Both the position numbers and the translations under genes were made by a program. A DNA stretch of 51,234 bases, taken from a virus. This document shows positions 1 through 51,234 of the stretch, piece after piece. The stretch spans positions 1-51,234 of IMG/VR virus record IMGVR_UViG_3300049433_000104. One strand, 5' to 3'. A model generated the notes under the pieces. It saw nothing but the letters and a program-made list of their open reading frames with translations, was not told the DNA's origin and made no database searches. Within the stretch, counting starts at the first letter, position 1. Every line of letters begins with the position of its first letter.

Positions 1-824
1 ACGATGCCATCTTCCGGATAGAGGCTGGTCTTCTGGCCAAAGCCACCACCGATATCGCCGACCAGCACACGAATGCTTTCCTTCGGCCGCTTGAGGACAG
101 AATCCGCCAAAATATCGCGGGTCGAACCCGGCGTCTGCGACTGCACATGCAGGATCAGCCGTCCCGATTTCTTGTCGATCTCGGCGATGGTACTGCGCGG
201 CTCCATTGCGGAGGGGACGAGACGCTGGCTGACGACGTCGAGCGAGACCACATGCGCGGCCTTGGCGAAAGCGGCTTCAACCGCGGCCGCATCGCCATAG
301 CTCATCGCCGCCACGATATTGTCGGGCGCATCCGGCCAGACAACGGGCGCGCCGGGCTTGGTCGCCGCAATCGGATCGACGACGGACGGCAACACTTCAT
401 ATTCGATGGCGATGGCTTCAGCCGCGGTCTGAGCTGCGACGCGCGATGTGGCGACAACGGCGGCAACGGGCTCGCCGGCGAAGCGCACGATCTCGTGGGC
501 CAGCAATCGCCGTGGCGGCACCGTCATCGGCTTGCCGTCGGGACGCTGGAAAACCGCCAGCGTCGGAAGCGTGCCGATATCATCGGCGACCAGATCGGCG
601 CCGGTGTACACCGCTTCGACACCGGGCATCGCAGCCGCGGCTTTGGTATCGATCGACACCATCAGCGCATGGGCATGCGGCGAGCGCAGCACATACAGCC
701 ATAGCGCGCCATCTTCGGGCCTGTCGTCGATGAACTGCCCCTTTCCGGTCAACAGCCTCTGGTCTTCAAGACGTTTTATCGGCTGGCCGGCGCCGAAGTG
801 CATGTTGCCGGGCAGAATGTTCAT
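1..824 (-). CDS. Xanthine/CO dehydrogenase-type molybdopterin subunit, N-terminal part (runs off left edge)
   Basis: Reading the minus strand from ATG 822-824 gives an open frame to the window edge, beginning MNILPGNMHFGAGQPIKRLE. It continues with RLLTGKGQFIDD, RSPHAHA and FAGEPVAAVVA, and near the edge GDIGGGFGQKT. These are the hallmarks of the large molybdopterin-binding subunit of the xanthine dehydrogenase / aerobic CO dehydrogenase family: an a/b hammerhead domain followed by the start of the Mo-cofactor domain, whose GGGFG loop contacts the cofactor. These enzymes hydroxylate aromatic heterocycles or aldehydes, or oxidise CO, together with FAD and 2Fe-2S subunits. Only about 274 residues are inside the window, so the active-site glutamate and substrate class cannot be seen. 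The start was chosen because the family begins just before the RLED/LLTG motif. Confidence 0.9.
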   Translation of the reverse strand, partial: MNILPGNMHFGAGQPIKRLEDQRLLTGKGQFIDDRPEDGALWLYVLRSPHAHALMVSIDTKAAAAMPGVEAVYTGADLVADDIGTLPTLAVFQRPDGKPMTVPPRRLLAHEIVRFAGEPVAAVVATSRVAAQTAAEAIAIEYEVLPSVVDPIAATKPGAPVVWPDAPDNIVAAMSYGDAAAVEAAFAKAAHVVSLDVVSQRLVPSAMEPRSTIAEIDKKSGRLILHVQSQTPGSTRDILADSVLKRPKESIRVLVGDIGGGFGQKTSLYPEDGI

Positions 825-844
825 CAGTTTGTCCTTTTCAATTC

Positions 845-984
845 CGTCATTCCGGGATGCGCCTCTTGGCGCAGGCCCGGAATCCATAACCACGATCGGC
901 GGTTATGGATTCCGGGCTCGCTCGCGGAGCCTGTCATCGGGCCGCGCTTTGCGCGGACCCGTTGGCTCGCGCCCCGGAATGACG
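845..984. repeat. Intergenic palindromic element with 12-bp terminal inverted repeats
   Basis: The 192-bp gap between two minus-strand genes is mostly filled by this element. Its ends are exact inverted repeats, CGTCATTCCGGG (845-856) and CCCGGAATGACG (973-984). Inside is a perfect 16-bp inverted repeat, 876-891 against 901-916, around a 9-nt loop. Elements starting CGTCATTCCGGG are abundant between genes in Bradyrhizobium and Rhodopseudomonas chromosomes. It may fold as a strong RNA hairpin and act as a transcript end, but there is no U-tract. Confidence 0.75.
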
Positions 985-1016
985 AACGTAATGTGTTTGA
1001 CGCCATCAACAAGTGA

Positions 1017-1892
1017 TCAGCCGATATCCCGCAATACCGCTTCGACCACCTTGCGTTCATCCGCCGTCAATGCCGCCTGCGGTGCAATGGGATCGCCGAC
1101 GTCGTAGCCCTGGATCGCAAGCCCGGCCTTGATGCAGGCGGCGAGATTATACTTCGCGAACGCTTCGTTGAGGCGCCACAGCCGGCGCTGCAGCTTCATC
1201 GCTTCGTCCCAGCGCTGCGCTTTACAGAGAGTATAGAGCTCGACGCTCTGGCGCGGAATAATGCAGGCCGGTCCCGCCATCCAGCCGACGCCCCCGATCA
1301 GCATCACCGCGGCCGGAATATGCGCCGACGCCGAGAATACGCTGATGGCATCGCCGCAGCGGTTCATGATCGACAGCAGCCGCCCGGTATTGGTCGAGGC
1401 GTCCTTGATGGCGACGATGCGCGGATGCGCGGCGAGCCTTGCGATCACGTCGAGCGAGAGATCGGAGCGCTGAAACTGCGGATTGGTGTAGATCACCACC
1501 GGGATGTCGACCGCGTCCGCAATGGCACGGAAGTAGGATTCGACTTGCGCGTCTTGAAGCGGAAAATACGCTTCAAGGATTGCGAGAATGCCGTCGGCAC
1601 CGAGCTTTTGATATGATTTCGCCTGCGCCACCGCGTCCGCGGTCGACGTCGAAGCAACGCCGGCGATAACGGGCACGCGCCGTTGCGCAGCTTCGATGGT
1701 CGTCTTCACCACCGCGGTGCGTTGCTCGGAATTCAGATAGGCGAACTCGCCGGTCGAGCCGAGCGGCGTCAAGCCGTGCACGCCGGCCTTGATCAGATCG
1801 TCGCAGAGCCGGCCGAGCACCTCGTTGCGGATGTGTCCGGCGGCATCAACGGGCGAGACCAGGTAGGGAAAGACGCCGTGAAAATCAGCCAT
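1017..1892 (-). CDS. DapA/NanA-family Schiff-base aldolase
   Basis: A 291-residue TIM-barrel lyase of the dihydrodipicolinate synthase / N-acetylneuraminate lyase superfamily, at the usual family length. Visible motifs are the GSTGE carboxylate-binding loop (residues 45-49), the catalytic tyrosine in YTNP (Tyr135) and the Schiff-base lysine in IKDAS (Lys163). The family condenses or cleaves pyruvate-type 2-oxo acids through a lysine imine in the cytoplasm. True biosynthetic DapA is usually near lysine genes. This copy lies between a molybdopterin hydroxylase and a divergent FAD oxidoreductase, so a catabolic aldolase or dehydratase role is as likely. Substrate is not assignable from sequence. 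The start ATG is 61 bp from the divergent ATG at 1954. Confidence 0.88.
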
Positions 1893-1953
1893 GGGTAGGA
1901 TCAGGTCTCAATTCGCTTGACGCGCAAACGAGGCGCCGGAACTCTATAGTTCA

Positions 1954-3255
1954 ATGACCGTTAGGGAGAAAGCCCCCAGAAATCGACCAATTCCGCGCCA
2001 CGGAGTCCCCATTAACACCCTCGAGTCCGACAACACCGAGCAAGCCGACCTGCGCGGCGGCCGTTCGCCGTGGTTTGCGCATGCCGGGCAGCGCACCCGA
2101 GCCGATGTAAGCGAGGATCTGAAGTGCGACGCGCTGATCGTCGGCGGTGGCATCACCGGATCGCTGATCGCCGAGCAGCTGACGCGGCAAGGCCTCGATG
2201 TCGTGATCATCGACCGGGAATTTCCCGGCCGTGGCAGCACGGCGGCAAGCACATCGATGCTGCTATGGGAAATCGACCGTTCCCTGACGCAACTGACCGA
2301 AATCTACGGCTTTGAGCGGGCGTCGCGCGCCTATCAGGCAAGCCTGCAGGCGGTGAGCGGTTTGAAATCGCTGGTGCTCGACCTCGGCGTCGCCTGCGAC
2401 ATGCGGACCAAGGATTCGATCTATCTCGCCGCCGGCAGCACCAGCAAGGAACTGATCGAAGAACACGCGCTTCGCCGGCGTGCCGGATTGCCGGGCGCGT
2501 TCCTCGACCACGCCATGCTGCTGGAGAATTTCGGCATCGCGCGCGCCGGCGCCATCGTATCGCCTGATGCGGCCGACGCCGATCCGATGCAACTGGCGCA
2601 CGGGTTGCTTAGGGTCGCGGTTTCCCGCGGCGCGCGCCTGTTCGAAGCCGAAGCAATCGAATTCGACGCCGCATCGCGCTCCGTGGGCGTGCGGTTGCAG
2701 AACGGCCGCCAGATCGAAGCGCGCCACGTGGTTCTCGCCACCGGTTATGTGATGCCGAAAATCATTCATTCGACCATCCAAACAGTGTCGTCGAGCTGGG
2801 CGATCGCGACCGCGCCGCAGCCGGAAAATATCTGGAACGGCGGCGCGCTGATCTGGGAGGACAGCAAGGACTATCTCTACGCGCGAACCACGGTTTCGGG
2901 CCGCATCATCATCGGCGGCGAGGACAGCGATGAAATCATCGAGCCGGAGGCGCGCGACGCGCTGATCCCGGAAAAGTCGCGCATCCTCGCACAAAAGCTT
3001 GCAGCGCTTTGGCCGCATGCAAATCGCGACATCGCGTATCGCTGGGCTGGAACGTTCGATACCACCAGTGACGGCTTGCCGTTGATCGGTCCGGTGCCTG
3101 GAAAGAAGGGCATCTTTGCGGCCTATGGTTACGGCGGCAACGGCATCACGTTCAGTTATCTCGCCGCGCAGTTGATCGGCGGGCTGATCGCAGGGGAGAC
3201 TTCGAAGCTGCTGAACGATTTCGCGCTGGATCGGGATGGAAAGGCTGAGGTCTAG
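1954..3255 (+). CDS. DAO-type FAD-dependent oxidoreductase
   Basis: A 433-residue flavoprotein with an N-terminal leader of about 55 residues (LRGGRSPWF) and then the dinucleotide-binding fold DALIVGGGITG (residues 59-69), closed by the acidic end of strand 2 at Asp87. GSTAASTSMLLWEID follows and the C-terminal GRIIIGGED and DGLPLIGP motifs complete the D-amino-acid-oxidase/glycine-oxidase (DAO) fold. No Rieske 2Fe-2S domain follows, unlike some relatives. It should oxidise an amine, amino acid or similar C-N/C-O substrate, which is unknown. It is divergent from the aldolase and its stop is only 26 bp from the converging Hsp70-like gene. The start is uncertain: a TATAGT box (1945-1950) lies too close upstream to serve this ATG. 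Confidence 0.88.
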   Translation: MTVREKAPRNRPIPRHGVPINTLESDNTEQADLRGGRSPWFAHAGQRTRADVSEDLKCDALIVGGGITGSLIAEQLTRQGLDVVIIDREFPGRGSTAASTSMLLWEIDRSLTQLTEIYGFERASRAYQASLQAVSGLKSLVLDLGVACDMRTKDSIYLAAGSTSKELIEEHALRRRAGLPGAFLDHAMLLENFGIARAGAIVSPDAADADPMQLAHGLLRVAVSRGARLFEAEAIEFDAASRSVGVRLQNGRQIEARHVVLATGYVMPKIIHSTIQTVSSSWAIATAPQPENIWNGGALIWEDSKDYLYARTTVSGRIIIGGEDSDEIIEPEARDALIPEKSRILAQKLAALWPHANRDIAYRWAGTFDTTSDGLPLIGPVPGKKGIFAAYGYGGNGITFSYLAAQLIGGLIAGETSKLLNDFALDRDGKAEV

Positions 3256-3271
3256 CACGACAAAAAATAGT

Positions 3272-3280
3272 CGCTCCCTA
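3272..3280. other. att-like 9-mer CGCTCCCTA at the outer edge of the AT-rich module
   Basis: CGCTCCCTA matches nine consecutive bases of the prophage core TGGCGCTCCCTAGG on the same strand. It lies in the 26-bp gap between the FAD gene stop (3255) and the Hsp70-like gene stop (3282), exactly at the change to lower-GC DNA. It could be a degraded attachment site left by an earlier island at the same tRNA-Glu. A 9-bp match can also occur by chance. Confidence 0.35.
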
Positions 3281-3281
3281 A

Positions 3282-5063
3282 TCAAATTCCGCGAACCGGG
3301 TACCGTTCCAAAACACGTTTTCCCTGTTGCACATGAGGTGTAACAGGAGCCCCAAGATCTTTTTTTTCGTTAGGAAGTTGAGGCGCGCAACCACCAATCG
3401 CGACGGCGCACTGCGAAAATTCGCGCGCGGTCATTTCTGCGAGATCACGCGGAAGGGCGTTGATCCACTGTGGCAGATCGTTGATCCGTTCAAAATTAAA
3501 ATTGACGCCCCGAACAGTTGAAACGCCTTTAGCAAGATCTGCAATTATTGGAAGCTTCGACGAACCGCCGGTAAGAAGCACATGTATTGGTACAGGGCGG
3601 CCTAACGCTCTTGTTGCATTCCGATATTCGTTAACATTTTCTTCGGTTAGCGCTGCTGCTAAAAGCTCATCACGCTGAGTTCGGAGGTCTTTACCCAACT
3701 CTTGATAGGATGCTTCTGCGATAACCTCTTCGAGAGTTAAAAGGCCGGATGCGCCAGGCCGCAGCGAAATTGCAACTGTTCCCTCGGTGAATAGTTGTCG
3801 CTTTAAGCCTCGAATTTGAGAATCCAAATCTGCCTTGATAATTGCAAAGTCCTCGGCATTCCATGGGCTGCCATTCTCTGGCTGTACGTTACAGGCTCGG
3901 AGCATTATCGGCCGAAGCGCATGATCAAAGCGATTTCCGGCGACTCGCGACATTCTCACTGCCGATGAAATAAGCGCCAGAGACGAAGTTTCAGTCTTGC
4001 GGTCGTAAAAACTTTGAAACAGCGCAAAATCCGTTGTGCCGGCTCCCGCGTCAATAACCAGCATTAACTGTCTCGCCTGCGGTGACACCGACGTGTCCAG
4101 AAAGTCTTCGAACTGCGTTGCGCCTGCAGCGACTGGCTCGCGAATAGACGCGTGAAGAGCTAGTATCGGCTCTAACTTAGAGACATCTTGTTTTTTCACA
4201 GCATCTAATACGGATTTGGCGCGGTGTGTCGTTAAGGTCGCCCACTCCTCGCTTAACGTATCAGCGACTATTTGTGCTTGTAGAAGCGCCTTTGCCAAAA
4301 CCCCCTGTGCCCATTTTGCGCGTTGCGCACTAGGAACGTCATCCACAGAATGTTCAAAGCACGGTATCGCGTATCTCCGCACGGCAGACCGTAAATCGGA
4401 ATATTTCGTAACGAGCTCTAGTGCATCAGCTTGCGCAGCAGCCGTCAGGGCTTTCAAGGCGAGATCTGTCAACCAAGCTAGATAGAGTACAAGTAAATCT
4501 CCCTTCGTAAGTCCTGAACCCGTAGGATCAATTCCATCGGTCAACGGAATCTCGGAAATATTGAGATTGGGCGCAACCTCGCTCAGTAGACGTTTGATGT
4601 TGTCAAATCTGTATCTACCTGTATGAATTTCAGCTTCCTGTTGGCGTTCTGCCGCATTGCCAAAAAAAATGGTGCCAACTTTAGTAATAAAAATCGAAGA
4701 CGGCACAGCAAGAACGGACTGACCATCTGCTTGTTTACCAAGGACTAGCGGCAAGGTTGCGATAGAGCTGGACATACAAGCCCAAGCTTTTGACATCGCC
4801 GTCCCAAAATCTAAACATATCCGCAAGGCCTCTTCCGGGATTGGTGAGCGTGTTAAGGCTGCTAAATTCAATTTGGCATCAACGACTATTGGCGCGGTCT
4901 GCCGAATCTCCGCTTCAATTGTAACCCCAGCAAGCTCGCGGAATGCCTCGACTTCATCCTTGGACAGAGTGCTTCCAGGAATTTGAAAGTAATCGCCTTC
5001 CTTGTGCAATCTATTTAGGAAGCTAGACACCAATGCTCGTGCAATTGCCTTATCCAAGATCAA
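3282..5063 (-). CDS. Hsp70/actin-fold ATPase without a recognisable substrate-binding domain
   Basis: A 593-residue protein carrying the three ATP-binding signatures of the actin/Hsp70 fold: phosphate-1 LDFGTAMSKA (84-93), phosphate-2 VIDAGAGTTDFALF (336-349) and adenosine LLTGGSSKLP (496-505). VPSSIFI and an RFDNIKRLL segment lie where DnaK has its VPS and KRLIGR regions. An N-terminal extension of about 75 residues precedes phosphate-1. Only some 80 residues follow the adenosine loop, so the DnaK peptide-binding and lid domains are absent. Base composition is clearly more AT-rich than the neighbours, suggesting transfer. The gene is 12 bp downstream of a helical protein with a GrpE-like end, so the two probably form one chaperone-like or switch-like ATPase module. 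A defence role is possible but is inference only. Confidence 0.78.
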   Translation of the reverse strand: MILDKAIARALVSSFLNRLHKEGDYFQIPGSTLSKDEVEAFRELAGVTIEAEIRQTAPIVVDAKLNLAALTRSPIPEEALRICLDFGTAMSKAWACMSSSIATLPLVLGKQADGQSVLAVPSSIFITKVGTIFFGNAAERQQEAEIHTGRYRFDNIKRLLSEVAPNLNISEIPLTDGIDPTGSGLTKGDLLVLYLAWLTDLALKALTAAAQADALELVTKYSDLRSAVRRYAIPCFEHSVDDVPSAQRAKWAQGVLAKALLQAQIVADTLSEEWATLTTHRAKSVLDAVKKQDVSKLEPILALHASIREPVAAGATQFEDFLDTSVSPQARQLMLVIDAGAGTTDFALFQSFYDRKTETSSLALISSAVRMSRVAGNRFDHALRPIMLRACNVQPENGSPWNAEDFAIIKADLDSQIRGLKRQLFTEGTVAISLRPGASGLLTLEEVIAEASYQELGKDLRTQRDELLAAALTEENVNEYRNATRALGRPVPIHVLLTGGSSKLPIIADLAKGVSTVRGVNFNFERINDLPQWINALPRDLAEMTAREFSQCAVAIGGCAPQLPNEKKDLGAPVTPHVQQGKRVLERYPVRGI

Positions 5064-5075
5064 TCTCCCACTGGA

Positions 5076-6488
5076 CTAATTTGCAGATGCCAAGCCCTTT
5101 AGAATAACATCTGATCCGCCATCATGTCGGCGACGCACGATCGGCTGACGCACAATTTTTACGGACCGCTCTTTAGGAAAATCCCCTGACGGGAGATCGT
5201 AGACATTTGGCGAATATTCGACGATGTCACCAACGCTTCCGATGGCGGCTAATCCGTGCTGCGACGCAATAGCTCGAACCGCCCGTTGCAGCGAGTCATT
5301 GTTTACATTCTCACGATTGTCCAGTGATAAACGAAACATTTCAGCTAGTTGGCGCACGAATGATTCCGCACCGACAGCAGAAAGAGCGGAGGACGACCTT
5401 TGTTTGCTTGTTCCACGTTCCATTCCGCGAATCCAATCCTGGATTTCTCCTGATAACCCAGCTTCGCTACTGACTATCTCCGTTATTCGATTTTTGTACT
5501 GTTCTTCATTATTTATTGCTTGTTTAAGTCTCTGCAGAAGTACTTCTGATCGTTGGCCGCCTCGCGCACGAAATACTAAGCCGGCGGTCAACTTATCAAT
5601 GATCGGTCCTAGAGCTGCATTTATAATCTCGGGGAAAGATCGCGGCGACCACCACCGATTTATGACTTGGACCAAATCATAAAGTTCAGGTTCGTCCATT
5701 ATGGTCAAACGGACGGCAAGAATTTCATCCAACAACTCAATCGCCGCCTTTGCCGTCAAGTCTAGTCCTTTCGGACGATTTTGCTTAGGTCCGAGGGAGA
5801 TCATCATACGGATAAGTTTTGCCAGTAATTGCCCGGATACAGGAGTGACAGTTAACTTCGAGCGTTTTGTTCGAATCCCCTCAACAAGAGCATCGCATAT
5901 ATCCTTCAGCCGTCCGGCGGCGGCTTCAAGATCTCGTGCAGCGACGTCCTGCAACCCGGGCTCATTAAGCAAACGCTCGATCCATTTATCAATTGACGGC
6001 TCTTGATGTGCAATCTCGCGGGCTAACGCCAATCGACAGCGCTGCGAACGCTCTTCGTCGCCGAGAGCCCTGAAGACGTAAGGTGACAACCATGGGCCGG
6101 TCGCGTCTTTAAGTGCCTCCGCAATATTTTCGCGAACCTCAGCCGGTTTGGCGCTGCCTGGAAGAGATTTTTTATCAGAAATCGTGGATAGCGCAGGTAA
6201 CGGCAGTGAAAGAGAGGCTCGCCTAACCTCGGACGCCATTGCTTGCACCCGCTTATTGTTCTTCATTGAAGCGGGAAGTCGAACGAGAAGGTCAATTGCA
6301 ACTAGCCTACTGGTATCATCTCCAGATCGTGCGATATGGCCTAAGCCCTCTAATCCTTGCTGTAGCCAAGAATAGAATGATTCACCGTTAGGCTTGGCCT
6401 TCGAACTCATCATTTGACGAGCCGAGGACCATTTTTCTTCTAGAAGAGTTGCTTCTGCGAAAGCACGGACTTGTTCGAGTGGATCCAT
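5076..6488 (-). CDS. Helical partner protein with GrpE-like C-terminal domain
   Basis: A 470-residue, charged, predicted largely alpha-helical protein with no signal peptide or membrane segment. The last 54 residues (417-470) change character: GSVGDIVEYSPNVYDLPSG, then SVKIVRQPIV, then VILKGLA. This pattern resembles the small beta-domain of GrpE, the Hsp70 nucleotide-exchange factor, whose C-terminus reads roughly G-VG-VV-FDP--H----G-----V-IVRPGV. GrpE itself is much shorter, so the helical N-terminal 400 residues would be a fused scaffold or sensor. It is the first gene of a two-gene AT-rich operon with the Hsp70-like ATPase 12 bp downstream. The exchange-factor reading is inferred from this pairing and the C-terminal pattern; no family is recognised for the rest. 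Confidence 0.62.
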   Translation of the reverse strand: MDPLEQVRAFAEATLLEEKWSSARQMMSSKAKPNGESFYSWLQQGLEGLGHIARSGDDTSRLVAIDLLVRLPASMKNNKRVQAMASEVRRASLSLPLPALSTISDKKSLPGSAKPAEVRENIAEALKDATGPWLSPYVFRALGDEERSQRCRLALAREIAHQEPSIDKWIERLLNEPGLQDVAARDLEAAAGRLKDICDALVEGIRTKRSKLTVTPVSGQLLAKLIRMMISLGPKQNRPKGLDLTAKAAIELLDEILAVRLTIMDEPELYDLVQVINRWWSPRSFPEIINAALGPIIDKLTAGLVFRARGGQRSEVLLQRLKQAINNEEQYKNRITEIVSSEAGLSGEIQDWIRGMERGTSKQRSSSALSAVGAESFVRQLAEMFRLSLDNRENVNNDSLQRAVRAIASQHGLAAIGSVGDIVEYSPNVYDLPSGDFPKERSVKIVRQPIVRRRHDGGSDVILKGLASAN

Positions 6489-6587
6489 CTAATAATTCCA
6501 AATTAGGCCGAGCGGACTCGAACTATGGATTGTCGCTATTGCAGCGAACTCCTCGACGGGAATGGCGCATAAGTCTTTGACAGTGCT

Positions 6588-6601
6588 TGGCGCTCCCTAG
6601 G
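6588..6601. other. attL core
   Basis: TGGCGCTCCCTAGG, identical to the 3' end of tRNA-Glu (CCA complement, discriminator, acceptor strand and two T-stem bases). It is the distal copy of the att core. Its assignment to this phage, rather than an older island, is supported by arm-type repeats 72 bp inside. Confidence 0.8.
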
Positions 6602-6620
6602 AGGGCGGGAGCGCTTTTTT
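6590..6620 (+). terminator. Rho-independent terminator built on attL
   Basis: GCGCTCCC (6590-6597) pairs with GGGAGCGC (6607-6614) and is followed by six T (6615-6620) on the + strand. The left arm is the tRNA-derived att core itself. It would stop + strand transcription crossing from host into prophage. Confidence 0.7.
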
Positions 6621-6672
6621 ACTGCCAAATTCGACAGCGATTTCAGTCTACACGACGCCGGCGCCGGCGCAA

Positions 6673-6696
6673 TGTTGGACACTTTGTTGGACAGTT
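6673..6696 (+). other. Putative integrase arm-binding site at attL
   Basis: Two GTTGGACA octamers 12 bp apart. The 24-bp segment is repeated with one mismatch and in the same orientation at 49396-49419, 77 bp inside attR. Equal distance from both cores and identical spacing suggest recognition by the integrase N-terminal domain or an excisionase. Confidence 0.6.
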
Positions 6697-6772
6697 CCCT
6701 TGCCGTTTTGTTCGCTACTTGTCCGGGGCCGAACGTTGCGCCGCGAGAGCCGAAACGCTTTGATCGCGCCCG

Positions 6773-7132
6773 ATGTCCGGCCGCACAAACTATCCCGTTC
6801 GCTTCCTAGGCGTCCAGCCGTTCCGTCGCATGCCGATCGCGCCTCTGTCCAACGTCGAAGCGGCCGAGCAGCTGGCGCTGGAACGCGACCTGAGAAATGA
6901 ACCGACGCCACTTTCAGGCGGCATGCGGAAGGCCCAGCACAAGGCGCTAGAGGCACAGAACAGCTTGCGCCGACGAATGCCGCGCCGGCACGGCCAAGCC
7001 GACGCCTTGCGGGCCTATGGCCTTTTCACCGCCACCTGCCCGCGGTGCCGCCATTCCATGTTCTTTGACCAGATCGACGACGACGACTTGGGCGCTATCC
7101 GATGCGACCGCTGCAAGCGGCCGATCTGGTAA
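6773..7132 (+). CDS. Small protein with C-terminal zinc ribbon
   Basis: A 119-residue product whose last 35 residues form a clear zinc ribbon: CPRC, a 16-18 residue acidic stretch, then CDRCKRPIW. The N-terminal part is basic and arginine-rich, without a recognised domain. It lies alone on the + strand just inside attL, converging on the late operon. That is a usual place for a moron or a regulator expressed from the lysogen. No good Shine-Dalgarno precedes ATG 6773; ATG 6830 (MPIAPLSNVE) is an alternative. The function (DNA, RNA or protein binding) is unknown. Confidence 0.6.
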   Translation: MSGRTNYPVRFLGVQPFRRMPIAPLSNVEAAEQLALERDLRNEPTPLSGGMRKAQHKALEAQNSLRRRMPRRHGQADALRAYGLFTATCPRCRHSMFFDQIDDDDLGAIRCDRCKRPIW

Positions 7133-7136
7133 AGAC

Positions 7137-7173
7137 AAAAAAGCCCGCCACCGAGGGTTCCCGATGGCGGGCT
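7137..7173 (-). terminator. Rho-independent terminator of the late operon
   Basis: AGCCCGCCA (7142-7150) pairs perfectly with TGGCGGGCT (7165-7173). Read on the minus strand the hairpin is followed by six T (complement of A7137-7142). It lies 48 bp beyond the last lysis-region gene and so ends the roughly 27-kb late transcript. Confidence 0.85.
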
Positions 7174-7220
7174 ATCTTCACTCGGAACGTGGCAGAGACC
7201 TTTAAGCCATAGATGCCCGA

Positions 7221-7670
7221 TTATTCGACACGGAAGTTCAGCGTTGGCGTCTTGATGCAGAACAGCCGCGGTAAGATTGTCTGCAACAAATTGCACTGGA
7301 AACACACGTCGCCTTGATAAGTTACCTCAGGCGGCAGCTTCATCGGCGGCAACATGAATGCGCGCGCCAAGTGCGTATCGCCCTTGCTAACGGTCATGGC
7401 GGCCGGCGTGGTGTCATACGTGATCAGCTTTTCGCCTGTCCGGGCGTCCCATAGGGTTCGCTGTAGCGTTCCGGGGCAAAGTCGCGAAGGCGGTTCGGCG
7501 AATTTCCAGTCGACGACCACCATTGAATGCTGTGGCGCGGGATCGGGCGAAACGAAACTAAGTTTCTGATCATAGGAATACGGCCGCTGCGTATCGAGCC
7601 ACATCACACCGAGCCACCCGCCGAACGCCATCATTGCGAGTATGAAAAGAGCGAAGCGCAAGTGTCTCAT
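7221..7670 (-). CDS. Membrane-anchored phage protein of unknown function
   Basis: A 149-residue product starting with one hydrophobic segment (RFALFILAMMAFGGWLGVMW) and then a soluble, probably periplasmic domain with four cysteines (RLCPG, VCFQCN, FCIK). It is the last gene of the late operon, overlapping the preceding stop by 4 bp (ATGA), next to holin and endolysin. Position suggests a lysis accessory or superinfection-exclusion protein. It is not a recognisable spanin: there is no lipobox and no coiled coil. Confidence 0.7.
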   Translation of the reverse strand: MRHLRFALFILAMMAFGGWLGVMWLDTQRPYSYDQKLSFVSPDPAPQHSMVVVDWKFAEPPSRLCPGTLQRTLWDARTGEKLITYDTTPAAMTVSKGDTHLARAFMLPPMKLPPEVTYQGDVCFQCNLLQTILPRLFCIKTPTLNFRVE

Positions 7671-8044
7671 TTGCTACCCGCAAAAAACATCTTTACCCTG
7701 TCCCATAAGATCAGGACGGTGGTCAGCCCGCCGACGATCGCGGCAATCCCCCAAAACAGATAGCGGCCGGTTGAGCGCAGCAGCAGATAAGCCTGCAGGC
7801 CCTGCACTTCCTCCTTTCGAAGATCTGCAAGGAACGCAAGCGTTTCTGGTTTTGCTTTGCTGAGAAAATCCTGCAGCGGCTTCTGCTCCGGACTTCCTAT
7901 CTTGCGCAGAATTTCAAGCCCGTCCGGGTTCATATCGCCGATGATGTCGGCCATCTCCAGCAGGTTTGCAAACCGCTGCGTCGTCATCATTTTTAGACGC
8001 CACTGAACGACAGCTTCTTCAGTCGCGAGGCCCTGATCCGGCAT
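7667..8044 (-). CDS. Tail-anchored membrane protein in lysis cassette
   Basis: 125 residues. The N-terminal 85 are soluble, helical and charged; a single C-terminal transmembrane segment (YLFWGIAAIVGGLTTVLILW) is followed by a short basic end (RVKMFFAGSK). That topology fits a tail-anchored inner-membrane protein. It lies between the 3TM-like holin and the anchored protein at 7221. An antiholin or holin-partner role is possible from position only. Confidence 0.7.
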   Translation of the reverse strand: MPDQGLATEEAVVQWRLKMMTTQRFANLLEMADIIGDMNPDGLEILRKIGSPEQKPLQDFLSKAKPETLAFLADLRKEEVQGLQAYLLLRSTGRYLFWGIAAIVGGLTTVLILWDRVKMFFAGSK

Positions 8045-8059
8045 TTTCGATTTCCGCCG

Positions 8060-8545
8060 TCAGTTCGTCCGTGCCTGCGCGATGGTGGCCTGCACTTTCG
8101 TGACCGTGTTCGCCTTGGCGCTCTTTTCGACAGGGCGAAGGCCGAAGATCGCCAGCGGAATGCCGAAGGCGAGATAGTCGAACGGGAACGGCAACGGCGT
8201 CATTGCGATTCCGACAAACTTCGCCACGCCGGGCAGCGTGGCCTGCAGGACGACGCAAAACCAATAGAACCAGGCGGGCGCGGCGTATGCCGGCCTGATC
8301 CATGACGTGCGCTTGTCCTGCCGGTCGGCAAGGTTCTGCGTCGCCTGCAATTCGGCAAACCGGGCATCCGTCTTGAAACCCTCAAGCGTGATATCCGTCG
8401 CGGCCTTTGTGTCCATGCCGTGCTGATCGGTCAGCGCCTTTTGCTTGGCGGCCCAGCCGTCCGCAAGCTTGCCGGTGATAGAGCCGACCGCGCCAATGGC
8501 GACGCTTGCGCCACTGCCCATCAGCCACGCGGTGAGCGCGCCCAT
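8060..8545 (-). CDS. 3TM-type phage holin
   Basis: 161 residues starting MGALTAWLMGSGASVAIGAV. The ATG (8543-8545) overlaps the upstream stop as TAATG, indicating coupled translation. There is an amphipathic glycine-rich N-terminus, then a helical linker (KLADGWAAKQKALTDQHG). Then come RPAYAAPAWFYWFCVVLQA and a second hydrophobic span ending LAFGIPLAIFGLRPVEK. The RP-aromatic span plus a G-R-EK ending is the usual pattern of 3TM-type holins, which form the membrane lesion releasing or activating the endolysin. A longer open frame to 8872 exists, but its upstream part is a shadow of the neighbouring gene. Confidence 0.7.
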   Translation of the reverse strand: MGALTAWLMGSGASVAIGAVGSITGKLADGWAAKQKALTDQHGMDTKAATDITLEGFKTDARFAELQATQNLADRQDKRTSWIRPAYAAPAWFYWFCVVLQATLPGVAKFVGIAMTPLPFPFDYLAFGIPLAIFGLRPVEKSAKANTVTKVQATIAQARTN

Positions 8546-9153
8546 TACCGCACCGCCCGCTTTTTCGCAGGCTTCCGCTTTGCGGCCTTGCGCTTCGCAG
8601 GCGCCCGCTGCTGGCGAGCACGCCGACGAGCGGGCACGGCGGGAACCGCAACAGCTGGCGAGGTGGCAGGATCGACAATCGCCGCAAGTGCCGGCGTCGG
8701 AGTAGAGCCGTCCACGTTGTTGCTTTCGCCCGCCACCTTGACGGCCAATGCCGGGTCGATCGTGCCCGGCGCGGTTGTGGTGTGGTTGCGCAGATAATCC
8801 GTCAACCGGCCAAGCCCGAGAAAGATCAGCGGCGAATACTGCGCGGGCGAGAGGATCGCGCCATCGGCCCATGGCAACGGAATCGCCGGCAGTATCCCGT
8901 TCAAATCAATCCCGCCGCCGCCAAGCCATTCACCGATCGCGTTGATGGCCGGCACGGCGACGCCCAAGCCGTCCAGGAGCCGCGACAGCATCTTGGTTCG
9001 GAGGCCCTTGAACAGCACCAGCACCTTTGTGCCGAACGGCGCGACCTGCAGCTCGGGAGCGTGCTGGAGATAGTCGCGCCAGCGGATATAGACGGGATGC
9101 AGAATCCAGAAGCCGACCAGGACGGCGGCGAGCAGAGCAATGAGATAGATCAT
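8545..9153 (-). CDS. Membrane protein with basic, alanine/lysine/arginine-rich tail
   Basis: 202 residues. One N-terminal transmembrane segment (MIYLIALLAAVLVGFWIL) leads into a domain containing GLRTKMLSRLLDGLG and a glycine/proline-rich stretch. The C-terminus is a histone-H1-like tail of Ala, Lys, Arg and Pro (about residues 170-202). It lies between the endolysin and the holin, and the endolysin carries a similar tail. Function is unknown; a role in lysis or envelope association is inferred from position. Confidence 0.75.
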   Translation of the reverse strand: MIYLIALLAAVLVGFWILHPVYIRWRDYLQHAPELQVAPFGTKVLVLFKGLRTKMLSRLLDGLGVAVPAINAIGEWLGGGGIDLNGILPAIPLPWADGAILSPAQYSPLIFLGLGRLTDYLRNHTTTAPGTIDPALAVKVAGESNNVDGSTPTPALAAIVDPATSPAVAVPAVPARRRARQQRAPAKRKAAKRKPAKKRAVR

Positions 9154-9183
9154 GGTTGCACCTTTGTGATGGGGGTTGACTGA

Positions 9184-10698
9184 TCAGGCTGCGCGGCGGT
9201 GCGCAGTTCGTTTCTTGACGGCCGCCCGGCGCGCTGCGGGCTTGCGTGGCGCGCTGCGTTTCGGGGGGATGGGTTTGGCGGCCGGTTTGCGGGCGCGCGC
9301 CAGTGGCGGCGGCAGGGGCGGCGGCAGGGGCGGCAAAGCCGCTGCCGGAATACTCGTCGCGGCGGCTGTCCGGCGCGCTTTCCACCACGGCCAGACGTAG
9401 CGCCATGCCACATAGGCGAGCACGGCCAGCAGCACGATGCCGCCGGCCAGCATCGACCATTGCATCAGGCTCCAACCCTGCTTGACGCCGTGGGTTACGG
9501 CGCCGCCACCGGCCGCAGCCACAGCGATCTTTGCGAGGTCAGCGCCGCCGCCCTTCGCGGCCGGCGTCTCAGCTGCGAACTTCTTCGCCTCAACAAGCGC
9601 CTTGTCCCATCGGTTGATCAGGCCCTGCCGCAGATTCGGCCGGCCGGGCGCCACCTGGTCCTCGTAATGTTCACGCGCGGCGCGCAGCTTGTCGAGCAGT
9701 TCACCGGGCACGGCCTTTGACAGCGCGTCGCGGGTTTCGCGACCGACCGAACCATCGACGCCGACGCCAAGCGCAATCTGGAGGATCTTCGCCGCCCCTC
9801 CCGGCCCACGGTTGAAAACGCAATCGCGCAGGTAAAATTCGACGCCCGCATTCGTTGTCCAGCCTGCCGCCGCGTCCGTATACTTGACCATGTATTCGAC
9901 GGCCGAAGCTTCCGCTTCCGCGAACTGGCCGGCTTGAATGAGGGATCGAAGGTGTGACGCCTGCTCGGGGTGATATCGGTCGTTGATTCCGGCGACTTCA
10001 TAGGAGCCGCCACCGTCATTGGCCGGAAGCTTGTAAACCGCGAGCCTGCCCTGCGCGTCGCGCCGCGCCTCGAATGATAGGATCACGCGGCCCATGCGGG
10101 TCCGCCGATCGGTGGTATCGATCGGCTTTGCTGTCACCGTTGCGGCTACCGGCACGGCTTCCACCGGTGCCGCTCCGAAGATTGGCGGCATTGACTGCGG
10201 CTTGCGGCCGCCGTTGTCGACAAATTCGAAATGCATCCAGTCCGGACGGTTGACGTACCAGCCGCCCCACATGGCACCCTGCCGGCAGAACGCGTCCACG
10301 ATGAACGCCGGCATTGTCCCCTTTTTTACGCCAAGGGCATTGTTCAGCGCGTTCAGGTCGATCGCCGCAGCATATGCATGGTTCGACCATTTCATGGTAG
10401 ATCCCCGCACGTAACGAGAGTTATAAGCGCCGAAATATTTTGATGCGCCGGAAGCGTCGACTTTGGCTTGGTCGCGTCCGCAATAATCCCAAATCTCATT
10501 GAGCGCGGCGAGCAGCGCGGGCGCGCATTTGCGATGAAACAGAATCGATTTGATGACTTTTGTTCCGTGCTCGTCGGTATAGGTCATGCGAAATGGCGGC
10601 ACCACCGGCACCATTTGCGCTGTGATCTGGCCTTTGCCCGGATCGCCGTAAAAGGCGTTCCGAGACTCCTGATTGTCTTTCGGCCACGTCGTCGGCAT
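9184..10698 (-). CDS. Endolysin: M15 peptidase plus muramidase/peptidoglycan-binding-like region, membrane-tethered
   Basis: 504 residues, long for an endolysin. Residues 20-160 form a VanY/M15-type peptidase with Arg98, SNHAYAAAIDLN (zinc ligands His107 and Asp114) and WMHFEF (His156), which cuts peptide stems. Residues 205-330 resemble a GH108-type muramidase end with its binding helices: a possible catalytic Glu210 in ILSFEA, then FNRGPGGAAKILQ and VDGSVGRETRDAL. A single transmembrane helix lies at about 413-436, followed by a proline-rich stretch (PPLPPPLPPPL) and a basic tail of KPAAK-type repeats. The topology suggests a wall enzyme held at the inner membrane until holin action. The peptidase call is firm; the muramidase call is tentative. 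Confidence 0.8.
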   Translation of the reverse strand: MPTTWPKDNQESRNAFYGDPGKGQITAQMVPVVPPFRMTYTDEHGTKVIKSILFHRKCAPALLAALNEIWDYCGRDQAKVDASGASKYFGAYNSRYVRGSTMKWSNHAYAAAIDLNALNNALGVKKGTMPAFIVDAFCRQGAMWGGWYVNRPDWMHFEFVDNGGRKPQSMPPIFGAAPVEAVPVAATVTAKPIDTTDRRTRMGRVILSFEARRDAQGRLAVYKLPANDGGGSYEVAGINDRYHPEQASHLRSLIQAGQFAEAEASAVEYMVKYTDAAAGWTTNAGVEFYLRDCVFNRGPGGAAKILQIALGVGVDGSVGRETRDALSKAVPGELLDKLRAAREHYEDQVAPGRPNLRQGLINRWDKALVEAKKFAAETPAAKGGGADLAKIAVAAAGGGAVTHGVKQGWSLMQWSMLAGGIVLLAVLAYVAWRYVWPWWKARRTAAATSIPAAALPPLPPPLPPPLARARKPAAKPIPPKRSAPRKPAARRAAVKKRTAHRRAA

Positions 10699-10743
10699 GT
10701 GTGTTCTCCCAGGGGGTTGAAAAGCGAGTTGCGGGATTAGCGG

Positions 10744-11145
10744 CTATTCGGGCGCCATCACCGCCGCAGGGTCGGCGCCGATCGCCTGCAACACCTGCAG
10801 CATTTCAGGATCGTCAGCATTGACGACGGGCTGATCAGACGCGCGCCATCGTTCCGCTTGCCGCGTCGTGAGCAGCCCGAGCGCCTTGTCAAGTTGACCG
10901 TCAGTAAGCCGCGCGATGATCGTGCTCTTACGCACGCGATGGTAAGGCGGGACGTTGGCGTCGCGCAGCACCGCGATCAGATCGTCCATCGATGCAATGG
11001 GCGTGACGACGCCGCCGCGCTCCAGCCATGCGACATAATCCTGATCGGCTACATCGACCGACGCATCGCGCGCGCTGGAGTAAACGCGGCCCTTGTCGCC
11101 GCCGACAATCCAGTAGTGATCTTTCGGAAAGTAAAAAAACCTCAT
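10744..11145 (-). CDS. Small tail-associated protein (possible fibre-assembly factor)
   Basis: 133 residues starting MRFFYFPKDHYWIVGGDK; the ATG overlaps the stop of the tail spike as ATGA. It has the look of small proteins coded directly after phage tail fibres: a short beta-rich start (YSSARDASVDVADQDYVAWL) and then a helical C-terminus. A longer frame upstream is a shadow of the spike. Chaperone or fibre-tip roles are inferred from position. Confidence 0.65.
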   Translation of the reverse strand: MRFFYFPKDHYWIVGGDKGRVYSSARDASVDVADQDYVAWLERGGVVTPIASMDDLIAVLRDANVPPYHRVRKSTIIARLTDGQLDKALGLLTTRQAERWRASDQPVVNADDPEMLQVLQAIGADPAAVMAPE

Positions 11146-12506
11146 TGATACCATCCCGGCGATGAAGTGCTTCCGGCCGAATTGCCGGGAAAATAGTTGA
11201 TGCCCGCGCCGCCGGTGATGATGCCGCCGCCGAAGTCGGCGCCAAAGCGCGGCCCGGTCCCGGACCCGGTGAAAGTGTTTCCGTTTACTTCCAGCGTGCC
11301 GCCATAAGTCGAGTAGGCAAAAGCACCGGAGAATGCCGGCGTGCCGGACAGGGTGACGGTAAGGCCAGCACAGACAATGATGCCGTCCTCTCGCGCCAGC
11401 CAGTGAATGCCCGTGCTTCCGCTGATGGTATAGGCGGCGGTAATCAAGATCAGCCCGCCGTAATAGCAAAACATGTGCTGACCGGAGCACGCGCCATATT
11501 CCATCTTGCCGGTGATGTTGAGCGTGGCCTTGTTGCTGACGTTGATGCCTTGGAAACCGCCAGTGATCTTGAATCCGCCGATGTTGAGTGTCGCGCGGTC
11601 GGACAGGATCACGGTGACGCCAGAGATAACCACGTTGGACGGCGTGACGGTGTCGCCCAAAAGCTGCACGGTGCCGCCGCCGATGAAGGGCGCGTTCAAA
11701 GTCACGAGGCCGGTATACGTGCCTGCCGCCACCTGGATGGTCACCGCGAATGTGTTGAGATCGAGCGCAGACACCACCGACAGCGCCTTACCGATCGTCA
11801 GGAACGCGCCACCGGCCGAGTTCACCAAGCCAGTATTGGGATCGCCGCCGTCCGTGCGGACGTAATAAGTGCGAGCGGCGGTTAGAACCTCACGCGCTGG
11901 CGCCGAAGGATCGTATAAAACTTCCCGCCAGTTGCCCGCAGAGTCCTGCTTATAGACGCCGATATCGTTGGCCGCGGTGACCCGGTTTCTTCCGCCTTTC
12001 AGGATCAGCTTTGTGGCATCGTGGATCAGCGTCGATCCGGAGTGCCGGACAATCCGGTATTGATCCCGCGTCGTTGAACCGAAGTCCGTGATCGGACCCG
12101 TGGTGCCGCTCAGCGCAACGAACAGGCCCTGAGCCGCGCCTATGTCGCAGGTGGCAGCAGAGACGACAGAAATTTCTAACGTGTTCAGGTGCACCATCGC
12201 CCGGCCGGGAACATCGACGAAAATCTCCCCGACCCCGCCGCTGGAAAAACTTACCGGCGCCCCGCCGTTCGAACTTTTATAGACCGCTGTTTGCGTGCAC
12301 GTCGTGCCGTTGTAGGTCCACAAGCCGATCGACTCTTCGCCCGTTCCCAAGGTCCGCCCCGTCCCCCAGAACGTGTCGCCGGCTGCATACTTCGAATTTA
12401 ACGGGTGCGATTCCTGCGCAGCACCGCCCAACGTTACCGTTGTCGAGTTCGCGCCGATAAACGTCTCCCGGATATTGTCGCAATCTTTAACCTGAAATAT
12501 CGCCAT
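11142..12506 (-). CDS. Tail spike / receptor-binding protein with beta-helix
   Basis: 454 residues. The N-terminal 220 are beta-rich and probably attach to the tail. YYVRTDGGDPNTGLVNSAGG then introduces a right-handed beta-helix, with recurring short beta rungs (VTIQVAAGTYTG, VVISGVTVILSDRATLNIGG, NKATLNITGK). The end is glycine-rich (GGGIITGGAGINYFPGNSAG). The YVRTDG-GDPN motif is common at the start of phage pectate-lyase-like spike domains that bind or cut surface polysaccharide. No catalytic residues can be assigned. It follows the tail-tip genes, as expected for the host-range determinant. Confidence 0.78.
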   Translation of the reverse strand: MAIFQVKDCDNIRETFIGANSTTVTLGGAAQESHPLNSKYAAGDTFWGTGRTLGTGEESIGLWTYNGTTCTQTAVYKSSNGGAPVSFSSGGVGEIFVDVPGRAMVHLNTLEISVVSAATCDIGAAQGLFVALSGTTGPITDFGSTTRDQYRIVRHSGSTLIHDATKLILKGGRNRVTAANDIGVYKQDSAGNWREVLYDPSAPAREVLTAARTYYVRTDGGDPNTGLVNSAGGAFLTIGKALSVVSALDLNTFAVTIQVAAGTYTGLVTLNAPFIGGGTVQLLGDTVTPSNVVISGVTVILSDRATLNIGGFKITGGFQGINVSNKATLNITGKMEYGACSGQHMFCYYGGLILITAAYTISGSTGIHWLAREDGIIVCAGLTVTLSGTPAFSGAFAYSTYGGTLEVNGNTFTGSGTGPRFGADFGGGIITGGAGINYFPGNSAGSTSSPGWYQ

Positions 12507-12560
12507 GCATCAGCGTCCGCGCAGAGCACGGGCGTCCCTTACGTGTCTGGAGAGGTTGAG

Positions 12561-13373
12561 CTAGACCAATTCGTCGATTGTCACGGGAGCGGAGTACATC
12601 GGTCCGCCGTCAAAGCCTGCGATCGACGCAACCGGCACGTCGTCCTGAATTAGGCCAAAGATCGTATCCCGCCCGAGATTTGAACTGGAGGGGTCCAGGA
12701 TCAAAAGAAGTGGCGTTGATCTTCCGTTGGTCATCCCGATCGCCTGGAAAACCGACCAGCGCTGCGCTTCCGTCAAACACCCGACAGTGAGAACACAGCG
12801 CCGGTACTTCGGACCATGCCCGATGATGTTGGTTGTGCCGCCCGCCGTTTTCTTCTGCTCGCACGGGTCGATGGGATAGAACTGATGGCCATAGTCGAAG
12901 TTGTTTTTCAGCTGTGTCCGCGTCGAAATGAACAGGTATCCCCCTTCGATATAGGTCAGCGACGTATCCGTCAGGTCGACCTTGACCGCTTTCCATCCTG
13001 TCATGACGGATGGCGCGAGAATGACCGCATCTTCATAAAGCGGATCGACTTGACCGGCTGCACTCGTCGGGTTCGAGTCCCATATGACGTTGGTATTCGC
13101 TGCAGCGTCCGCCGAAGTCGGGAAGAGCCGCACCCGAACAATGCCGGCCGCCGTGAGATTGGTTCCTAGAATATCGAACGTGTCGGCCGACTGATTTGTC
13201 AGATAGACTTCGGTAAAGCTTTGCGAGTTGCCCGGCGCGCTGCGCCAGTGGCGGATCACGTCTTTTTGCTGCAGCAACGTGATCGGCATAGCCGATGCGG
13301 CGCTGGTCGCCGTCAGCGTTCCGTTGCCGGCGATGTTGGCCCATGCGGCTGAGATGTTGAACGGTGCTGTCAT
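12561..13373 (-). CDS. Tail-tip protein, beta-sandwich type, function unknown
   Basis: 270 residues, beta-rich, without a signal peptide. FNISAAWANIAGNGTLTATS and the later WKAVKVDLTD--YIEGGYLFI suggest carbohydrate-binding-like or distal-tail beta-sandwich folds. The final third (RRCVLTVGCLTEAQRW, PLLLILDPSSSNLGRDTIFGL) resembles distal tail proteins. The neighbouring genes start and stop within 200 bp, forming the tail-tip cluster between tape measure and spike. Confidence 0.7.
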   Translation of the reverse strand: MTAPFNISAAWANIAGNGTLTATSAASAMPITLLQQKDVIRHWRSAPGNSQSFTEVYLTNQSADTFDILGTNLTAAGIVRVRLFPTSADAAANTNVIWDSNPTSAAGQVDPLYEDAVILAPSVMTGWKAVKVDLTDTSLTYIEGGYLFISTRTQLKNNFDYGHQFYPIDPCEQKKTAGGTTNIIGHGPKYRRCVLTVGCLTEAQRWSVFQAIGMTNGRSTPLLLILDPSSSNLGRDTIFGLIQDDVPVASIAGFDGGPMYSAPVTIDELV

Positions 13374-13376
13374 CGA

Positions 13377-14405
13377 TCAAGCCATAATTTCAGAGACGCG
13401 CTGCAAATCCCTCATCACCGAAAGGAACTTGAAGCCCCCGCCAGTGCCGCCAATGGTCAAGGTTGCTGTGTTCAGGGATGGCCCGAGACGAAGCCAAAAA
13501 CTTTGCTGCGTGATCGCGCGCGCGTTCTGAATGTGCACAACATGAATTTGCTCTAACCCGTTCACGCTGGCCATATATTTTGCAGTAGCGGCGCGGGCGT
13601 CCGTTTCGCTGTTGAGGAATATCGCTGCAACGGTGTGGATCGCGGCCGTGTCCGATGCCACGTTCGCCATAAATTCCACCATCAGCACATTCGCCTTTGA
13701 CCGCGGCGTGGTCTGAACGATGCCATACGCCACACCTTCACTGCTTTGCGGGATCGTGTTGTCGAACGGGATCGCCGTGCTGGTCGTGCTCAACCCGCCT
13801 ATGTTGACCGCGACCGAAACCAGATCGCCCGGCAATTTCATGCCGGGGCCGAACATCTGAATTATGTCAGGCGCGGTGTCCCATGTTCCCGGCGTGGTCA
13901 GGCCAGAACTCCATTCCAGAAACCCGACGATGCGAAATGGCTTCGACGTTACCGCGACCGTTGAATAGATCGTGCCCTGAACATCGGCCCCGCCAGCGCC
14001 GCCCTCAGCGACCGAAGAGTCCACTCCATATTCAACGAGCGCGCGGACCGGCGCGACCGTGGTACACAGCACCGCGCCAAGCCGGAATGTCCCCGCATCG
14101 TCGAAAAGCAGTATCCAAACCCGAAAAGGCGTCGGCGCCGCGAACAGGCCCGAATTGATAACCCCGAGAGTTGATCCAGGCGTGGCGACGAAGCTTGGCG
14201 AAGTCGTGATCTGGCGGCCTTCGAACAGCGCGCCGCCGCCGGCCGTTTGCGGCATCGCCGTATACAGCGGAGCGACCGCGCTTGGGCTAGTGCCGTCCGC
14301 CGCCTGAATTGCAACAGTGAGCGCATTCGCGGCCACCGTGGCGGCCAGCTTACCTCTCGGAATCGAATACGAGGTCACCCCCGACGACTGATCGAGCGAT
14401 GCCAT
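13377..14405 (-). CDS. Tail-tip structural protein
   Basis: 342 residues from MASLDQSSGVTSYSIPRGKL; the start follows the upstream stop by one base (TGAGATG). The product is beta-rich and rich in Ala, Thr, Gly and Val with few charges, as in virion proteins. No enzyme motif is visible. It is placed between the probable baseplate hub (14407) and the distal protein (12561). A longer frame from 14444 exists, but its extra residues overlap the hub gene. Confidence 0.7.
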   Translation of the reverse strand: MASLDQSSGVTSYSIPRGKLAATVAANALTVAIQAADGTSPSAVAPLYTAMPQTAGGGALFEGRQITTSPSFVATPGSTLGVINSGLFAAPTPFRVWILLFDDAGTFRLGAVLCTTVAPVRALVEYGVDSSVAEGGAGGADVQGTIYSTVAVTSKPFRIVGFLEWSSGLTTPGTWDTAPDIIQMFGPGMKLPGDLVSVAVNIGGLSTTSTAIPFDNTIPQSSEGVAYGIVQTTPRSKANVLMVEFMANVASDTAAIHTVAAIFLNSETDARAATAKYMASVNGLEQIHVVHIQNARAITQQSFWLRLGPSLNTATLTIGGTGGGFKFLSVMRDLQRVSEIMA

Positions 14406-14406
14406 C

Positions 14407-16065
14407 TCAGCGCATCCCTTCGACAGAAACAACGCCGTCATCAAACCCGTTATCTATTTCGACAACGGTCAGAGGCGTCGGCGTGGAAAGCCCATAGCGC
14501 GGCGTAAGGGTCGTGTCGGTCAGTCTCTCCACCGCTCCCATTGCAAGCACGAATGCCGCCGGCGTCATGTCGGCCCGGAAGAGAGACCGTGGCGCGCCTC
14601 CTTTGAGAACCAGAACGCGGTTGCATTCCGGGATTGCGTCGGACTCGTTCACGAAGAACGACTGTATGACTGCGGAATCCGTCGAGTTCTGATAAGCCGC
14701 GACGATGGCGGCGCTTGTGACCGCGTCGTTTGATGCTGCAATCGAATACGGCTCTTTGACCAGCGTCGCGGTGCCGGCGTCCACCTTCGCGTCAATGTCG
14801 GGTTGAATGGTCCAGTTGCGGCCCCATGCCGCGAACACACGTTTCGGCGGCACGGCGTAGCTGGAAGGAAGCGCCACGGATTTAACTTCGCCGTACCAAT
14901 CGACCGCCGTGAAGTCGCCGACGACAGCGCCGATCGGCAGTGTGAAGATGCCGATATTAAACGAGCGGTCAGCCCGGAAGCCGCCAAAGCCGCCGATACC
15001 GTCCAGCAATTCGTCGATGGCCTCGCGCTGTGTCTTGTTGTCGTCCGCGACGATGACGTAAGCGATAGGCGCCGGTTGCGCCGCCTTCACCGCGAGGATC
15101 GAGGCCGTATCAACCACGACGTTCGCGCCCGAGACGGTGATCAGGTAATGTATAATGCTCGCCGTGTCGGTCAGCGCCGTCCCCGCGATCGGCGATCCCG
15201 CCACAAGGCCGTTGCTCACGGCGCCGCCGACCAAATTGACGGTGACTTCACCATCCGGCTTTGCGGCGAGCCTCACACAGCTAAGAGCGCTACAGGTTGC
15301 CCAAGTGCCCGGCGTGATGGTGCCCGCGATCAGGGCGGCATAGTTCGGATAATCCGGCACCGCATTGACGTTCATCTGAACGCGGCGATCGTAAGCATGC
15401 GAGACGCCGACGCTCGGGCCATCGCTGTATTGAAAGACCAGGTTGACTTCGTCGATCAGGAGACACGGCACATTGTCCGCGGGGCCAAACGCCAGCTGCT
15501 TGCGCTTGCCCTTGACGTTGGCGTCGCCGTCGATGCCGCCCGTGCCGCCATAGACGTTCGGCAAGGCCGGAATTTCCAGACGCTTGTTGTCATCCTTGAA
15601 GTTGATGATCAGCAGATCGCCGTCACACTCTGGTTTTCCGTCAGCAAGGCCAACCACAACGTTGACGAAACGGTCATAGGAGATGCCGCGCCAGCCGATC
15701 TTCACGGTTACCAGCGCGCCATCAAGCGGCGCTGCTAAAAGATAGTCGTATTCCCCGCTTTGGTTGTTGAGGTGCAGCGGACCGACTGCCGTTGACATGC
15801 CCCCGAACCCATCGCCGGTTTTGATCGACCACTTGAACGACGGCGCTTTCGCCAGCGTGCCGTTGAACGGGATCGAGGGACGCGAGTCCGTGATCAGCGT
15901 CGTGTATTGTTCCGTGCCGACGAAAACCGGAGCGCCCGTCGCCGGAGTAATTTCAGCCGTATAGATGATCACAGAATTGACGCCAGCCGCCATCGTCGCG
16001 ACCAGCGGACGGCTGATTAAAAACGATATCGGGCGGCGGCCCATCGGTCCGAATGACATTGGCAT
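14407..16065 (-). CDS. Baseplate hub / central tail-tip protein candidate
   Basis: 552 residues directly after the tape measure, sharing one base of its stop (ATGA). The beta-rich sequence includes GPLHLNNQSGEYDYLL, VTVKIGWRGISYDRFVNVVVG and LEIPALPNVYGGTGGIDG. The pattern of a strand-rich ring domain followed by a long insertion is shared by siphovirus tail-hub proteins of rhizobial phages. Position supports the same role: nucleating the tail on the tape measure. No peptidoglycan-hydrolase motif is seen. Confidence 0.68.
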   Translation of the reverse strand: MPMSFGPMGRRPISFLISRPLVATMAAGVNSVIIYTAEITPATGAPVFVGTEQYTTLITDSRPSIPFNGTLAKAPSFKWSIKTGDGFGGMSTAVGPLHLNNQSGEYDYLLAAPLDGALVTVKIGWRGISYDRFVNVVVGLADGKPECDGDLLIINFKDDNKRLEIPALPNVYGGTGGIDGDANVKGKRKQLAFGPADNVPCLLIDEVNLVFQYSDGPSVGVSHAYDRRVQMNVNAVPDYPNYAALIAGTITPGTWATCSALSCVRLAAKPDGEVTVNLVGGAVSNGLVAGSPIAGTALTDTASIIHYLITVSGANVVVDTASILAVKAAQPAPIAYVIVADDNKTQREAIDELLDGIGGFGGFRADRSFNIGIFTLPIGAVVGDFTAVDWYGEVKSVALPSSYAVPPKRVFAAWGRNWTIQPDIDAKVDAGTATLVKEPYSIAASNDAVTSAAIVAAYQNSTDSAVIQSFFVNESDAIPECNRVLVLKGGAPRSLFRADMTPAAFVLAMGAVERLTDTTLTPRYGLSTPTPLTVVEIDNGFDDGVVSVEGMR

Positions 16066-19000
16066 CAGGCAGCCGCCGATACTTCTTTTGCCGCCTGCGT
16101 GGTCGCATAGGCGATGCGCCGGCCGCTCTTGTCCACGGCTCCGATCTGTTCATCCGATTTCTTGACGATCGTCTGTGCGATCTGATTGCCGCTGCCCGAG
16201 ACCACCTGCTGCAGTCGCTGTAGTTCGGCCTTGACTTCGCGCAACTCGGCAATCAGCGCGGCATTGCCATTGTCGCTAGCAACACCGCGGAACGATGGCG
16301 GCGCGGAAACATTGACCGCGCGGAAATTATCGTTCTGCGGAAGCCTTCCGCTGTTGATCATGTCCATGATCCCTGCGCCGTAGTCTCGCGTCAGGCGATC
16401 GGTGGCATATGGATTGACGATGAACTCTTTTTGCTGCGCGAGAATGCGGACGCTGTCGACGCCCGGGATTCCACCCCTTACCCAACCGCCCGTGGCGTAC
16501 ACGCCGATACCAGCGTGACCGTGAGCCAGCGTTCCATCGGATTGTTTATATGCCGTATTACTGGCGATGGCATAAGTGTTATAAACAATCTTATTTAGTG
16601 CAGTGACTACCTGATTGTTAAGAACACCAGGAGGCAAGCCGCCGCCAGCGGAAGGCGCACCCAAATTACCGGCGGGCGTGCCGATATTCACGCTAACAGC
16701 GGTCGGTGTGAGTGCGTCCTTCAGTAGCGTCAGTTGCGTGTTCGCCGTCCCCTGCAACGTCTGGATCGCCGTAAGTATCGTGTTGCCGCCACCCGTCAAC
16801 TCGTTGTTGGTGCCGGTCAGCGCGTTGTTGGTATCCGCCCGGATGCGAACCTGATCGACGCTCAGGTTCGTGTTCGCGGTGTTCTGCGCCGCAAGCGCTG
16901 TTGAGCCGACCATATTGGTTGTGGTCAGGACGAGAGACGCCAGTCGGCCGCTCGGGTCGATTTGATTGAAGTAAGCCGCCAGCGCGCCTGCCACATTGGT
17001 GGCGTTACCGGCGTTCACGGCGGGCAGAATTTGTTGCGTCAGCGCTCCGGTTCCTGAATTTACCGCGCCCGTGGTCCCGGCCTGCACAGCGCTGAGATTG
17101 TTGAAATACGCGGCAAGATTTGAGGCCACCGCGACGGCGCTGCCTGCGTTCACTGCCGGCAGGATCACGCCGTTCAGGGTGGTGGTGCCTGCATTTACTC
17201 CGCTGGTGATGGCGGTGTTCGCCGCGTTCACCGCGCCCGTGGTCCCGCCCGCCGTGGCATTGAGCAGGTTCAGCACCTGGTTGCTGATGTTGATTGCCGT
17301 CAGCACGTCGCGCATCACTTGCACGGTGGAATCGGTCGTCTGCTGTACCGCGGGCAACGATAGAAGCTGAGCCGTGACGTTCTGGAAGATCAATTGATAG
17401 CCGGTCGACGAGGCGTAGACGGCCCGCGCGGCGTCCAGCAGGTTTTGCGCGTCGGTGGTGATGCGCCCTTGCGCTCCAATGTCCCCGGTTTGCGCCAGCG
17501 CCAGCGTCGCGTTGTAGGCCGTCTGACTGGCGGCGAGACGTGCGGTCGGCGAAAGCGGCGAGTTCGCGCCAGCGGTCAAGCCGCTGATGAACTCCACGAT
17601 TGTTTTCGCCGTACCGTTGATGGAATCCTGCAGCTGCTTTGCCGACGAGGCCACGTCGGCGGTTGCTTCGACCACCACGCCGGCAAGATCGGGAAACTGT
17701 TTTTTGAAACCGGTAAACGCATCGCCGACCAGGTTAGCCGAATTTACGATCTGCTGTGCTTCGGCCTTGAAGGTTGCGGCGACCAGCGCAGGATCGGTTC
17801 CTAGCGAAGCCGCGTCGAGCAAGTCCTGCTGGTGCTGCGCGATCAGCTTCGTGGCGTCGTTGATGAACGATTGCCCGTTCGCCGTGTTGAGCCGTTCGGT
17901 CAGCCCGGCCTCGAATTGCGTCTTGAGGCTGGAGATAGCCTTGCTCACGCCGTCGTTGATTGCCTTGGCGGCATCCGTCGACGACATGCCCAGCTGGACC
18001 AGCGCGCCTTGCAGGGCGTTTGCCGTGCCCTGGATTTGGGACAAGCCGGTCTGGACTGGCGTCAGCGCGGCCGGCGTCTGCAGCAACGATAGGAGGTAGG
18101 ACTGCGAAGCGGTGCGAGCCTGTTCGAACTTCACGCCGTCGATCGACGCGCCGGCTCCGATCGCCGTGTTCGCGTCATCGATAAAGGCCAGTGCGGTGTT
18201 CAGCGCCGTCCTGGTCGTGTTCACCGCTTTGAGGAACGGGGAATCCTGACCAAGGCCATCCGAGAAGCCCTTGACCATCGCGGCGAAGGTCGACTGGAAC
18301 AACCTCTTTTGGCTGTCTGAGAAATTCTGCAGGCCGGCGCGCGCGGCGTTGATCGCGGCGGTGTCGCGGGCGTCCCAAGCCTCTTTTTCGAATGCGGCTT
18401 CCCGCGATGCCGCGTCCTGAATGCGGGAGACCAGGTCGCCTTGCACGCCGCCGGACATTTCGGTCAGGAACTTTTGGAACGCAGGCCCGGCTTCCACCCA
18501 GGTCTGTTTCGCCTTTTTGACCTTTTCTTCACCGCCACTGGCGGACGACATAAGCCCGATGCCGACGAGGATCGCCGTGATGGCCGCGATCGGTCCCCAA
18601 ATCGCCTGCCCGGCCGCAGCACCGCCAGCGGTCAGAACCGTCGCAGCCCCAACGGAGTCGAATACCAGGATGGTCCCCGCCGCAGCCCCGCCGCCCGCCA
18701 GCTCAGCAGCCGCAGCCGCGGCGCCGATCGGCAACTCCACCGCGGGAAGGCCCAGCGCCGCCGCAGCGGACGCGCCACCGGCCGCCAGCGCGGCACCAGC
18801 AGCCGTACCAGCGGCGGTCAGGGCAGCCGCCGCAGACGCCCCGCCAGCCGTGAGGGCGGCGGCCCCGCTCGCACCACCGACGCCGCCCGTCAGGCTGCTG
18901 GTGACCGCGCCAAGCCCGGCCGTGACCAGCGTATTGAGGCCGGCGTCGATCAGCTTCTGGCCAAGGTTTACGGCCGCAGCCGAAACGGAATCCAGCAGCG

Positions 19001-21155
19001 ACTTGCCCTGCTCGAGGCCGTGTGCAAGGTCGGTTGTAAATCCGGTGGTATAGCCCTGGAGGTCCTTAAGGGAACCGGCCAGCCGCAGCGAAGCGGACAG
19101 GCCATCGTTCATGAACGCCTGCCACGCGTCGCCGCGAAGCTGGAATTGAACCTGCGCGATGCTCTTCTCAGTATCGGACAGGAACATCGTTTGAAGGTCG
19201 AAGTCCGCCTTGCTCTTCGCCGACACCTGCGCGGATGCCTGCGCTTTCAACCCGAGCGCGGTTGACGTGTCGTGAAGGTCTTTCAACTCCTTCGGCGTCA
19301 GAACCTGCCTGTCCTGGACGGCCTTGTTGAGGCGGGTCTGCTCTGCCGTATATGCAGCCGCCGCGCCGACCGACATTCCGACCGTCTGCTGCTTTACAGC
19401 TTCGGCGTCGATCTGCGATTTAATCTGGTACGTGCCGAGCGCCTGCGCGGCCGTCAGCTGCTTTTGAAACGCGATCTGCTGCGGCGTGAGGTTGGCACCC
19501 TCTTGCTGCAGCTTTTGCAGCTGGAGGCTTTTCGCCGTCACAAGATCGATGATCGGCGCTGACGCGCCCAACGCAGCATTTTGATTGTTCTGCTGCGCGA
19601 TCTGCGTGTCCAGATTTACGGACGCCACCGCGCGGTCATAAGTTTCTCGGCTTACAAACGTCTGCTTTAGCGCCGCATCTAACTCTTTAATCCTTAGCGT
19701 TTGACGTTCAGTCGCGGTCGCGGCCGAGCCGAGATAGCCGAGTTCTTCCTTGCCAGTGTTAACTTGTTTAATTGCAGCATTGATTTCTTCTTGCCGCGAA
19801 TCTTTTTGCTTTTTCTGAGCGTCGGTTACTCCTTCGATGGCCTTCCTTTGCGCCTCATATCCCGACAGATCGGGTTTCTGATCAGCAGCAAGGCCGCCAC
19901 CTAAATTCTTTTTTGCGCGATCTGCAGGCGTGTCAGTCACAAAGCTTTCGTCGTTGCCGTAAATGGTCGTGTCCCCAACATCGTACCATTTACCGGCACC
20001 TGCTCGCGTCTTTGTCGATTCCATAACGGAGCGGGCGATGCGCTCTTCAAGTTGCGCCGCCTGCAGCATTCGATCGAGAACGTCTTGCGTGTACGTCGCC
20101 GCCATCAAGTTCGCGGTGCGCTTTTGCGCCTCTTCGATCTGAACCTTCGTTATGCCCCATTTCTTGATCGCATCGTCGTCAAGGCCGTTGATCTTCTGCT
20201 GGCGTGCAATGATGGCATCCAGCCCGCCCGCCGCATTCGTTACATCGAGGACCAAGCCCGTTTCTAAGCCGCCCTTATTGAACGCCGCCTTGGATAGCGC
20301 ATTCTTCGATTGATCGGACGCCGCGGCGCGCGCTTTGGCGAGCACATCCCAAGCCTGAGCGGTGGTCGTCGTCGCGGAAAGTTCATCGGCCAACCCGCGA
20401 TCGATCATGCGGACCGCGTTGTAAAGATCGCCAGTGCCCTTGCGGGCCTGTTCCATGTTGATTGTGAACTTCTCGACACTGGCCCCGATTGCGTCGGTGC
20501 CAACTCCAAATTCAGCGCCGGACCTTCCCAGCGCCTTAAGCTGCGTGATCGATAAGTCTGTCGTTTCCGACAGCCTTCGCATCGCGATTGAGCCATCACC
20601 CATCCGGTTCGCTTCGGAAATCATATGATTGATGGCTGACGATACCGCCCCAATGCCAACAGCGGCGGCGACGCCCCAAGGCCCCAACGCAGAGAGAAAC
20701 ACCCCTACAGGTCCGGCACCGGCGCTGAGCGCGATCAGTTGACCCGAGACGCCTGACGTGGCGTTCTTAAAACCCTGCCACGCTTTTTCATTCGTCGTGA
20801 GCTGGCCGGTCTGCTCACGGATCGTCTGGATTATCCCTTCGTGTTTCTGCCGGACGGCGTCCATCTGCGCCTTGGCCGCGTCGGTCGTCGCGATCCCAAG
20901 TTGAACGGCCCGGGTGTTGATCCCCTCTTGTTTGGCAAGATCATCCTTCATTCTGATCTGCGCGCGGATGACGGGATCGGTCGCGCCAAGCGACTGAACC
21001 CAGCGCCTTTGCGCAGCCTCGAATGACTGCGCGGTCGCGTTACCGCCATCGATGCCCGCGGCTTTCGCCCGAGCCATCGCCGCTTCGAACTCGGCAACGC
21101 CAGTCTTGGCGCCGCTCGAATCGACGATAAGTTGAGTGACGACGGGAGCGGGCAT
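16065..21155 (-). CDS. Tape measure protein
   Basis: 1696 residues, by far the largest gene, immediately after the tail chaperones' + strand interruption. The N-terminus (LIVDSSGAKTGVAEFEAAMA) and long helical stretches with Gln/Ala/Asn repeats are typical. A hydrophobic alanine/glycine block (about residues 760-870, with runs such as AAALTAGGASAAAALTA) is the usual membrane-active part. Its length fixes tail length, predicting roughly 250 nm, so the virion is a siphovirus. The C-terminal LLNATAGGTTGAVNAANTAI region contains internal near-repeats (TGAVN/TTLNG/ILPAVNAG). No lytic domain was recognised. Confidence 0.9.
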   Translation of the reverse strand: MPAPVVTQLIVDSSGAKTGVAEFEAAMARAKAAGIDGGNATAQSFEAAQRRWVQSLGATDPVIRAQIRMKDDLAKQEGINTRAVQLGIATTDAAKAQMDAVRQKHEGIIQTIREQTGQLTTNEKAWQGFKNATSGVSGQLIALSAGAGPVGVFLSALGPWGVAAAVGIGAVSSAINHMISEANRMGDGSIAMRRLSETTDLSITQLKALGRSGAEFGVGTDAIGASVEKFTINMEQARKGTGDLYNAVRMIDRGLADELSATTTTAQAWDVLAKARAAASDQSKNALSKAAFNKGGLETGLVLDVTNAAGGLDAIIARQQKINGLDDDAIKKWGITKVQIEEAQKRTANLMAATYTQDVLDRMLQAAQLEERIARSVMESTKTRAGAGKWYDVGDTTIYGNDESFVTDTPADRAKKNLGGGLAADQKPDLSGYEAQRKAIEGVTDAQKKQKDSRQEEINAAIKQVNTGKEELGYLGSAATATERQTLRIKELDAALKQTFVSRETYDRAVASVNLDTQIAQQNNQNAALGASAPIIDLVTAKSLQLQKLQQEGANLTPQQIAFQKQLTAAQALGTYQIKSQIDAEAVKQQTVGMSVGAAAAYTAEQTRLNKAVQDRQVLTPKELKDLHDTSTALGLKAQASAQVSAKSKADFDLQTMFLSDTEKSIAQVQFQLRGDAWQAFMNDGLSASLRLAGSLKDLQGYTTGFTTDLAHGLEQGKSLLDSVSAAAVNLGQKLIDAGLNTLVTAGLGAVTSSLTGGVGGASGAAALTAGGASAAAALTAAGTAAGAALAAGGASAAAALGLPAVELPIGAAAAAAELAGGGAAAGTILVFDSVGAATVLTAGGAAAGQAIWGPIAAITAILVGIGLMSSASGGEEKVKKAKQTWVEAGPAFQKFLTEMSGGVQGDLVSRIQDAASREAAFEKEAWDARDTAAINAARAGLQNFSDSQKRLFQSTFAAMVKGFSDGLGQDSPFLKAVNTTRTALNTALAFIDDANTAIGAGASIDGVKFEQARTASQSYLLSLLQTPAALTPVQTGLSQIQGTANALQGALVQLGMSSTDAAKAINDGVSKAISSLKTQFEAGLTERLNTANGQSFINDATKLIAQHQQDLLDAASLGTDPALVAATFKAEAQQIVNSANLVGDAFTGFKKQFPDLAGVVVEATADVASSAKQLQDSINGTAKTIVEFISGLTAGANSPLSPTARLAASQTAYNATLALAQTGDIGAQGRITTDAQNLLDAARAVYASSTGYQLIFQNVTAQLLSLPAVQQTTDSTVQVMRDVLTAINISNQVLNLLNATAGGTTGAVNAANTAITSGVNAGTTTLNGVILPAVNAGSAVAVASNLAAYFNNLSAVQAGTTGAVNSGTGALTQQILPAVNAGNATNVAGALAAYFNQIDPSGRLASLVLTTTNMVGSTALAAQNTANTNLSVDQVRIRADTNNALTGTNNELTGGGNTILTAIQTLQGTANTQLTLLKDALTPTAVSVNIGTPAGNLGAPSAGGGLPPGVLNNQVVTALNKIVYNTYAIASNTAYKQSDGTLAHGHAGIGVYATGGWVRGGIPGVDSVRILAQQKEFIVNPYATDRLTRDYGAGIMDMINSGRLPQNDNFRAVNVSAPPSFRGVASDNGNAALIAELREVKAELQRLQQVVSGSGNQIAQTIVKKSDEQIGAVDKSGRRIAYATTQAAKEVSAAA

Positions 21156-21204
21156 TCACGAAACCTGTGAGGTTAGAACTTGCCTTGGCCGAAAATATCG
21201 GCAT

Positions 21205-21226
21205 CCTCCCCCGGATTATCGGGAGG
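21205..21226 (+). promoter_or_regulatory. Hairpin covering the ribosome-binding site of the secreted moron
   Basis: CCTCCC (21205-21210) can pair with GGGAGG (21221-21226), which is the Shine-Dalgarno of the gene starting at 21232. The 6-bp stem has a 10-nt loop. In this form translation would be hindered unless the stem opens. Confidence 0.4.
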
Positions 21227-21231
21227 TGGAG

Positions 21232-21642
21232 ATGCGATATTTTCTGGCGTTGTTTCTATTGATCGGATTTGAAACCGTGGCATTGGCGCAAAGCAGCGCC
21301 GCCCCGAAAACTACCGAAATGACCAATTACGTCGCGCAGATTGACAAGGCCCTTCTGGAAAACGGCATCAATATCTCAGTGACCGTTCAAACGAAGTGCG
21401 AGAAATATGACGGATTGGCCGGCTCCCCGAGCGCTTGCCCAGCGCTATCGTTTCTCGGCAACTACATTGATCGTCCGACGACGTATGCGATTGTGACGAG
21501 GGTACTAAACTCGTTCACGGAAGCGCGCGCTCTCGGGTTTAAGAACGTTGTCTTTTACGGGATGAACCGACAAGCGGGCAGCCGACACACCTTCGACCTG
21601 ACAAAGCCGCCGCCCGCCTGCAGCATTGATCTGTGCTTCTAG
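21232..21642 (+). CDS. Secreted small protein (moron) inside the tail operon
   Basis: 136 residues starting MRYFLALFLLIGFETVALAQ, a clean Sec signal peptide with cleavage likely after ALA. ATG 21232 is preceded by GGGAGGTGGAG. The mature part has four cysteines (TKCEKYD, SACPAL, ACSIDLCF) suited to two disulfides and a GFKNVVFYGMNRQAG strand. It lies on the + strand between tape measure and tail chaperone, opposite to all late genes. Its TAG stop shares the CTAG palindrome (21639-21642) with the chaperone stop. An autonomously expressed cargo gene altering the lysogen's envelope is likely. The family is not recognised. Confidence 0.72.
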   Translation: MRYFLALFLLIGFETVALAQSSAAPKTTEMTNYVAQIDKALLENGINISVTVQTKCEKYDGLAGSPSACPALSFLGNYIDRPTTYAIVTRVLNSFTEARALGFKNVVFYGMNRQAGSRHTFDLTKPPPACSIDLCF

Positions 21643-22058
21643 GACGACGGCCGCGAGTTTGCCGACGCCTCGTTCTGCACTTTCATGTAAACGTCATCGA
21701 GGTTTTCAATGGCTTCGTGCTCCCATGGCGCAAGCTTCATTTGATGCCTGCGTTCATAGGACTCGATGTCCTGCCCCTCGATCGCGCTCGGGCCGAAACC
21801 GTTCGATCCCTTGCGCCGCCTGATGCTGCTGAAGATCTTCCAGAGATACATCAGCTCGTCGGGAAACGGCTTGCCCGCAAGCTCGTCCTCGATTTCATCA
21901 CGCCGGCCGGGTCTCTTGGTGCGCTCCAGCCTGCTTTCAAGTTCCTCGCGGACAGTGAACCCGTCCTTATCCGCGAGGTTTAATCTGAATTGGGACTCTG
22001 CGGCGTCGTTCAGTCGCCCGCAAAGCCCTTCATAAAAGACTTTTCCGCGACCAGAAAA
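21639..22058 (-). CDS. Tail assembly chaperone, frameshift-encoded second part
   Basis: The -1 frame relative to the chaperone gene at 22010-22471 is open from 22058 to the stop at 21639. Its end carries GPSAIEGQDIESYERR and LAPWEHEAIENLDDVYMK, the LSPWE-x-I-LD-Y signature of second tail chaperones lying just before the tape measure. There is no ATG, GTG or TTG before ATG 21851, so most of the open frame can be reached only by a -1 shift near the end of the first gene, as in lambda G/GT. A separate product from ATG 21851 (70 residues) is the alternative. The exact slip site is not clear; the shift must fall between 22013 and 22058. Confidence 0.55.
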   Translation of the reverse strand, partial: FSGRGKVFYEGLCGRLNDAAESQFRLNLADKDGFTVREELESRLERTKRPGRRDEIEDELAGKPFPDELMYLWKIFSSIRRRKGSNGFGPSAIEGQDIESYERRHQMKLAPWEHEAIENLDDVYMKVQNEASANSRPSS

Positions 22059-22471
22059 TCAACGATCTGGCCAAAGTAGACGCCCTTTTTCGGGTCGCTG
22101 AACAGATTGACCGCGGCATTTTTGGAGAACTCCACCGGCCCTTCGCCGAAGTCGACCGGCGTCCAGGTGACGATGCGCGCCACGATCGTTTCGATAAACT
22201 CGCGCCGGTTATCTTCCGGCTGAACGTCGTCGATCAGCACCTTCCGGCCGTTGGCCTGCTGCTGCTTGATGCGCCGCGTTTCGTCGAGTTGGCTGCGCGA
22301 AGTCTCGTTGTTGACCGCGACGGTTTGCGGATGCCCCGGCCCCGCCATCGTGATCACCCATCCCGTGCGCTTGCTCGTTCCGGGAAATACAATGTGTAGA
22401 TCGGCGGTGTCCATCGGCAGAGCATCTGCCATGTTGACAACGGTCGGCTTGGTGCTGGTTTCGGTTTCCAT
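22010..22471 (-). CDS. Tail assembly chaperone, first part
   Basis: 153 residues from METETSTKPT, with GAGGAC seven bases before the ATG. A longer frame to 22534 lacks this support. The sequence includes LHIVFPGTSKRTGWVITMAG, SRSQLDETRRIKQQQ and VTWTPVDFGEGPVEFSKNAA, the pattern of tail chaperones of HK97-like phages, which coat the tape measure before tube assembly. It lies between tail tube and tape measure, with the second chaperone frame overlapping its 3' end. Confidence 0.75.
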   Translation of the reverse strand: METETSTKPTVVNMADALPMDTADLHIVFPGTSKRTGWVITMAGPGHPQTVAVNNETSRSQLDETRRIKQQQANGRKVLIDDVQPEDNRREFIETIVARIVTWTPVDFGEGPVEFSKNAAVNLFSDPKKGVYFGQIVDFLVAEKSFMKGFAGD

Positions 22472-22578
22472 GATGTCCTCTATTCGGAAGGAAAGGTTGT
22501 GGCAGGCGGCGCCGATACGCCGCCCGCCGTGCAACGCGCGCGCTACTTCTTTCCAGCGTATGCGGCGCCGGATTTACT

Positions 22579-22878
22579 TCACGACGCCGGCTGGTTTTTC
22601 AGCGCGGCGATCACGTCCGCCTTGGTCGCACCGGAATGAATGTCGATGTTGCGAGCCGTGGCGAGTTCGACCAGCGCCGCCTTGGTCATGGACTCGTATT
22701 CGTCACCGGGTGCGGGCTTCTCAGCTTCACCAACCCGGCCAGTTTCGCTGATCGCGATAGTGGCAAGGCCGGATGGGTTGCCGGGCCACTCGATGCGATA
22801 GCCCGCCGCGGTCGCTTCGTCGATCGCCGTCTTTAACGCCAGTGCGGCGTCGCGGACGGGCTTTTCTTTGTCAGCCAT
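22579..22878 (-). CDS. Small tail-region protein with HeH/SAP-like C-terminus
   Basis: 99 residues. The C-terminal 35 (MTKAALVELATARNI, then GATKADVIAALKN) form the helix-extended loop-helix pattern of HeH/LEM or SAP-like domains often found in small phage proteins. The N-terminal half (DAALALKTAIDEATAAGYRIEW) is amphipathic. It lies between the tail tube and chaperone genes. Structural or nucleic-acid-binding roles are both possible. Confidence 0.65.
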   Translation of the reverse strand: MADKEKPVRDAALALKTAIDEATAAGYRIEWPGNPSGLATIAISETGRVGEAEKPAPGDEYESMTKAALVELATARNIDIHSGATKADVIAALKNQPAS

Positions 22879-22914
22879 GGTGGTGTTGCCTTTCAGTTTC
22901 GAGGGGGAAAACTA

Positions 22915-24168
22915 TCAAGCGCCAGTGCTCTGCCACTTGATCATGGCAGCGTCGTAAGCGCCGCCAGTCTCGTCTTTGCCGACCAGGCCAACGGGGACCT
23001 GGATCGTCTGCGTACGCGGTCCCGCCGCGCGGTTCAGTGCCGACTTGTCGACGCCGCCGAAGGTGAAGTTCGTCAGCGAGAACGCGATAAAGTTCGTTGT
23101 GCCATGCTCAACCGCGAGGCAGTGCAGCGTCAGAACATCTTCGGCGATGTAGTTCGCGACGTAAGCCAAATCCTTGCGCAGGGCGGTGAGGCTCAGGTTC
23201 ACGCCCATCTGCCCGGTCATGACAGTCGGGGAGTATTTCTGCGAACCGGAGCCGAAGGTTTCCGGCGCGACGCCGCCGATGTCCATGGTGAGGTCGAACG
23301 CCGTCAGTTCGGTAAGGTCGGTGGTGCCGAGCCTGAGCGTCGCATCGACCACCGCCAGCGGCACCGCCGTGTTGAGTGCCGGCGACGTGAACAGCGGCGC
23401 GCTGGCGCCGGTCAACGTCTGGAACTGACCGGTGCCGATGCCGCCCGGATCGAGCATCAGGATTCCGTTCGGCGCCATCGTAACCTTGGCGTTAGTCCAG
23501 GCGAAGTCGGTCGCCACTTCGGTGCCGTCGATGTCCGCCTCATAATCTTCCGTGGTGAACCAGCGGGAGAGCAACGAGCCGCCGGCAAACGGAACGAGTT
23601 TCTTGCCGGGACGCGTGATCGTGAACGAAGTGTCCGGCGTGGCGTTCACGGTCAGCGTTTCGGCCGTCGTGATGATCAGCGCCGTCAGTCCCGTGATGCG
23701 AACGTTGATACCGTTGTTCCCGGCATCGGGCAGGCCGGAAGGGCGGACCACGTCGCCGACCCGGAAGCCCTGCAAAATCCACGATCCGGCCGCGGCGATA
23801 ATCGAATTTGCGCCGGTGGTGACCGAAGTCGCGGCGGCGGACCCGCCTAGCGTGGTGGCCTGCGTGATGGCCAGATCGGCCGTGCCCCATGTATCGCGCG
23901 CGATCGCTTCGATGATCGGCTCACACGATCCGATCGACATTTGATGACGCCACGAGCTGGCGACCTTCTGAATGCCGTGCCGCCCGCGCGACCGCATGCC
24001 GTCCGGGCGGACTTCGGTGCTTTCCGTAATACCCTTGCTGAACTTGTGGCCGGCGCTGCCATCCGCCTGTCGCAGCTGCGTAGCACCGGCGCCGCTGACC
24101 TGCGTTCCCTGGAGGGACTGCAGCTTGTAAGCCATCAGCGCATTGGACTGTGATTGATAGACGGCCAT
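22915..24168 (-). CDS. Major tail tube protein
   Basis: 417 residues from MAVYQSQSNALMAYKLQ; AAGGAACG precedes ATG 24168, and the frame continuing to 24243 lacks a better start. The N-terminal GITESTEVRPDGMRSRGRHG and GSCEPIIEAIARDTW match tail tube proteins of alphaproteobacterial siphophages. A middle part of short beta motifs (WILQGFRVGDVVRPSGL, NVRITGLTALIITTAETLTV) looks like an inserted beta domain. The C-terminus has the FDLTMDIGGVAPETFGSGS strand pairs. The hexameric tube is built from this product. Confidence 0.78.
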   Translation of the reverse strand: MAVYQSQSNALMAYKLQSLQGTQVSGAGATQLRQADGSAGHKFSKGITESTEVRPDGMRSRGRHGIQKVASSWRHQMSIGSCEPIIEAIARDTWGTADLAITQATTLGGSAAATSVTTGANSIIAAAGSWILQGFRVGDVVRPSGLPDAGNNGINVRITGLTALIITTAETLTVNATPDTSFTITRPGKKLVPFAGGSLLSRWFTTEDYEADIDGTEVATDFAWTNAKVTMAPNGILMLDPGGIGTGQFQTLTGASAPLFTSPALNTAVPLAVVDATLRLGTTDLTELTAFDLTMDIGGVAPETFGSGSQKYSPTVMTGQMGVNLSLTALRKDLAYVANYIAEDVLTLHCLAVEHGTTNFIAFSLTNFTFGGVDKSALNRAAGPRTQTIQVPVGLVGKDETGGAYDAAMIKWQSTGA

Positions 24169-24274
24169 GGAGGCGTTCCTTCGTGTGCAAGTTGTGAAGC
24201 GCCCTGCCCAACGGCGCGCGGGTTTTCGCGGCGCGGGCGTCACGCCGAATTAAAATTTGGATTTAGAGGATGAC

Positions 24275-24556
24275 TTACTGCGCGGGTGCCGCGGCCGGTT
24301 TCCACTCGCGGTATTCGCTATCACCCGGCAATTTGATATCGATGCGAAACCGGCCTTCGACGCGCTCGATCATCAGCTCGTCTCTGTTGTCGGGGTTGGT
24401 GACCACATGGCCGGCGTCGTCCAGCGCGTAGCGGCGCAGCCAACCGGCGTCGGAATCTATCTCGATAACGGAGGTTAGCCTTTCACCCGGCCGATCAAGA
24501 TCGATGATTTTCAGGTAAACGGACTCGGGCGTTTTGTCGATGTGTGCATATGGCAT
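24275..24556 (-). CDS. Hypothetical small protein in tail operon
   Basis: 93 residues, MPYAHIDKTPESVYLK. Its beta-strand-rich middle (VYLKIIDLDRPGERLTSVIEIDSDAGWLRRY) and RDELMIERVEGRFRID segment resemble no family known to me. It is conserved in position between the tail terminator and tube genes. It may be a minor virion or assembly protein. Confidence 0.6.
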   Translation of the reverse strand: MPYAHIDKTPESVYLKIIDLDRPGERLTSVIEIDSDAGWLRRYALDDAGHVVTNPDNRDELMIERVEGRFRIDIKLPGDSEYREWKPAAAPAQ

Positions 24557-24562
24557 GACGCT

Positions 24563-25048
24563 TTATCCCAGGTGCCAGTATTCAAAGGGGATCGTTGCCG
24601 TGGTCGTGAATTGCTGCCCGTTGTCTGAGGTCACATCGCCGTTGTCGATGCGGGGCTGTCCATCCTTGTCGTAACCCGAGCGCACGTAGCAGCCATCGGT
24701 CACGTCGTTATAGAAAACCTTGTTGCGGAACATTTCCCCGATCGCGACGGCCATCGCCAAGCCGTCTTTGGTGCCGGTGTTGATCGGTGTGAATACGTGC
24801 CCTTTTATGAACCCGTCATAGACGATGGTTTGCTGTCCAGGCGTCCCGCTCCCGATGACGTAGGAGCCATTGTGGACAATCTCGAAAAACACCCATGCAA
24901 CCGGCTTGTTCGATACCGGGTCGACGGGAGGTTCCGGCAACGAGTCGTTGACATATTCGACGGGCGTTATCGGGTCGGCGCCGACTTTCCAGTTATCCTT
25001 GAAGCGTTGGGTGATCGCTTCGCATGCGTCGGCGTAGTTAGCGGCCAT
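24563..25048 (-). CDS. Tail terminator (completion) protein
   Basis: 161 residues starting MAANYADACEAITQRFKDNW. An N-terminal helix is followed by PVEYVNDSLPEPPVDPVS, AWVFFEIVHNGSYVIGSG and YDGFIKGHVFTPINTGTKDGL. This is the pattern of gpU-like or DUF4128 tail terminators, small alpha/beta proteins that cap the tube and join it to the head. Position just before the tail tube genes agrees. Confidence 0.72.
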   Translation of the reverse strand: MAANYADACEAITQRFKDNWKVGADPITPVEYVNDSLPEPPVDPVSNKPVAWVFFEIVHNGSYVIGSGTPGQQTIVYDGFIKGHVFTPINTGTKDGLAMAVAIGEMFRNKVFYNDVTDGCYVRSGYDKDGQPRIDNGDVTSDNGQQFTTTATIPFEYWHLG

Positions 25049-25057
25049 GGTGAAGGA

Positions 25058-25273
25058 TCACTTGCAGCACAGTTCAAGCGCCTGCGCTTCCGTGAAGCCC
25101 TCCGCGACATAAAAGAGGTAAGCAGCGCGGCGAATCTTGGCGATCGTCCGCTGATTTTCGATCAGGTCGTCCAGGTGACGCCGGATGCTATCGCCAGCCG
25201 CAGCAATTTCATTCTTCTGCCCCGGCAACTGCAGGAGGGTTGCGCTAGCGGGTTTGTCGGTGCCATCGGTCAT
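25058..25273 (-). CDS. Small helical protein in the connector region
   Basis: 71 residues, mostly helical and charged, ending YFVAEGFTEAQALELCCK-like (YVAEGFTEAQALELCCK). It is compact and lies between the neck protein (25285) and the tail terminator (24563). No family is recognised. Genes of this size are common between neck and terminator genes and may be assembly factors. Confidence 0.6.
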   Translation of the reverse strand: MTDGTDKPASATLLQLPGQKNEIAAAGDSIRRHLDDLIENQRTIAKIRRAAYLFYVAEGFTEAQALELCCK

Positions 25274-25284
25274 TGTGATTTTCC

Positions 25285-26019
25285 TCAGTTCAAACCCGCG
25301 CGCGACATGAACGAGCCGGCCGGGTTGATCGTGATTGTTGGCCAGCGGACTTCGGCCTTGTTGTGCGCGCGCTGTCCGCCCTGGTGCACGAAGCGTCCCT
25401 TGGTCCCGCGCTTCGGAGCCGTCTTGCCTTGCGTGAGTTGGTCCACCTGCCCCGAGCCGAACACGGCGCGGTACGTGAATTGAATTTCTGCGGCGTTTCG
25501 AATGTCGGGATCGCGCTTCAAGATTTGCTGCGCGCGTTGGTAGACCCGCCCGCCGCCGTCGATCCTGAACTTCTTTCCGCCACGGCCGCCGACTTCGATC
25601 ACCCGCGAATAGTCCACCGTATTCGTGATCGATATTTCCTGCCCTTCGTGCCAGTCGGTCAGGGTCTCAACCGCGTGCCCGTCGACGAAGAGCCTATGGC
25701 TATCGCGATAAAGTCCGGGATGCGGGTCGCGTCCCTTGCCGACTGGCGATATCGACCGCAGAATTTCAATGGCGCGCTTCGCGATAATGTCCAGACGGTT
25801 ATAGTCGTAGACGATGACGCCACCCAGCCGCAGCGCTTCTTCCTGCGCAATCACCCCGTCAACGTGGCGGACGAAACCCATAGGACGCGGATCGGAGTTC
25901 AGCACTTCGGCGTTGAGCCGCTTCGCCTCGTCGATGATCTGTTGCCGCGTCAGCGCGAGAACGTCGGCGACCGCGGCATCAAACTGCGTGGCTGGCGATT
26001 GAAACTGCATAACGCTCAA
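25285..26019 (-). CDS. Neck / head-tail joining protein, HK97 gp10-like
   Basis: 244 residues. The middle reads PHPGLYRDSHRLFVDG, then EISITNTVDYSRVIEVGG, which is the pattern of HK97 gp10 / minor tail Z-type joining proteins. The C-terminus is basic (GKTAPKRGTKGRFVHQGGQ), unusual for the short family members. The start overlaps the stop of the upstream head-closure gene (ATGA-type, 26016-26019). Confidence 0.68.
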   Translation of the reverse strand: MSVMQFQSPATQFDAAVADVLALTRQQIIDEAKRLNAEVLNSDPRPMGFVRHVDGVIAQEEALRLGGVIVYDYNRLDIIAKRAIEILRSISPVGKGRDPHPGLYRDSHRLFVDGHAVETLTDWHEGQEISITNTVDYSRVIEVGGRGGKKFRIDGGGRVYQRAQQILKRDPDIRNAAEIQFTYRAVFGSGQVDQLTQGKTAPKRGTKGRFVHQGGQRAHNKAEVRWPTITINPAGSFMSRAGLN

Positions 26020-26405
26020 CCCGTCGCGTGAATTTCAAGAGCAATGAGCGTGCCGCCGACAACGCGCTTCATAGGATTTTTGATCGCGAACTCCCTTCCG
26101 CCCCTCGTCATAGCGCCGTCCATCGTGACTACGCCGTCGATCACTTCGAAACCGACGATCAGCTTATCCTTCACAGTGACCGGGAGGATTCCGGACAGAG
26201 TGTCGACCAACGCAATCGCGGTCTGATCGCCCTGAACAATGGTCCCGATCAATTCGTTTGAGCCGTAGTACCGGACATAAGCGCGCGTCACTGTGTCGGT
26301 GCGGTCCCGGCTCGTCCCGACGTAGCGGCCGATTGCGATGTACTCTCCCCTGCGGCCGATATCGTCGCGGTACTGCGCGAGAAGTTGCGCGGCTTCGGCG
26401 TTCAT
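26016..26405 (-). CDS. Head closure protein
   Basis: 129 residues. MNAEAAQLLAQYRDDIGRRG is followed by beta strands ending VTVKDKLIVGFEVIDG and GGTLIALEIHATG. Small beta-barrel proteins of this layout, lying directly after the gp6-like adaptor, act as head-closure proteins. Overlaps with both neighbours by 4 bp show operon coupling. The family call rests on position plus secondary-structure pattern. Confidence 0.62.
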   Translation of the reverse strand: MNAEAAQLLAQYRDDIGRRGEYIAIGRYVGTSRDRTDTVTRAYVRYYGSNELIGTIVQGDQTAIALVDTLSGILPVTVKDKLIVGFEVIDGVVTMDGAMTRGGREFAIKNPMKRVVGGTLIALEIHATG

Positions 26406-27028
26406 CGGAATATCCGATACCCCGAGAGAAGCGCCGCGACGGTCGTGTCGATCGCCTGCGCCGCGTTCGGTCCAACCACGTATTGCGTGGACCCGACGCC
26501 TTCCGTAGAGGATGCGCTGATGAAAAGGTTTCGCGCAGACAGCGACCGAATGTTGCTCGCCGTCAACGCTATCGCAGATCGAATGGGCTCGGGCACGTCG
26601 CCGGGCTCGCCGTATCCCACAACGAAGTCGATCGACACGGCGTCAGACTGACACCGCGTTGCAGGCCATGTTTTGCCAAACGCTGGCGTGATGTACGGAC
26701 GCCGGCCCGGAACAATCTGATAGTCGGAATCTGGAAATTCGATCTGCGCACCCGTTCCGTCGATGTAGTTGATCGCGAGAACGTCCTGCAGCGGCGGAAG
26801 CGGGATATTCATTTCCCAACATGGGAAGCGATCGAGCGTCCCGCGCCACGCTTGCGTGATCAGCGCCCGCCCTAGCCAGCCTTCAGCACCATCAATCTGC
26901 TGACGCGCGGCGGTGATCAAAGCGTCCATGACTTCATCGGACACTTCGTCACCGATATTGAGGCGAGCCTTCGCCTCTTCCGCGGTCAACGGTTCGAATG
27001 CTGGAGGTTCGACCAGGACGAGGCGCAT
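26402..27028 (-). CDS. Head-tail connector, HK97 gp6-like adaptor
   Basis: 208 residues. MRLVLVEPPAFEPLTAEEAK and LITAARQQIDGAEGWLGRAL, then a strand-rich middle (PLQDVLAINYIDGTG) and a final helix (PEPIRSAIALTASNI), are typical of HK97 gp6 / gp15-type connector proteins. They form the 12-13-mer ring under the portal. The usual order capsid, adaptor, closure, neck is kept. The start is chosen for the universal P-x-LTAEEAK beginning. Confidence 0.85.
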   Translation of the reverse strand: MRLVLVEPPAFEPLTAEEAKARLNIGDEVSDEVMDALITAARQQIDGAEGWLGRALITQAWRGTLDRFPCWEMNIPLPPLQDVLAINYIDGTGAQIEFPDSDYQIVPGRRPYITPAFGKTWPATRCQSDAVSIDFVVGYGEPGDVPEPIRSAIALTASNIRSLSARNLFISASSTEGVGSTQYVVGPNAAQAIDTTVAALLSGYRIFR

Positions 27029-27034
27029 AGGGGA

Positions 27035-27409
27035 TCAGCAGTCGATCAGGAGGTGGAACACGCCGACCTTGGCGTTTCCGCCTTGGGCCAGAACGAGCTT
27101 GATGCGGTCGCTGGCAAGCGCCATGCGGTCCTGAACCGCCGTACCAGCAGCGGCATAGAGCGCCGCCGTACCATCGGCCGCAGAAGTCGGCGCGCGTGGG
27201 TACGCCACGAACGCGGCGCTTACGTTGGATCGGCTGACGAGGGACTCGCCGGTCGCCTCCGCAGTGATCGCCATGTCAACCGTGTTGGGATAGGGGTTGG
27301 TGCCGTCCGGCACATAATGCACACTGTGCAGCTTGCCTGCCACGCGCGGAGAATACGCCGTGACGGTGCCATCCGCAGCCGTGGTGACCGTGAGTTTGAA
27401 GCGATGCAT
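27035..27409 (-). CDS. Virion-associated protein, possible decoration protein
   Basis: 124 residues with beta-rich content (MHRFKLTVTTAADGTVTAYS, KLHSVHYVPDGTNPYPNTVD) ending KVGVFHLLIDC. It lies between the capsid-linked gene (27476) and the connector. Small beta proteins in this slot are often head decoration or fibre-attachment proteins; that is inference. Confidence 0.65.
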   Translation of the reverse strand: MHRFKLTVTTAADGTVTAYSPRVAGKLHSVHYVPDGTNPYPNTVDMAITAEATGESLVSRSNVSAAFVAYPRAPTSAADGTAALYAAAGTAVQDRMALASDRIKLVLAQGGNAKVGVFHLLIDC

Positions 27410-27475
27410 TGGGGGTGGTCCTTTCTCTTGAGGTGGCGCCGAAAATGACGCCGGGGTTGACGGAAGCGCGCGGGC

Positions 27476-27775
27476 TTACTTCTTGCTCTTCCGTCGGCGA
27501 TCGGCCTTGTCGCTGTGAGGCGGCGCGGCCTTGTTCAAGGGTGCAGCTTCGGCCTTTGCGCCAGCTGGCTTGGTGCCAATGGGAGCTGCCGAAGGTCCGT
27601 TCGGTTCGGGTTTGTTGGTCACTGCGGAATCCTCTTCAAGTTTTCTGAACAGCGTCGGGTGACGTTTCAAAAGGTCCTCGCCAACCGCGTCGCTGACTTC
27701 GAAACTTTGTCCGGCGCGAAGGCTGTCGCGACTGACGGCGCTGATATGGACTTGGTCGAGTGCTTCAAGTTTCAT
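27476..27775 (-). CDS. Small protein downstream of capsid gene
   Basis: 99 residues from MKLEALDQVHISAVSRDSLR, with GGAG upstream. The first half is a small alpha/beta domain (GQSFEVSDAVGEDLLKRHPT). The second half is disordered and rich in Pro, Ala and Lys, ending in a basic DRRRKSKK. A longer frame to 28090 exists but is a shadow of the capsid gene. Position suggests a head-associated factor. Confidence 0.65.
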   Translation of the reverse strand: MKLEALDQVHISAVSRDSLRAGQSFEVSDAVGEDLLKRHPTLFRKLEEDSAVTNKPEPNGPSAAPIGTKPAGAKAEAAPLNKAAPPHSDKADRRRKSKK

Positions 27776-27849
27776 TGACGTTGCTCCGGGGATGGATTTG
27801 AACGGAAAACGCGCGCGGCGCCCTGTTGACGCTGCGCGCGCTGTTACCC

Positions 27850-29196
27850 TCAGGCGGCAAGCGCCGCGGTGAAGCCGCCCTTCACGAAGGACTCGGGACG
27901 ATACACGGCGAGCGCCAGGCGCTCTTCGCCGCGGATCGTGACGAGGTTCTTCCGGAAGTTGTCGCTGTCCTCGGTGCTGATCTCGACATTCGCATCTTCG
28001 CGGTCGAACAGCTGCGCGCCCAACTGGAACGCACCCGTCAGGAACTTGTCGACAGTCATGGCCTGCGTTTCCACAACCGGCAAACGCCACAGACGCGGGT
28101 CGGTGCCGTTCTGCGGATTCGCAAACAGGTACGCGCCCTCGTCCGTCTTAGTCAGTTCGATATCGGCCCAATCGGACGGATGCAGAACGATGCCGTTCGC
28201 CGGATATTCCGCGAGGAACGCCTGCAGGATGGCAAGGCGGATGACATCGATCTTCGTCAGGTTGCCGGCCATCGACGGGGCGATCGGCGCCGAATAGGCC
28301 GTGGCCTGCGTATAGATGCCGTTCAGGTCGGTGCCGCCGCCAGGACCGTTGAGAAGCTGACCCTCTTCGACGTACTGAAGCCCGTAACGCAGGCGGCCGT
28401 CGATGTAGGACTGCAGCTGCGGCACGTCGTCGAGAATTTGCTTGGTCGCCAGAACCCAATGCGCGATCGTGGTAACGGCCGTGGTGACGATGTCGAACTT
28501 GATATCCGACTGCGGTTTGGCCGCACCGCTGGTTTCCGACACCGTCGCGGCATTGTTGGTGAAGCCGGTTTCCTTGATGTATTGGATCGCGTTCTTGTCG
28601 GTGCGGCCAGGCGTGATCAGGTCGCGGATCGTCATTCGGCGCAGGCTCGGGGTAATGATGCCAGGCAGGCGCTGCGGGACGATCAGATCGCCGGCAGAGC
28701 CGTCCGCGTCGGTGGTGAGGGACGAAATGATCGCCTTCACCTTCATGCTTATGCGGCCCTTGCCGCCGGACTTGATCCAGTTCTTGACCGTTTCATCTTC
28801 GGTCACGGTCTGCCCGAGCGACTTGACAGGCTGCGGACCTTCGCCGCGGCGCACCAGCTTCTGCTCGATCTCGGTCATTCGGGCGCTGATCTCGTTGTGC
28901 TTGATCAGCGCGTCGTCGGCCGTCTTTTTGGTAGCTTCGGTCACGTTGCCGAGATTTTTGATTTCCGTCGCCGTGGTTTCGGCGGACTTCTTCACATCAT
29001 CGGCTGCGCTCTTCAGTTCGACCGACAGCTTTTTCACATCCTCCAGGGCGGCGGCAAGGCCGGCGTCCGCGATCGTGAGCAGTCCAAGGCCATCGCTGGC
29101 GTGAACGGTGGCATAGGTGATGTCCAGGCCGAGCACCGCAACGCATGCGATGGCGACCACCGCGGCGAATGCCACGAGGGGAATATAGCGCTTCAT
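27850..29196 (-). CDS. HK97-fold major capsid protein with N-terminal membrane segment
   Basis: 448 residues from MKRYIPLVAFAAVVAIACVA, with AGGAACG before ATG 29196. The first about 25 residues are a strongly hydrophobic signal- or anchor-like segment. Residues about 35-110 are a heptad-rich scaffold (delta) domain (LEDVKKLSVELKSAADDVKK, then MTEIEQKLVRRGEG). The HK97 fold follows: SLTTDADGSAGDLIVPQRLP, the IRDLITPG N-arm end, HWVLATKQILDDVPQLQSYI and LAVYRPESFVKG near the end. The U35 protease coded 10 bp upstream should remove the scaffold. An N-terminal membrane segment is not part of standard HK97 capsid precursors. Confidence 0.92.
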   Translation of the reverse strand: MKRYIPLVAFAAVVAIACVAVLGLDITYATVHASDGLGLLTIADAGLAAALEDVKKLSVELKSAADDVKKSAETTATEIKNLGNVTEATKKTADDALIKHNEISARMTEIEQKLVRRGEGPQPVKSLGQTVTEDETVKNWIKSGGKGRISMKVKAIISSLTTDADGSAGDLIVPQRLPGIITPSLRRMTIRDLITPGRTDKNAIQYIKETGFTNNAATVSETSGAAKPQSDIKFDIVTTAVTTIAHWVLATKQILDDVPQLQSYIDGRLRYGLQYVEEGQLLNGPGGGTDLNGIYTQATAYSAPIAPSMAGNLTKIDVIRLAILQAFLAEYPANGIVLHPSDWADIELTKTDEGAYLFANPQNGTDPRLWRLPVVETQAMTVDKFLTGAFQLGAQLFDREDANVEISTEDSDNFRKNLVTIRGEERLALAVYRPESFVKGGFTAALAA

Positions 29197-29206
29197 TGGT
29201 TCGTTC

Positions 29207-29923
29207 CTATTTTCGGGTGATGAAACCGGAAAGATTTCTGCGGATTTCATCCAGCGAATCTTTCACGGCGGACGGGTTCGCCTCTCCACCCTCGGACTCA
29301 CTCCGAATGGCCTTCGCATAGCCGACAGAGGCGATCTGTACGGCCATGGCTTTGGGAACGCCTGCCTCGCGCAGGACATCCTCGAATTCCTTGATTGACG
29401 GCGCATCGCCGTCGCGCAGACGACGCGCAAAATCTGAGATCATACCATCGGCCTTGACGCCCTCGATGCGCGCGCGACGGTTGGCGGGGAATGACACGAT
29501 CGAGGCTTCCAGCAAATCCAGCTTGATCAGCTGGCGCGGCGTGGTGTTGTCGGCCGGCGATACATCGACTTCACGATAGCCTATCGAGAGTCCTTGAATG
29601 GCCTTGGCCTTCAGCATGATCAGTGCTTCGTCGGCGCGGCGCACGCCCTGCAGCAGCTGCCCCTTTGCGAAAAGTCCCCTGCCGTCGTCGCTCAATTCAT
29701 TCCAGACGCCGATCGGCTCGTCGGGATTGTGCTGCCACAGCATCAAGGGATAGGTGCCTTCGCGCTGATGCTTCGCGAGACTGTCGGCGAACGCGCCAGG
29801 CAGCACCACTTCGTTGTAGCTGTCGCGCACCCCAAACACCGACGCGTAGCCCTCGATCGCTCCCGTATCGTCCGCGGCCTTCACCTTGAATGCGAAGTCT
29901 TTGGTTTTGTAAGCGATCGTCAT
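29207..29923 (-). CDS. HK97-family prohead protease (U35)
   Basis: 238 residues. GAIEGYASVFGVRDSYNEVV, the histidine in PLMLWQHNPDEPIG and the serine in AIQGLSIGYR are the His/Ser catalytic signatures of the herpesvirus-assemblin-like U35 prohead proteases. It cleaves the capsid scaffold domain during head maturation. A C-terminal helical extension (SIKEFEDVLREAGVP, then SLDEIRRNLSGF) is a common self-processing tail. It lies between portal and capsid, overlapping the portal stop by 4 bp. Confidence 0.92.
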   Translation of the reverse strand: MTIAYKTKDFAFKVKAADDTGAIEGYASVFGVRDSYNEVVLPGAFADSLAKHQREGTYPLMLWQHNPDEPIGVWNELSDDGRGLFAKGQLLQGVRRADEALIMLKAKAIQGLSIGYREVDVSPADNTTPRQLIKLDLLEASIVSFPANRRARIEGVKADGMISDFARRLRDGDAPSIKEFEDVLREAGVPKAMAVQIASVGYAKAIRSESEGGEANPSAVKDSLDEIRRNLSGFITRK

Positions 29924-31257
29924 TGGATTGTTTCTCCAGGCCGCGGGCCATTGCCAATTGCCGCTCTTACGTGCTGCTGAATCATCGCGCCAAGATCGCC
30001 GCCGAACAGCCAGTTCGACATTGCGCTGCGCGCCTGCTGGTCGGCATTGCCGACTGTTTTCCCGAGTTGGTCCAAAGGAACGAGGTTCGATTGAACCGTA
30101 AGGATGTTGCCGCCAGGCATTGAGGGCCGGTTGTCGAGTGCGCGACCTTCGTTGCGCGTGAGATAACCGTTCTGGCCGAGTGCGCTCAGCAGCGCTGCGC
30201 GGCCGGCGCTATCGGCGCGAAGCAATCCTTCAACGTTGAATTCAGCGAAGAACAGCTTTCGTTGGGCCGGTACGATCAACCGCTTCTTAATCGCCTGCTC
30301 GATCCGCGTGAGGTATGGCCGCAAGCCCAGCGTGAGCCAAGCGAGCATGATCTGTTCAATTCCAGATCCCCACATCGTCTGCCCTTCGCCCGAGTGTCCG
30401 ATCAGAATTGGCGGGATTCGAATCCAGCGGCAAATTTCCTCAATGCTGAATTTCCAAGACATCAGCAGTTCGGCATCCTTCGGACTGAGGCTGACCGTCT
30501 TGACGTCAAACCCATGTTCCAGCAGTCCCGCCGACGCCGTCGCTTCCGCGCCGACATAAGGATCAATGAAGGTTTCCTTGAATTCCTTTCGCTGGTCGGC
30601 GTTCATCTTGACGTTGGGCGGCGCGGTGAAGAACGCCGACGCGCGCATACCGTTTTTGAACGTCGCGCCGGTGCTGGCCGCAATGGCCTCCGAGATCGCG
30701 AGCGTCTGGCGCGCAAGATAGACCAGCGGCAAGCCACGATCGCCGCCATCGCCGAAGCCGCGGATATGGAAAATTTTATCCTCGGTGTCGTTCTCGGCTT
30801 TGCCGCGGTACACGTAGCGATAGCGAAGCACGCCGTTTGTGTCGCGCTTCACGTCCATGTCGCCGCGCGCGGGTGACAGCGGCGTCAAGGATATCAGCCT
30901 TTCGCCGAGAAATTCCTTTCGCGCAAAGAAGTCGCCATGATTGCAGAGACAGACGATGACGCCTTCCCAAAATTCGGCGGCGGTTTGATCGGCATTCGGG
31001 CTGTCGTGCAAAAGATCGTAAAGGTAATGATCAGTCGCGGCCTCTTTGCCGCCGTTGTCTTGCCTTTTGTAGAATCCCATCGGCAGCGTGCCGACCGTTT
31101 CGGCGGTGCAGCGGACGCCAGAGAACCACGCCGCCAGTTGCATCGCGCCATCGACGCCAGGCGCGCGGCCGGCCCAGGTATCGCTTTGCGAACCACGCCG
31201 TGAGTTCTCCGGGTCTTGGACTTTCAGCGCAGGCTTTCTCCACCAAAGCAGGTTCAT
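29920..31257 (-). CDS. HK97-family portal protein
   Basis: 445 residues. AAWFSGVRCTAETVGTLPMG, HYLYDLLHDSPNADQTAAEF and NGVLRYRYV are followed by KIFHIRGFGDGG and WKFSIEEICRWIRIPPILIG. These are the standard sequence blocks of HK97-type portals, the dodecameric DNA channel. The start and stop overlap terminase and protease by 4 bp each. Confidence 0.93.
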   Translation of the reverse strand: MNLLWWRKPALKVQDPENSRRGSQSDTWAGRAPGVDGAMQLAAWFSGVRCTAETVGTLPMGFYKRQDNGGKEAATDHYLYDLLHDSPNADQTAAEFWEGVIVCLCNHGDFFARKEFLGERLISLTPLSPARGDMDVKRDTNGVLRYRYVYRGKAENDTEDKIFHIRGFGDGGDRGLPLVYLARQTLAISEAIAASTGATFKNGMRASAFFTAPPNVKMNADQRKEFKETFIDPYVGAEATASAGLLEHGFDVKTVSLSPKDAELLMSWKFSIEEICRWIRIPPILIGHSGEGQTMWGSGIEQIMLAWLTLGLRPYLTRIEQAIKKRLIVPAQRKLFFAEFNVEGLLRADSAGRAALLSALGQNGYLTRNEGRALDNRPSMPGGNILTVQSNLVPLDQLGKTVGNADQQARSAMSNWLFGGDLGAMIQQHVRAAIGNGPRPGETIQ

Positions 31258-32978
31258 CCGGACACCATCAACCCGTTTTTGAGGAAGTCGCTGATGTCCG
31301 GCTGGCCCGCGGGATTCCAGCTCATTAAAATCGCCGCCTGGAACAAGGCAATCAGCGGGTCGATTTTAGCCCGGCCCGATATCTGCTTCGTCACCATCGG
31401 GGCATTGCCTCGCATTTCGACTTTGGCGTTGCCCAGCACCCAAGTCATGAGGCCCTGGTCGGCATGCGACAACGTTCCGTCACTCAGCTTGCGTTCAAGT
31501 CCGTACATGGCTGGAGACAGTGCCGGCCCCTGCAATAGGCGCCGGATCATTTCATCCGTTACGCCTGCCTCGATCAGCGCATCGATCACTGCGGATGCAT
31601 TGTTCGGATCGATGCCGACCGCGTTTTTTTCCGGCAACAATCCGGAGTCGACAACTTGCTTAACGACCGCAGCAAGCTTCGCGACATCCTCCGGCACTTT
31701 GCAGATTGTCAGCGAGCCTTCACTCTCAAAATCTGCAAGAGCGGTTGCGATGTCCTGCCGCAAGTGCAGTACCTTCGGATGCACCCACGCACAACACCAT
31801 ACCAGCCAATGCCGCGTCAGTTTCTCGCGGCCGATCACGGCCAGGCCGAGCAGATCGTCTAGGCCGCCGCCATCGATGCCGAGCGTCACAACTTCGGACC
31901 GGTTCAGCAACGTTTCGAGTGTTAGCGTTTCGTCCGCGGCGGCTTCCCAATAGTCGGTGCCGCGCCATCCGTCGTCCGATATGCCGTCGCCGATCTCGAT
32001 ATTAAGATGCTGCGAGGCCCAAACCTTGATGGCGTCGTCGCCCTTGTCGCGCTCGGTTTGCCAGTCGGCTATCAGCTGATCCAGATGACTAGACTTGCCA
32101 AGGTTCGGCATAACCATTGGCCAATTGGCAGGGTCTTTCCAGCGCTCGGTTTCTTTACGGACCTTTTCTTCTTTTGTTAGCGTGGCGATGTCGCGGGGAA
32201 ATTCGTAAAGCACCGGTAACAACGGGCGAATGATGCGCCCGCGGTACTTTCCATCACGGATCGCGCGCGCCATTTTCAATTCGGACTTGAAGGCGCCGGC
32301 AGGGATGCCGTCGCTCTGCGTCGTCGTGATCAACAGCAAGCCTTCCGGGGTCTTGTCGAGTCCTCCGCGTATCTGACGCAACACCTTGGCCGTGTGAATG
32401 CTCTTGCCGAGCAGGTGCAGCTCATCGAGCAACACGAAGATTAGGCCCATCGCGCCAGTCAGAATCTTCAAATCGAAGGTTCTCACCTTGATCTCGGACT
32501 TGGTGACTAGATCTTCGATTGTCTTGATGTGATCTCGCGGCCGGAAGCGGCGCTTCAGATCGGGAGATTCGTCGATCATTCCGACCGCTTGCTCATACGC
32601 GCGATCGGAGATCGCCTGAGTCGGTCCGACAAACAGCGCTTCCGCGCGCGGGCGATAGTTCATCAGCATCGACACCAGCATCAGCGCCGCGCTGTAGGAA
32701 GTCTTTGACGATCCCTTCGGTGCCATCGCGAAGATTTCGCGGATCATGCGCACGCGGTTGACGGGGTCCCATGAACCGAACGCGGCGCGCACGATATCGC
32801 GAAACCACTCACCCGACGCGGTCCGCAGCTTCGGCGTGCCAGGCACGTCAGGCAGCTGCATTTCGTCATAGAACGCGACCGCGTCTTTTGCCTCGCTGGC
32901 GAACAGCGGCAGATCAGGGATAAGCGGGCGGCCCTCGCGTATACGATCCTCCCAATCGACGCAGCTGAGGTCCCACAT
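31254..32978 (-). CDS. Terminase large subunit
   Basis: 574 residues. The ATPase has a Walker A variant APKGSSKTS (86-94) and Walker B FVLLDEL (181-187), followed by the coupling motif LLITTTQSDGIPAGAF. The RNase-H-like nuclease has TLGIDGGGLDDLLGL with the metal-binding aspartates, and later NAVGIDPNNASAVIDAL. This is the HK97/P27-type packaging motor that cuts concatemeric DNA and drives it into proheads. The lysine of Walker A sits at the standard place after GSS. Confidence 0.93.
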   Translation of the reverse strand: MWDLSCVDWEDRIREGRPLIPDLPLFASEAKDAVAFYDEMQLPDVPGTPKLRTASGEWFRDIVRAAFGSWDPVNRVRMIREIFAMAPKGSSKTSYSAALMLVSMLMNYRPRAEALFVGPTQAISDRAYEQAVGMIDESPDLKRRFRPRDHIKTIEDLVTKSEIKVRTFDLKILTGAMGLIFVLLDELHLLGKSIHTAKVLRQIRGGLDKTPEGLLLITTTQSDGIPAGAFKSELKMARAIRDGKYRGRIIRPLLPVLYEFPRDIATLTKEEKVRKETERWKDPANWPMVMPNLGKSSHLDQLIADWQTERDKGDDAIKVWASQHLNIEIGDGISDDGWRGTDYWEAAADETLTLETLLNRSEVVTLGIDGGGLDDLLGLAVIGREKLTRHWLVWCCAWVHPKVLHLRQDIATALADFESEGSLTICKVPEDVAKLAAVVKQVVDSGLLPEKNAVGIDPNNASAVIDALIEAGVTDEMIRRLLQGPALSPAMYGLERKLSDGTLSHADQGLMTWVLGNAKVEMRGNAPMVTKQISGRAKIDPLIALFQAAILMSWNPAGQPDISDFLKNGLMVSG

Positions 32979-32985
32979 CGGCGCT

Positions 32986-33483
32986 TTAGTTCACTACTTT
33001 CGCCGCTTGCTGCCGGCGCGCCATCAGCTCGCCCATCGGCGTGCCGGCATCCGGTTGCTGCGCGGCTAGGCGCGCTTCTTCTTTCTTTCCAAGCTTCGGC
33101 GCTTTGGCATCTTTCGCTGGTGGCGCGGCGGCGGGTCGCGAGGTTTGCCCGTAGTTCATCAGATCGTTGCGATCGAGCAGCTTGCCGAATTCTTTGATCG
33201 CGCTGACGTTGCCAGCCTGCACCTGATCCCAAAGCTTCATCGCCAACCCGGCGTCGAGACGATCGCGCGAGACACCGCGGAATTTCAGCTCGGAAAAATA
33301 ATGCTTCCGCAACGTTGGGAGCGTGATGAAAAGCGCTGCGGCAATGCGCTTATTGCTCCAGCCAAACGCCACCAACATGCTGACTTTGTTACGGTTTTGC
33401 TGTGACGCAACGTGCTCGGGCCGGCCACGCTCGCCCCAATTGGCTGGAACCGGATCGCCGAACAGGTCAAAAACTTCGGGCAT
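32986..33483 (-). CDS. Terminase small subunit
   Basis: 165 residues from MPEVFDLFGDPVPANWGERG. A helix-turn-helix pattern, NKVSMLVAFGWSNKRIAAAL then ITLPTLRKHYFSEL, fits DNA recognition by P27/phage terminase small subunits. The following LWDQVQAGNVSAIKEFGKLL helices serve oligomerisation. The C-terminus is basic and Ala/Gln-rich. It lies 7 bp before the large subunit. The frame extends further upstream, but ATG 33483 with AGGGG about 11 bases upstream is preferred. Confidence 0.82.
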   Translation of the reverse strand: MPEVFDLFGDPVPANWGERGRPEHVASQQNRNKVSMLVAFGWSNKRIAAALFITLPTLRKHYFSELKFRGVSRDRLDAGLAMKLWDQVQAGNVSAIKEFGKLLDRNDLMNYGQTSRPAAAPPAKDAKAPKLGKKEEARLAAQQPDAGTPMGELMARRQQAAKVVN

Positions 33484-33550
33484 CAGAAAAAAAACCCCTG
33501 AATGAGGCCCTGCCGGTCCGAGCCCCCAAGAGCGCTGGAGTTTTGACCCA

Positions 33551-33562
33551 CCCCCCCCCCCC
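33551..33562. repeat. Poly-C tract (12 C on + strand)
   Basis: Twelve consecutive C between the HNH stop (33566) and the terminase small-subunit start (33483); the late mRNA carries twelve G. Such a tract is prone to slippage in replication and sequencing. It lies outside any coding frame. Confidence 0.9.
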
Positions 33563-33565
33563 GGC

Positions 33566-33841
33566 TCAGTACCAGACGCCGCGCTCGTGCAACGTGGCCT
33601 GTTCCTCGCGTTGCTTGACGGTGTCGTGGCAGCGCTTGCAGAGCGTCTGCAGGTTGGTCTCATCCCAAAACAGACGCTCATCGCCCCTATGCGGGATAAT
33701 GTGGTCGCACACGAGTAACGCTGTATTGCCCTCTAGGTGACCGCAATCTTTGCATGTGAACAGATCGCGAAGAAAGATTGCCAGCCGCAATTCACGCCAA
33801 CGCGCTGTCTTGTACCAACGCTTCCAAGGCAGCGCCGGCAT
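33566..33841 (-). CDS. HNH endonuclease
   Basis: 91 residues from MPALPWKRWYKTARWRELRL. LRDLFTCKDCG, then VCDHIIPHRGDERLFWDETN and LQTLCKRCHDTVK form a complete HNH/beta-beta-alpha-metal site with two CxxC zinc pairs. HNH proteins just upstream of the terminase subunits stimulate or carry out cos-type cleavage in HK97-like phages, so cohesive-end packaging is likely. A TTG start at 33862 would add seven residues; ATG 33841 is favoured. Confidence 0.88.
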   Translation of the reverse strand: MPALPWKRWYKTARWRELRLAIFLRDLFTCKDCGHLEGNTALLVCDHIIPHRGDERLFWDETNLQTLCKRCHDTVKQREEQATLHERGVWY

Positions 33842-33865
33842 CCGGCATCCCCGCCGCCACAACGA

Positions 33866-33889
33866 AAGACCCGCAACGGTGCGGGTCTT
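33866..33889 (-). terminator. Hairpin between DUF6456-like and HNH genes (possible late terminator)
   Basis: AAGACCCGCA (33866-33875) and TGCGGGTCTT (33880-33889) form a perfect 10-bp stem with a 4-nt loop. On the minus strand it is followed by TTTCGTT, a weak U-tract. It separates the packaging operon from upstream genes and could be the site of late antitermination. Confidence 0.5.
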
Positions 33890-33941
33890 GTCCGACGCGA
33901 TTCGCGCCGTTACCAGATAAGGAGCCGAAGTCTGTCATACT

Positions 33942-33947
33942 TGTCAA
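33942..33947 (-). promoter_or_regulatory. Consensus -35 box upstream of packaging genes
   Basis: TGTCAA on the + strand reads TTGACA on the minus strand, a perfect sigma70 -35 hexamer lying across the DUF6456-like stop codon. No good -10 lies at 17 bp; TTATCT is at 21 bp. With the hairpin downstream this resembles the lambda late promoter plus terminator layout. Confidence 0.35.
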
Positions 33948-34777
33948 CGGCTGACATACGGTTCGCCCAAGACGGTGCACAAACCGGTTTCGCCGGCCGC
34001 CACTTCGGAGTCTGCCGGTCGCCATGTCCGCATCGGTTGCCTACTCGGGTTCGGATGCCAACGAAGCCCGAGTTGCGTCAGCCCTTCGCGCACAATGCGG
34101 CCTACGTAGTTTGCATCCCGAGCCTTGACCTTCTGCCCTTCCAAGTAACCACACACCAATCGCGCGGTCGCCTCCGCGGTGTGACCGTGGCACACAATCT
34201 GTTCGACTATGACCGTCGCCTGTATCCCGAGAACGGCGCGCGCGTGTCTCAGCGTTTCGCTGGCGGCAAGCACGGCCTCAGGCGGCGACTTGGAACCCCC
34301 GCTCCCCCCGCGAACCCGATCGAAGTCCATTGCGCCCCCAAGTGTAGCGTGCATGGTTTCGAATGCCATTCGATAGGTTTCGGCAGCTAGCACCTGTTGG
34401 CGCCCAAGCTTGTTCTTTCCGGTCAGCCGGTCGACCCCCGACAACGTACGCGCCATTTGACCGACGTATTCGATCGGGTCCGCACCAAGCATCCGCTTCG
34501 GTTGCTTCCCTTTGGTGTGTCCAGTTATGTTCAGCGGGTCAGCTCCGACCAGCGCCCGCCTTTTTGCTTCTCGCGATAGGTGCTGCAGCCGGTCACGCTC
34601 AGCCATCGCCCGAGCAGCGCCCGGCGTCTGGCGGCCCTCGATCAGATCGAGGCAATCCAAGATGAAGTCGCGTTCAGCCTCCGCTGAGCGCTCGATCGAG
34701 CGCTGCAACTCAGGGTCCGCGGCCACCGCTAGCGAGAACCGTTCGTGTCGGCGGTATCTGCGCGCCTGCTTAATCAT
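33944..34777 (-). CDS. DUF6456-like phage protein (late-regulator position)
   Basis: 277 residues from MIKQARRYRRHERFSL, with GGAG nine bases before ATG 34777; a longer frame to 34873 has weaker support. The segment YRMAFETMHATLGGAMDFDR, then ASETLRHARAVLGIQATVIV, QIVCHGHTAEATARL and VGRIVREGLTQLGLRW resembles the DUF6456 domain found in alphaproteobacterial regulators and their phages. It is the only gene between the replication block and the packaging operon. A -35 box and hairpin lie at its 3' end, and two dyads lie upstream. A late-gene activator or antiterminator role is inferred from this position. Confidence 0.6.
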   Translation of the reverse strand: MIKQARRYRRHERFSLAVAADPELQRSIERSAEAERDFILDCLDLIEGRQTPGAARAMAERDRLQHLSREAKRRALVGADPLNITGHTKGKQPKRMLGADPIEYVGQMARTLSGVDRLTGKNKLGRQQVLAAETYRMAFETMHATLGGAMDFDRVRGGSGGSKSPPEAVLAASETLRHARAVLGIQATVIVEQIVCHGHTAEATARLVCGYLEGQKVKARDANYVGRIVREGLTQLGLRWHPNPSRQPMRTWRPADSEVAAGETGLCTVLGEPYVSR

Positions 34778-34850
34778 CAAATTTGCTCCAACATACCGAT
34801 TTGCCCTCGATTTGCTGGCCATCCCGGCAGAAGCCGGGGTCTCAAAACTG

Positions 34851-34875
34851 AAATGGTTCCTGCCTAGAACCATTT
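34851..34875. promoter_or_regulatory. Dyad 1, AAATGGTTC-N7-GAACCATTT
   Basis: Perfect 9-bp inverted repeat (34851-34859, 34867-34875) upstream of the DUF6456-like gene. A near copy with the same 7-bp spacer lies at 34881-34903, its centre 29 bp away. The pair looks like a two-site operator. Confidence 0.55.
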
Positions 34876-34880
34876 CCGAA

Positions 34881-34903
34881 AAATGTTCCGAACTAGAACA
34901 TTT
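34881..34903. promoter_or_regulatory. Dyad 2, AAATGTTC-N7-GAACATTT
   Basis: Perfect 8-bp inverted repeat (34881-34888, 34896-34903), the partner of the dyad at 34851-34875. The cognate regulator is unknown. Confidence 0.55.
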
Positions 34904-34934
34904 GGAACTTTCAGCTAACTAAGAATTCTCCTTT

Positions 34935-35245
34935 GCGAGGGTTTGCGAAGGTTTGGAGAGGGTTTAGAAAAAGAATTGCGAAGGTTTTTATTATTATTAT
35001 TCAATCCTTTAGAAACAAAACGCGAGGGTAACGAGGGTTTTGCTCGTGTGATGCCTGAGTCACCTTGCCTATATCGCGCTGTCGCCGCCGCATGCCGCGC
35101 GCGCCCCCTCTCGCACGCATATGCGCGCGCGTAACCTTCGAAACCCTCGCAAGCGTGCCAGAAGTGCCTGCGCCCGTGGGGAAACGCGCGCGCGAAGGTA
35201 CGCGAAGAACTCTCGCTAAACCCTCGCAAAATCCCTAACCCTCGG
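34935..35245. other. Candidate phage replication origin: iteron cluster around an AT-rich stretch
   Basis: About 375 bp between the DUF6456-like and primase genes hold no convincing gene. They carry eleven copies of a decamer near GCGARGGTTT. Direct copies lie at 34935, 34945 (contiguous), 34956, 34978, 35022, 35031 and 35192. Inverted copies end at 35140, 35150, 35227 and 35245. An AT-rich stretch with TTATTATTATTATTC (34985-35011) lies between copies and could be the unwinding element. Another exact GCGAGGGTTT lies in the primase gene at 37036-37045. The cluster is adjacent to the primase-helicase, as in P4-like replicons. Confidence 0.55.
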
Positions 35246-35279
35246 TGCCTTATGCGCAACAGGTGTGCCTCAATGGAAA

Positions 35280-38153
35280 CTAGAACGGTTCATCACCAAC
35301 CCCCGAATGGTGGTGGTGGTCGTGTGGCGGTCCGTGCTCCGATTGATGACTGGCGACTTCGGGCATGTCGTGCAAAGCCACATCGACATAGACGCGAATT
35401 CGCTTCGTATCGTCGCGCTTCAATTTCTTCTTCATGGTCAGCCCGAATCGCGTTTCGAACATCTTTGCGGTGCCGTTGACTTCGCACCAGAGTTTATAGG
35501 CGTCGTACATCGCGCGGCCGGTGACGCCTGGACCGCCAGGATCAGCCTTCACATGCGCTTCGACGAATTGGCCGCACGGGTCCATTTCAGCGAAGTGGTC
35601 GGCTGTTGTCTTAAGCACGTCGTCGGAAATGATCAGGCCGCTGTTCAGAAAATCGAGCGCGCCGGCGATCAGCCAGTTAAGAATGCCCGATCCCTCGGCA
35701 ACAATTCCCGAGACGACATCTTCGAAGTCGCGGTGCTTTTCCTCTGCGAGCGTCACGCTCCATTCGACGATGATCAGGCGGCGCTTCATGCCGCCGTCCG
35801 CGCCGTCGAATTTTGGTTCGCCGTTGCCGCTCATGTGCGGTTTCGCAGTCGGCTTGAATTCGAAATAGCCTTTGTACATCGTGCGCACTGGCCAGCGCTC
35901 GCCGCCGGTCAGCTTCTTGATGGTTTCCATCTTAAGCGGCGCATCCTTTGGCAATTCGGCAATGCGCAGGTATCGCTTGGCGTAGCAGCGCGCGATGTCC
36001 GGCGTCGGTGCGCTCGGGTTGTTCTGCACTTGGCCGGAAACCGTCTCAGCAGGTACGCCAGCCGACAGCCCGTCGCCGAACACGCGCGCCAGCACTTCAA
36101 GGTAAACACTCTTGCCGTTGCCGCCCGTGCCGGTGTGGAACATCACGCGCTGAACCGGCTGCGCTGTAAGGCTCATTCCCGAATACTGCTGGACCGTGCG
36201 GCGCTTCTTTGCCTCCGGCTGAAACAGATCGAGGAAGACGTTGAACTCTTTTGCTGTCGCCTTCGGATCGTAGGCGAAGGGGATCACAGCGGTTAGCATG
36301 TCGTCGCGATCGTGGCCGCGTTTGGCGCGAAGTTTATATTGAACGCGCCCGTTCTGGCGATCGACCAGCAGCCGCTTGCCCTCAGGGTCGGGATCTTCGT
36401 CGTCTATAATCGGAATGAACGTCAGGGTGTGCGTCAACGTTGCCACTTTGAGCGGGTCGGCGTTGAACGCGTCCGGATGCCGGCGCAAATGCGGCGCGGC
36501 ACATTTGAGCATCGCGGCAATACGTCCCGCGTTTTTGGTGGAGACGCCCCATTTGCGACGATTGGTTTTTCGCGTCGACAGCGCTGCGCGCGCTTTCTTT
36601 GCAGCTGTAACCAGTTCGGTCAGCGTTTCGCATCGCGCCCGTTCCTCTGTGCTGTCCGAATCCGGGTCTAAATCTTTCAATTCCTTTGCGGCGGCGTCGC
36701 CAGCCGAGACCGCGCGGGCTTCCGGCGGCGTGAAATCGATATAACCGGCTTCTTGTTTGATCAGGTCGCCGACGCGCTGACCGATCAGATGCGCCAATGC
36801 TTCGCCGCCCGCCAAATCCCAATGGGTGCCTGTCCAGGCGAGCATTTGTCCGGCCGGAACGTCGTCCTCTTGCCGCACCAACAGGTCGCGGCCGAAATAC
36901 GCTATCAGCCGTTGCCCGTTGTCGACATCCGATTGATCAAGGCCTGCGCAAAAGCGAAACGTATCGTCGCTGACCGTATCGTCAGGCGGCGGCGCTTCAT
37001 CGTCCGCGTCTTTGGCTTCGCCCTTTTCTGTTTTTGCGAGGGTTTGAGGGTCGCTTTTTTCCCCTGAGGGGGAACGGGGGAGAGGGTCGGAAGAAGAAGA
37101 ATCAGCCGCAGTAGGGGAAGAAGATGTGCGGACGGCCGCTTTACGCGGCCGACTTTCTCGATACGCCGCTGCGCGGCGTATCTCGTCTAAGTCGCGGGGC
37201 TGCGCTTTCCCTTTGCGGAACCCGGAGTCGATCGTGGCGCGCACCCCGCGCAGACCATCATCCTTGATCAAGCCGCAAACTGCCGCGGCATCCTCTAGCG
37301 CCGCGCGCACGAAGCCTTCGTGTAGCGCGCCGGCGGCCACCAGCTGCGCTAATTTCAGCGCGGCGATATTGAGCGCGTCGTTTCGACCGCCCGTCTGTGA
37401 CGCTCTCAAGGCCTGCAGCTCGGCATCGAGCGCGGCCAGGCCGTATTTGCGAACAGCTTCGTCACCGGCCGCGATGCTCGAGTCGCCGGCCGGCGGCCGC
37501 TTTACCGCAGCCGCGGCACGCGCGCCGATGCCCGATCCTTCATCGACATCGCGCCGATCGGCAAATTGACCACGGCGGAAGATAAGGTCGAGAAGCGCCG
37601 GCGGCGCGATCGCCGGCGCGGTGTCATGCGCCACGCCCCAGTGATAGGTCTTGCCGTCTTTGCGGAGCGACGGCGGCGCAATCACATAACCACCGTCACC
37701 GCGCACGTCGACGCGCTTGACGATATTGGCGCGGTTGCCTGGCGCTGCACCTTCGGCCGGTAATGCGAAGTATAGATGCACGCCGCCGCGGGGAGTATTG
37801 GCAAACAGCGTCGGCGGCAGCTTCGCGCCGATTTGCTTCTCCAGCTCGAGCTGCAGCGCGGCCGCTTCGTATACCTCGCCGGTTTTCTTATCCTCGCCGG
37901 CGTCGACGTCGACCACGAAGGCGCCGATCGCTTTGCCGGTCGGCAAGCCGATCATGGCGTTCGGCCAACGCGTCCACCACTCGCGGACCTGGTCGGGATC
38001 ACAGCTGGCCTTTTTTACGCCGCCAGAATTCGGGATCAGAGCGCCGTCGGCGTCCCTGTCACCTTTCACCAGCGGTTGCTTGGTGTCAGGGTGGCACGGA
38101 AACACCGGCCAGTTACGGGCGGCGAACGCTAGGGCATTTTGCAACATGCTCAT
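35280..38153 (-). CDS. Primase-polymerase / SF3 helicase replication protein
   Basis: 957 residues. Residues 1-195 are a bifunctional primase-polymerase domain: WPVFPC, GGVKKASCD, the metal-binding VDVDAG (Asp82, Asp84), and TPRGGVHLYF (His126). A low-complexity acidic/serine linker lies near 340-395. The C-terminal half is a D5/P4-alpha-type helicase with Walker A GTGGNGKS (675-682) and a later CYAKRYLRIAELPKD segment. Such fusions prime and unwind at the phage origin. The gene is the last of the early operon, overlapping its predecessor as ATGA, and faces the iteron cluster just beyond its stop. Confidence 0.9.
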   Translation of the reverse strand: MSMLQNALAFAARNWPVFPCHPDTKQPLVKGDRDADGALIPNSGGVKKASCDPDQVREWWTRWPNAMIGLPTGKAIGAFVVDVDAGEDKKTGEVYEAAALQLELEKQIGAKLPPTLFANTPRGGVHLYFALPAEGAAPGNRANIVKRVDVRGDGGYVIAPPSLRKDGKTYHWGVAHDTAPAIAPPALLDLIFRRGQFADRRDVDEGSGIGARAAAAVKRPPAGDSSIAAGDEAVRKYGLAALDAELQALRASQTGGRNDALNIAALKLAQLVAAGALHEGFVRAALEDAAAVCGLIKDDGLRGVRATIDSGFRKGKAQPRDLDEIRRAAAYRESRPRKAAVRTSSSPTAADSSSSDPLPRSPSGEKSDPQTLAKTEKGEAKDADDEAPPPDDTVSDDTFRFCAGLDQSDVDNGQRLIAYFGRDLLVRQEDDVPAGQMLAWTGTHWDLAGGEALAHLIGQRVGDLIKQEAGYIDFTPPEARAVSAGDAAAKELKDLDPDSDSTEERARCETLTELVTAAKKARAALSTRKTNRRKWGVSTKNAGRIAAMLKCAAPHLRRHPDAFNADPLKVATLTHTLTFIPIIDDEDPDPEGKRLLVDRQNGRVQYKLRAKRGHDRDDMLTAVIPFAYDPKATAKEFNVFLDLFQPEAKKRRTVQQYSGMSLTAQPVQRVMFHTGTGGNGKSVYLEVLARVFGDGLSAGVPAETVSGQVQNNPSAPTPDIARCYAKRYLRIAELPKDAPLKMETIKKLTGGERWPVRTMYKGYFEFKPTAKPHMSGNGEPKFDGADGGMKRRLIIVEWSVTLAEEKHRDFEDVVSGIVAEGSGILNWLIAGALDFLNSGLIISDDVLKTTADHFAEMDPCGQFVEAHVKADPGGPGVTGRAMYDAYKLWCEVNGTAKMFETRFGLTMKKKLKRDDTKRIRVYVDVALHDMPEVASHQSEHGPPHDHHHHSGVGDEPF

Positions 38154-38533
38154 GCCTTGAAGCGCTCCAACAATTCCACGTCGCTCATGATTTTATCGAT
38201 CAGCCGCACGATGCCGGCGAAGTCGTCGCGCCGTTCCACCTGTTCAGGCATCGGCTCTTTAAGCTCGCCGTCGCGAACACGAGCGTCCTGACTTATCTCG
38301 ATTCTCTCGGCTTCTAGAAATGCCGTTCGTTGCATTCGATTCAGCGAGGTTTTGCCTGTCGGCGGTTTATGCCGGCGCCAGCAGCGATCGGCGCGATCGT
38401 TTGCGTCTGCTGCGAGATCAACCAACAGCGACCGCAAGGCTTCACGCTCGGCCCGCGGACGCGCCTGCAGCTTTTTCATGCCAGGCAGAGCCAACAAAGG
38501 ATTGCGGACAAACGGCCGCGCTGATCGGTTCAT
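38150..38533 (-). CDS. Hypothetical early protein
   Basis: 127 residues, strongly charged and helical (RAEREALRSLLVDLAADAND, then ERIEISQDARVRDG). No family is recognised. ATGA overlaps on both sides place it in the coupled early operon just before the primase-helicase, so a replication accessory role is possible. Confidence 0.65.
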   Translation of the reverse strand: MNRSARPFVRNPLLALPGMKKLQARPRAEREALRSLLVDLAADANDRADRCWRRHKPPTGKTSLNRMQRTAFLEAERIEISQDARVRDGELKEPMPEQVERRDDFAGIVRLIDKIMSDVELLERFKA

Positions 38534-38802
38534 GCTACACCGTTCGGCCGCAGGCCTGCGGCGTTCAGCCAGTCGTTAATTTTGCCGAGCACCTGCCGGT
38601 GTGCTTCGTCTATATCGCGCGCCGGTGTCCAGGCTGCGGATGATGTGAAGGGAAGATTGATCCGGAAGCACAACGGATAAAGACTGCGCGGATCATGCAC
38701 CGGCCCGATCTCGCCGACCGGTATCCTGCCGAGCATTATCGATTCACGGCCAGGAGAAAGCGGATTGAATGTCACCACGCCGTGATGCGATTCCATGCTC
38801 AT
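38530..38802 (-). CDS. Hypothetical early protein
   Basis: 90 residues starting MSMESHHGVVTFNPLSPGRE. No motif is recognised; the C-terminal RDIDEAHRQVLGKINDWLNA is helical. It overlaps both neighbours by 4 bp, which supports it as translated. Confidence 0.6.
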   Translation of the reverse strand: MSMESHHGVVTFNPLSPGRESIMLGRIPVGEIGPVHDPRSLYPLCFRINLPFTSSAAWTPARDIDEAHRQVLGKINDWLNAAGLRPNGVA

Positions 38803-39113
38803 TCGGCACCCGGCTTGTTTTCGACCGCGTCAGAATCAGGAGCTGGTGCGACGGCGATCCGCTGCAGCGCTTCGCGAACATCGGCAAAGGTCCAACATCG
38901 GCAATCGGTGCGACCGTTGCCGAAGTCGAACAGTGTCAGTTCCTCATATGGAAGATTGTTTTGACCGGTTCGCCACGCCGCCAGGCAGCAGATCGCCGGC
39001 GGCGTGTCGTTTTCCGATATCGAGACGGTCCAGCCATTGGCCAGGCGCAGCCAACACCTGCCGCCCTTTACAGCGGACAGGTCGACGTAAGGCGCTAGCC
39101 GATCTTTCCGCAT
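38799..39113 (-). CDS. Hypothetical early protein
   Basis: 104 residues. The N-terminal half is beta-rich (GGRCWLRLANGWTVSISEND) and followed by GRTDCRCWTFADVREALQ. There are five cysteines but no clear zinc pattern. It lies 6 bp after the ParB-like gene and overlaps the next start. Confidence 0.6.
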   Translation of the reverse strand: MRKDRLAPYVDLSAVKGGRCWLRLANGWTVSISENDTPPAICCLAAWRTGQNNLPYEELTLFDFGNGRTDCRCWTFADVREALQRIAVAPAPDSDAVENKPGAE

Positions 39114-39119
39114 TTGCGA

Positions 39120-41060
39120 TCAGCCCTTGCGCGCTTTTTTCGCCTTGGACTTTTTGGCGGCCGTTTTCTTCGCAGGTTTCTTTGAAGCCGCCGCGCGCGT
39201 CGCCGGCGAGGCTGTCGCCTTTTTTGCCTTTGGCTGCGCTGGTGCAATTCCGCCCGGCTTGGGCGGTCCCGGAACAAACGGCGCCGCAGCCTTCAACGCC
39301 GGCGGCTTGTAGTGTGTGGTGCGAAGTTCTTTCGGCAGCCAACCGGTCTTTGCGACGTTGACCTTGGCAAACTTGCCAACGTCGGACTTGGTTTTTGCGG
39401 CAAGCTTCCGCGCTTCGTCGGGGTTAATGGCTTCCGCGATTGCTTTCAGAACAAGCCCCTTCGGCGCATTGGCGAAATAGTCGTCAGCATCGAAATGCTT
39501 CGCGATCGTGGCGCTGATGATCGCGGCGGGCAGCGCTTCGCGCAGCGCCGTCATTTTGGTCCGTATTTCATCCGGCATGTTTACATGGCTGCCATTGACC
39601 CTAATTTGGGCACAGACGATTTTGGCAAGCGCGCCAGCCAGCGGCGATTTTAGCAGCTCACATGGAAGTTCGGCCGCCTCCGCGATCGCGCCGCGCGTGG
39701 CTGCTACAAGCTGCGCCCTCAGGCGATCGGCCAACGCGTTGGAAACCGTCGTCGACTCCGGAGCTGGCTTTCCTTCGGCGGCGGCCTGCTTTATCTCGGC
39801 CTGTTTGGTTTCGCGCTTAACCGTCTTTTGCTCTTGCGCTGCGGCTTCCTTTTTAGCCGGCTTCACGCGGCCGTATTCGATATCGATCAAGCCATCATCA
39901 TCAATGCCGACAAAGCAACCCGCCGTCGCCATCAACTTCGCTTGATAACTTCGCAATGTGATGGTGCGGTCCAGGTCGCAATATTCGAGATAGGCCCGCT
40001 GCTGCGACCCGTTCAGTTCTGCCAGCGATTCGCCTTGGTAATAACCGTGGCGAACAGCGTTTCCTGGATTAAACACCGCATTCAATTCGTCGAGCCGCTT
40101 CAATTCATCTTCGCTCGGCTTTTTCTCTATGTTCAACCGACCATAGCTATGCTGCGAATTGCGAACCGCCTCCGTCGTGACGGCAAAACTCCAGCCGGCG
40201 GCCACCAACCCTGCGCATTCGTTCTTGAGCTTTTCGGCCGCCATCGCCTTGGCAAGTTTCGGATCGGAAACCTTGTGATCGGTTCCGAATAGGTCGCGCG
40301 TCACCTTCCCGCCGCGCTTCACATACGCATCGATGCCGACAAACTCGACCATAGTTCCAGAATTATCGTTGCCGATCTTCAGCATCGATTTGACTTCGTC
40401 TCCTTCGACTTCGATCAGATCGCACCCGCGGCCGGCTTCGGCATCGGCCTTCAGGTTGTCGAAGATGGTATCCTGCGCCTTGTGATCGGGCGCGAGCGTG
40501 AACGCCTTCGCGGCCGTCGCCTTGATTTCTCCCTTGCGCCAGGCATCACGGATCCGCGGCGACAGATGGCCGAGCGCAAGCGCCTGTTGGACTTCACGCT
40601 CAGTCATCCCGTATTGCCGAGCGATCTCTTCCTCTGTTTTGCCGCCACGATCGCGCAGCCGGGCGAAGGCTTCGTACTGGTCGACAGGATGCAATTGCTT
40701 CGCGGTCACCGCCGTGGTCAATGATTGCTCAAACGCCACGTTTTCGTCGACGTCATGGGAAGTGACCCGGACGAGGTGCGTGCTGGTCTCGCTGTAGATC
40801 ATGTGAAACGCCGCAAGCCGGCGATTGCCGTTGCTGACCGAATACATATCCCGCGCGCCCTTCCATCCCTCCGGGACCGGTAGGCCGGGATCATCACCGC
40901 AACGACGGACTACAAGGTTCTCGATCTGCCCGTTGGCGTGAAGGTTGGCGGCGAGTTCAGCAATACCGTCCTGCCGGCCAGTGATCCGCGCATTGGTGCC
41001 GGCACCATCTTCCTGGCCGAATTTCAGGCGGTTAAGTGGGATTTCGAAATCCATGGTCAT
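39120..41060 (-). CDS. ParB/Spo0J-type protein with basic tail
   Basis: 646 residues. The ParB N-terminal domain is visible: IPLNRLKFG, IAELAANLHANGQIENLVVR, and the GNRRLAAFH box that contacts nucleotide in CTP-binding ParB proteins. A helix-turn-helix follows (KTEEEIARQYGMTEREVQQA, then ALGHLSPRI). A long middle and C-terminal part matches the large ParB-like proteins of plasmids and phages of rhizobia. The last 70 residues are an H1-like tail of Lys, Ala and Pro. No parA is present, so a role in replication or transcription control is more likely than partition. Confidence 0.85.
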   Translation of the reverse strand: MTMDFEIPLNRLKFGQEDGAGTNARITGRQDGIAELAANLHANGQIENLVVRRCGDDPGLPVPEGWKGARDMYSVSNGNRRLAAFHMIYSETSTHLVRVTSHDVDENVAFEQSLTTAVTAKQLHPVDQYEAFARLRDRGGKTEEEIARQYGMTEREVQQALALGHLSPRIRDAWRKGEIKATAAKAFTLAPDHKAQDTIFDNLKADAEAGRGCDLIEVEGDEVKSMLKIGNDNSGTMVEFVGIDAYVKRGGKVTRDLFGTDHKVSDPKLAKAMAAEKLKNECAGLVAAGWSFAVTTEAVRNSQHSYGRLNIEKKPSEDELKRLDELNAVFNPGNAVRHGYYQGESLAELNGSQQRAYLEYCDLDRTITLRSYQAKLMATAGCFVGIDDDGLIDIEYGRVKPAKKEAAAQEQKTVKRETKQAEIKQAAAEGKPAPESTTVSNALADRLRAQLVAATRGAIAEAAELPCELLKSPLAGALAKIVCAQIRVNGSHVNMPDEIRTKMTALREALPAAIISATIAKHFDADDYFANAPKGLVLKAIAEAINPDEARKLAAKTKSDVGKFAKVNVAKTGWLPKELRTTHYKPPALKAAAPFVPGPPKPGGIAPAQPKAKKATASPATRAAASKKPAKKTAAKKSKAKKARKG

Positions 41061-41398
41061 GCTCCTCCCTGTTGGACGTTTGATAATTCACGCAACAAAT
41101 CCGCAGCTCGGCCGATCACCGACGCCGCAGAACCGTTCGGATCGCGCTTCATTGATTTGCTTATGATGTCGGCCGGGCAGCCGTACTGCAGCAACATCGA
41201 AAACAAGATCGCGGCATCGGCGACCATCAAGTCCGCGGCTGAATCAACCTTTTGCGCGTTCAAAAATACTTCAACGATCGGCCCGACCGCGCCACGATCG
41301 AACTCGCGACCGAAACCGATCTTGAAGCGCTGGCCTTCGTGCTCGATCGCGACGACTTCGTGATGTCTGCGATCGGAAACGCGCTTGCGCGTCGTCAT
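41057..41398 (-). CDS. TSCPD-domain-like protein
   Basis: 113 residues. FKIGFGREFDRGAVGPIVEV, then FLNAQKVDSAADLMVADAAI, FSMLLQYGCPADIISKSM and SAASVIGRAADLL resemble the TSCPD domain found at the C-terminus of B12-dependent ribonucleotide reductases and as stand-alone phage proteins. The stand-alone forms are thought to act with reductase or in nucleotide control; no reductase gene is in this phage. It overlaps both neighbours as ATGA. Confidence 0.62.
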   Translation of the reverse strand: MTTRKRVSDRRHHEVVAIEHEGQRFKIGFGREFDRGAVGPIVEVFLNAQKVDSAADLMVADAAILFSMLLQYGCPADIISKSMKRDPNGSAASVIGRAADLLRELSNVQQGGA

Positions 41399-41688
41399 TG
41401 CAGCCCCGCGCTTTCAATGATGCCTTCGGCTTTCACACGGGCTTGCGGCAGATACTCCTCGATTGCTTCCATGATCGCGTCGCGGCCCGCGTCCTCAACA
41501 TGTGCAAAACAGACGCCTATGACGGCCGTCATCGCGCCCGCCATAAAGCATTGCACTTGCTCAATGGCAGAAAGAGCCTTGTAGTCTTTGCTTTCCATGG
41601 CGCGCGTTGCCAGCTCGGCGATATCCTTGCGGATTTGATCCGCCGCGCGTTCGAAAGGATGCTCAGCGTTATACGGTTGCAGTTTCAT
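41395..41688 (-). CDS. Hypothetical early protein
   Basis: 97 residues, helical, with a hydrophobic alanine-rich centre (VQCFMAGAMTAVIGVCFAHV) that may be a buried helix or a weak membrane span. ATGA overlaps join it to the methyltransferase homologue and the TSCPD-like gene. No family is recognised. Confidence 0.62.
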   Translation of the reverse strand: MKLQPYNAEHPFERAADQIRKDIAELATRAMESKDYKALSAIEQVQCFMAGAMTAVIGVCFAHVEDAGRDAIMEAIEEYLPQARVKAEGIIESAGLQ

Positions 41689-42764
41689 GCCGCCTTCCCC
41701 GTAAATTCGAGTTCATCGCCCCAGCTGATCCAGCCTGGACGCGGCCGGCGCGCCTGCAGCTCGAGATACGGCCCTTCGGTAAGCCGCTCGATCCGCTCCA
41801 GTGCTTCGTCGGGTTTGCGGGAATGCTCCATCACCGGCGCGATGATCAGCTGCCGCACGTCGGCATAAAGCCGTTTCGGCTTGCCCTTGGTCGCCATCCA
41901 ACAATCTTCTGGATTAGCGCGCGTCCAGAAGCCCTGGCCCATGTGCCATCCTTCGCCGGAAGGATTTTGCTTCACCCATGTGAACGCAGTGGTCACATGT
42001 CGCAAACCGTAATGCGCCAAAAGATCGAGCGCATCCTGCGGACACCAGTCGACCATCCACATGTAAAAAGCCGCGTCGTCGTCCAGCAGTTCGCCGACAG
42101 GAAGGTTCTTTATTTTGGCCACCTCTTCCGTCTTGTAATGAATGTTGGCGCTTCGGCCGTCGCCGAGCGGCGAGCGCGTCAGAAACTTCCACTGCGGATC
42201 GGACGACGCAGACTTGGCGCGAAACCCGGACAGGGCGAGCCGCCCGAGATCTTCAACGGTGCCGCCGTTCATCGTGCGCGCGGCGTGATCGTCACGGCGC
42301 TGCTGCTGCTGAGCGAATTTTCCCGCCTGGTCGACCGGATCGACCACGATCGACTTGCCTGCGGCCATCTTCGTTCGCATGCCGGCGATCGCAGCTTCAA
42401 ACCCATCCGGCTGCATTGCCGCCGCCTGCTGCGCTTTCGCTGACAGCTTCCTATCGACGCCGATGTCTTTCAACGTGGCAGGCGGCAATCCGCCGATCGT
42501 TTCGACCAGTGTTTTAGGTCTGCCTTTACCATCCTGCAGCAGGCCGGAAGCCCTTGCTTCCTGCAGCAACTCGCCCAACCGACGTTCGACGCGCATCTGA
42601 AATTCCGTCGCATCGGCCAGCAAGGCGCGATCGCGTATCTGGCGCGCGTGCAACTTGACGTGCTCGATTTCATCGCGGCTGGCCAGGACGCGGTCGACTC
42701 GAGTCGCCTGCAGGGCTTCCCCGAGCGCCACCAGCGCGCGATCGTATTGCGCCAGCAACATCAT
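41685..42764 (-). CDS. MT-A70-family methyltransferase homologue with altered catalytic motif
   Basis: 359 residues from MMLLAQYDRALVALGEAL; ATG 42764 overlaps the upstream stop as ATGA, preferred over ATG 42791. The N-terminal 150 residues are a helical DUF3102/ParB-associated-like region (ARQIRDRALLADATEFQMRV). The MT-A70 domain follows: HYKTEEVAKIKNLPVGELLD, AFYMWMVDWCPQDAL, FTWVKQNPSGEGWHMG and IIAPVMEHSRKPDEALERIE. Where adenine methyltransferases have DPPW, this protein has SSDPQWKF (189-192). The second proline shapes the active site, so activity may be lost or changed. An active enzyme would make N6-methyladenine. Confidence 0.82.
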   Translation of the reverse strand: MMLLAQYDRALVALGEALQATRVDRVLASRDEIEHVKLHARQIRDRALLADATEFQMRVERRLGELLQEARASGLLQDGKGRPKTLVETIGGLPPATLKDIGVDRKLSAKAQQAAAMQPDGFEAAIAGMRTKMAAGKSIVVDPVDQAGKFAQQQQRRDDHAARTMNGGTVEDLGRLALSGFRAKSASSDPQWKFLTRSPLGDGRSANIHYKTEEVAKIKNLPVGELLDDDAAFYMWMVDWCPQDALDLLAHYGLRHVTTAFTWVKQNPSGEGWHMGQGFWTRANPEDCWMATKGKPKRLYADVRQLIIAPVMEHSRKPDEALERIERLTEGPYLELQARRPRPGWISWGDELEFTGKAA

Positions 42765-43408
42765 GCGGAGATTTCGCTGGTCTCTCGGCACCGCCGCGGC
42801 CGCCGGAAAATACCGTGAGCGGTTGCAATCGCGCTGACATCACCAGGCTCGATCAACCAGTCAACTGCGATTTCTACATAAGGCGTACCCTCGGCAACCG
42901 CTGCCAGAATCGACGCAACGCCGCTCTCATCCAATTCCAAACGCCGCATGAGATGCGTTAAATCTTTTCGATAGGCCTTCTTACGCTCCTTGTTCTCCGG
43001 ACGCTGAGCGTAGGCCTTCTTACGCTCCTTGTTCTCCGGACGCTGAGCGTAGGCCTTCTTACGCTCCTTGTTCTCCGGACGCTGAGCGTAGGCCTTCTGA
43101 CGCTCCTTGTTCTCCGGACGCTGAGCGTAGGCCTTCTGACGCTCCTTGTTCTCCGGACGCTGAGCGTAGGCCTTCTGACGCTCCTTGTTCTCCGCGTACC
43201 AACGCTGAGCGTAGGCCTTCTTACGCTCCTTGTTCTCCGGACGCTGAGCGTAGGCCTTCTGACGCTCCTTGTTCTCCGGACGCTGAGCGTAGGCCTTCTT
43301 ACGCTCCTTGTTCTCCGGACGCTGAGCGTAGGCCTTCTTACGCTCCTTGTTCTCCGCGTACCAACGCTGAGCGTAGGCCTTCTTACGCTCCTTGTCTTTA
43401 TACGGCAT
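42761..43408 (-). CDS. Tandem 13-residue repeat protein
   Basis: 215 residues from MPYKDKERKKAYAQRW, with GGGGGAG seven bases before ATG 43408. Residues 9-142 are ten in-frame copies of K/Q-KAYAQRPENKER; two copies carry WYAENKER in place of PENKER (15 residues). The repeats are charged and helix-prone with no cysteines. A non-repeat end follows: KDLTHLMRRLELDESGVASI and TPYVEIAVDWLIEPGD. The MPYKD-KE-KAY-R start occurs in short phage proteins near HNH genes, but here one unit has been amplified. Function is unknown; nucleic-acid or protein binding through the basic helix is a guess. Confidence 0.75.
   Translation of the reverse strand: MPYKDKERKKAYAQRWYAENKERKKAYAQRPENKERKKAYAQRPENKERQKAYAQRPENKERKKAYAQRWYAENKERQKAYAQRPENKERQKAYAQRPENKERQKAYAQRPENKERKKAYAQRPENKERKKAYAQRPENKERKKAYRKDLTHLMRRLELDESGVASILAAVAEGTPYVEIAVDWLIEPGDVSAIATAHGIFRRPRRCRETSEISA
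42983..43384. repeat. Ten tandem coding repeats (eight of 39 bp, two of 45 bp)
   Basis: On the + strand the unit begins TAGGCCTTCT and contains ACGCTCCTTGTTCTC. Starts at 42972, 43011, 43050, 43089, 43128 and 43167 show the exact 39-bp period. Units are nearly identical at DNA level, differing mainly at one codon (Lys/Gln) and the two 6-bp insertions, which points to recent expansion by slippage or recombination. Confidence 0.95.
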
Positions 43409-43664
43409 GGCCACTCCCCCTGTTCTCTCGGATGAAGGCACAGGCGAGCTGATAGCCGGGGATGCTCAAGGCGAAGAACGGACCCTCGAGCGACGGCGCG
43501 TCACACGCCTGCCGGTACCAGACCTCGACGACGCCGCGGCGCCGCAGTTCTTTGACGTCGCCGCGCTGGCGCGCGGCGAGCGTTACGCGCCCGCTTGCGC
43601 CGGCACGTAAGAGCGCGATCTCGTAGCGGTTCAGACGACGGCGACGGGCGGAACCACCGTTCAC
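43398..43664 (-). CDS. Hypothetical basic early protein
   Basis: 88 residues, arginine-rich. YEIALLRAGASGRVTLAARQ and GDVKELRRRGVVEVWY suggest a small winged-helix-like fold, but no family can be named. Its start overlaps the Gp37/Gp68-type stop (ATGA) and its end overlaps the repeat-protein start by 11 bp. Confidence 0.6.
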   Translation of the reverse strand: MNGGSARRRRLNRYEIALLRAGASGRVTLAARQRGDVKELRRRGVVEVWYRQACDAPSLEGPFFALSIPGYQLACAFIRENRGSGHAV

Positions 43665-44812
43665 GACAGCACCCCCGGCATGCCGTTGTGTTCGACGCCG
43701 TCCAAGTGCCTGCCCGCTTGCTTTTTGCCGACACGGTACAGGTCCGGTTCATCGTCGATATGGCCATCGGTGTTGGCGAGGTTTTCGCGGTCGAAAAACC
43801 ACTTCTCTCCAAACCAGTCGGCCGTCGCGACAATGCCGCGAGTTCGCTCCACATTTTCTCCGGGCGTCCAGATGCCCCACTGCTTGAAGAAAAACGCCGT
43901 GCCTGACTCGTGGCAGTCATCGCGAACGTCCCGCACCCAATCCGGATGCAATGGACGCGCTTTCTTGCCGCTCTCGCCGCCGACGATTACCCAATCGAGC
44001 TTGGTGACGCCGTCAGACTCGTTGCTGTAGGCTGAAGCCGAATCGCTGTTTTCAATCCACGCTTCGGCGGTCAGCGCATTCCAGCGTACATCGCAATCTT
44101 CATCACGATAGCGAATAGCCTTCAGGTCTATCGGTGCAAGCATGGGTTCTAGTGAAACGCCGCGCACCGCCGCCGGCGTCCGCAGGATCTCCGGAACGAA
44201 CTGGTCGGCATCTTTTTGTTCGCTGCAGGATGTCAGCAGCCAAACGTTCGGAAGCGGAAAATCGACATCCTCGATCGCGCCGGCCGCGCATGGCGAGTCG
44301 GTGACATCGGCCGCCGCTTGTCCCCAACGGCGCGCGAAGTCAGCATCGGAGCCGTGATAGCACCGCTGCATTTCTTCGAAATAAGCCCGCTGCCGCGCAG
44401 GACGCTTCGTCAGGATGATGAACGTATGCTGCGGACATAACGCCGCGACCGCGACAATCTTGTCCAGCCATTCATCCGACACCCACGCGCCGAACAGATC
44501 GGTCATTGAGCAGACAAAAATCCGTGTCGGCTTGCGCCACTTTAGCGGCGCGCGAAGCGTGGCTTCGTCCAGCTCAATTTCGACCTTGGCGCGGTTTCCG
44601 GGCTTGTAGGCAAGCCCGGTGCCACCGCGAGCCTGCGTCTTGTTCTGGCCTTCGGCGTAGCAGAGCTTGCAGCCCTCGTGAACATGTTCACAATGCCACC
44701 CGCGAACGCGAACCCGTTGACCGTCTTTGACAGTCCACCGATAGGCGCGGATCGGATTCCAGCTTTTACCTTTCGAACCGTCCGGATTGCGGGTCCACTC
44801 GATCGTCGTCAT
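43661..44812 (-). CDS. Phage Gp37/Gp68 family (DUF5131) protein
   Basis: 383 residues. IEWTRNPDGSKGKSWNPIRA, HCEHVHEGCKLCYAEGQ, RIFVCSMTDLFGAWVSDEWL, FIILTKRPAR, VWLLTSCSEQ and LDWVIVGGESGKKARPLHPD are the ordered blocks of the Gp37/Gp68 (DUF5131) family. The CxxC near the N-terminus and the TIM-barrel-like layout resemble radical-SAM proteins. The family is widespread in phages and has no settled function. The clustered cysteines are compatible with an iron-sulfur cluster. Confidence 0.88.
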   Translation of the reverse strand: MTTIEWTRNPDGSKGKSWNPIRAYRWTVKDGQRVRVRGWHCEHVHEGCKLCYAEGQNKTQARGGTGLAYKPGNRAKVEIELDEATLRAPLKWRKPTRIFVCSMTDLFGAWVSDEWLDKIVAVAALCPQHTFIILTKRPARQRAYFEEMQRCYHGSDADFARRWGQAAADVTDSPCAAGAIEDVDFPLPNVWLLTSCSEQKDADQFVPEILRTPAAVRGVSLEPMLAPIDLKAIRYRDEDCDVRWNALTAEAWIENSDSASAYSNESDGVTKLDWVIVGGESGKKARPLHPDWVRDVRDDCHESGTAFFFKQWGIWTPGENVERTRGIVATADWFGEKWFFDRENLANTDGHIDDEPDLYRVGKKQAGRHLDGVEHNGMPGVLS

Positions 44813-44994
44813 AGTGCCCTCGCCGCGCGCAGCACTTCATCACGCCGGCGCTCGATCAGCAGCGGGCAGTTTTCGCAGGCTTCGGTAAAACGTGTGCCGC
44901 ACTGTTCGAGGGCGCCGCCCGTCCAGTGCATTTGTCCGCAGCATTGATCGAACTCGGCCATCGGCATCGGCCTGGCATCCGTTGCTGACTTCAT
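44809..44994 (-). CDS. Small cysteine-rich protein
   Basis: 61 residues from MKSATDARPMPMAEFDQCCG. The cysteines at QCCG, EQCG and ACENC suggest a zinc-binding knuckle. Both ends overlap neighbours as ATGA. A longer frame to 45084 runs back into the upstream gene and is not preferred. Confidence 0.62.
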   Translation of the reverse strand: MKSATDARPMPMAEFDQCCGQMHWTGGALEQCGTRFTEACENCPLLIERRRDEVLRAARAL

Positions 44995-45311
44995 CCTTCG
45001 GCCCTCGCTTTTTTCTCGTTTTGAAGCGCGACATAGGCTTCGGCCCGAAGGATCGGCAGCACGGCGCCAGCCAGGATCAGCCATTGCGATCCGGCGTAAC
45101 GATCACTGTCGCGGAATTCCTCGATCGCCACCGTCATGATCAGCGCCGCCCGCGTGGTGCGGATATTTTCGGCAGGCAGAGCGTCGGCATATCGAACTTC
45201 GACCGCGATCGCGTTCAGCCGCTCATACCAATCATGGTTGCCGTTCGGCCGCGTGATCACGCCTTCGGCAAAGACGATCAGTTCGGTAAGGGTTGACGAA
45301 ATTGGTCTCAT
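44991..45311 (-). CDS. Hypothetical early protein
   Basis: 106 residues from MRPISSTLTELIVFAEGVIT. TAIAVEVRYADALPAEN-like helices and SQWLILAGAVLPILRAEAYV suggest a compact helical protein. No family is recognised. ATGA overlaps at both ends; the longer frame to 45479 lies inside the preceding gene. Confidence 0.6.
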   Translation of the reverse strand: MRPISSTLTELIVFAEGVITRPNGNHDWYERLNAIAVEVRYADALPAENIRTTRAALIMTVAIEEFRDSDRYAGSQWLILAGAVLPILRAEAYVALQNEKKARAEG

Positions 45312-45643
45312 GTTCGCTGCGCTCCGCTGGTTGCGAGTTCGGTGGACTCGTGACGCAACAAGGGAACGAATGCCTTCATGACAGCGCGCCACCGGCGGGC
45401 GCGTTTGCCGGTCGAGATCGCGGTGCGCATCATTGCGACCACCATCAACCGCGTCGGATCGGCGATCGCGTTGCAGCACGGATCGTGGCCGATCATCTGC
45501 AGCTCTAAGAGAATGCGTTCCGCTTCATGTCCAAGCTTCGCGCCGTCACTGCGGCCGTCGAGATAGCTTGTCGAAGCGGCGACGGCTTGCGCGGCGAGCA
45601 GGTTCGCAACTTCGGGCGCAGTAAAGTCCTTATGCTGCGGCAT
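45308..45643 (-). CDS. Hypothetical early protein
   Basis: 111 residues from MPQHKDFTAPEVANLLAAQA. It is mainly helical (ERILLELQMIGHDPCCNAIA, then RLMVVAMMRTAISTGKRARR) with a basic C-terminus. The start overlaps the end of the membrane-protein gene (45630) by 14 bp. No family is recognised. Confidence 0.6.
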   Translation of the reverse strand: MPQHKDFTAPEVANLLAAQAVAASTSYLDGRSDGAKLGHEAERILLELQMIGHDPCCNAIADPTRLMVVAMMRTAISTGKRARRWRAVMKAFVPLLRHESTELATSGAQRT

Positions 45644-45953
45644 CGCCGCCACGCCAGAAATTGCGGATGGAGGCCAGCCACGAGGGCAGTATCGGCCGGC
45701 CTCCATCCGCGTCCGGTCGGAGGGCAAGTCCGGCGGAATGGTTTAAGGGTCTAGTGGCGAATGATCGGCGCAGAGGATCGCGCTCAAAATCGCGCAGCTG
45801 CGCATCTGTCAGGCGAGGCACATCGCCGAAGGGGTGAAAGAACGGATCAGCCTGCGGGATGCTACGACGCAGGCTGATCCTCACGGCGCACGCAATGCCA
45901 AGCGCCGTGAATGCGAGAAGAACGCCAACTGTGATTTTCAGCGCAACAATCAT
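45630..45953 (-). CDS. Small membrane protein
   Basis: 107 residues with one N-terminal transmembrane segment (VALKITVGVLLAFTALGIAC) followed by a basic patch (RISLRRS) and a soluble, proline-rich end. The orientation suggests a cytoplasmic C-terminus. Its start overlaps the stop of 45950-46351 as ATGA. As an early membrane protein it may take part in exclusion or host takeover; that is inference. Confidence 0.62.
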   Translation of the reverse strand: MIVALKITVGVLLAFTALGIACAVRISLRRSIPQADPFFHPFGDVPRLTDAQLRDFERDPLRRSFATRPLNHSAGLALRPDADGGRPILPSWLASIRNFWRGGDAAA

Positions 45954-46351
45954 TCAGCGATCTCCAGTTGGAGCGCTTCGATTGCGCGCTGGCTTTCGAC
46001 CAGCTGTTTACGAGCCTTGTTGACATCGAGCTGCCGACGATACCGGACGATCCAATCTTCCTTGCTGCCGGCGACGACAACGAACAGCACGTCACGGCCG
46101 AACCGGGACCGCAGAAGCTTGACCAACTGTTTGCTATTTTCGACCCTGTCGCCGGACAGCAGTTTTTGACAGTTGCCAAGCGGCTCATCGATCAGGATCG
46201 CCAAGTGCTGCGCGGCCTTCTTCGTCGGCAGCAAGCTCTTCACTTTTTGCATGACCGGGGAAATCTGATTCCTATTCCGGAAATTCGGTTTCCGGGTTTG
46301 GGAACGCGCAGATTTGGTTGCACTGGCGCGAGTTGCTAGTTTCCCGTGCAT
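45950..46351 (-). CDS. Putative DNA-binding early regulator
   Basis: 133 residues from MHGKLATRASATKSARSQTR. The core PTKKAAQHLAILIDEPLGNC and QKLLSGDRVENSKQLVKLLR resembles the KTA-x-L helix-turn-helix of small Bradyrhizobium phage regulators. The C-terminal QLVESQRAIEALQLEIAE is coiled-coil-like. As second gene after the Cro-like protein it sits where lambda-type phages encode CII-like regulators. ATG 46252 (MQKVKSLLP) is an alternative start. Confidence 0.55.
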   Translation of the reverse strand: MHGKLATRASATKSARSQTRKPNFRNRNQISPVMQKVKSLLPTKKAAQHLAILIDEPLGNCQKLLSGDRVENSKQLVKLLRSRFGRDVLFVVVAGSKEDWIVRYRRQLDVNKARKQLVESQRAIEALQLEIAE

Positions 46352-46557
46352 GTCCCGGTCCCCTGCATTTGTTCGCCGTGAGCTTGGAAAATCGCCTGGA
46401 CTTCGCGGGTCAGGGCCATGCGCCCCGGTCCACGGCTTGGCGGCCCTTCGGTTTCCCACCGATGCGCCGTGCTTTGATCGACACCGAAGCGCGCCCCAAA
46501 CGCCGACTGGCTTTCACCGGTCAGTTCGCGCGCCCGACGAATCATTTGTGCGTCCAT
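46336..46557 (-). CDS. Cro-like XRE-family regulator
   Basis: 73 residues. IRRARELTGESQSAFGARFG then VDQSTAHRWETEG is a canonical XRE helix-turn-helix, followed by a short tail, the size expected for Cro. It is the first gene of the leftward early operon, transcribed away from the CI-like gene from a promoter covered by operators O1 to O3. No Shine-Dalgarno precedes ATG 46557. The -10 hexamer ends 7 bases before it, so the transcript is probably leaderless. Confidence 0.82.
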   Translation of the reverse strand: MDAQMIRRARELTGESQSAFGARFGVDQSTAHRWETEGPPSRGPGRMALTREVQAIFQAHGEQMQGTGTCTGN

Positions 46558-46563
46558 GACCGA

Positions 46564-46591
46564 ACTATGCGCAACGCATAGTGATGGTCAA
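46564..46591 (-). promoter_or_regulatory. Leftward early promoter
   Basis: Minus-strand TTGACC (46591-46586) and CATAGT (46569-46564), spaced 16 bp, match sigma70 boxes. Operator O1 covers the -10 and spacer. The predicted start lies at or next to the Cro ATG. Confidence 0.65.
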
Positions 46592-46625
46592 TGCCTAACG
46601 CATACTATCCCTATGCATATTGCAT
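46567..46625. promoter_or_regulatory. Operators O1, O2 and O3 (Cro/CI side)
   Basis: Three 13-bp sites fit ATGCG-N3-CGCAT. O1 is ATGCGCAACGCAT (46567-46579, perfect arms). O2 is ATGCCTAACGCAT (46591-46603, one mismatch). O3 is ATGCATATTGCAT (46613-46625, a palindrome with the variant arm ATGCA). Centres are 24 and 22 bp apart, about two helical turns. O3 abuts the CI-like start, allowing autoregulation. Confidence 0.7.
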
Positions 46626-46627
46626 TT

Positions 46628-47242
46628 ATGACGGAACCTCACGAACGACTGCAAAAGGCCCGCGAAGAAGCGGGATATGCCGATGCAACCGCCGCGGCCG
46701 AAGCCATGGGGGTAAAGCTTCCCACCTATTGGGGACATGAGAACGGCAACCGCGGCCTAGCGCGAAGCGCCAGCCGGTACGCCGCTTTCTTTCACGTCTC
46801 GCTTGATTGGCTGTTGACCGGAAAGGGAACGCCGCGACGTACCAAATCGCCGGCAGAGAAACATGCCAGCGTGCCCCTGGTCGGCTATGTTGGTGCGGGT
46901 GCGGCCGCCAACTTTTTTTCGCAAGACAGCGGACATCTGGACGAAGTTCCGGCACCAGGAGGATCTTCGGAAGCAACCGTGGCCGTCGAAATTAGAGGTG
47001 ACAGTCTCGGGTCATTTTTCGATCGCTGGCTGGTCTTTTATGACGATGTCCGTCGACCAGTCACGTCCGATCTGCTGAACAAGTTATGCGTCGTCGGACT
47101 TGATGATGGGCGAATTCTGATCAAGAAAATACAACGCAGCAAAACGCGCGGGCACTACCATTTGTTGTCGCAGACCGAAGAACCTATCTTCGACGTTGCA
47201 ATTGATTGGGCGGCACTGGTGAAAAGCATGGTTCCCCGGTGA
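46628..47242 (+). CDS. CI-like repressor (XRE plus S24/LexA-type C-terminal domain)
   Basis: 204 residues from MTEPHERLQKAREEAGYADA. The helix-turn-helix is DATAAAEAMGVKLPTYWGHE, with the SLDWLLTGKG that ends the XRE domain of many repressors. The C-terminal domain has VPLVGYVGAGA (Ala-Gly cleavage region), the nucleophile in EIRGDSLG (Ser126) and a lysine in RILIKKI (Lys166/167). LexA/CI-type self-cleavage under RecA is therefore expected, making the prophage SOS-inducible. The start overlaps O3 and there is no Shine-Dalgarno, so a leaderless transcript is likely. Earlier in-frame ATGs (46556, 46613) are less likely. Confidence 0.85.
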   Translation: MTEPHERLQKAREEAGYADATAAAEAMGVKLPTYWGHENGNRGLARSASRYAAFFHVSLDWLLTGKGTPRRTKSPAEKHASVPLVGYVGAGAAANFFSQDSGHLDEVPAPGGSSEATVAVEIRGDSLGSFFDRWLVFYDDVRRPVTSDLLNKLCVVGLDDGRILIKKIQRSKTRGHYHLLSQTEEPIFDVAIDWAALVKSMVPR

Positions 47243-47248
47243 CTTAGT

Positions 47249-47302
47249 GTGCGAAACGCATATCCCATGCGTTTCGAATTGACTTAACTATGCGTTACGA
47301 AT
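47249..47302. promoter_or_regulatory. Operators O4, O5 and O6 (right side of repressor)
   Basis: Three 13-bp sites of the same family follow the repressor gene: GTGCGAAACGCAT (47249-47261), ATGCGTTTCGAAT (47267-47279) and ATGCGTTACGAAT (47290-47302). Each differs from ATGCG-N3-CGCAT at one arm base. O4 and O5 together form a perfect 10-bp inverted repeat (47252-47261, 47267-47276). O6 lies inside the spacer of the rightward promoter. Confidence 0.68.
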
Positions 47303-47307
47303 AGTTT
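47279..47307 (+). promoter_or_regulatory. Rightward early promoter
   Basis: TTGACT (47279-47284) is a good -35 box. The -10 is ATAGTT/TAGTTT (47301-47307) at 16-17 bp. Operator O6 occupies the spacer, so the repressor should block it. It reads into the three small genes before the integrase. Confidence 0.6.
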
Positions 47308-47330
47308 TCTCCCGTCGAAAACACGGGAGA
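47308..47330 (+). promoter_or_regulatory. Hairpin over the ribosome-binding site of the first rightward gene
   Basis: TCTCCCGT (47308-47315) pairs perfectly with ACGGGAGA (47323-47330), with a 7-nt loop. The right arm contains the GGGAGA Shine-Dalgarno for ATG 47336. It could lower translation, or bind an early regulator. Confidence 0.5.
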
Positions 47331-47335
47331 GATTC

Positions 47336-47623
47336 ATGCGCCGTTCCAGCTGCAACCGCCTGCCTGGCATTCGCTTCCACGCCCTGCCGGCGAACGCCAC
47401 CGTCCCGGCATTCATCGATAGCGCGCTGATCAAGCCCCGCGCCAGCCTGCAGGGACAAACCGCAACCCGCCAGATGGCCGACGATATGCGTCAGGCCGGC
47501 CACCGCGAAGGCGGCGTCACGCGCGACGATCTCAGCCGCATGGGCTGGACGCCGATGCAGATCGACACTCACGCCGCGGCCGCCAACATTCAGGCGCAGG
47601 CGATGTCCGGACTGACACTGTGA
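47336..47623 (+). CDS. Hypothetical rightward early protein
   Basis: 95 residues, MRRSSCNRLPGIRFHALPAN, with a GGGAGA Shine-Dalgarno. The product is basic with helical QGQTATRQMADDMRQAG. No family is recognised. It is the first gene transcribed from the operator-covered rightward promoter and overlaps the next start by 4 bp. Confidence 0.7.
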   Translation: MRRSSCNRLPGIRFHALPANATVPAFIDSALIKPRASLQGQTATRQMADDMRQAGHREGGVTRDDLSRMGWTPMQIDTHAAAANIQAQAMSGLTL

Positions 47624-47865
47624 TGAATCGGCGCGGTCACTTGCGTTTGTTGGACGGCCCGCTGGTCGACACGCAATCCGAACGCGACTCGTTGGTCGAG
47701 TCCATGGCCAACGATCTAGTTCACGCCGGCACCGCGAACGACGAAGCCGCCGCCATCCGATCGCTACGAAAACGCAGTTACGCGCCGGCCGACATCGTGA
47801 CGCTGGTCGACGACGCGCGCAACCTTGCACTTTGCGGAATCGTGTCCGCCGAAATGAGCAGCTGA
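47620..47865 (+). CDS. Hypothetical rightward early protein
   Basis: 81 residues from MMNRRGHLRLLDGPLVDTQS, with helices EAAAIRSLRKRSYAPADIV and TLVDDARNLALCGIVSAE. No family is recognised. The ATG overlaps the upstream stop (ATGA). Confidence 0.68.
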   Translation: MMNRRGHLRLLDGPLVDTQSERDSLVESMANDLVHAGTANDEAAAIRSLRKRSYAPADIVTLVDDARNLALCGIVSAEMSS

Positions 47866-47866
47866 C

Positions 47867-48067
47867 ATGTCAGCGGCCGCGCCCCAAACGTTCACCGAAG
47901 AATGGCTGATCGGTGCGATCGGCCTGATCTCGGAAGTGATCGTCGAACATGGCGCGAAATACGGCCCTTGGCTTGATCTGCTGGAACGCGAGCTGGCCGA
48001 CATCAAGCGGCATGACGATCCGGTCAGCCGCGCCCGGCGCCACCTTGAACGACGGCCAGCTGCCTGA
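47867..48067 (+). CDS. Hypothetical small rightward early protein
   Basis: 66 residues from MSAAAPQTFTEEWLIGAIGL, acidic-helical then basic (DDPVSRARRHLERRPAA). It starts one base after the previous stop and its 3' end overlaps the convergent integrase by 44 bp. An excisionase could be this small, but no winged-helix pattern is evident. Confidence 0.6.
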   Translation: MSAAAPQTFTEEWLIGAIGLISEVIVEHGAKYGPWLDLLERELADIKRHDDPVSRARRHLERRPAA

Positions 48068-49385
48068 CGGCGTATTCCCCCGGCATCCCCGGCGCCAGCG
48101 CGATCATCTGAATATATTTCAGCTTCAACCGTAGACCGTGACCGTCGCCATACTTCGGCTTGCCGGTATTGTGGCCCATCAACTCGTCTTTGAGTTCTTC
48201 CGGCGTCTCGACTTCCCGCAACCGATCCTTGAAGCCGTGGCGCAGCGAATAAGCCGTGTGCAGATCGGACGGCTTCATGCCGTTCTCTTTGAGATATTTG
48301 TTCACGGCGGCCGAGAACGCATCGCCCTTGTCGAAATAACGCGGGAAACCATTCGGGAAGGCGCGCATCGCATCGAGCGAAATACCGATCAGCGGGATAT
48401 CTCGATATGACCAGCCGGTTTTTAATACGCGATCATCATCCCGCACCTGAATGTGCGGGATCTCCGCATCGAGCAGGATCCTATGCGGCTGGAGGTTGAT
48501 GATTTCAGACGGCCGCGCACCGGTGTTGACCATGACATGCACTGCGGCGCGTTCTTCATCGTTCATGCCATCGAGCGCACCAGGCGCTAGGATCACATTG
48601 ACGATGAAAGCGGCGTCGAACGGCTTGCGCGATCGCGACGTGCCGCCCTCCAGCCGCGTGCCGGCAAACACCGGATCAAGCCGCAGACGGTGTCGCTTGC
48701 TGACGGCGCGCAACATGCCGGTGATATGGGTTATGTTTTTATTAGCGGTGCCTTCCTGCAGGCCTTCGTCCAGCACCCGTTCTTCCCATCGGTCGCTGTA
48801 CTTAAGCGCGTCGTCCCGCGTCAGTTCGCCGATCGCTTTGTCGCCGACAACCTCGATCAGAATTTCAACGGCGCGCTTTTTAGCGGACTCCCATTTGCGC
48901 AGCTGGTTCGGCGAGAATTTTGCGATCGTGGTTTTCTTCGCGATCCTGTATTCGGCGAACAGTCCGGAAAGCTTGATGATCGGCAACGCCACGCCGCCAA
49001 GCACGGCGGCCGTCGTCGCGGCATCATGCCGGCGATCGCCCTTGGCCAGCTCGTCGACTCGCCGAATGATATCGGCCGCAGCTTCCGTTACCGCGGCTTC
49101 GATCGGCTTATACTCGAGTCCAAGGGCGCGCGCGCGTTTGCGGGCTTCGTCAACGTCGATCGACGCCTGCAGCGTGCCGGCACCGGCGCCGACACGCCAT
49201 GAAGCTTCCAGATCGAGATTGAGCCGATCGGCAACCCTGCCGGCGCGGACTCCAGCTCGATCGCCGGCAGCTCTGATCTTGGTGGAAAGCTTGATCACGC
49301 CGCGCGGGTCAACCGCGGCGAACTCTGCCGGCACCCGCCGCACAAAGTACCAGAGACCGTTCCGTTTGGTTAAACGCTCTGCCAC
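48024..49385 (-). CDS. Tyrosine integrase
   Basis: 453 residues with GTG start at 49385. The N-terminal arm-binding part begins MAERLTKRNGLWYFVRRVP. A SAM-like core-binding helix set covers about 135-235. The catalytic domain has Arg291 (NTGARPSEIINL), YSLRH (Arg382, with tyrosine in the first box-II place), Gly-His404-405 (LMGHNTG) and a tyrosine nucleophile candidate in KPKYGDG (Tyr412). It lies next to tRNA-Glu with attR between. The GTTGGACA pair at 49396-49419 lies directly upstream, so the integrase may repress its own gene. Confidence 0.92.
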   Translation of the reverse strand: MAERLTKRNGLWYFVRRVPAEFAAVDPRGVIKLSTKIRAAGDRAGVRAGRVADRLNLDLEASWRVGAGAGTLQASIDVDEARKRARALGLEYKPIEAAVTEAAADIIRRVDELAKGDRRHDAATTAAVLGGVALPIIKLSGLFAEYRIAKKTTIAKFSPNQLRKWESAKKRAVEILIEVVGDKAIGELTRDDALKYSDRWEERVLDEGLQEGTANKNITHITGMLRAVSKRHRLRLDPVFAGTRLEGGTSRSRKPFDAAFIVNVILAPGALDGMNDEERAAVHVMVNTGARPSEIINLQPHRILLDAEIPHIQVRDDDRVLKTGWSYRDIPLIGISLDAMRAFPNGFPRYFDKGDAFSAAVNKYLKENGMKPSDLHTAYSLRHGFKDRLREVETPEELKDELMGHNTGKPKYGDGHGLRLKLKYIQMIALAPGMPGEYAVRQLAVVQGGAGRG

Positions 49386-49395
49386 GGCTCGCTCG

Positions 49396-49419
49396 TGTTG
49401 GACAATTTGTTGGACAGTT
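49396..49419 (+). other. Putative integrase arm-binding site at attR
   Basis: Matches 6673-6696 at 23 of 24 bases in the same orientation: two GTTGGACA octamers 12 bp apart. It lies 77 bp from the attR core and just upstream of the integrase start. Confidence 0.6.
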
Positions 49420-49495
49420 TTGTCGCAACCGCGAGGTTTTTTGTCAATGAAATTAAAGTAATGCCCGATTTACAAGGATAACTTGCAATAAATCG

Positions 49496-49509
49496 TGGCG
49501 CTCCCTAGG
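49496..49509. other. attR core within tRNA-Glu 3' end
   Basis: TGGCGCTCCCTAGG, identical to attL at 6588-6601. It spans the CCA, discriminator, acceptor 3' strand and the edge of the T-stem, so integration leaves the tRNA intact. Confidence 0.85.
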
Positions 49510-49570
49510 GGAATCGAACCCCTGTTTCAGCCTTGAGAGGGCCGCGTCCTAACCGCTAGACGAAGGGAGC
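49496..49570 (-). tRNA. tRNA-Glu(CTC)
   Basis: Read on the minus strand it begins GCTCCCTTCGTCTAGCGG and folds as a cloverleaf. The acceptor stem is GCTCCCT/AGGGAGC with discriminator G and encoded CCA. The anticodon stem is CGGCC/GGCTG around the loop CTCTCAA, giving anticodon CTC. The T-arm is GGGGTTCGATTCCCC. It is the integration target of the prophage. Confidence 0.96.
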
Positions 49571-49623
49571 GTGCGGTTGAAGGGAATAGCCTCGAAATCC
49601 AATTGCGGCAAGAGCGCCCTGCT

Positions 49624-49959
49624 CTAAGGTTCGTTGGCAAATTTCAGCTTGCCCGTAGGTTTCAGCGTCTTGGCGTCGAAGGTGCGGATTTCGATTACGC
49701 CGGCTATATCCAGCGTCACCACCAGGCGGTCGCCGGCGACGGCGGTGGAGACGATACGGGCGCCTTTCGGCAGCGTCGCCGTGGTATCGGTGGCGGGAGC
49801 ACTTTCGCCTGAGCGGAAAAGACGGTAACCGACGGCGATCAGCACCGCCGCCACCGCCAGCGCGGAGGTCAGGCCCGCGATCAGCATCATCCGCCGCACC
49901 CGCGCGAAAAGTGCTGCCTGCTCGGGGGTCGGTTCGGGCGCAACAGGTTGTTCGGTCAT
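49624..49959 (-). CDS. Conserved single-span membrane protein
   Basis: 111 residues. A proline/glutamate-rich cytoplasmic start (EQPVAPEPTPEQAALFARVR) leads to one transmembrane segment (MMLIAGLTSALAVAAVLIAV). A small soluble beta domain follows (RIVSTAVAGDRLVVTLDIAG, then IRTFDAKTLKPTGKL). This is a host-type protein of Bradyrhizobium relatives lying next to rluD; function is unknown. Its ATG (49957-49959) overlaps the divergent rluD ATG (49958-49960) by two bases. Confidence 0.78.
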   Translation of the reverse strand: MTEQPVAPEPTPEQAALFARVRRMMLIAGLTSALAVAAVLIAVGYRLFRSGESAPATDTTATLPKGARIVSTAVAGDRLVVTLDIAGVIEIRTFDAKTLKPTGKLKFANEP

Positions 49960-50962
49960 GCAAGGCTCGAATGGTCAAAGGCTGGAAGTCGTTGTCGACG
50001 GCGCCGAGGGTTTTGCGCGGCTCGACCGCGTGCTCGCAGCACGCCGGCCCGAACTGTCGCGGTCGCGGCTGAAGGCGCTGATCCTCGCCGGACAAGTCAC
50101 GATCAAAAACACCCCCATTCGCGACCCCGCTTATCATGTCGCCAAAGGCGATACGATCACAATCGACGTGCCGCAGGCCATCGCCGCCGAGCCTCAGGCT
50201 GAGCATATCGCGCTCGATATCGTCTTTGAGGATGACGACATCATCGTCATCAACAAGCCGAAAGGCCTGGTGGTGCATCCCGCCGCCGGACACGCGACCG
50301 GCACGCTGGTCAACGCGCTGATCGCGCATTGCGGGAGTAGTCTTTCCGGCATCGGCGGGGTGAAACGGCCGGGCATTGTGCACCGGCTCGACAAAGACAC
50401 CACCGGGCTGATGGTGGCGGCGAAGAACGACCGCGCCCACAAATCGCTGACCGAGCAATTCGCCGATCATGGCCGCACCGGCGCGATGCGGCGCGGCTAT
50501 ATGGCGTTTGCCTGGGGAGTTCCGAACCGGCAGCGCGGCACCGTCGATGCGCCGATCGACCGCCATCCGCATGCGCGGGAGAAGATGGCCGTGCGCGAAA
50601 GCGGCCGGCAGGCGATCACCCACTGGGAAATCACCGAGTCCTTCAACGGCCGGGACGGCAAGCCGATCGCGTCGCTGCTGGCCTGCCAGCTGGAAACCGG
50701 CCGCACCCATCAGATCAGGGTGCATCTGGCCCATATCGGGCATCCCTTGCTGGGCGATGGCGTCTACGGTCCGCATTTCAAGACCAAGGCCAGCCATCTC
50801 GGCCCCAACAGCCAAGCGGCGCTCGCAGCCTTGGGACGGCAGGCGCTCCATGCTTACCTGCTTACCATCGAGCATCCCCGGAGCGGAGAAATTCTCAGCT
50901 GGGAGGCGCCGCTGCCGGAGGATTTGCTTCTCCTGCAAAACGCGCTCCGAGCGGCGGAATGA
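49958..50962 (+). CDS. rluD: RluA/RluD-family 23S rRNA pseudouridine synthase
   Basis: 334 residues. An N-terminal S4 RNA-binding domain (FARLDRVLAARRPELSRSRL, KALILAGQVTIKN) precedes the RluA catalytic core. GIVHRLDKDTTGLMVAAK holds the catalytic aspartate, with DIIVINKPKGLVVHPAAGH and the C-terminal LETGRTHQIRVHLAHIGHP. The layout fits RluD, which modifies positions in helix 69 of 23S rRNA; RluC is the other possibility. The gene precedes rpoH, an arrangement known in alphaproteobacteria. The start codon overlaps the divergent gene, so upstream sequence gives no Shine-Dalgarno. Confidence 0.88.
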   Translation: MQGSNGQRLEVVVDGAEGFARLDRVLAARRPELSRSRLKALILAGQVTIKNTPIRDPAYHVAKGDTITIDVPQAIAAEPQAEHIALDIVFEDDDIIVINKPKGLVVHPAAGHATGTLVNALIAHCGSSLSGIGGVKRPGIVHRLDKDTTGLMVAAKNDRAHKSLTEQFADHGRTGAMRRGYMAFAWGVPNRQRGTVDAPIDRHPHAREKMAVRESGRQAITHWEITESFNGRDGKPIASLLACQLETGRTHQIRVHLAHIGHPLLGDGVYGPHFKTKASHLGPNSQAALAALGRQALHAYLLTIEHPRSGEILSWEAPLPEDLLLLQNALRAAE

Positions 50963-51178
50963 CGCACTACTTTGGTAAAAAAGCCGCCATGCCAACAGGT
51001 TATGCCAGCCACACGATGACGTGAGACCGGTTATCCTTCCATCCGGTCCCCCGTTTAGTGTATGCTGCACCTGCGTTGAATATCCAACGCGGAACATCGC
51101 AGCGCGGCTGGCTTTAACACAGCGGCCGTCTGCCGGGTCCGCCGCTATCGGGGACCTGAACCACTGGAGGGCGCTAAA

Positions 51179-51234
51179 ATGGCCCGTACAGCTACCTTGC
51201 CGGTCCTCAACGGAGAATCCGGCCTCTCTCGCTA
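51179..51234 (+). CDS. rpoH: RNA polymerase sigma-32 factor, N-terminal fragment
   Basis: The first 18 codons, MARTATLPVLNGESGLSR, are characteristic of alphaproteobacterial RpoH, the heat-shock sigma factor, and the gene runs off the right edge. GGAGG (51166-51170) is eight bases before the ATG. The 216-bp gap from rluD holds the promoter region and a GACCGG/CCGGTC hairpin (51024-51047) without a U-tract that may end the rluD transcript. Confidence 0.85.
   Translation, partial: MARTATLPVLNGESGLSR

Follow-up and report, generated by a model that had tools for sequence, protein, structure and literature searches.

A PDC-M61 gene pair, encoding an Hsp70-type ATPase and a helical partner, as a candidate defence cassette at a tRNA-Glu attachment site

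What could an Hsp70-type ATPase do next to a prophage if it has no domain for holding a client, and what is the large, mainly helical protein encoded directly upstream of it? Two adjacent genes raise this question in the window analysed here, which is the whole 51,234-base IMG/VR virus record IMGVR_UViG_3300049433_000104. We refer to the genes and their products as M61A and M61B, or A and B (Table 1). The initial annotation had presented them as an uncharacterised pair forming a two-component ATPase switch, with a GrpE-like exchange factor at the end of A.

A search of PADLOC-DB 2.0 matched B to PDC-M61B (E=4.1e-90, profile positions 97-567 of 588) and A to four PDC-M61A models (E=1.3e-20, 6.5e-13 and 5.1e-11 for three of them), with the order and adjacency of both components kept on one strand. 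With these matches, the genes fall into PDC-M61, a candidate-defence family that PADLOC already lists but whose function is uncharacterised; the window carries a divergent member. "Uncharacterised" therefore applies to function, though not to novelty. PDCs are described as phage-defence candidates derived by guilt-by-embedding (Payne et al. 2024, bioRxiv 10.1101/2024.01.29.577857; cited in PMC12988326, PMC12255303). In the literature searched we found neither a mention of PDC-M61 nor an anti-phage assay of it.

A two-gene cassette between attachment cores

An ORF check reproduced the two reading frames and coordinates first annotated, both on the minus strand, with A 12 bp upstream of B. The TTG start of B fits the aligned N-termini of four homologues. 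The pair had been called AT-richer than its surroundings, and it does have the lowest GC content of the window (49.5% and 49.8% for the two genes). GC3 is 0.44 and 0.45, while the host and phage genes measured for comparison range over 0.69-0.78. Both cassette genes are real and foreign in composition. The search for a sigma-70-like promoter in the cassette region found none, which says little, and a restriction or effector gene belonging to the cassette is absent from the window.

The placement of the pair between an att-like 9-mer and attL was confirmed, the attR copy being the 3' end of a tRNA-Glu gene. The 9-mer, CGCTCCCTA, consists of nine bases of the same att core as TGGCGCTCCCTAGG. Paired arm-type repeats (TGTTGGACA) occur on the phage side of attL, at 6673 and 6685, and on the phage side of attR, at 49396 and 49408. 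Because the 14-bp repeat and its flanking arm repeats mark attL and attR, the prophage extends from about 6588 to 49509, and the cassette (3282-6488) lies outside it. We interpret the arrangement as one tRNA-Glu site that was used twice in succession, the two-gene cassette lying in between.

Judging from its genes, the host is a member of the Nitrobacteraceae close to Bradyrhizobium. Its rluD is at most ~85% identical to that of Bradyrhizobium, and the terminase is 72% identical to that of Bradyrhizobium phage ppBeUSDA76-1. Bradyrhizobium relatives keep the tRNA-Glu - rluD order, but the FAD-oxidoreductase does not follow there; thus, the empty site and the left flank before insertion cannot be reconstructed from them.

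Table 1. Features of the cassette and its flanks, in window coordinates
Feature	Position	Strand	Remarks
att-like 9-mer CGCTCCCTA	3272..3280	+	left island edge, 17 bp after the FAD-oxidoreductase stop
M61B	3282..5063	-	593-aa Hsp70-type ATPase (PADLOC PDC-M61B match, PDB profile search, alignment of 8 homologues); TTG start
Adenosine motif TGGSSKLP, B residues 498-505	3549..3572	-	invariant TGGxxxLP; aligned to Hsp70 "VGGSTRIP"
Adenosine-contact helix RGLKRQLF, B residues 418-425	3789..3812	-	invariant R..K..LF; aligned to Hsp70 "EKAKRALS"
Phosphate-2 motif DAGAGTTDF, B residues 338-346	4026..4052	-	invariant DxGxGTxD
Connect motif REPVAAG (Glu309)	4122..4142	-	Glu invariant; aligned to Hsp70 "NEPTAA"
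Lys157, counterpart of the Hsp70 catalytic Lys (K71 of Hsc70)	4593..4595	-	invariant; aligned to "IKRLIG" of Kar2
Phosphate-1 motif DFGTAMSK, B residues 85-92	4788..4811	-	invariant DFGTxxSK; aligned to Hsp70 "DLGTTYS"
N-terminal helical extension of M61B	4920..5063	-	long sub-clade (window, L091, L096, L097, L124), absent in the short clade (alignments)
M61A	5076..6488	-	470-aa mainly helical partner (PADLOC PDC-M61A models); same position in all loci
C-terminal domain of M61A, residues 363-470, ~108-110 residues	5079..5402	-	common to partners of both sub-clades; GrpE-like by eye only
Prophage attL core TGGCGCTCCCTAGG	6588..6601	+	right island edge; exact 14-bp copy at 49496-49509
Prophage attR core	49496..49509	+	3' end of tRNA-Glu; copy of TGGCGCTCCCTAGG

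The ATPase and its partner

B consists of an N-terminal helical extension of ~48 aa, a variable linker and a nucleotide-binding domain. Pfam, PHROGs and NCBIfam gave just weak Hsp70-like matches for B. In a PDB search with a family profile, the best 60 matches listed were all Hsp70s (DnaK, BiP, Hsc70; best E=2e-11), which bears out Hsp70 in the comparison with ParM and FtsA that the initial annotation had called for. By its motifs, B is an Hsp70-type ATPase with the full catalytic set. The three actin/Hsp70 ATP-binding motifs first noted in B align with their Hsp70 counterparts, and the ATP-binding and catalytic motifs are invariant in 8/8 aligned homologues that are 25-29% identical to B. Since this invariance persists at such low identity, B likely hydrolyses ATP. 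Only ~30 residues follow the last conserved motif of the ATPase domain, and there is no substrate-binding domain or lid, in agreement with the view that the protein has no room for them.

For A, none of Pfam, PHROGs and NCBIfam pointed to an informative family. Two matches were taken as chance, one of A to Methyltransf_19 (Pfam, E=0.13) and one of the C-terminal domain profile to orotidine decarboxylase (PDB search, E=0.17). Alignments identify the last ~110 residues as the sole part common to all partners across both sub-clades of the family. Across 80 genomes, a profile of this domain matched only beside B in six carriers, plus one weak match elsewhere (E=0.003); the carriers' own domains were included in the profile, and the weight of this result therefore lies in the lack of clear matches in the remaining genomes. 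In almost all pairwise comparisons of loci, A is the faster-diverging of the two proteins. The C-terminal domain of A is likely an ATPase-docking domain. Under this reading B would serve as a conserved engine on which A docks through its C-terminal domain, while the remainder of A, the variable portion, would handle recognition or output.

Could this domain be a true GrpE-type exchange domain, fused to a sensor and driving ADP release from B, as initially annotated? The last 54 residues of A had been taken for a GrpE beta-domain. By eye, the C-terminal sequence QHGLAAIGSVGDIVEYSPNVYD resembles the GrpE consensus KHGIGKFDPLGEKFDPNFHQ, and a GrpE-like string (HGL...GD..YSPN..) lies within the last residues. 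The motif order HG-L...G-(D/E)..(F/Y)-(D/S)-P-N/V..(H/Y) fits the GrpE consensus "KHGI..DPLGEKFDPNFHQ". With hhalign, the domain aligned to GrpE in the expected register and beat 150 column-shuffled GrpE profiles, but P was about 0.05-0.16 and a reversed-GrpE control scored almost the same. Canonical GrpEs were somewhat enriched near the top of a ranking by the domain HMM; the domain profile picked up no canonical GrpE in the 80 genomes, including the 20 in which one was demonstrated. A GrpE HMM ranked the partners no higher than unrelated ORFs, Pfam gave no significant GrpE match to A, and GrpE was not among the PDB matches of the domain profile. AlphaFold2 models of A and of its C-terminus, built from a two-row alignment, had mean pLDDT of 49 and 45, too poor to judge the fold.

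After five kinds of test the resemblance is motif-like and homology to GrpE statistically unsupported. The GrpE-like string is there, yet the beta-domain assignment was not confirmed. Two further points favour an exchange domain: the C-terminal domain is the one conserved element opposite an Hsp70 ATPase, and GrpE occurs with Hsp70 and with an Hsp70 lacking its substrate-binding domain in GAP1-N2 conflict systems (PMC7159879). On balance we regard the exchange-domain model as doubtful, both as a rival explanation, of which it is the likeliest, and as a refinement of the docking-domain reading.

Pairing, distribution and neighbourhoods of the family

Relatives were found at eight other loci (L091 to L097 and L124), and an A-type gene lies directly upstream of B in every one of them. 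With the window, pairing is 9/9, so the conserved pairing on which the initial annotation had staked its model is present. Where the start codons allow an estimate, A and B are separated by about -20 to +40 bp. A long sub-clade comprises the window, L091, L096, L097 and L124, with A of 470-491 aa and the N-terminal helical extension on B. A short sub-clade (L092, L094, L095) has a partner of 239-263 aa that starts with a segment winged-helix-like by eye, and L093, with a 399-aa partner, is intermediate. Compared with the members in L096, L091 and L124, the window proteins are 27-29% (B) and 18-21% (A) identical.

The family is rare and patchy. Searches of genome sets with the PADLOC model returned carriers in 0/40, 0/399, 4/348, 2/343, 2/140, 1/69, 0/318 and 0/149 genomes, the 2/140 and 1/69 sets re-finding known carriers; about 1,800 genome searches thus yielded six distinct carrier genomes. 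The pair is missing from sister species of the carriers and almost wholly absent from other members of their families. An alignment scan of IMG/VR added one further pair (L124); two other leads from alignment scanning were rejected, one being a phage DnaK and the other an MreB-like protein. No relatives were recovered by tblastn against phage and plasmid collections (at E=10 just true DnaKs and noise), by a distant DNA search of E. coli genomes, by single-protein scans of viral contigs and genome contigs, or by a motif scan.

The neighbourhood survey proposed in the initial annotation turned up defence-type genes near several loci. L096 carries the operon RtcR-CARF - HsdR - HsdM - HsdS - A - B - AAA_15/NsnB-like, and in the related L097 the pair likewise sits inside an HsdR-HsdM-HsdS-A-B-AAA_15 operon. 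L091 is near genes for MzaB, a DEDDh nuclease and a NERD-helicase; L092 is near PrimPol/TOTE-type, MkoC-like (Mokosh) and GajB-like (Gabija) genes; and in L095 a gene for a TIR-domain protein follows the pair. Around L093 and L094 no obvious defence genes were seen. L124, an IMG/VR record, adjoins a serine recombinase, an integrase and a Mutator transposase, and its pair has a GC content of 53% against 60% around it. Embedding among defence genes is clear in L096/L097, plausible in L091, L092 and L095, and not seen in the window. The survey covers a handful of loci with no matched control, and the enrichment is an impression rather than a statistic.

Possible roles and comparison with known systems

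We favour, with moderate confidence, the explanation that the pair is a mobile accessory Hsp70-ATPase module with a fast-evolving sensor or scaffold partner, probably serving in defence. In its favour are the PADLOC matches of both genes, the intact Hsp70 motifs, the pairing at all nine loci, the defence neighbourhoods of several of them, the patchy carriage, the foreign composition, the att-bounded position, the recombinase, integrase and transposase near the L124 pair, the near-confinement of C-terminal domain matches to sites beside B, and the faster divergence of A. The window pair would be horizontally mobile PDC-M61 cargo that settled at the tRNA-Glu attachment site beside the prophage. 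M61A would dock on the M61B ATPase via the conserved domain at its C-terminus, and the helical part of M61A, which diverges fast, could act as sensor or scaffold. As B goes through ATP binding, hydrolysis and exchange, it may then make A alternate between being held and being released. A signal from a foreign element, sensed by A, would tip this cycle, and the tipped cycle could restrict the invader or arm a neighbouring effector, such as the adjacent type I restriction system or the ATPase of the relatives. Several points count against this explanation: no anti-phage assay of PDC-M61 turned up in the papers searched, PDC-M63AB, another PADLOC candidate, was assayed experimentally and had no activity (PMC12409345), the window pair has no restriction or effector neighbour, and L093 and L094 have no obvious defence neighbours.

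As for the two-component ATPase switch of the initial annotation, the Hsp70-type ATPase without a substrate-binding domain, the large helical partner, the conserved pairing and the defence neighbourhoods stand, whereas the GrpE-type exchange factor at the C-terminus is doubtful, its match being statistically unsupported. A stronger version, in which the Hsp70 cycle has become an immune switch with no chaperone function, a sensor fused to a GrpE-derived exchange domain controls the truncated ATPase, and detection of an invader triggers nucleotide exchange, seems to us rather unlikely.

It is also unlikely that the pair is a regulator rather than a defence effector, with the ATPase controlling a DNA-binding or scaffolding partner and hence, for example, the expression or activity of adjacent restriction genes. 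Such a role would suit the winged-helix-like start of the short-clade partners (L092, L094, L095) and the position of the L096/L097 pairs inside a restriction operon, headed in L096 by the RtcR-CARF regulator gene. However, Pfam returned no HTH model match for the two short-clade partners scanned, and A of the window has neither a winged-helix-like segment nor a neighbouring system to control.

We consider it improbable that the pair is an accessory chaperone or stress module carried on mobile elements and devoid of a defence role. Its ATPase is of the Hsp70 type and two loci (L093, L094) stand apart from defence genes, but the substrate-binding domain is absent, several loci have strong defence neighbourhoods, and the distribution is very sparse, unlike that of stress genes. 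It is very improbable that the pair consists of an adaptor and a ParM/FtsA-like actin homologue working in filament formation or partition, despite weak matches to a PHROG "partition protein" (E=0.012) and, for L124, to MreB (E=0.007), given that none of the 60 best PDB matches listed is a filament-forming actin, that the catalytic Lys and the R..K adenosine helix are Hsp70-like, and that no replicon genes were seen at the site.

If the favoured explanation is correct and the pair protects against phages, then ATPases of the Hsp70 type, normally engines of protein folding, would be seen to work as immune switches that rely on a dedicated partner and lack a client-binding domain. For a candidate defence family known so far just as a database entry, this would supply a biochemical hypothesis, which offers a defined candidate docking domain (A residues 363-470) and ATPase residues to mutate.

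Among known systems, PDC-M61 is the closest: the window proteins match both of its components, and their genes are likewise adjacent and ordered as in that family. Unlike the embedded members of that family, the window pair occupies a tRNA-Glu att site rather than another defence operon. All nucleotide-binding and catalytic motifs of B occur in the same order as in the nucleotide-binding domain of Hsp70/DnaK; unlike DnaK, B lacks the substrate-binding domain and lid and has an N-terminal extension and insertions. A resembles GrpE in a short motif at its end and in being co-encoded with an Hsp70-type ATPase, but has no significant profile match and carries an unrelated N-terminal region of ~360 residues. 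Some GAP1-N2 GTPase-centred conflict systems, reported mainly in actinobacteria and firmicutes, encode Hsp70 and GrpE as well as an Hsp70 domain without the peptide-binding domain (PMC7159879), whereas the present analysis recognised no GTPase, FNIII or DnaJ-fusion gene. McrB/McrC or TRAFAC GTPase genes were not found beside the pair in the window, nor recognised among the scanned neighbours of the relatives. CnuD of the CoCoNuT systems has a nucleotide-binding and a substrate-binding domain, degenerate Walker-A-like motifs and McrBC partners (PMC11090510). What CnuD shares with the present pair is an Hsp70-like ATPase, accompanied by HEAT-like helical parts and encoded in loci associated with restriction (PMC11090510); in B, unlike CnuD, the motifs are intact.

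Further forms of the ATPase pair

The Hsp70-type ATPase is shorter in the short sub-clade (L092, L094 and L095), and its partner of ~250 aa looks like a winged helix joined to the C-terminal domain common to the M61A helical partners. PADLOC recognised only the ATPase of these pairs, not the partner. In the related loci L096 and L097, the first product after the pair (M61AB) is a conserved AAA_15/AbiEii-like ATPase (657-662 aa), and a ~295-aa protein is also encoded directly after the pair; in this lineage the two may be additional components, the third and the fourth.

Virus-encoded chaperones

The 387-kb virus record IMGVR_UViG_3300028888_000044 (L098) has a gene for full-length DnaK and, after it, one for a DnaJ-like protein; together these make up the virus's own Hsp70 chaperone set.

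Prophage ends and a repeat protein

The true prophage boundaries in the window are marked by an att core, whose attR copy is formed by the 3' end of tRNA-Glu, and host DNA flanks the prophage at both ends within the virus record. The paired TGTTGGACA repeats are probably integrase arm sites. One protein of the prophage early region consists mostly of tandem 'KERKKAYAQRPEN' repeats.

Coordinates of the features described
Feature	Record	Positions
att core, 14 bp (attL)	window	6588-6601
att core, 14 bp (attR)	window	49496-49509
Paired TGTTGGACA repeats beside attL, prophage side	window	6673-6693
Paired TGTTGGACA repeats beside attR, prophage side	window	49396-49416
Tandem-repeat protein	window	42761-43441
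Short-sub-clade pair	L092	8679-10888
Short-sub-clade pair	L094	16344-18526
Short-sub-clade pair	L095	8323-10511
Genes directly 3' of M61AB	L096	12750-15601
Genes directly 3' of M61AB	L097	6052-8942
DnaK and DnaJ-like protein	L098	7509-10557

Follow-up and report, generated by a model that had tools for sequence, protein, structure and literature searches.

The repressor gene of the phage DNA analysed here is flanked on both sides by operators of a single motif, and we conclude, with a probability of about 0.85, that it lies in the immunity region of a temperate phage, an OL/OR region of the lambda type. The operator sites, their conservation in relatives, their link to the DNA-binding domain of the repressor, the predicted fold of this protein and its intact cleavage residues were all computed in this work. 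Binding, repression and induction we infer by analogy with lambda. The CI-like repressor, presumably as a dimer, would bind OR1–OR3, which separate its gene from the divergent Cro-like gene, as well as OL1–OL3 just 3′ of its own gene. In a lysogen, occupancy of OR1 and OR2 would shut off pR, the promoter of the leftward lytic operon, while occupancy of OL1 and OL2 would shut off pL, the promoter of a small rightward operon. Occupancy of OR3 would limit the repressor's own synthesis, and DNA damage would lead to RecA-assisted self-cleavage at Ala90-Gly91 and prophage induction. Repression of pR and pL would follow from the positions of the operators, and autoregulation via OR3 is plausible because the place of this site is fixed.

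Operators and early promoters in the window

The window, i.e. the whole 51,234-nt stretch of DNA that was analysed, is one complete virus record (IMG/VR IMGVR_UViG_3300049433_000104). Its genes include those for a phage portal, a terminase, a tail tube and a primase, and the integrase gene is adjoined by a tRNA-Glu(ctc) at 49496-49570, past which lies a pseudouridine synthase gene that is probably bacterial. As phage genes and an integrase are followed by this tRNA and then by the probably bacterial gene, the record most likely represents a prophage that includes host DNA on the right. The tRNA-Glu(ctc) is a likely attachment site, and the prophage is perhaps integrated there. A gene of the dihydrodipicolinate synthase family at the left end (1017-1892, minus strand) is unusual in phage and may be host flank or cargo. 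A unit of the ENKER(K/Q)KAYAQRP type recurs many times in a minus-strand ORF at 42761-43441. Features of the immunity region are collected in Table 1. The Cro-like protein gave weak helix-turn-helix (HTH) matches, to HTH_92 (E 1.4e-5, under the curated cut-off) and to the transcriptional regulator family PHROG_8 (E 0.0055).

Table 1. Features of the putative immunity region and adjoining genes, from left to right; promoters are placed by conservation and operator mismatches are counted against ATGCG-N3-CGCAT.
Feature	Coordinates	Strand	Description
Cro-like HTH gene	46336..46557	-	73 aa; start codon 46557; first gene of leftward (lytic) operon
pR (putative)	46564..46591	-	-35 TTGACC (46591-46586); -10 around CATAGT (46569-46564)
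OR1 (O1)	46567..46579		ATGCGCAACGCAT; 0 mismatches; within pR spacer; position kept in 13/13 relatives
OR2 (O2)	46591..46603		ATGCCTAACGCAT; 1 mismatch; overlaps pR -35; conserved CC in -35-proximal half-site
OR3 (O3)	46613..46625		ATGCATATTGCAT; 2 mismatches; directly 5′ of repressor start codon
CI-like repressor gene	46628..47242	+	204 aa; HTH domain (about 1-66) and LexA/lambda CI-type C-terminal domain
OL3 (O4)	47249..47261		GTGCGAAACGCAT; 1 mismatch; weak third right site
OL2 (O5)	47267..47279		ATGCGTTTCGAAT; 1 mismatch; overlaps pL -35
pL (putative)	47279..47307	+	-35 TTGACT (47279-47284); -10 near TAGTTT (47302-47307)
OL1 (O6)	47290..47302		ATGCGTTACGAAT; 1 mismatch; within pL spacer
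Stem-loop around pL start	47306..47332	+	3′ arm holds Shine-Dalgarno sequence of next gene
First pL-operon gene	47336..47623	+	95 aa; no Pfam or PHROG match
Second pL-operon ORF	47620..47865	+	function not assigned by Pfam or PHROG search
Third pL-operon ORF	47867..48067	+	function not assigned by Pfam or PHROG search
Tyrosine-recombinase integrase gene	48024..49385	-	convergent with pL operon; PHROG_1 integrase 9e-21; weak Phage_integrase match

Sites were sought with the 13-bp pattern ATGCG-N3-CGCAT, allowing up to two mismatches. All six 13-bp sites listed in a preliminary description of this DNA are present where it placed them. The pattern alone was not enriched, with 42 matches in the whole window compared to a shuffle mean of 59.9, and clustering and conservation were therefore used as the signal. 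Three or more matches inside 60 bp were found at just two places in the 51-kb window, namely the two clusters flanking the repressor gene, and when the 42 hits were placed at random, 19 of 20,000 trials gave two clusters of this kind. A matrix was also made from 32 distinct sites found in relatives, the window itself contributing none, and was used to score the window. All six sites were within the top seven hits; OR3 had the top score of the whole window, and the site at 47249 scored clearly lowest among the six (12.6, rank 7), under the shuffle mean maximum of 15.2. A search for further copies, as had been proposed, revealed no third cluster of three sites within 60 bp; it did return one strong lone match, ATTCGAAATGCAT at 10224-10236 (rank 3 by the same matrix), within a leftward ORF (9184-10698) with a peptidase M15 domain. 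This lone site may be due to chance.

A plain scan of positions 45500-48500 returned pR as the sole consensus promoter, with 0.8 expected by chance. The promoters were assigned because TTGAC is conserved beside OR2 and OL2 in relatives, and not on the strength of the consensus scan. GTCAA at pR keeps its distance to the repressor start codon, to within one base, in all 13 of the relatives found in the first round, and in the wider family the right operator pair, present in 67 loci, encloses TTGAC in 50 of them, compared to 2.8% of random segments. With promoters placed in this way, the OR cluster lies over pR between the repressor gene and the divergent cro-like gene, and the OL cluster, which has the same motif, lies beyond the other end of the repressor gene and over another early promoter. 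The proposal of divergent sigma70-like promoters at the clusters therefore holds in part: the conserved TTGAC favours it, while the consensus scan was no better than chance, and only the left cluster is situated between divergent genes, the right one lying over a single rightward promoter. No position could be assigned to pRM in the window.

The repressor start was placed at 46628 because four relatives (L003 and L010-L012) carry an in-frame stop codon directly before the equivalent ATG; starts at 46556 and 46613 were rejected for the same reason. OR3 spans −15 to −3 relative to this start and leaves no room for a Shine-Dalgarno sequence, so that transcripts from pRM probably have no leader or a very short one. 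The repressor messages of lambda and BAA2326 are described as having no Shine-Dalgarno sequence (PMC5977221). The Cro-like message of the window also probably has little or no leader.

Conservation of the two clusters

The 13 first-round viral contigs encode repressors 65–75% identical to that of the window. In every one of them the offsets of the left trio relative to the start codon of the repressor are −61, −37 and −15, give or take one base, and OR3 ends 2–3 bp short of this codon. These contigs and loci L017-L019 make up 16 close relatives, or 17 close loci when the window is included. A matrix made solely from left-hand sites recovered a right pair, with a spacing of 23–24 bp, in each of the 16 relatives. 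All of these pairs outscored the best of 100 shuffles, mostly by far and in L001 narrowly (5.5 vs 4.0). The right pair begins within 75 bp of the repressor stop codon in eight of these relatives and 250–600 bp past it, mostly beyond an inserted gene, in the other eight. The middle left site is weak in L018 and L019. A full third right site is present in the window, where it is weak, and in L002, i.e. in two of the 17 close loci; L017 has a half-site and the remaining 14 have none. Two sets of three sites, as first described, are thus true of the window and not a rule of the family.

A profile search yielded 80 viral loci, to which three genome loci, three phage loci and the window were added to give 87 tested loci. 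For each locus a palindromic motif was picked, with the downstream side unseen, from the 150 bp surrounding the start of the repressor gene, and up to 2.5 kb of downstream sequence was then scanned for the best pair of the chosen motif. A downstream pair scoring at least 24 was found in 67 of the 87 loci, or in 56 of 76 groups once near-identical repressors were merged, and in none of 86 left-hand control regions. This cut-off was chosen after the scores had been seen, the largest left-control score being 21.3. As a positive control, the script recovered the annotated lambda OL1/OL2 with a score of 33.7; with phage 16-3 it found the correct OL place with a score of 18.4, under the threshold. 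Positive loci from named records include Ruegeria phage 45A6, Microcystis phage vB_MweS-yong2 and a Methylobacterium genome. The operator motifs were wholly different between loci, examples being CGGTA-N4-TACCG, AGCACA-N3-TGTGCT, AAAGCATTGCTTT and TATGCC-N5-GGCATA.

No right pair above the threshold was found in 20 of the 87 loci, perhaps in part owing to early contig ends or a misjudged repressor start. L029 and L037, with 23.3 each, were just under the cut-off and were counted as misses, and three of the six named-record loci (L015, L016 and Mesorhizobium phage L084) were also missed. L039-L041 were counted as hits with a right pair that is oddly placed relative to TTGAC. The distance between the OL and OR clusters ranged from 718 to 3031 bp in the 67 positive loci. 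In the window the clusters are about 680 bp apart because no genes sit between the repressor gene and OL, and a compact form is already known from 16-3. Compactness, which had been put forward as a special feature of this switch, therefore loses that standing.

The presence of sites on both sides raises the possibility that repressor bound at OL and OR forms a higher oligomer and loops out its own gene, with OL3–OR3 pairing bringing about autoregulation. Lambda is described as forming such a loop between two three-operator sets that are separated by about 2.3 kb (PMC5880393). The window carries three sites on each side, and its repressor has a predicted fold that matches lambda CI and 186 CI. 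However, looping is not required by the sequence, as repression of pL sufficiently explains the right-hand sites. Moreover, a full OL3 is rare among the close loci, the distance between clusters spans 718–3031 bp across the 67 loci, and 933W is described as having no OL3. We therefore regard looping as a possibility that falls somewhat short of even odds.

The repressor and the specificity of its operators

The repressor matched the transcriptional repressor family PHROG_4 (1e-21), as well as the Pfam S24 family with an E value of 0.00056 that is under Pfam's own cut-off. A sequence search of the PDB gave nothing useful (a single hit, E 0.071), and for this reason a predicted fold was needed. 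The AlphaFold2 model (pLDDT 91.8) matched 186 CI, lambda CI and LexA in a full-length structure comparison. The model of the N-terminal domain was closest to ImmR, P22 C2 and 434 Cro, and that of the C-terminal domain was closest to lambda CI and LexA. The PHROG_4 match and the fold matches both indicate an HTH domain joined to a LexA/S24-like C-terminal domain. Ala90, Gly91, Ser126 and Lys166 were invariant across 44 aligned repressor sequences. Given their placement as in the LexA/lambda CI family, we take Ala90-Gly91 to be the cleavage site and Ser126/Lys166 to be the catalytic pair; the repressor is apparently self-cleaving at Ala90-Gly91. The original reading of the locus, in which the gene of a CI-like repressor has operators at either end that lie over early promoters in the lambda topology, is supported by the sites, their conservation and this fold.

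The relationship between operators and repressor domains was analysed with 37 repressors (666 pairs), these being the ones among the 44 aligned sequences that passed the cut-off. Operator similarity was correlated with identity of the N-terminal domain (partial rank correlation 0.63), and none of 500 permutations reached this value. No correlation was observed with C-terminal identity (−0.09, with 467 of 500 permutations as high). Individual pairs illustrate the same relationship. Shared operators go with 72% N-terminal and 39% C-terminal identity in L010 and L039; the operators of L010 and L024 are dissimilar, with C-terminal domains that are 71% identical and N-terminal domains that are 26% identical. 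Similarly, L069/L070, L018/L024 and L023/L027 have C-terminal domains that are alike, and N-terminal domains and operators that are unlike. In these three pairs both flanks appear to change together across a conserved middle. As operator similarity tracks the N-terminal domain, both clusters are tied to the DNA-binding domain of the repressor itself. This result argues against the sites mainly serving another regulator, such as a host factor or the Cro-like protein encoded at 46336-46557. Operators are usually common to Cro and CI proteins, and the test covered the repressor only; even so, the permutation result makes such a regulator an unlikely main user of the sites.

The two clusters differ in one conserved detail. 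In all 16 close relatives (L001-L013 and L017-L019) the OR2 half-site beside the pR −35 element carries CC (GTCAATGCC), and this CC is retained despite a different operator sequence, e.g. in GTCAACACC and GTCAATACC. The matching half of OL2 is without CC when one locus per group is considered. Across the family, GTCAA-N2/3-CC was found at OR in 26 of the 53 groups having GTCAA there, compared to 2 of 43 at OL. A weak OR2 that needs the help of OR1 would explain the conserved CC.

A stem-loop that includes the Shine-Dalgarno sequence of the first pL gene was a second recurrent element. Leader stems scoring at least 7.5 were found in 39 of 56 groups, compared to 64 of 286 other leaders bearing a Shine-Dalgarno sequence and 639 of 3360 random segments. 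Unlike a DNA-binding dyad, the stem-loop that follows pL has a loop length that varies between loci. In the window its 5′ arm starts at or before the expected transcription start. A literature search found no paper on a Shine-Dalgarno hairpin in prophage early leaders, which is not proof of absence. Taken with the covariation data, these elements would fit a broader scheme that we put forward tentatively, with the odds clearly against it. Immunity specificity in this repressor clade would reside in a three-part lock of OR, DNA-binding domain and OL that changes together, the C-terminal domain staying or being swapped separately. Two invariable elements would serve for fine-tuning, namely an OR2 half-site that is defective on purpose and the hairpin, which would mask the ribosome binding site of the first pL gene as a second, RNA-level brake.

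The 10-bp inverted repeat noted earlier in O4/O5 is exact (47252-47261 and 47267-47276), and the region folds with a z of −2.57; nevertheless, a reading in which the right cluster acts not as operators but as a hairpin, in RNA or DNA, located where the repressor gene ends, for example a terminator, is highly improbable and was rejected, because no T-run follows the repeat, close relatives without the repeat keep OL1/OL2 at 23–24 bp, and left and right sites share one motif even in loci where this motif is wholly different.

Relation to known immunity regions

Read as an OL/OR immunity region, this locus indicates that a large and little-studied group of temperate phages follows the lambda plan despite widely diversified operators. 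The dozens of natural repressor–operator pairs should be useful for orthogonal switches, and immunity groups become predictable from sequence. We found no described operators for this clade in the literature, most subscription papers lying outside that search.

The order of elements in the window is the mirror image of the lambda immunity region (OL/pL - rexB rexA cI - pRM/OR/pR - cro). Shared with lambda are the arrangement OL2-TTGAC-OL1 at pL, a LexA-like self-cleaving repressor fold and three sites on each side. Unlike in lambda, the clusters of the window are separated by about 680 bp rather than 2.3 kb, its sites are 13 bp rather than 17 bp in length, and int is convergent with the pL operon. 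Relatives may carry genes between the repressor gene and OL, the place of rexAB in lambda. These gap genes often start at the repressor stop codon (L001, L003, L004, L007, L014, L025 and L033) and are therefore probably expressed in the lysogen. Several look by eye like lipoproteins or membrane proteins. Among ten gap genes compared with PHROGs, eight had no match and two matched only families of unknown function; none of the ten matched defence-system models (PADLOC).

Phage 933W is described as having a lambdoid OR and no OL3, as in most of the close relatives; it differs in that no cooperative binding is reported there, and in that the window has an OL3-like site. In the immB region of the telomere phages phiKO2 and N15, as in the window, three OR sites lie between the repressor gene and cro and two OL sites lie opposite, the phiKO2 sites having been proven by gel shift; unlike the window, the repressors of these phages have no self-cleavage residues and OL precedes the replication gene repA (PMC4997575).

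Rhizobium phage 16-3 immC (DQ500118) resembles the window in that the repressor gene alone lies between OL (35629-35657) and OR (36498-36537), both of which directly flank it. According to the GenBank annotation, one OL site of 16-3 is in the pL spacer and one is at the −35 element, again as in the window. 16-3 differs in having two sites per side and a different operator sequence, and BLASTP returned no alignment between its C repressor and the repressor of the window at E≤100, which gives no sign of homology to the 16-3 C-repressor family. A 2025 paper describes phiLM21-like prophages as having neither lambda nor 16-3 operators, noting that the sequences may differ (PMC12429752). When the same script was applied to phiLM21 (L089), it returned a candidate two-sided operator set with a score of 36.2, the control score being 10.8. 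The candidate operators, of the TGTAGCGATTATCGC type, flank the repressor gene around 9.9–11.3 kb, with a lipoprotein-like gene in the gap. This candidate set bears on the puzzle, printed in that paper, of the missing operators in phiLM21-like prophages.
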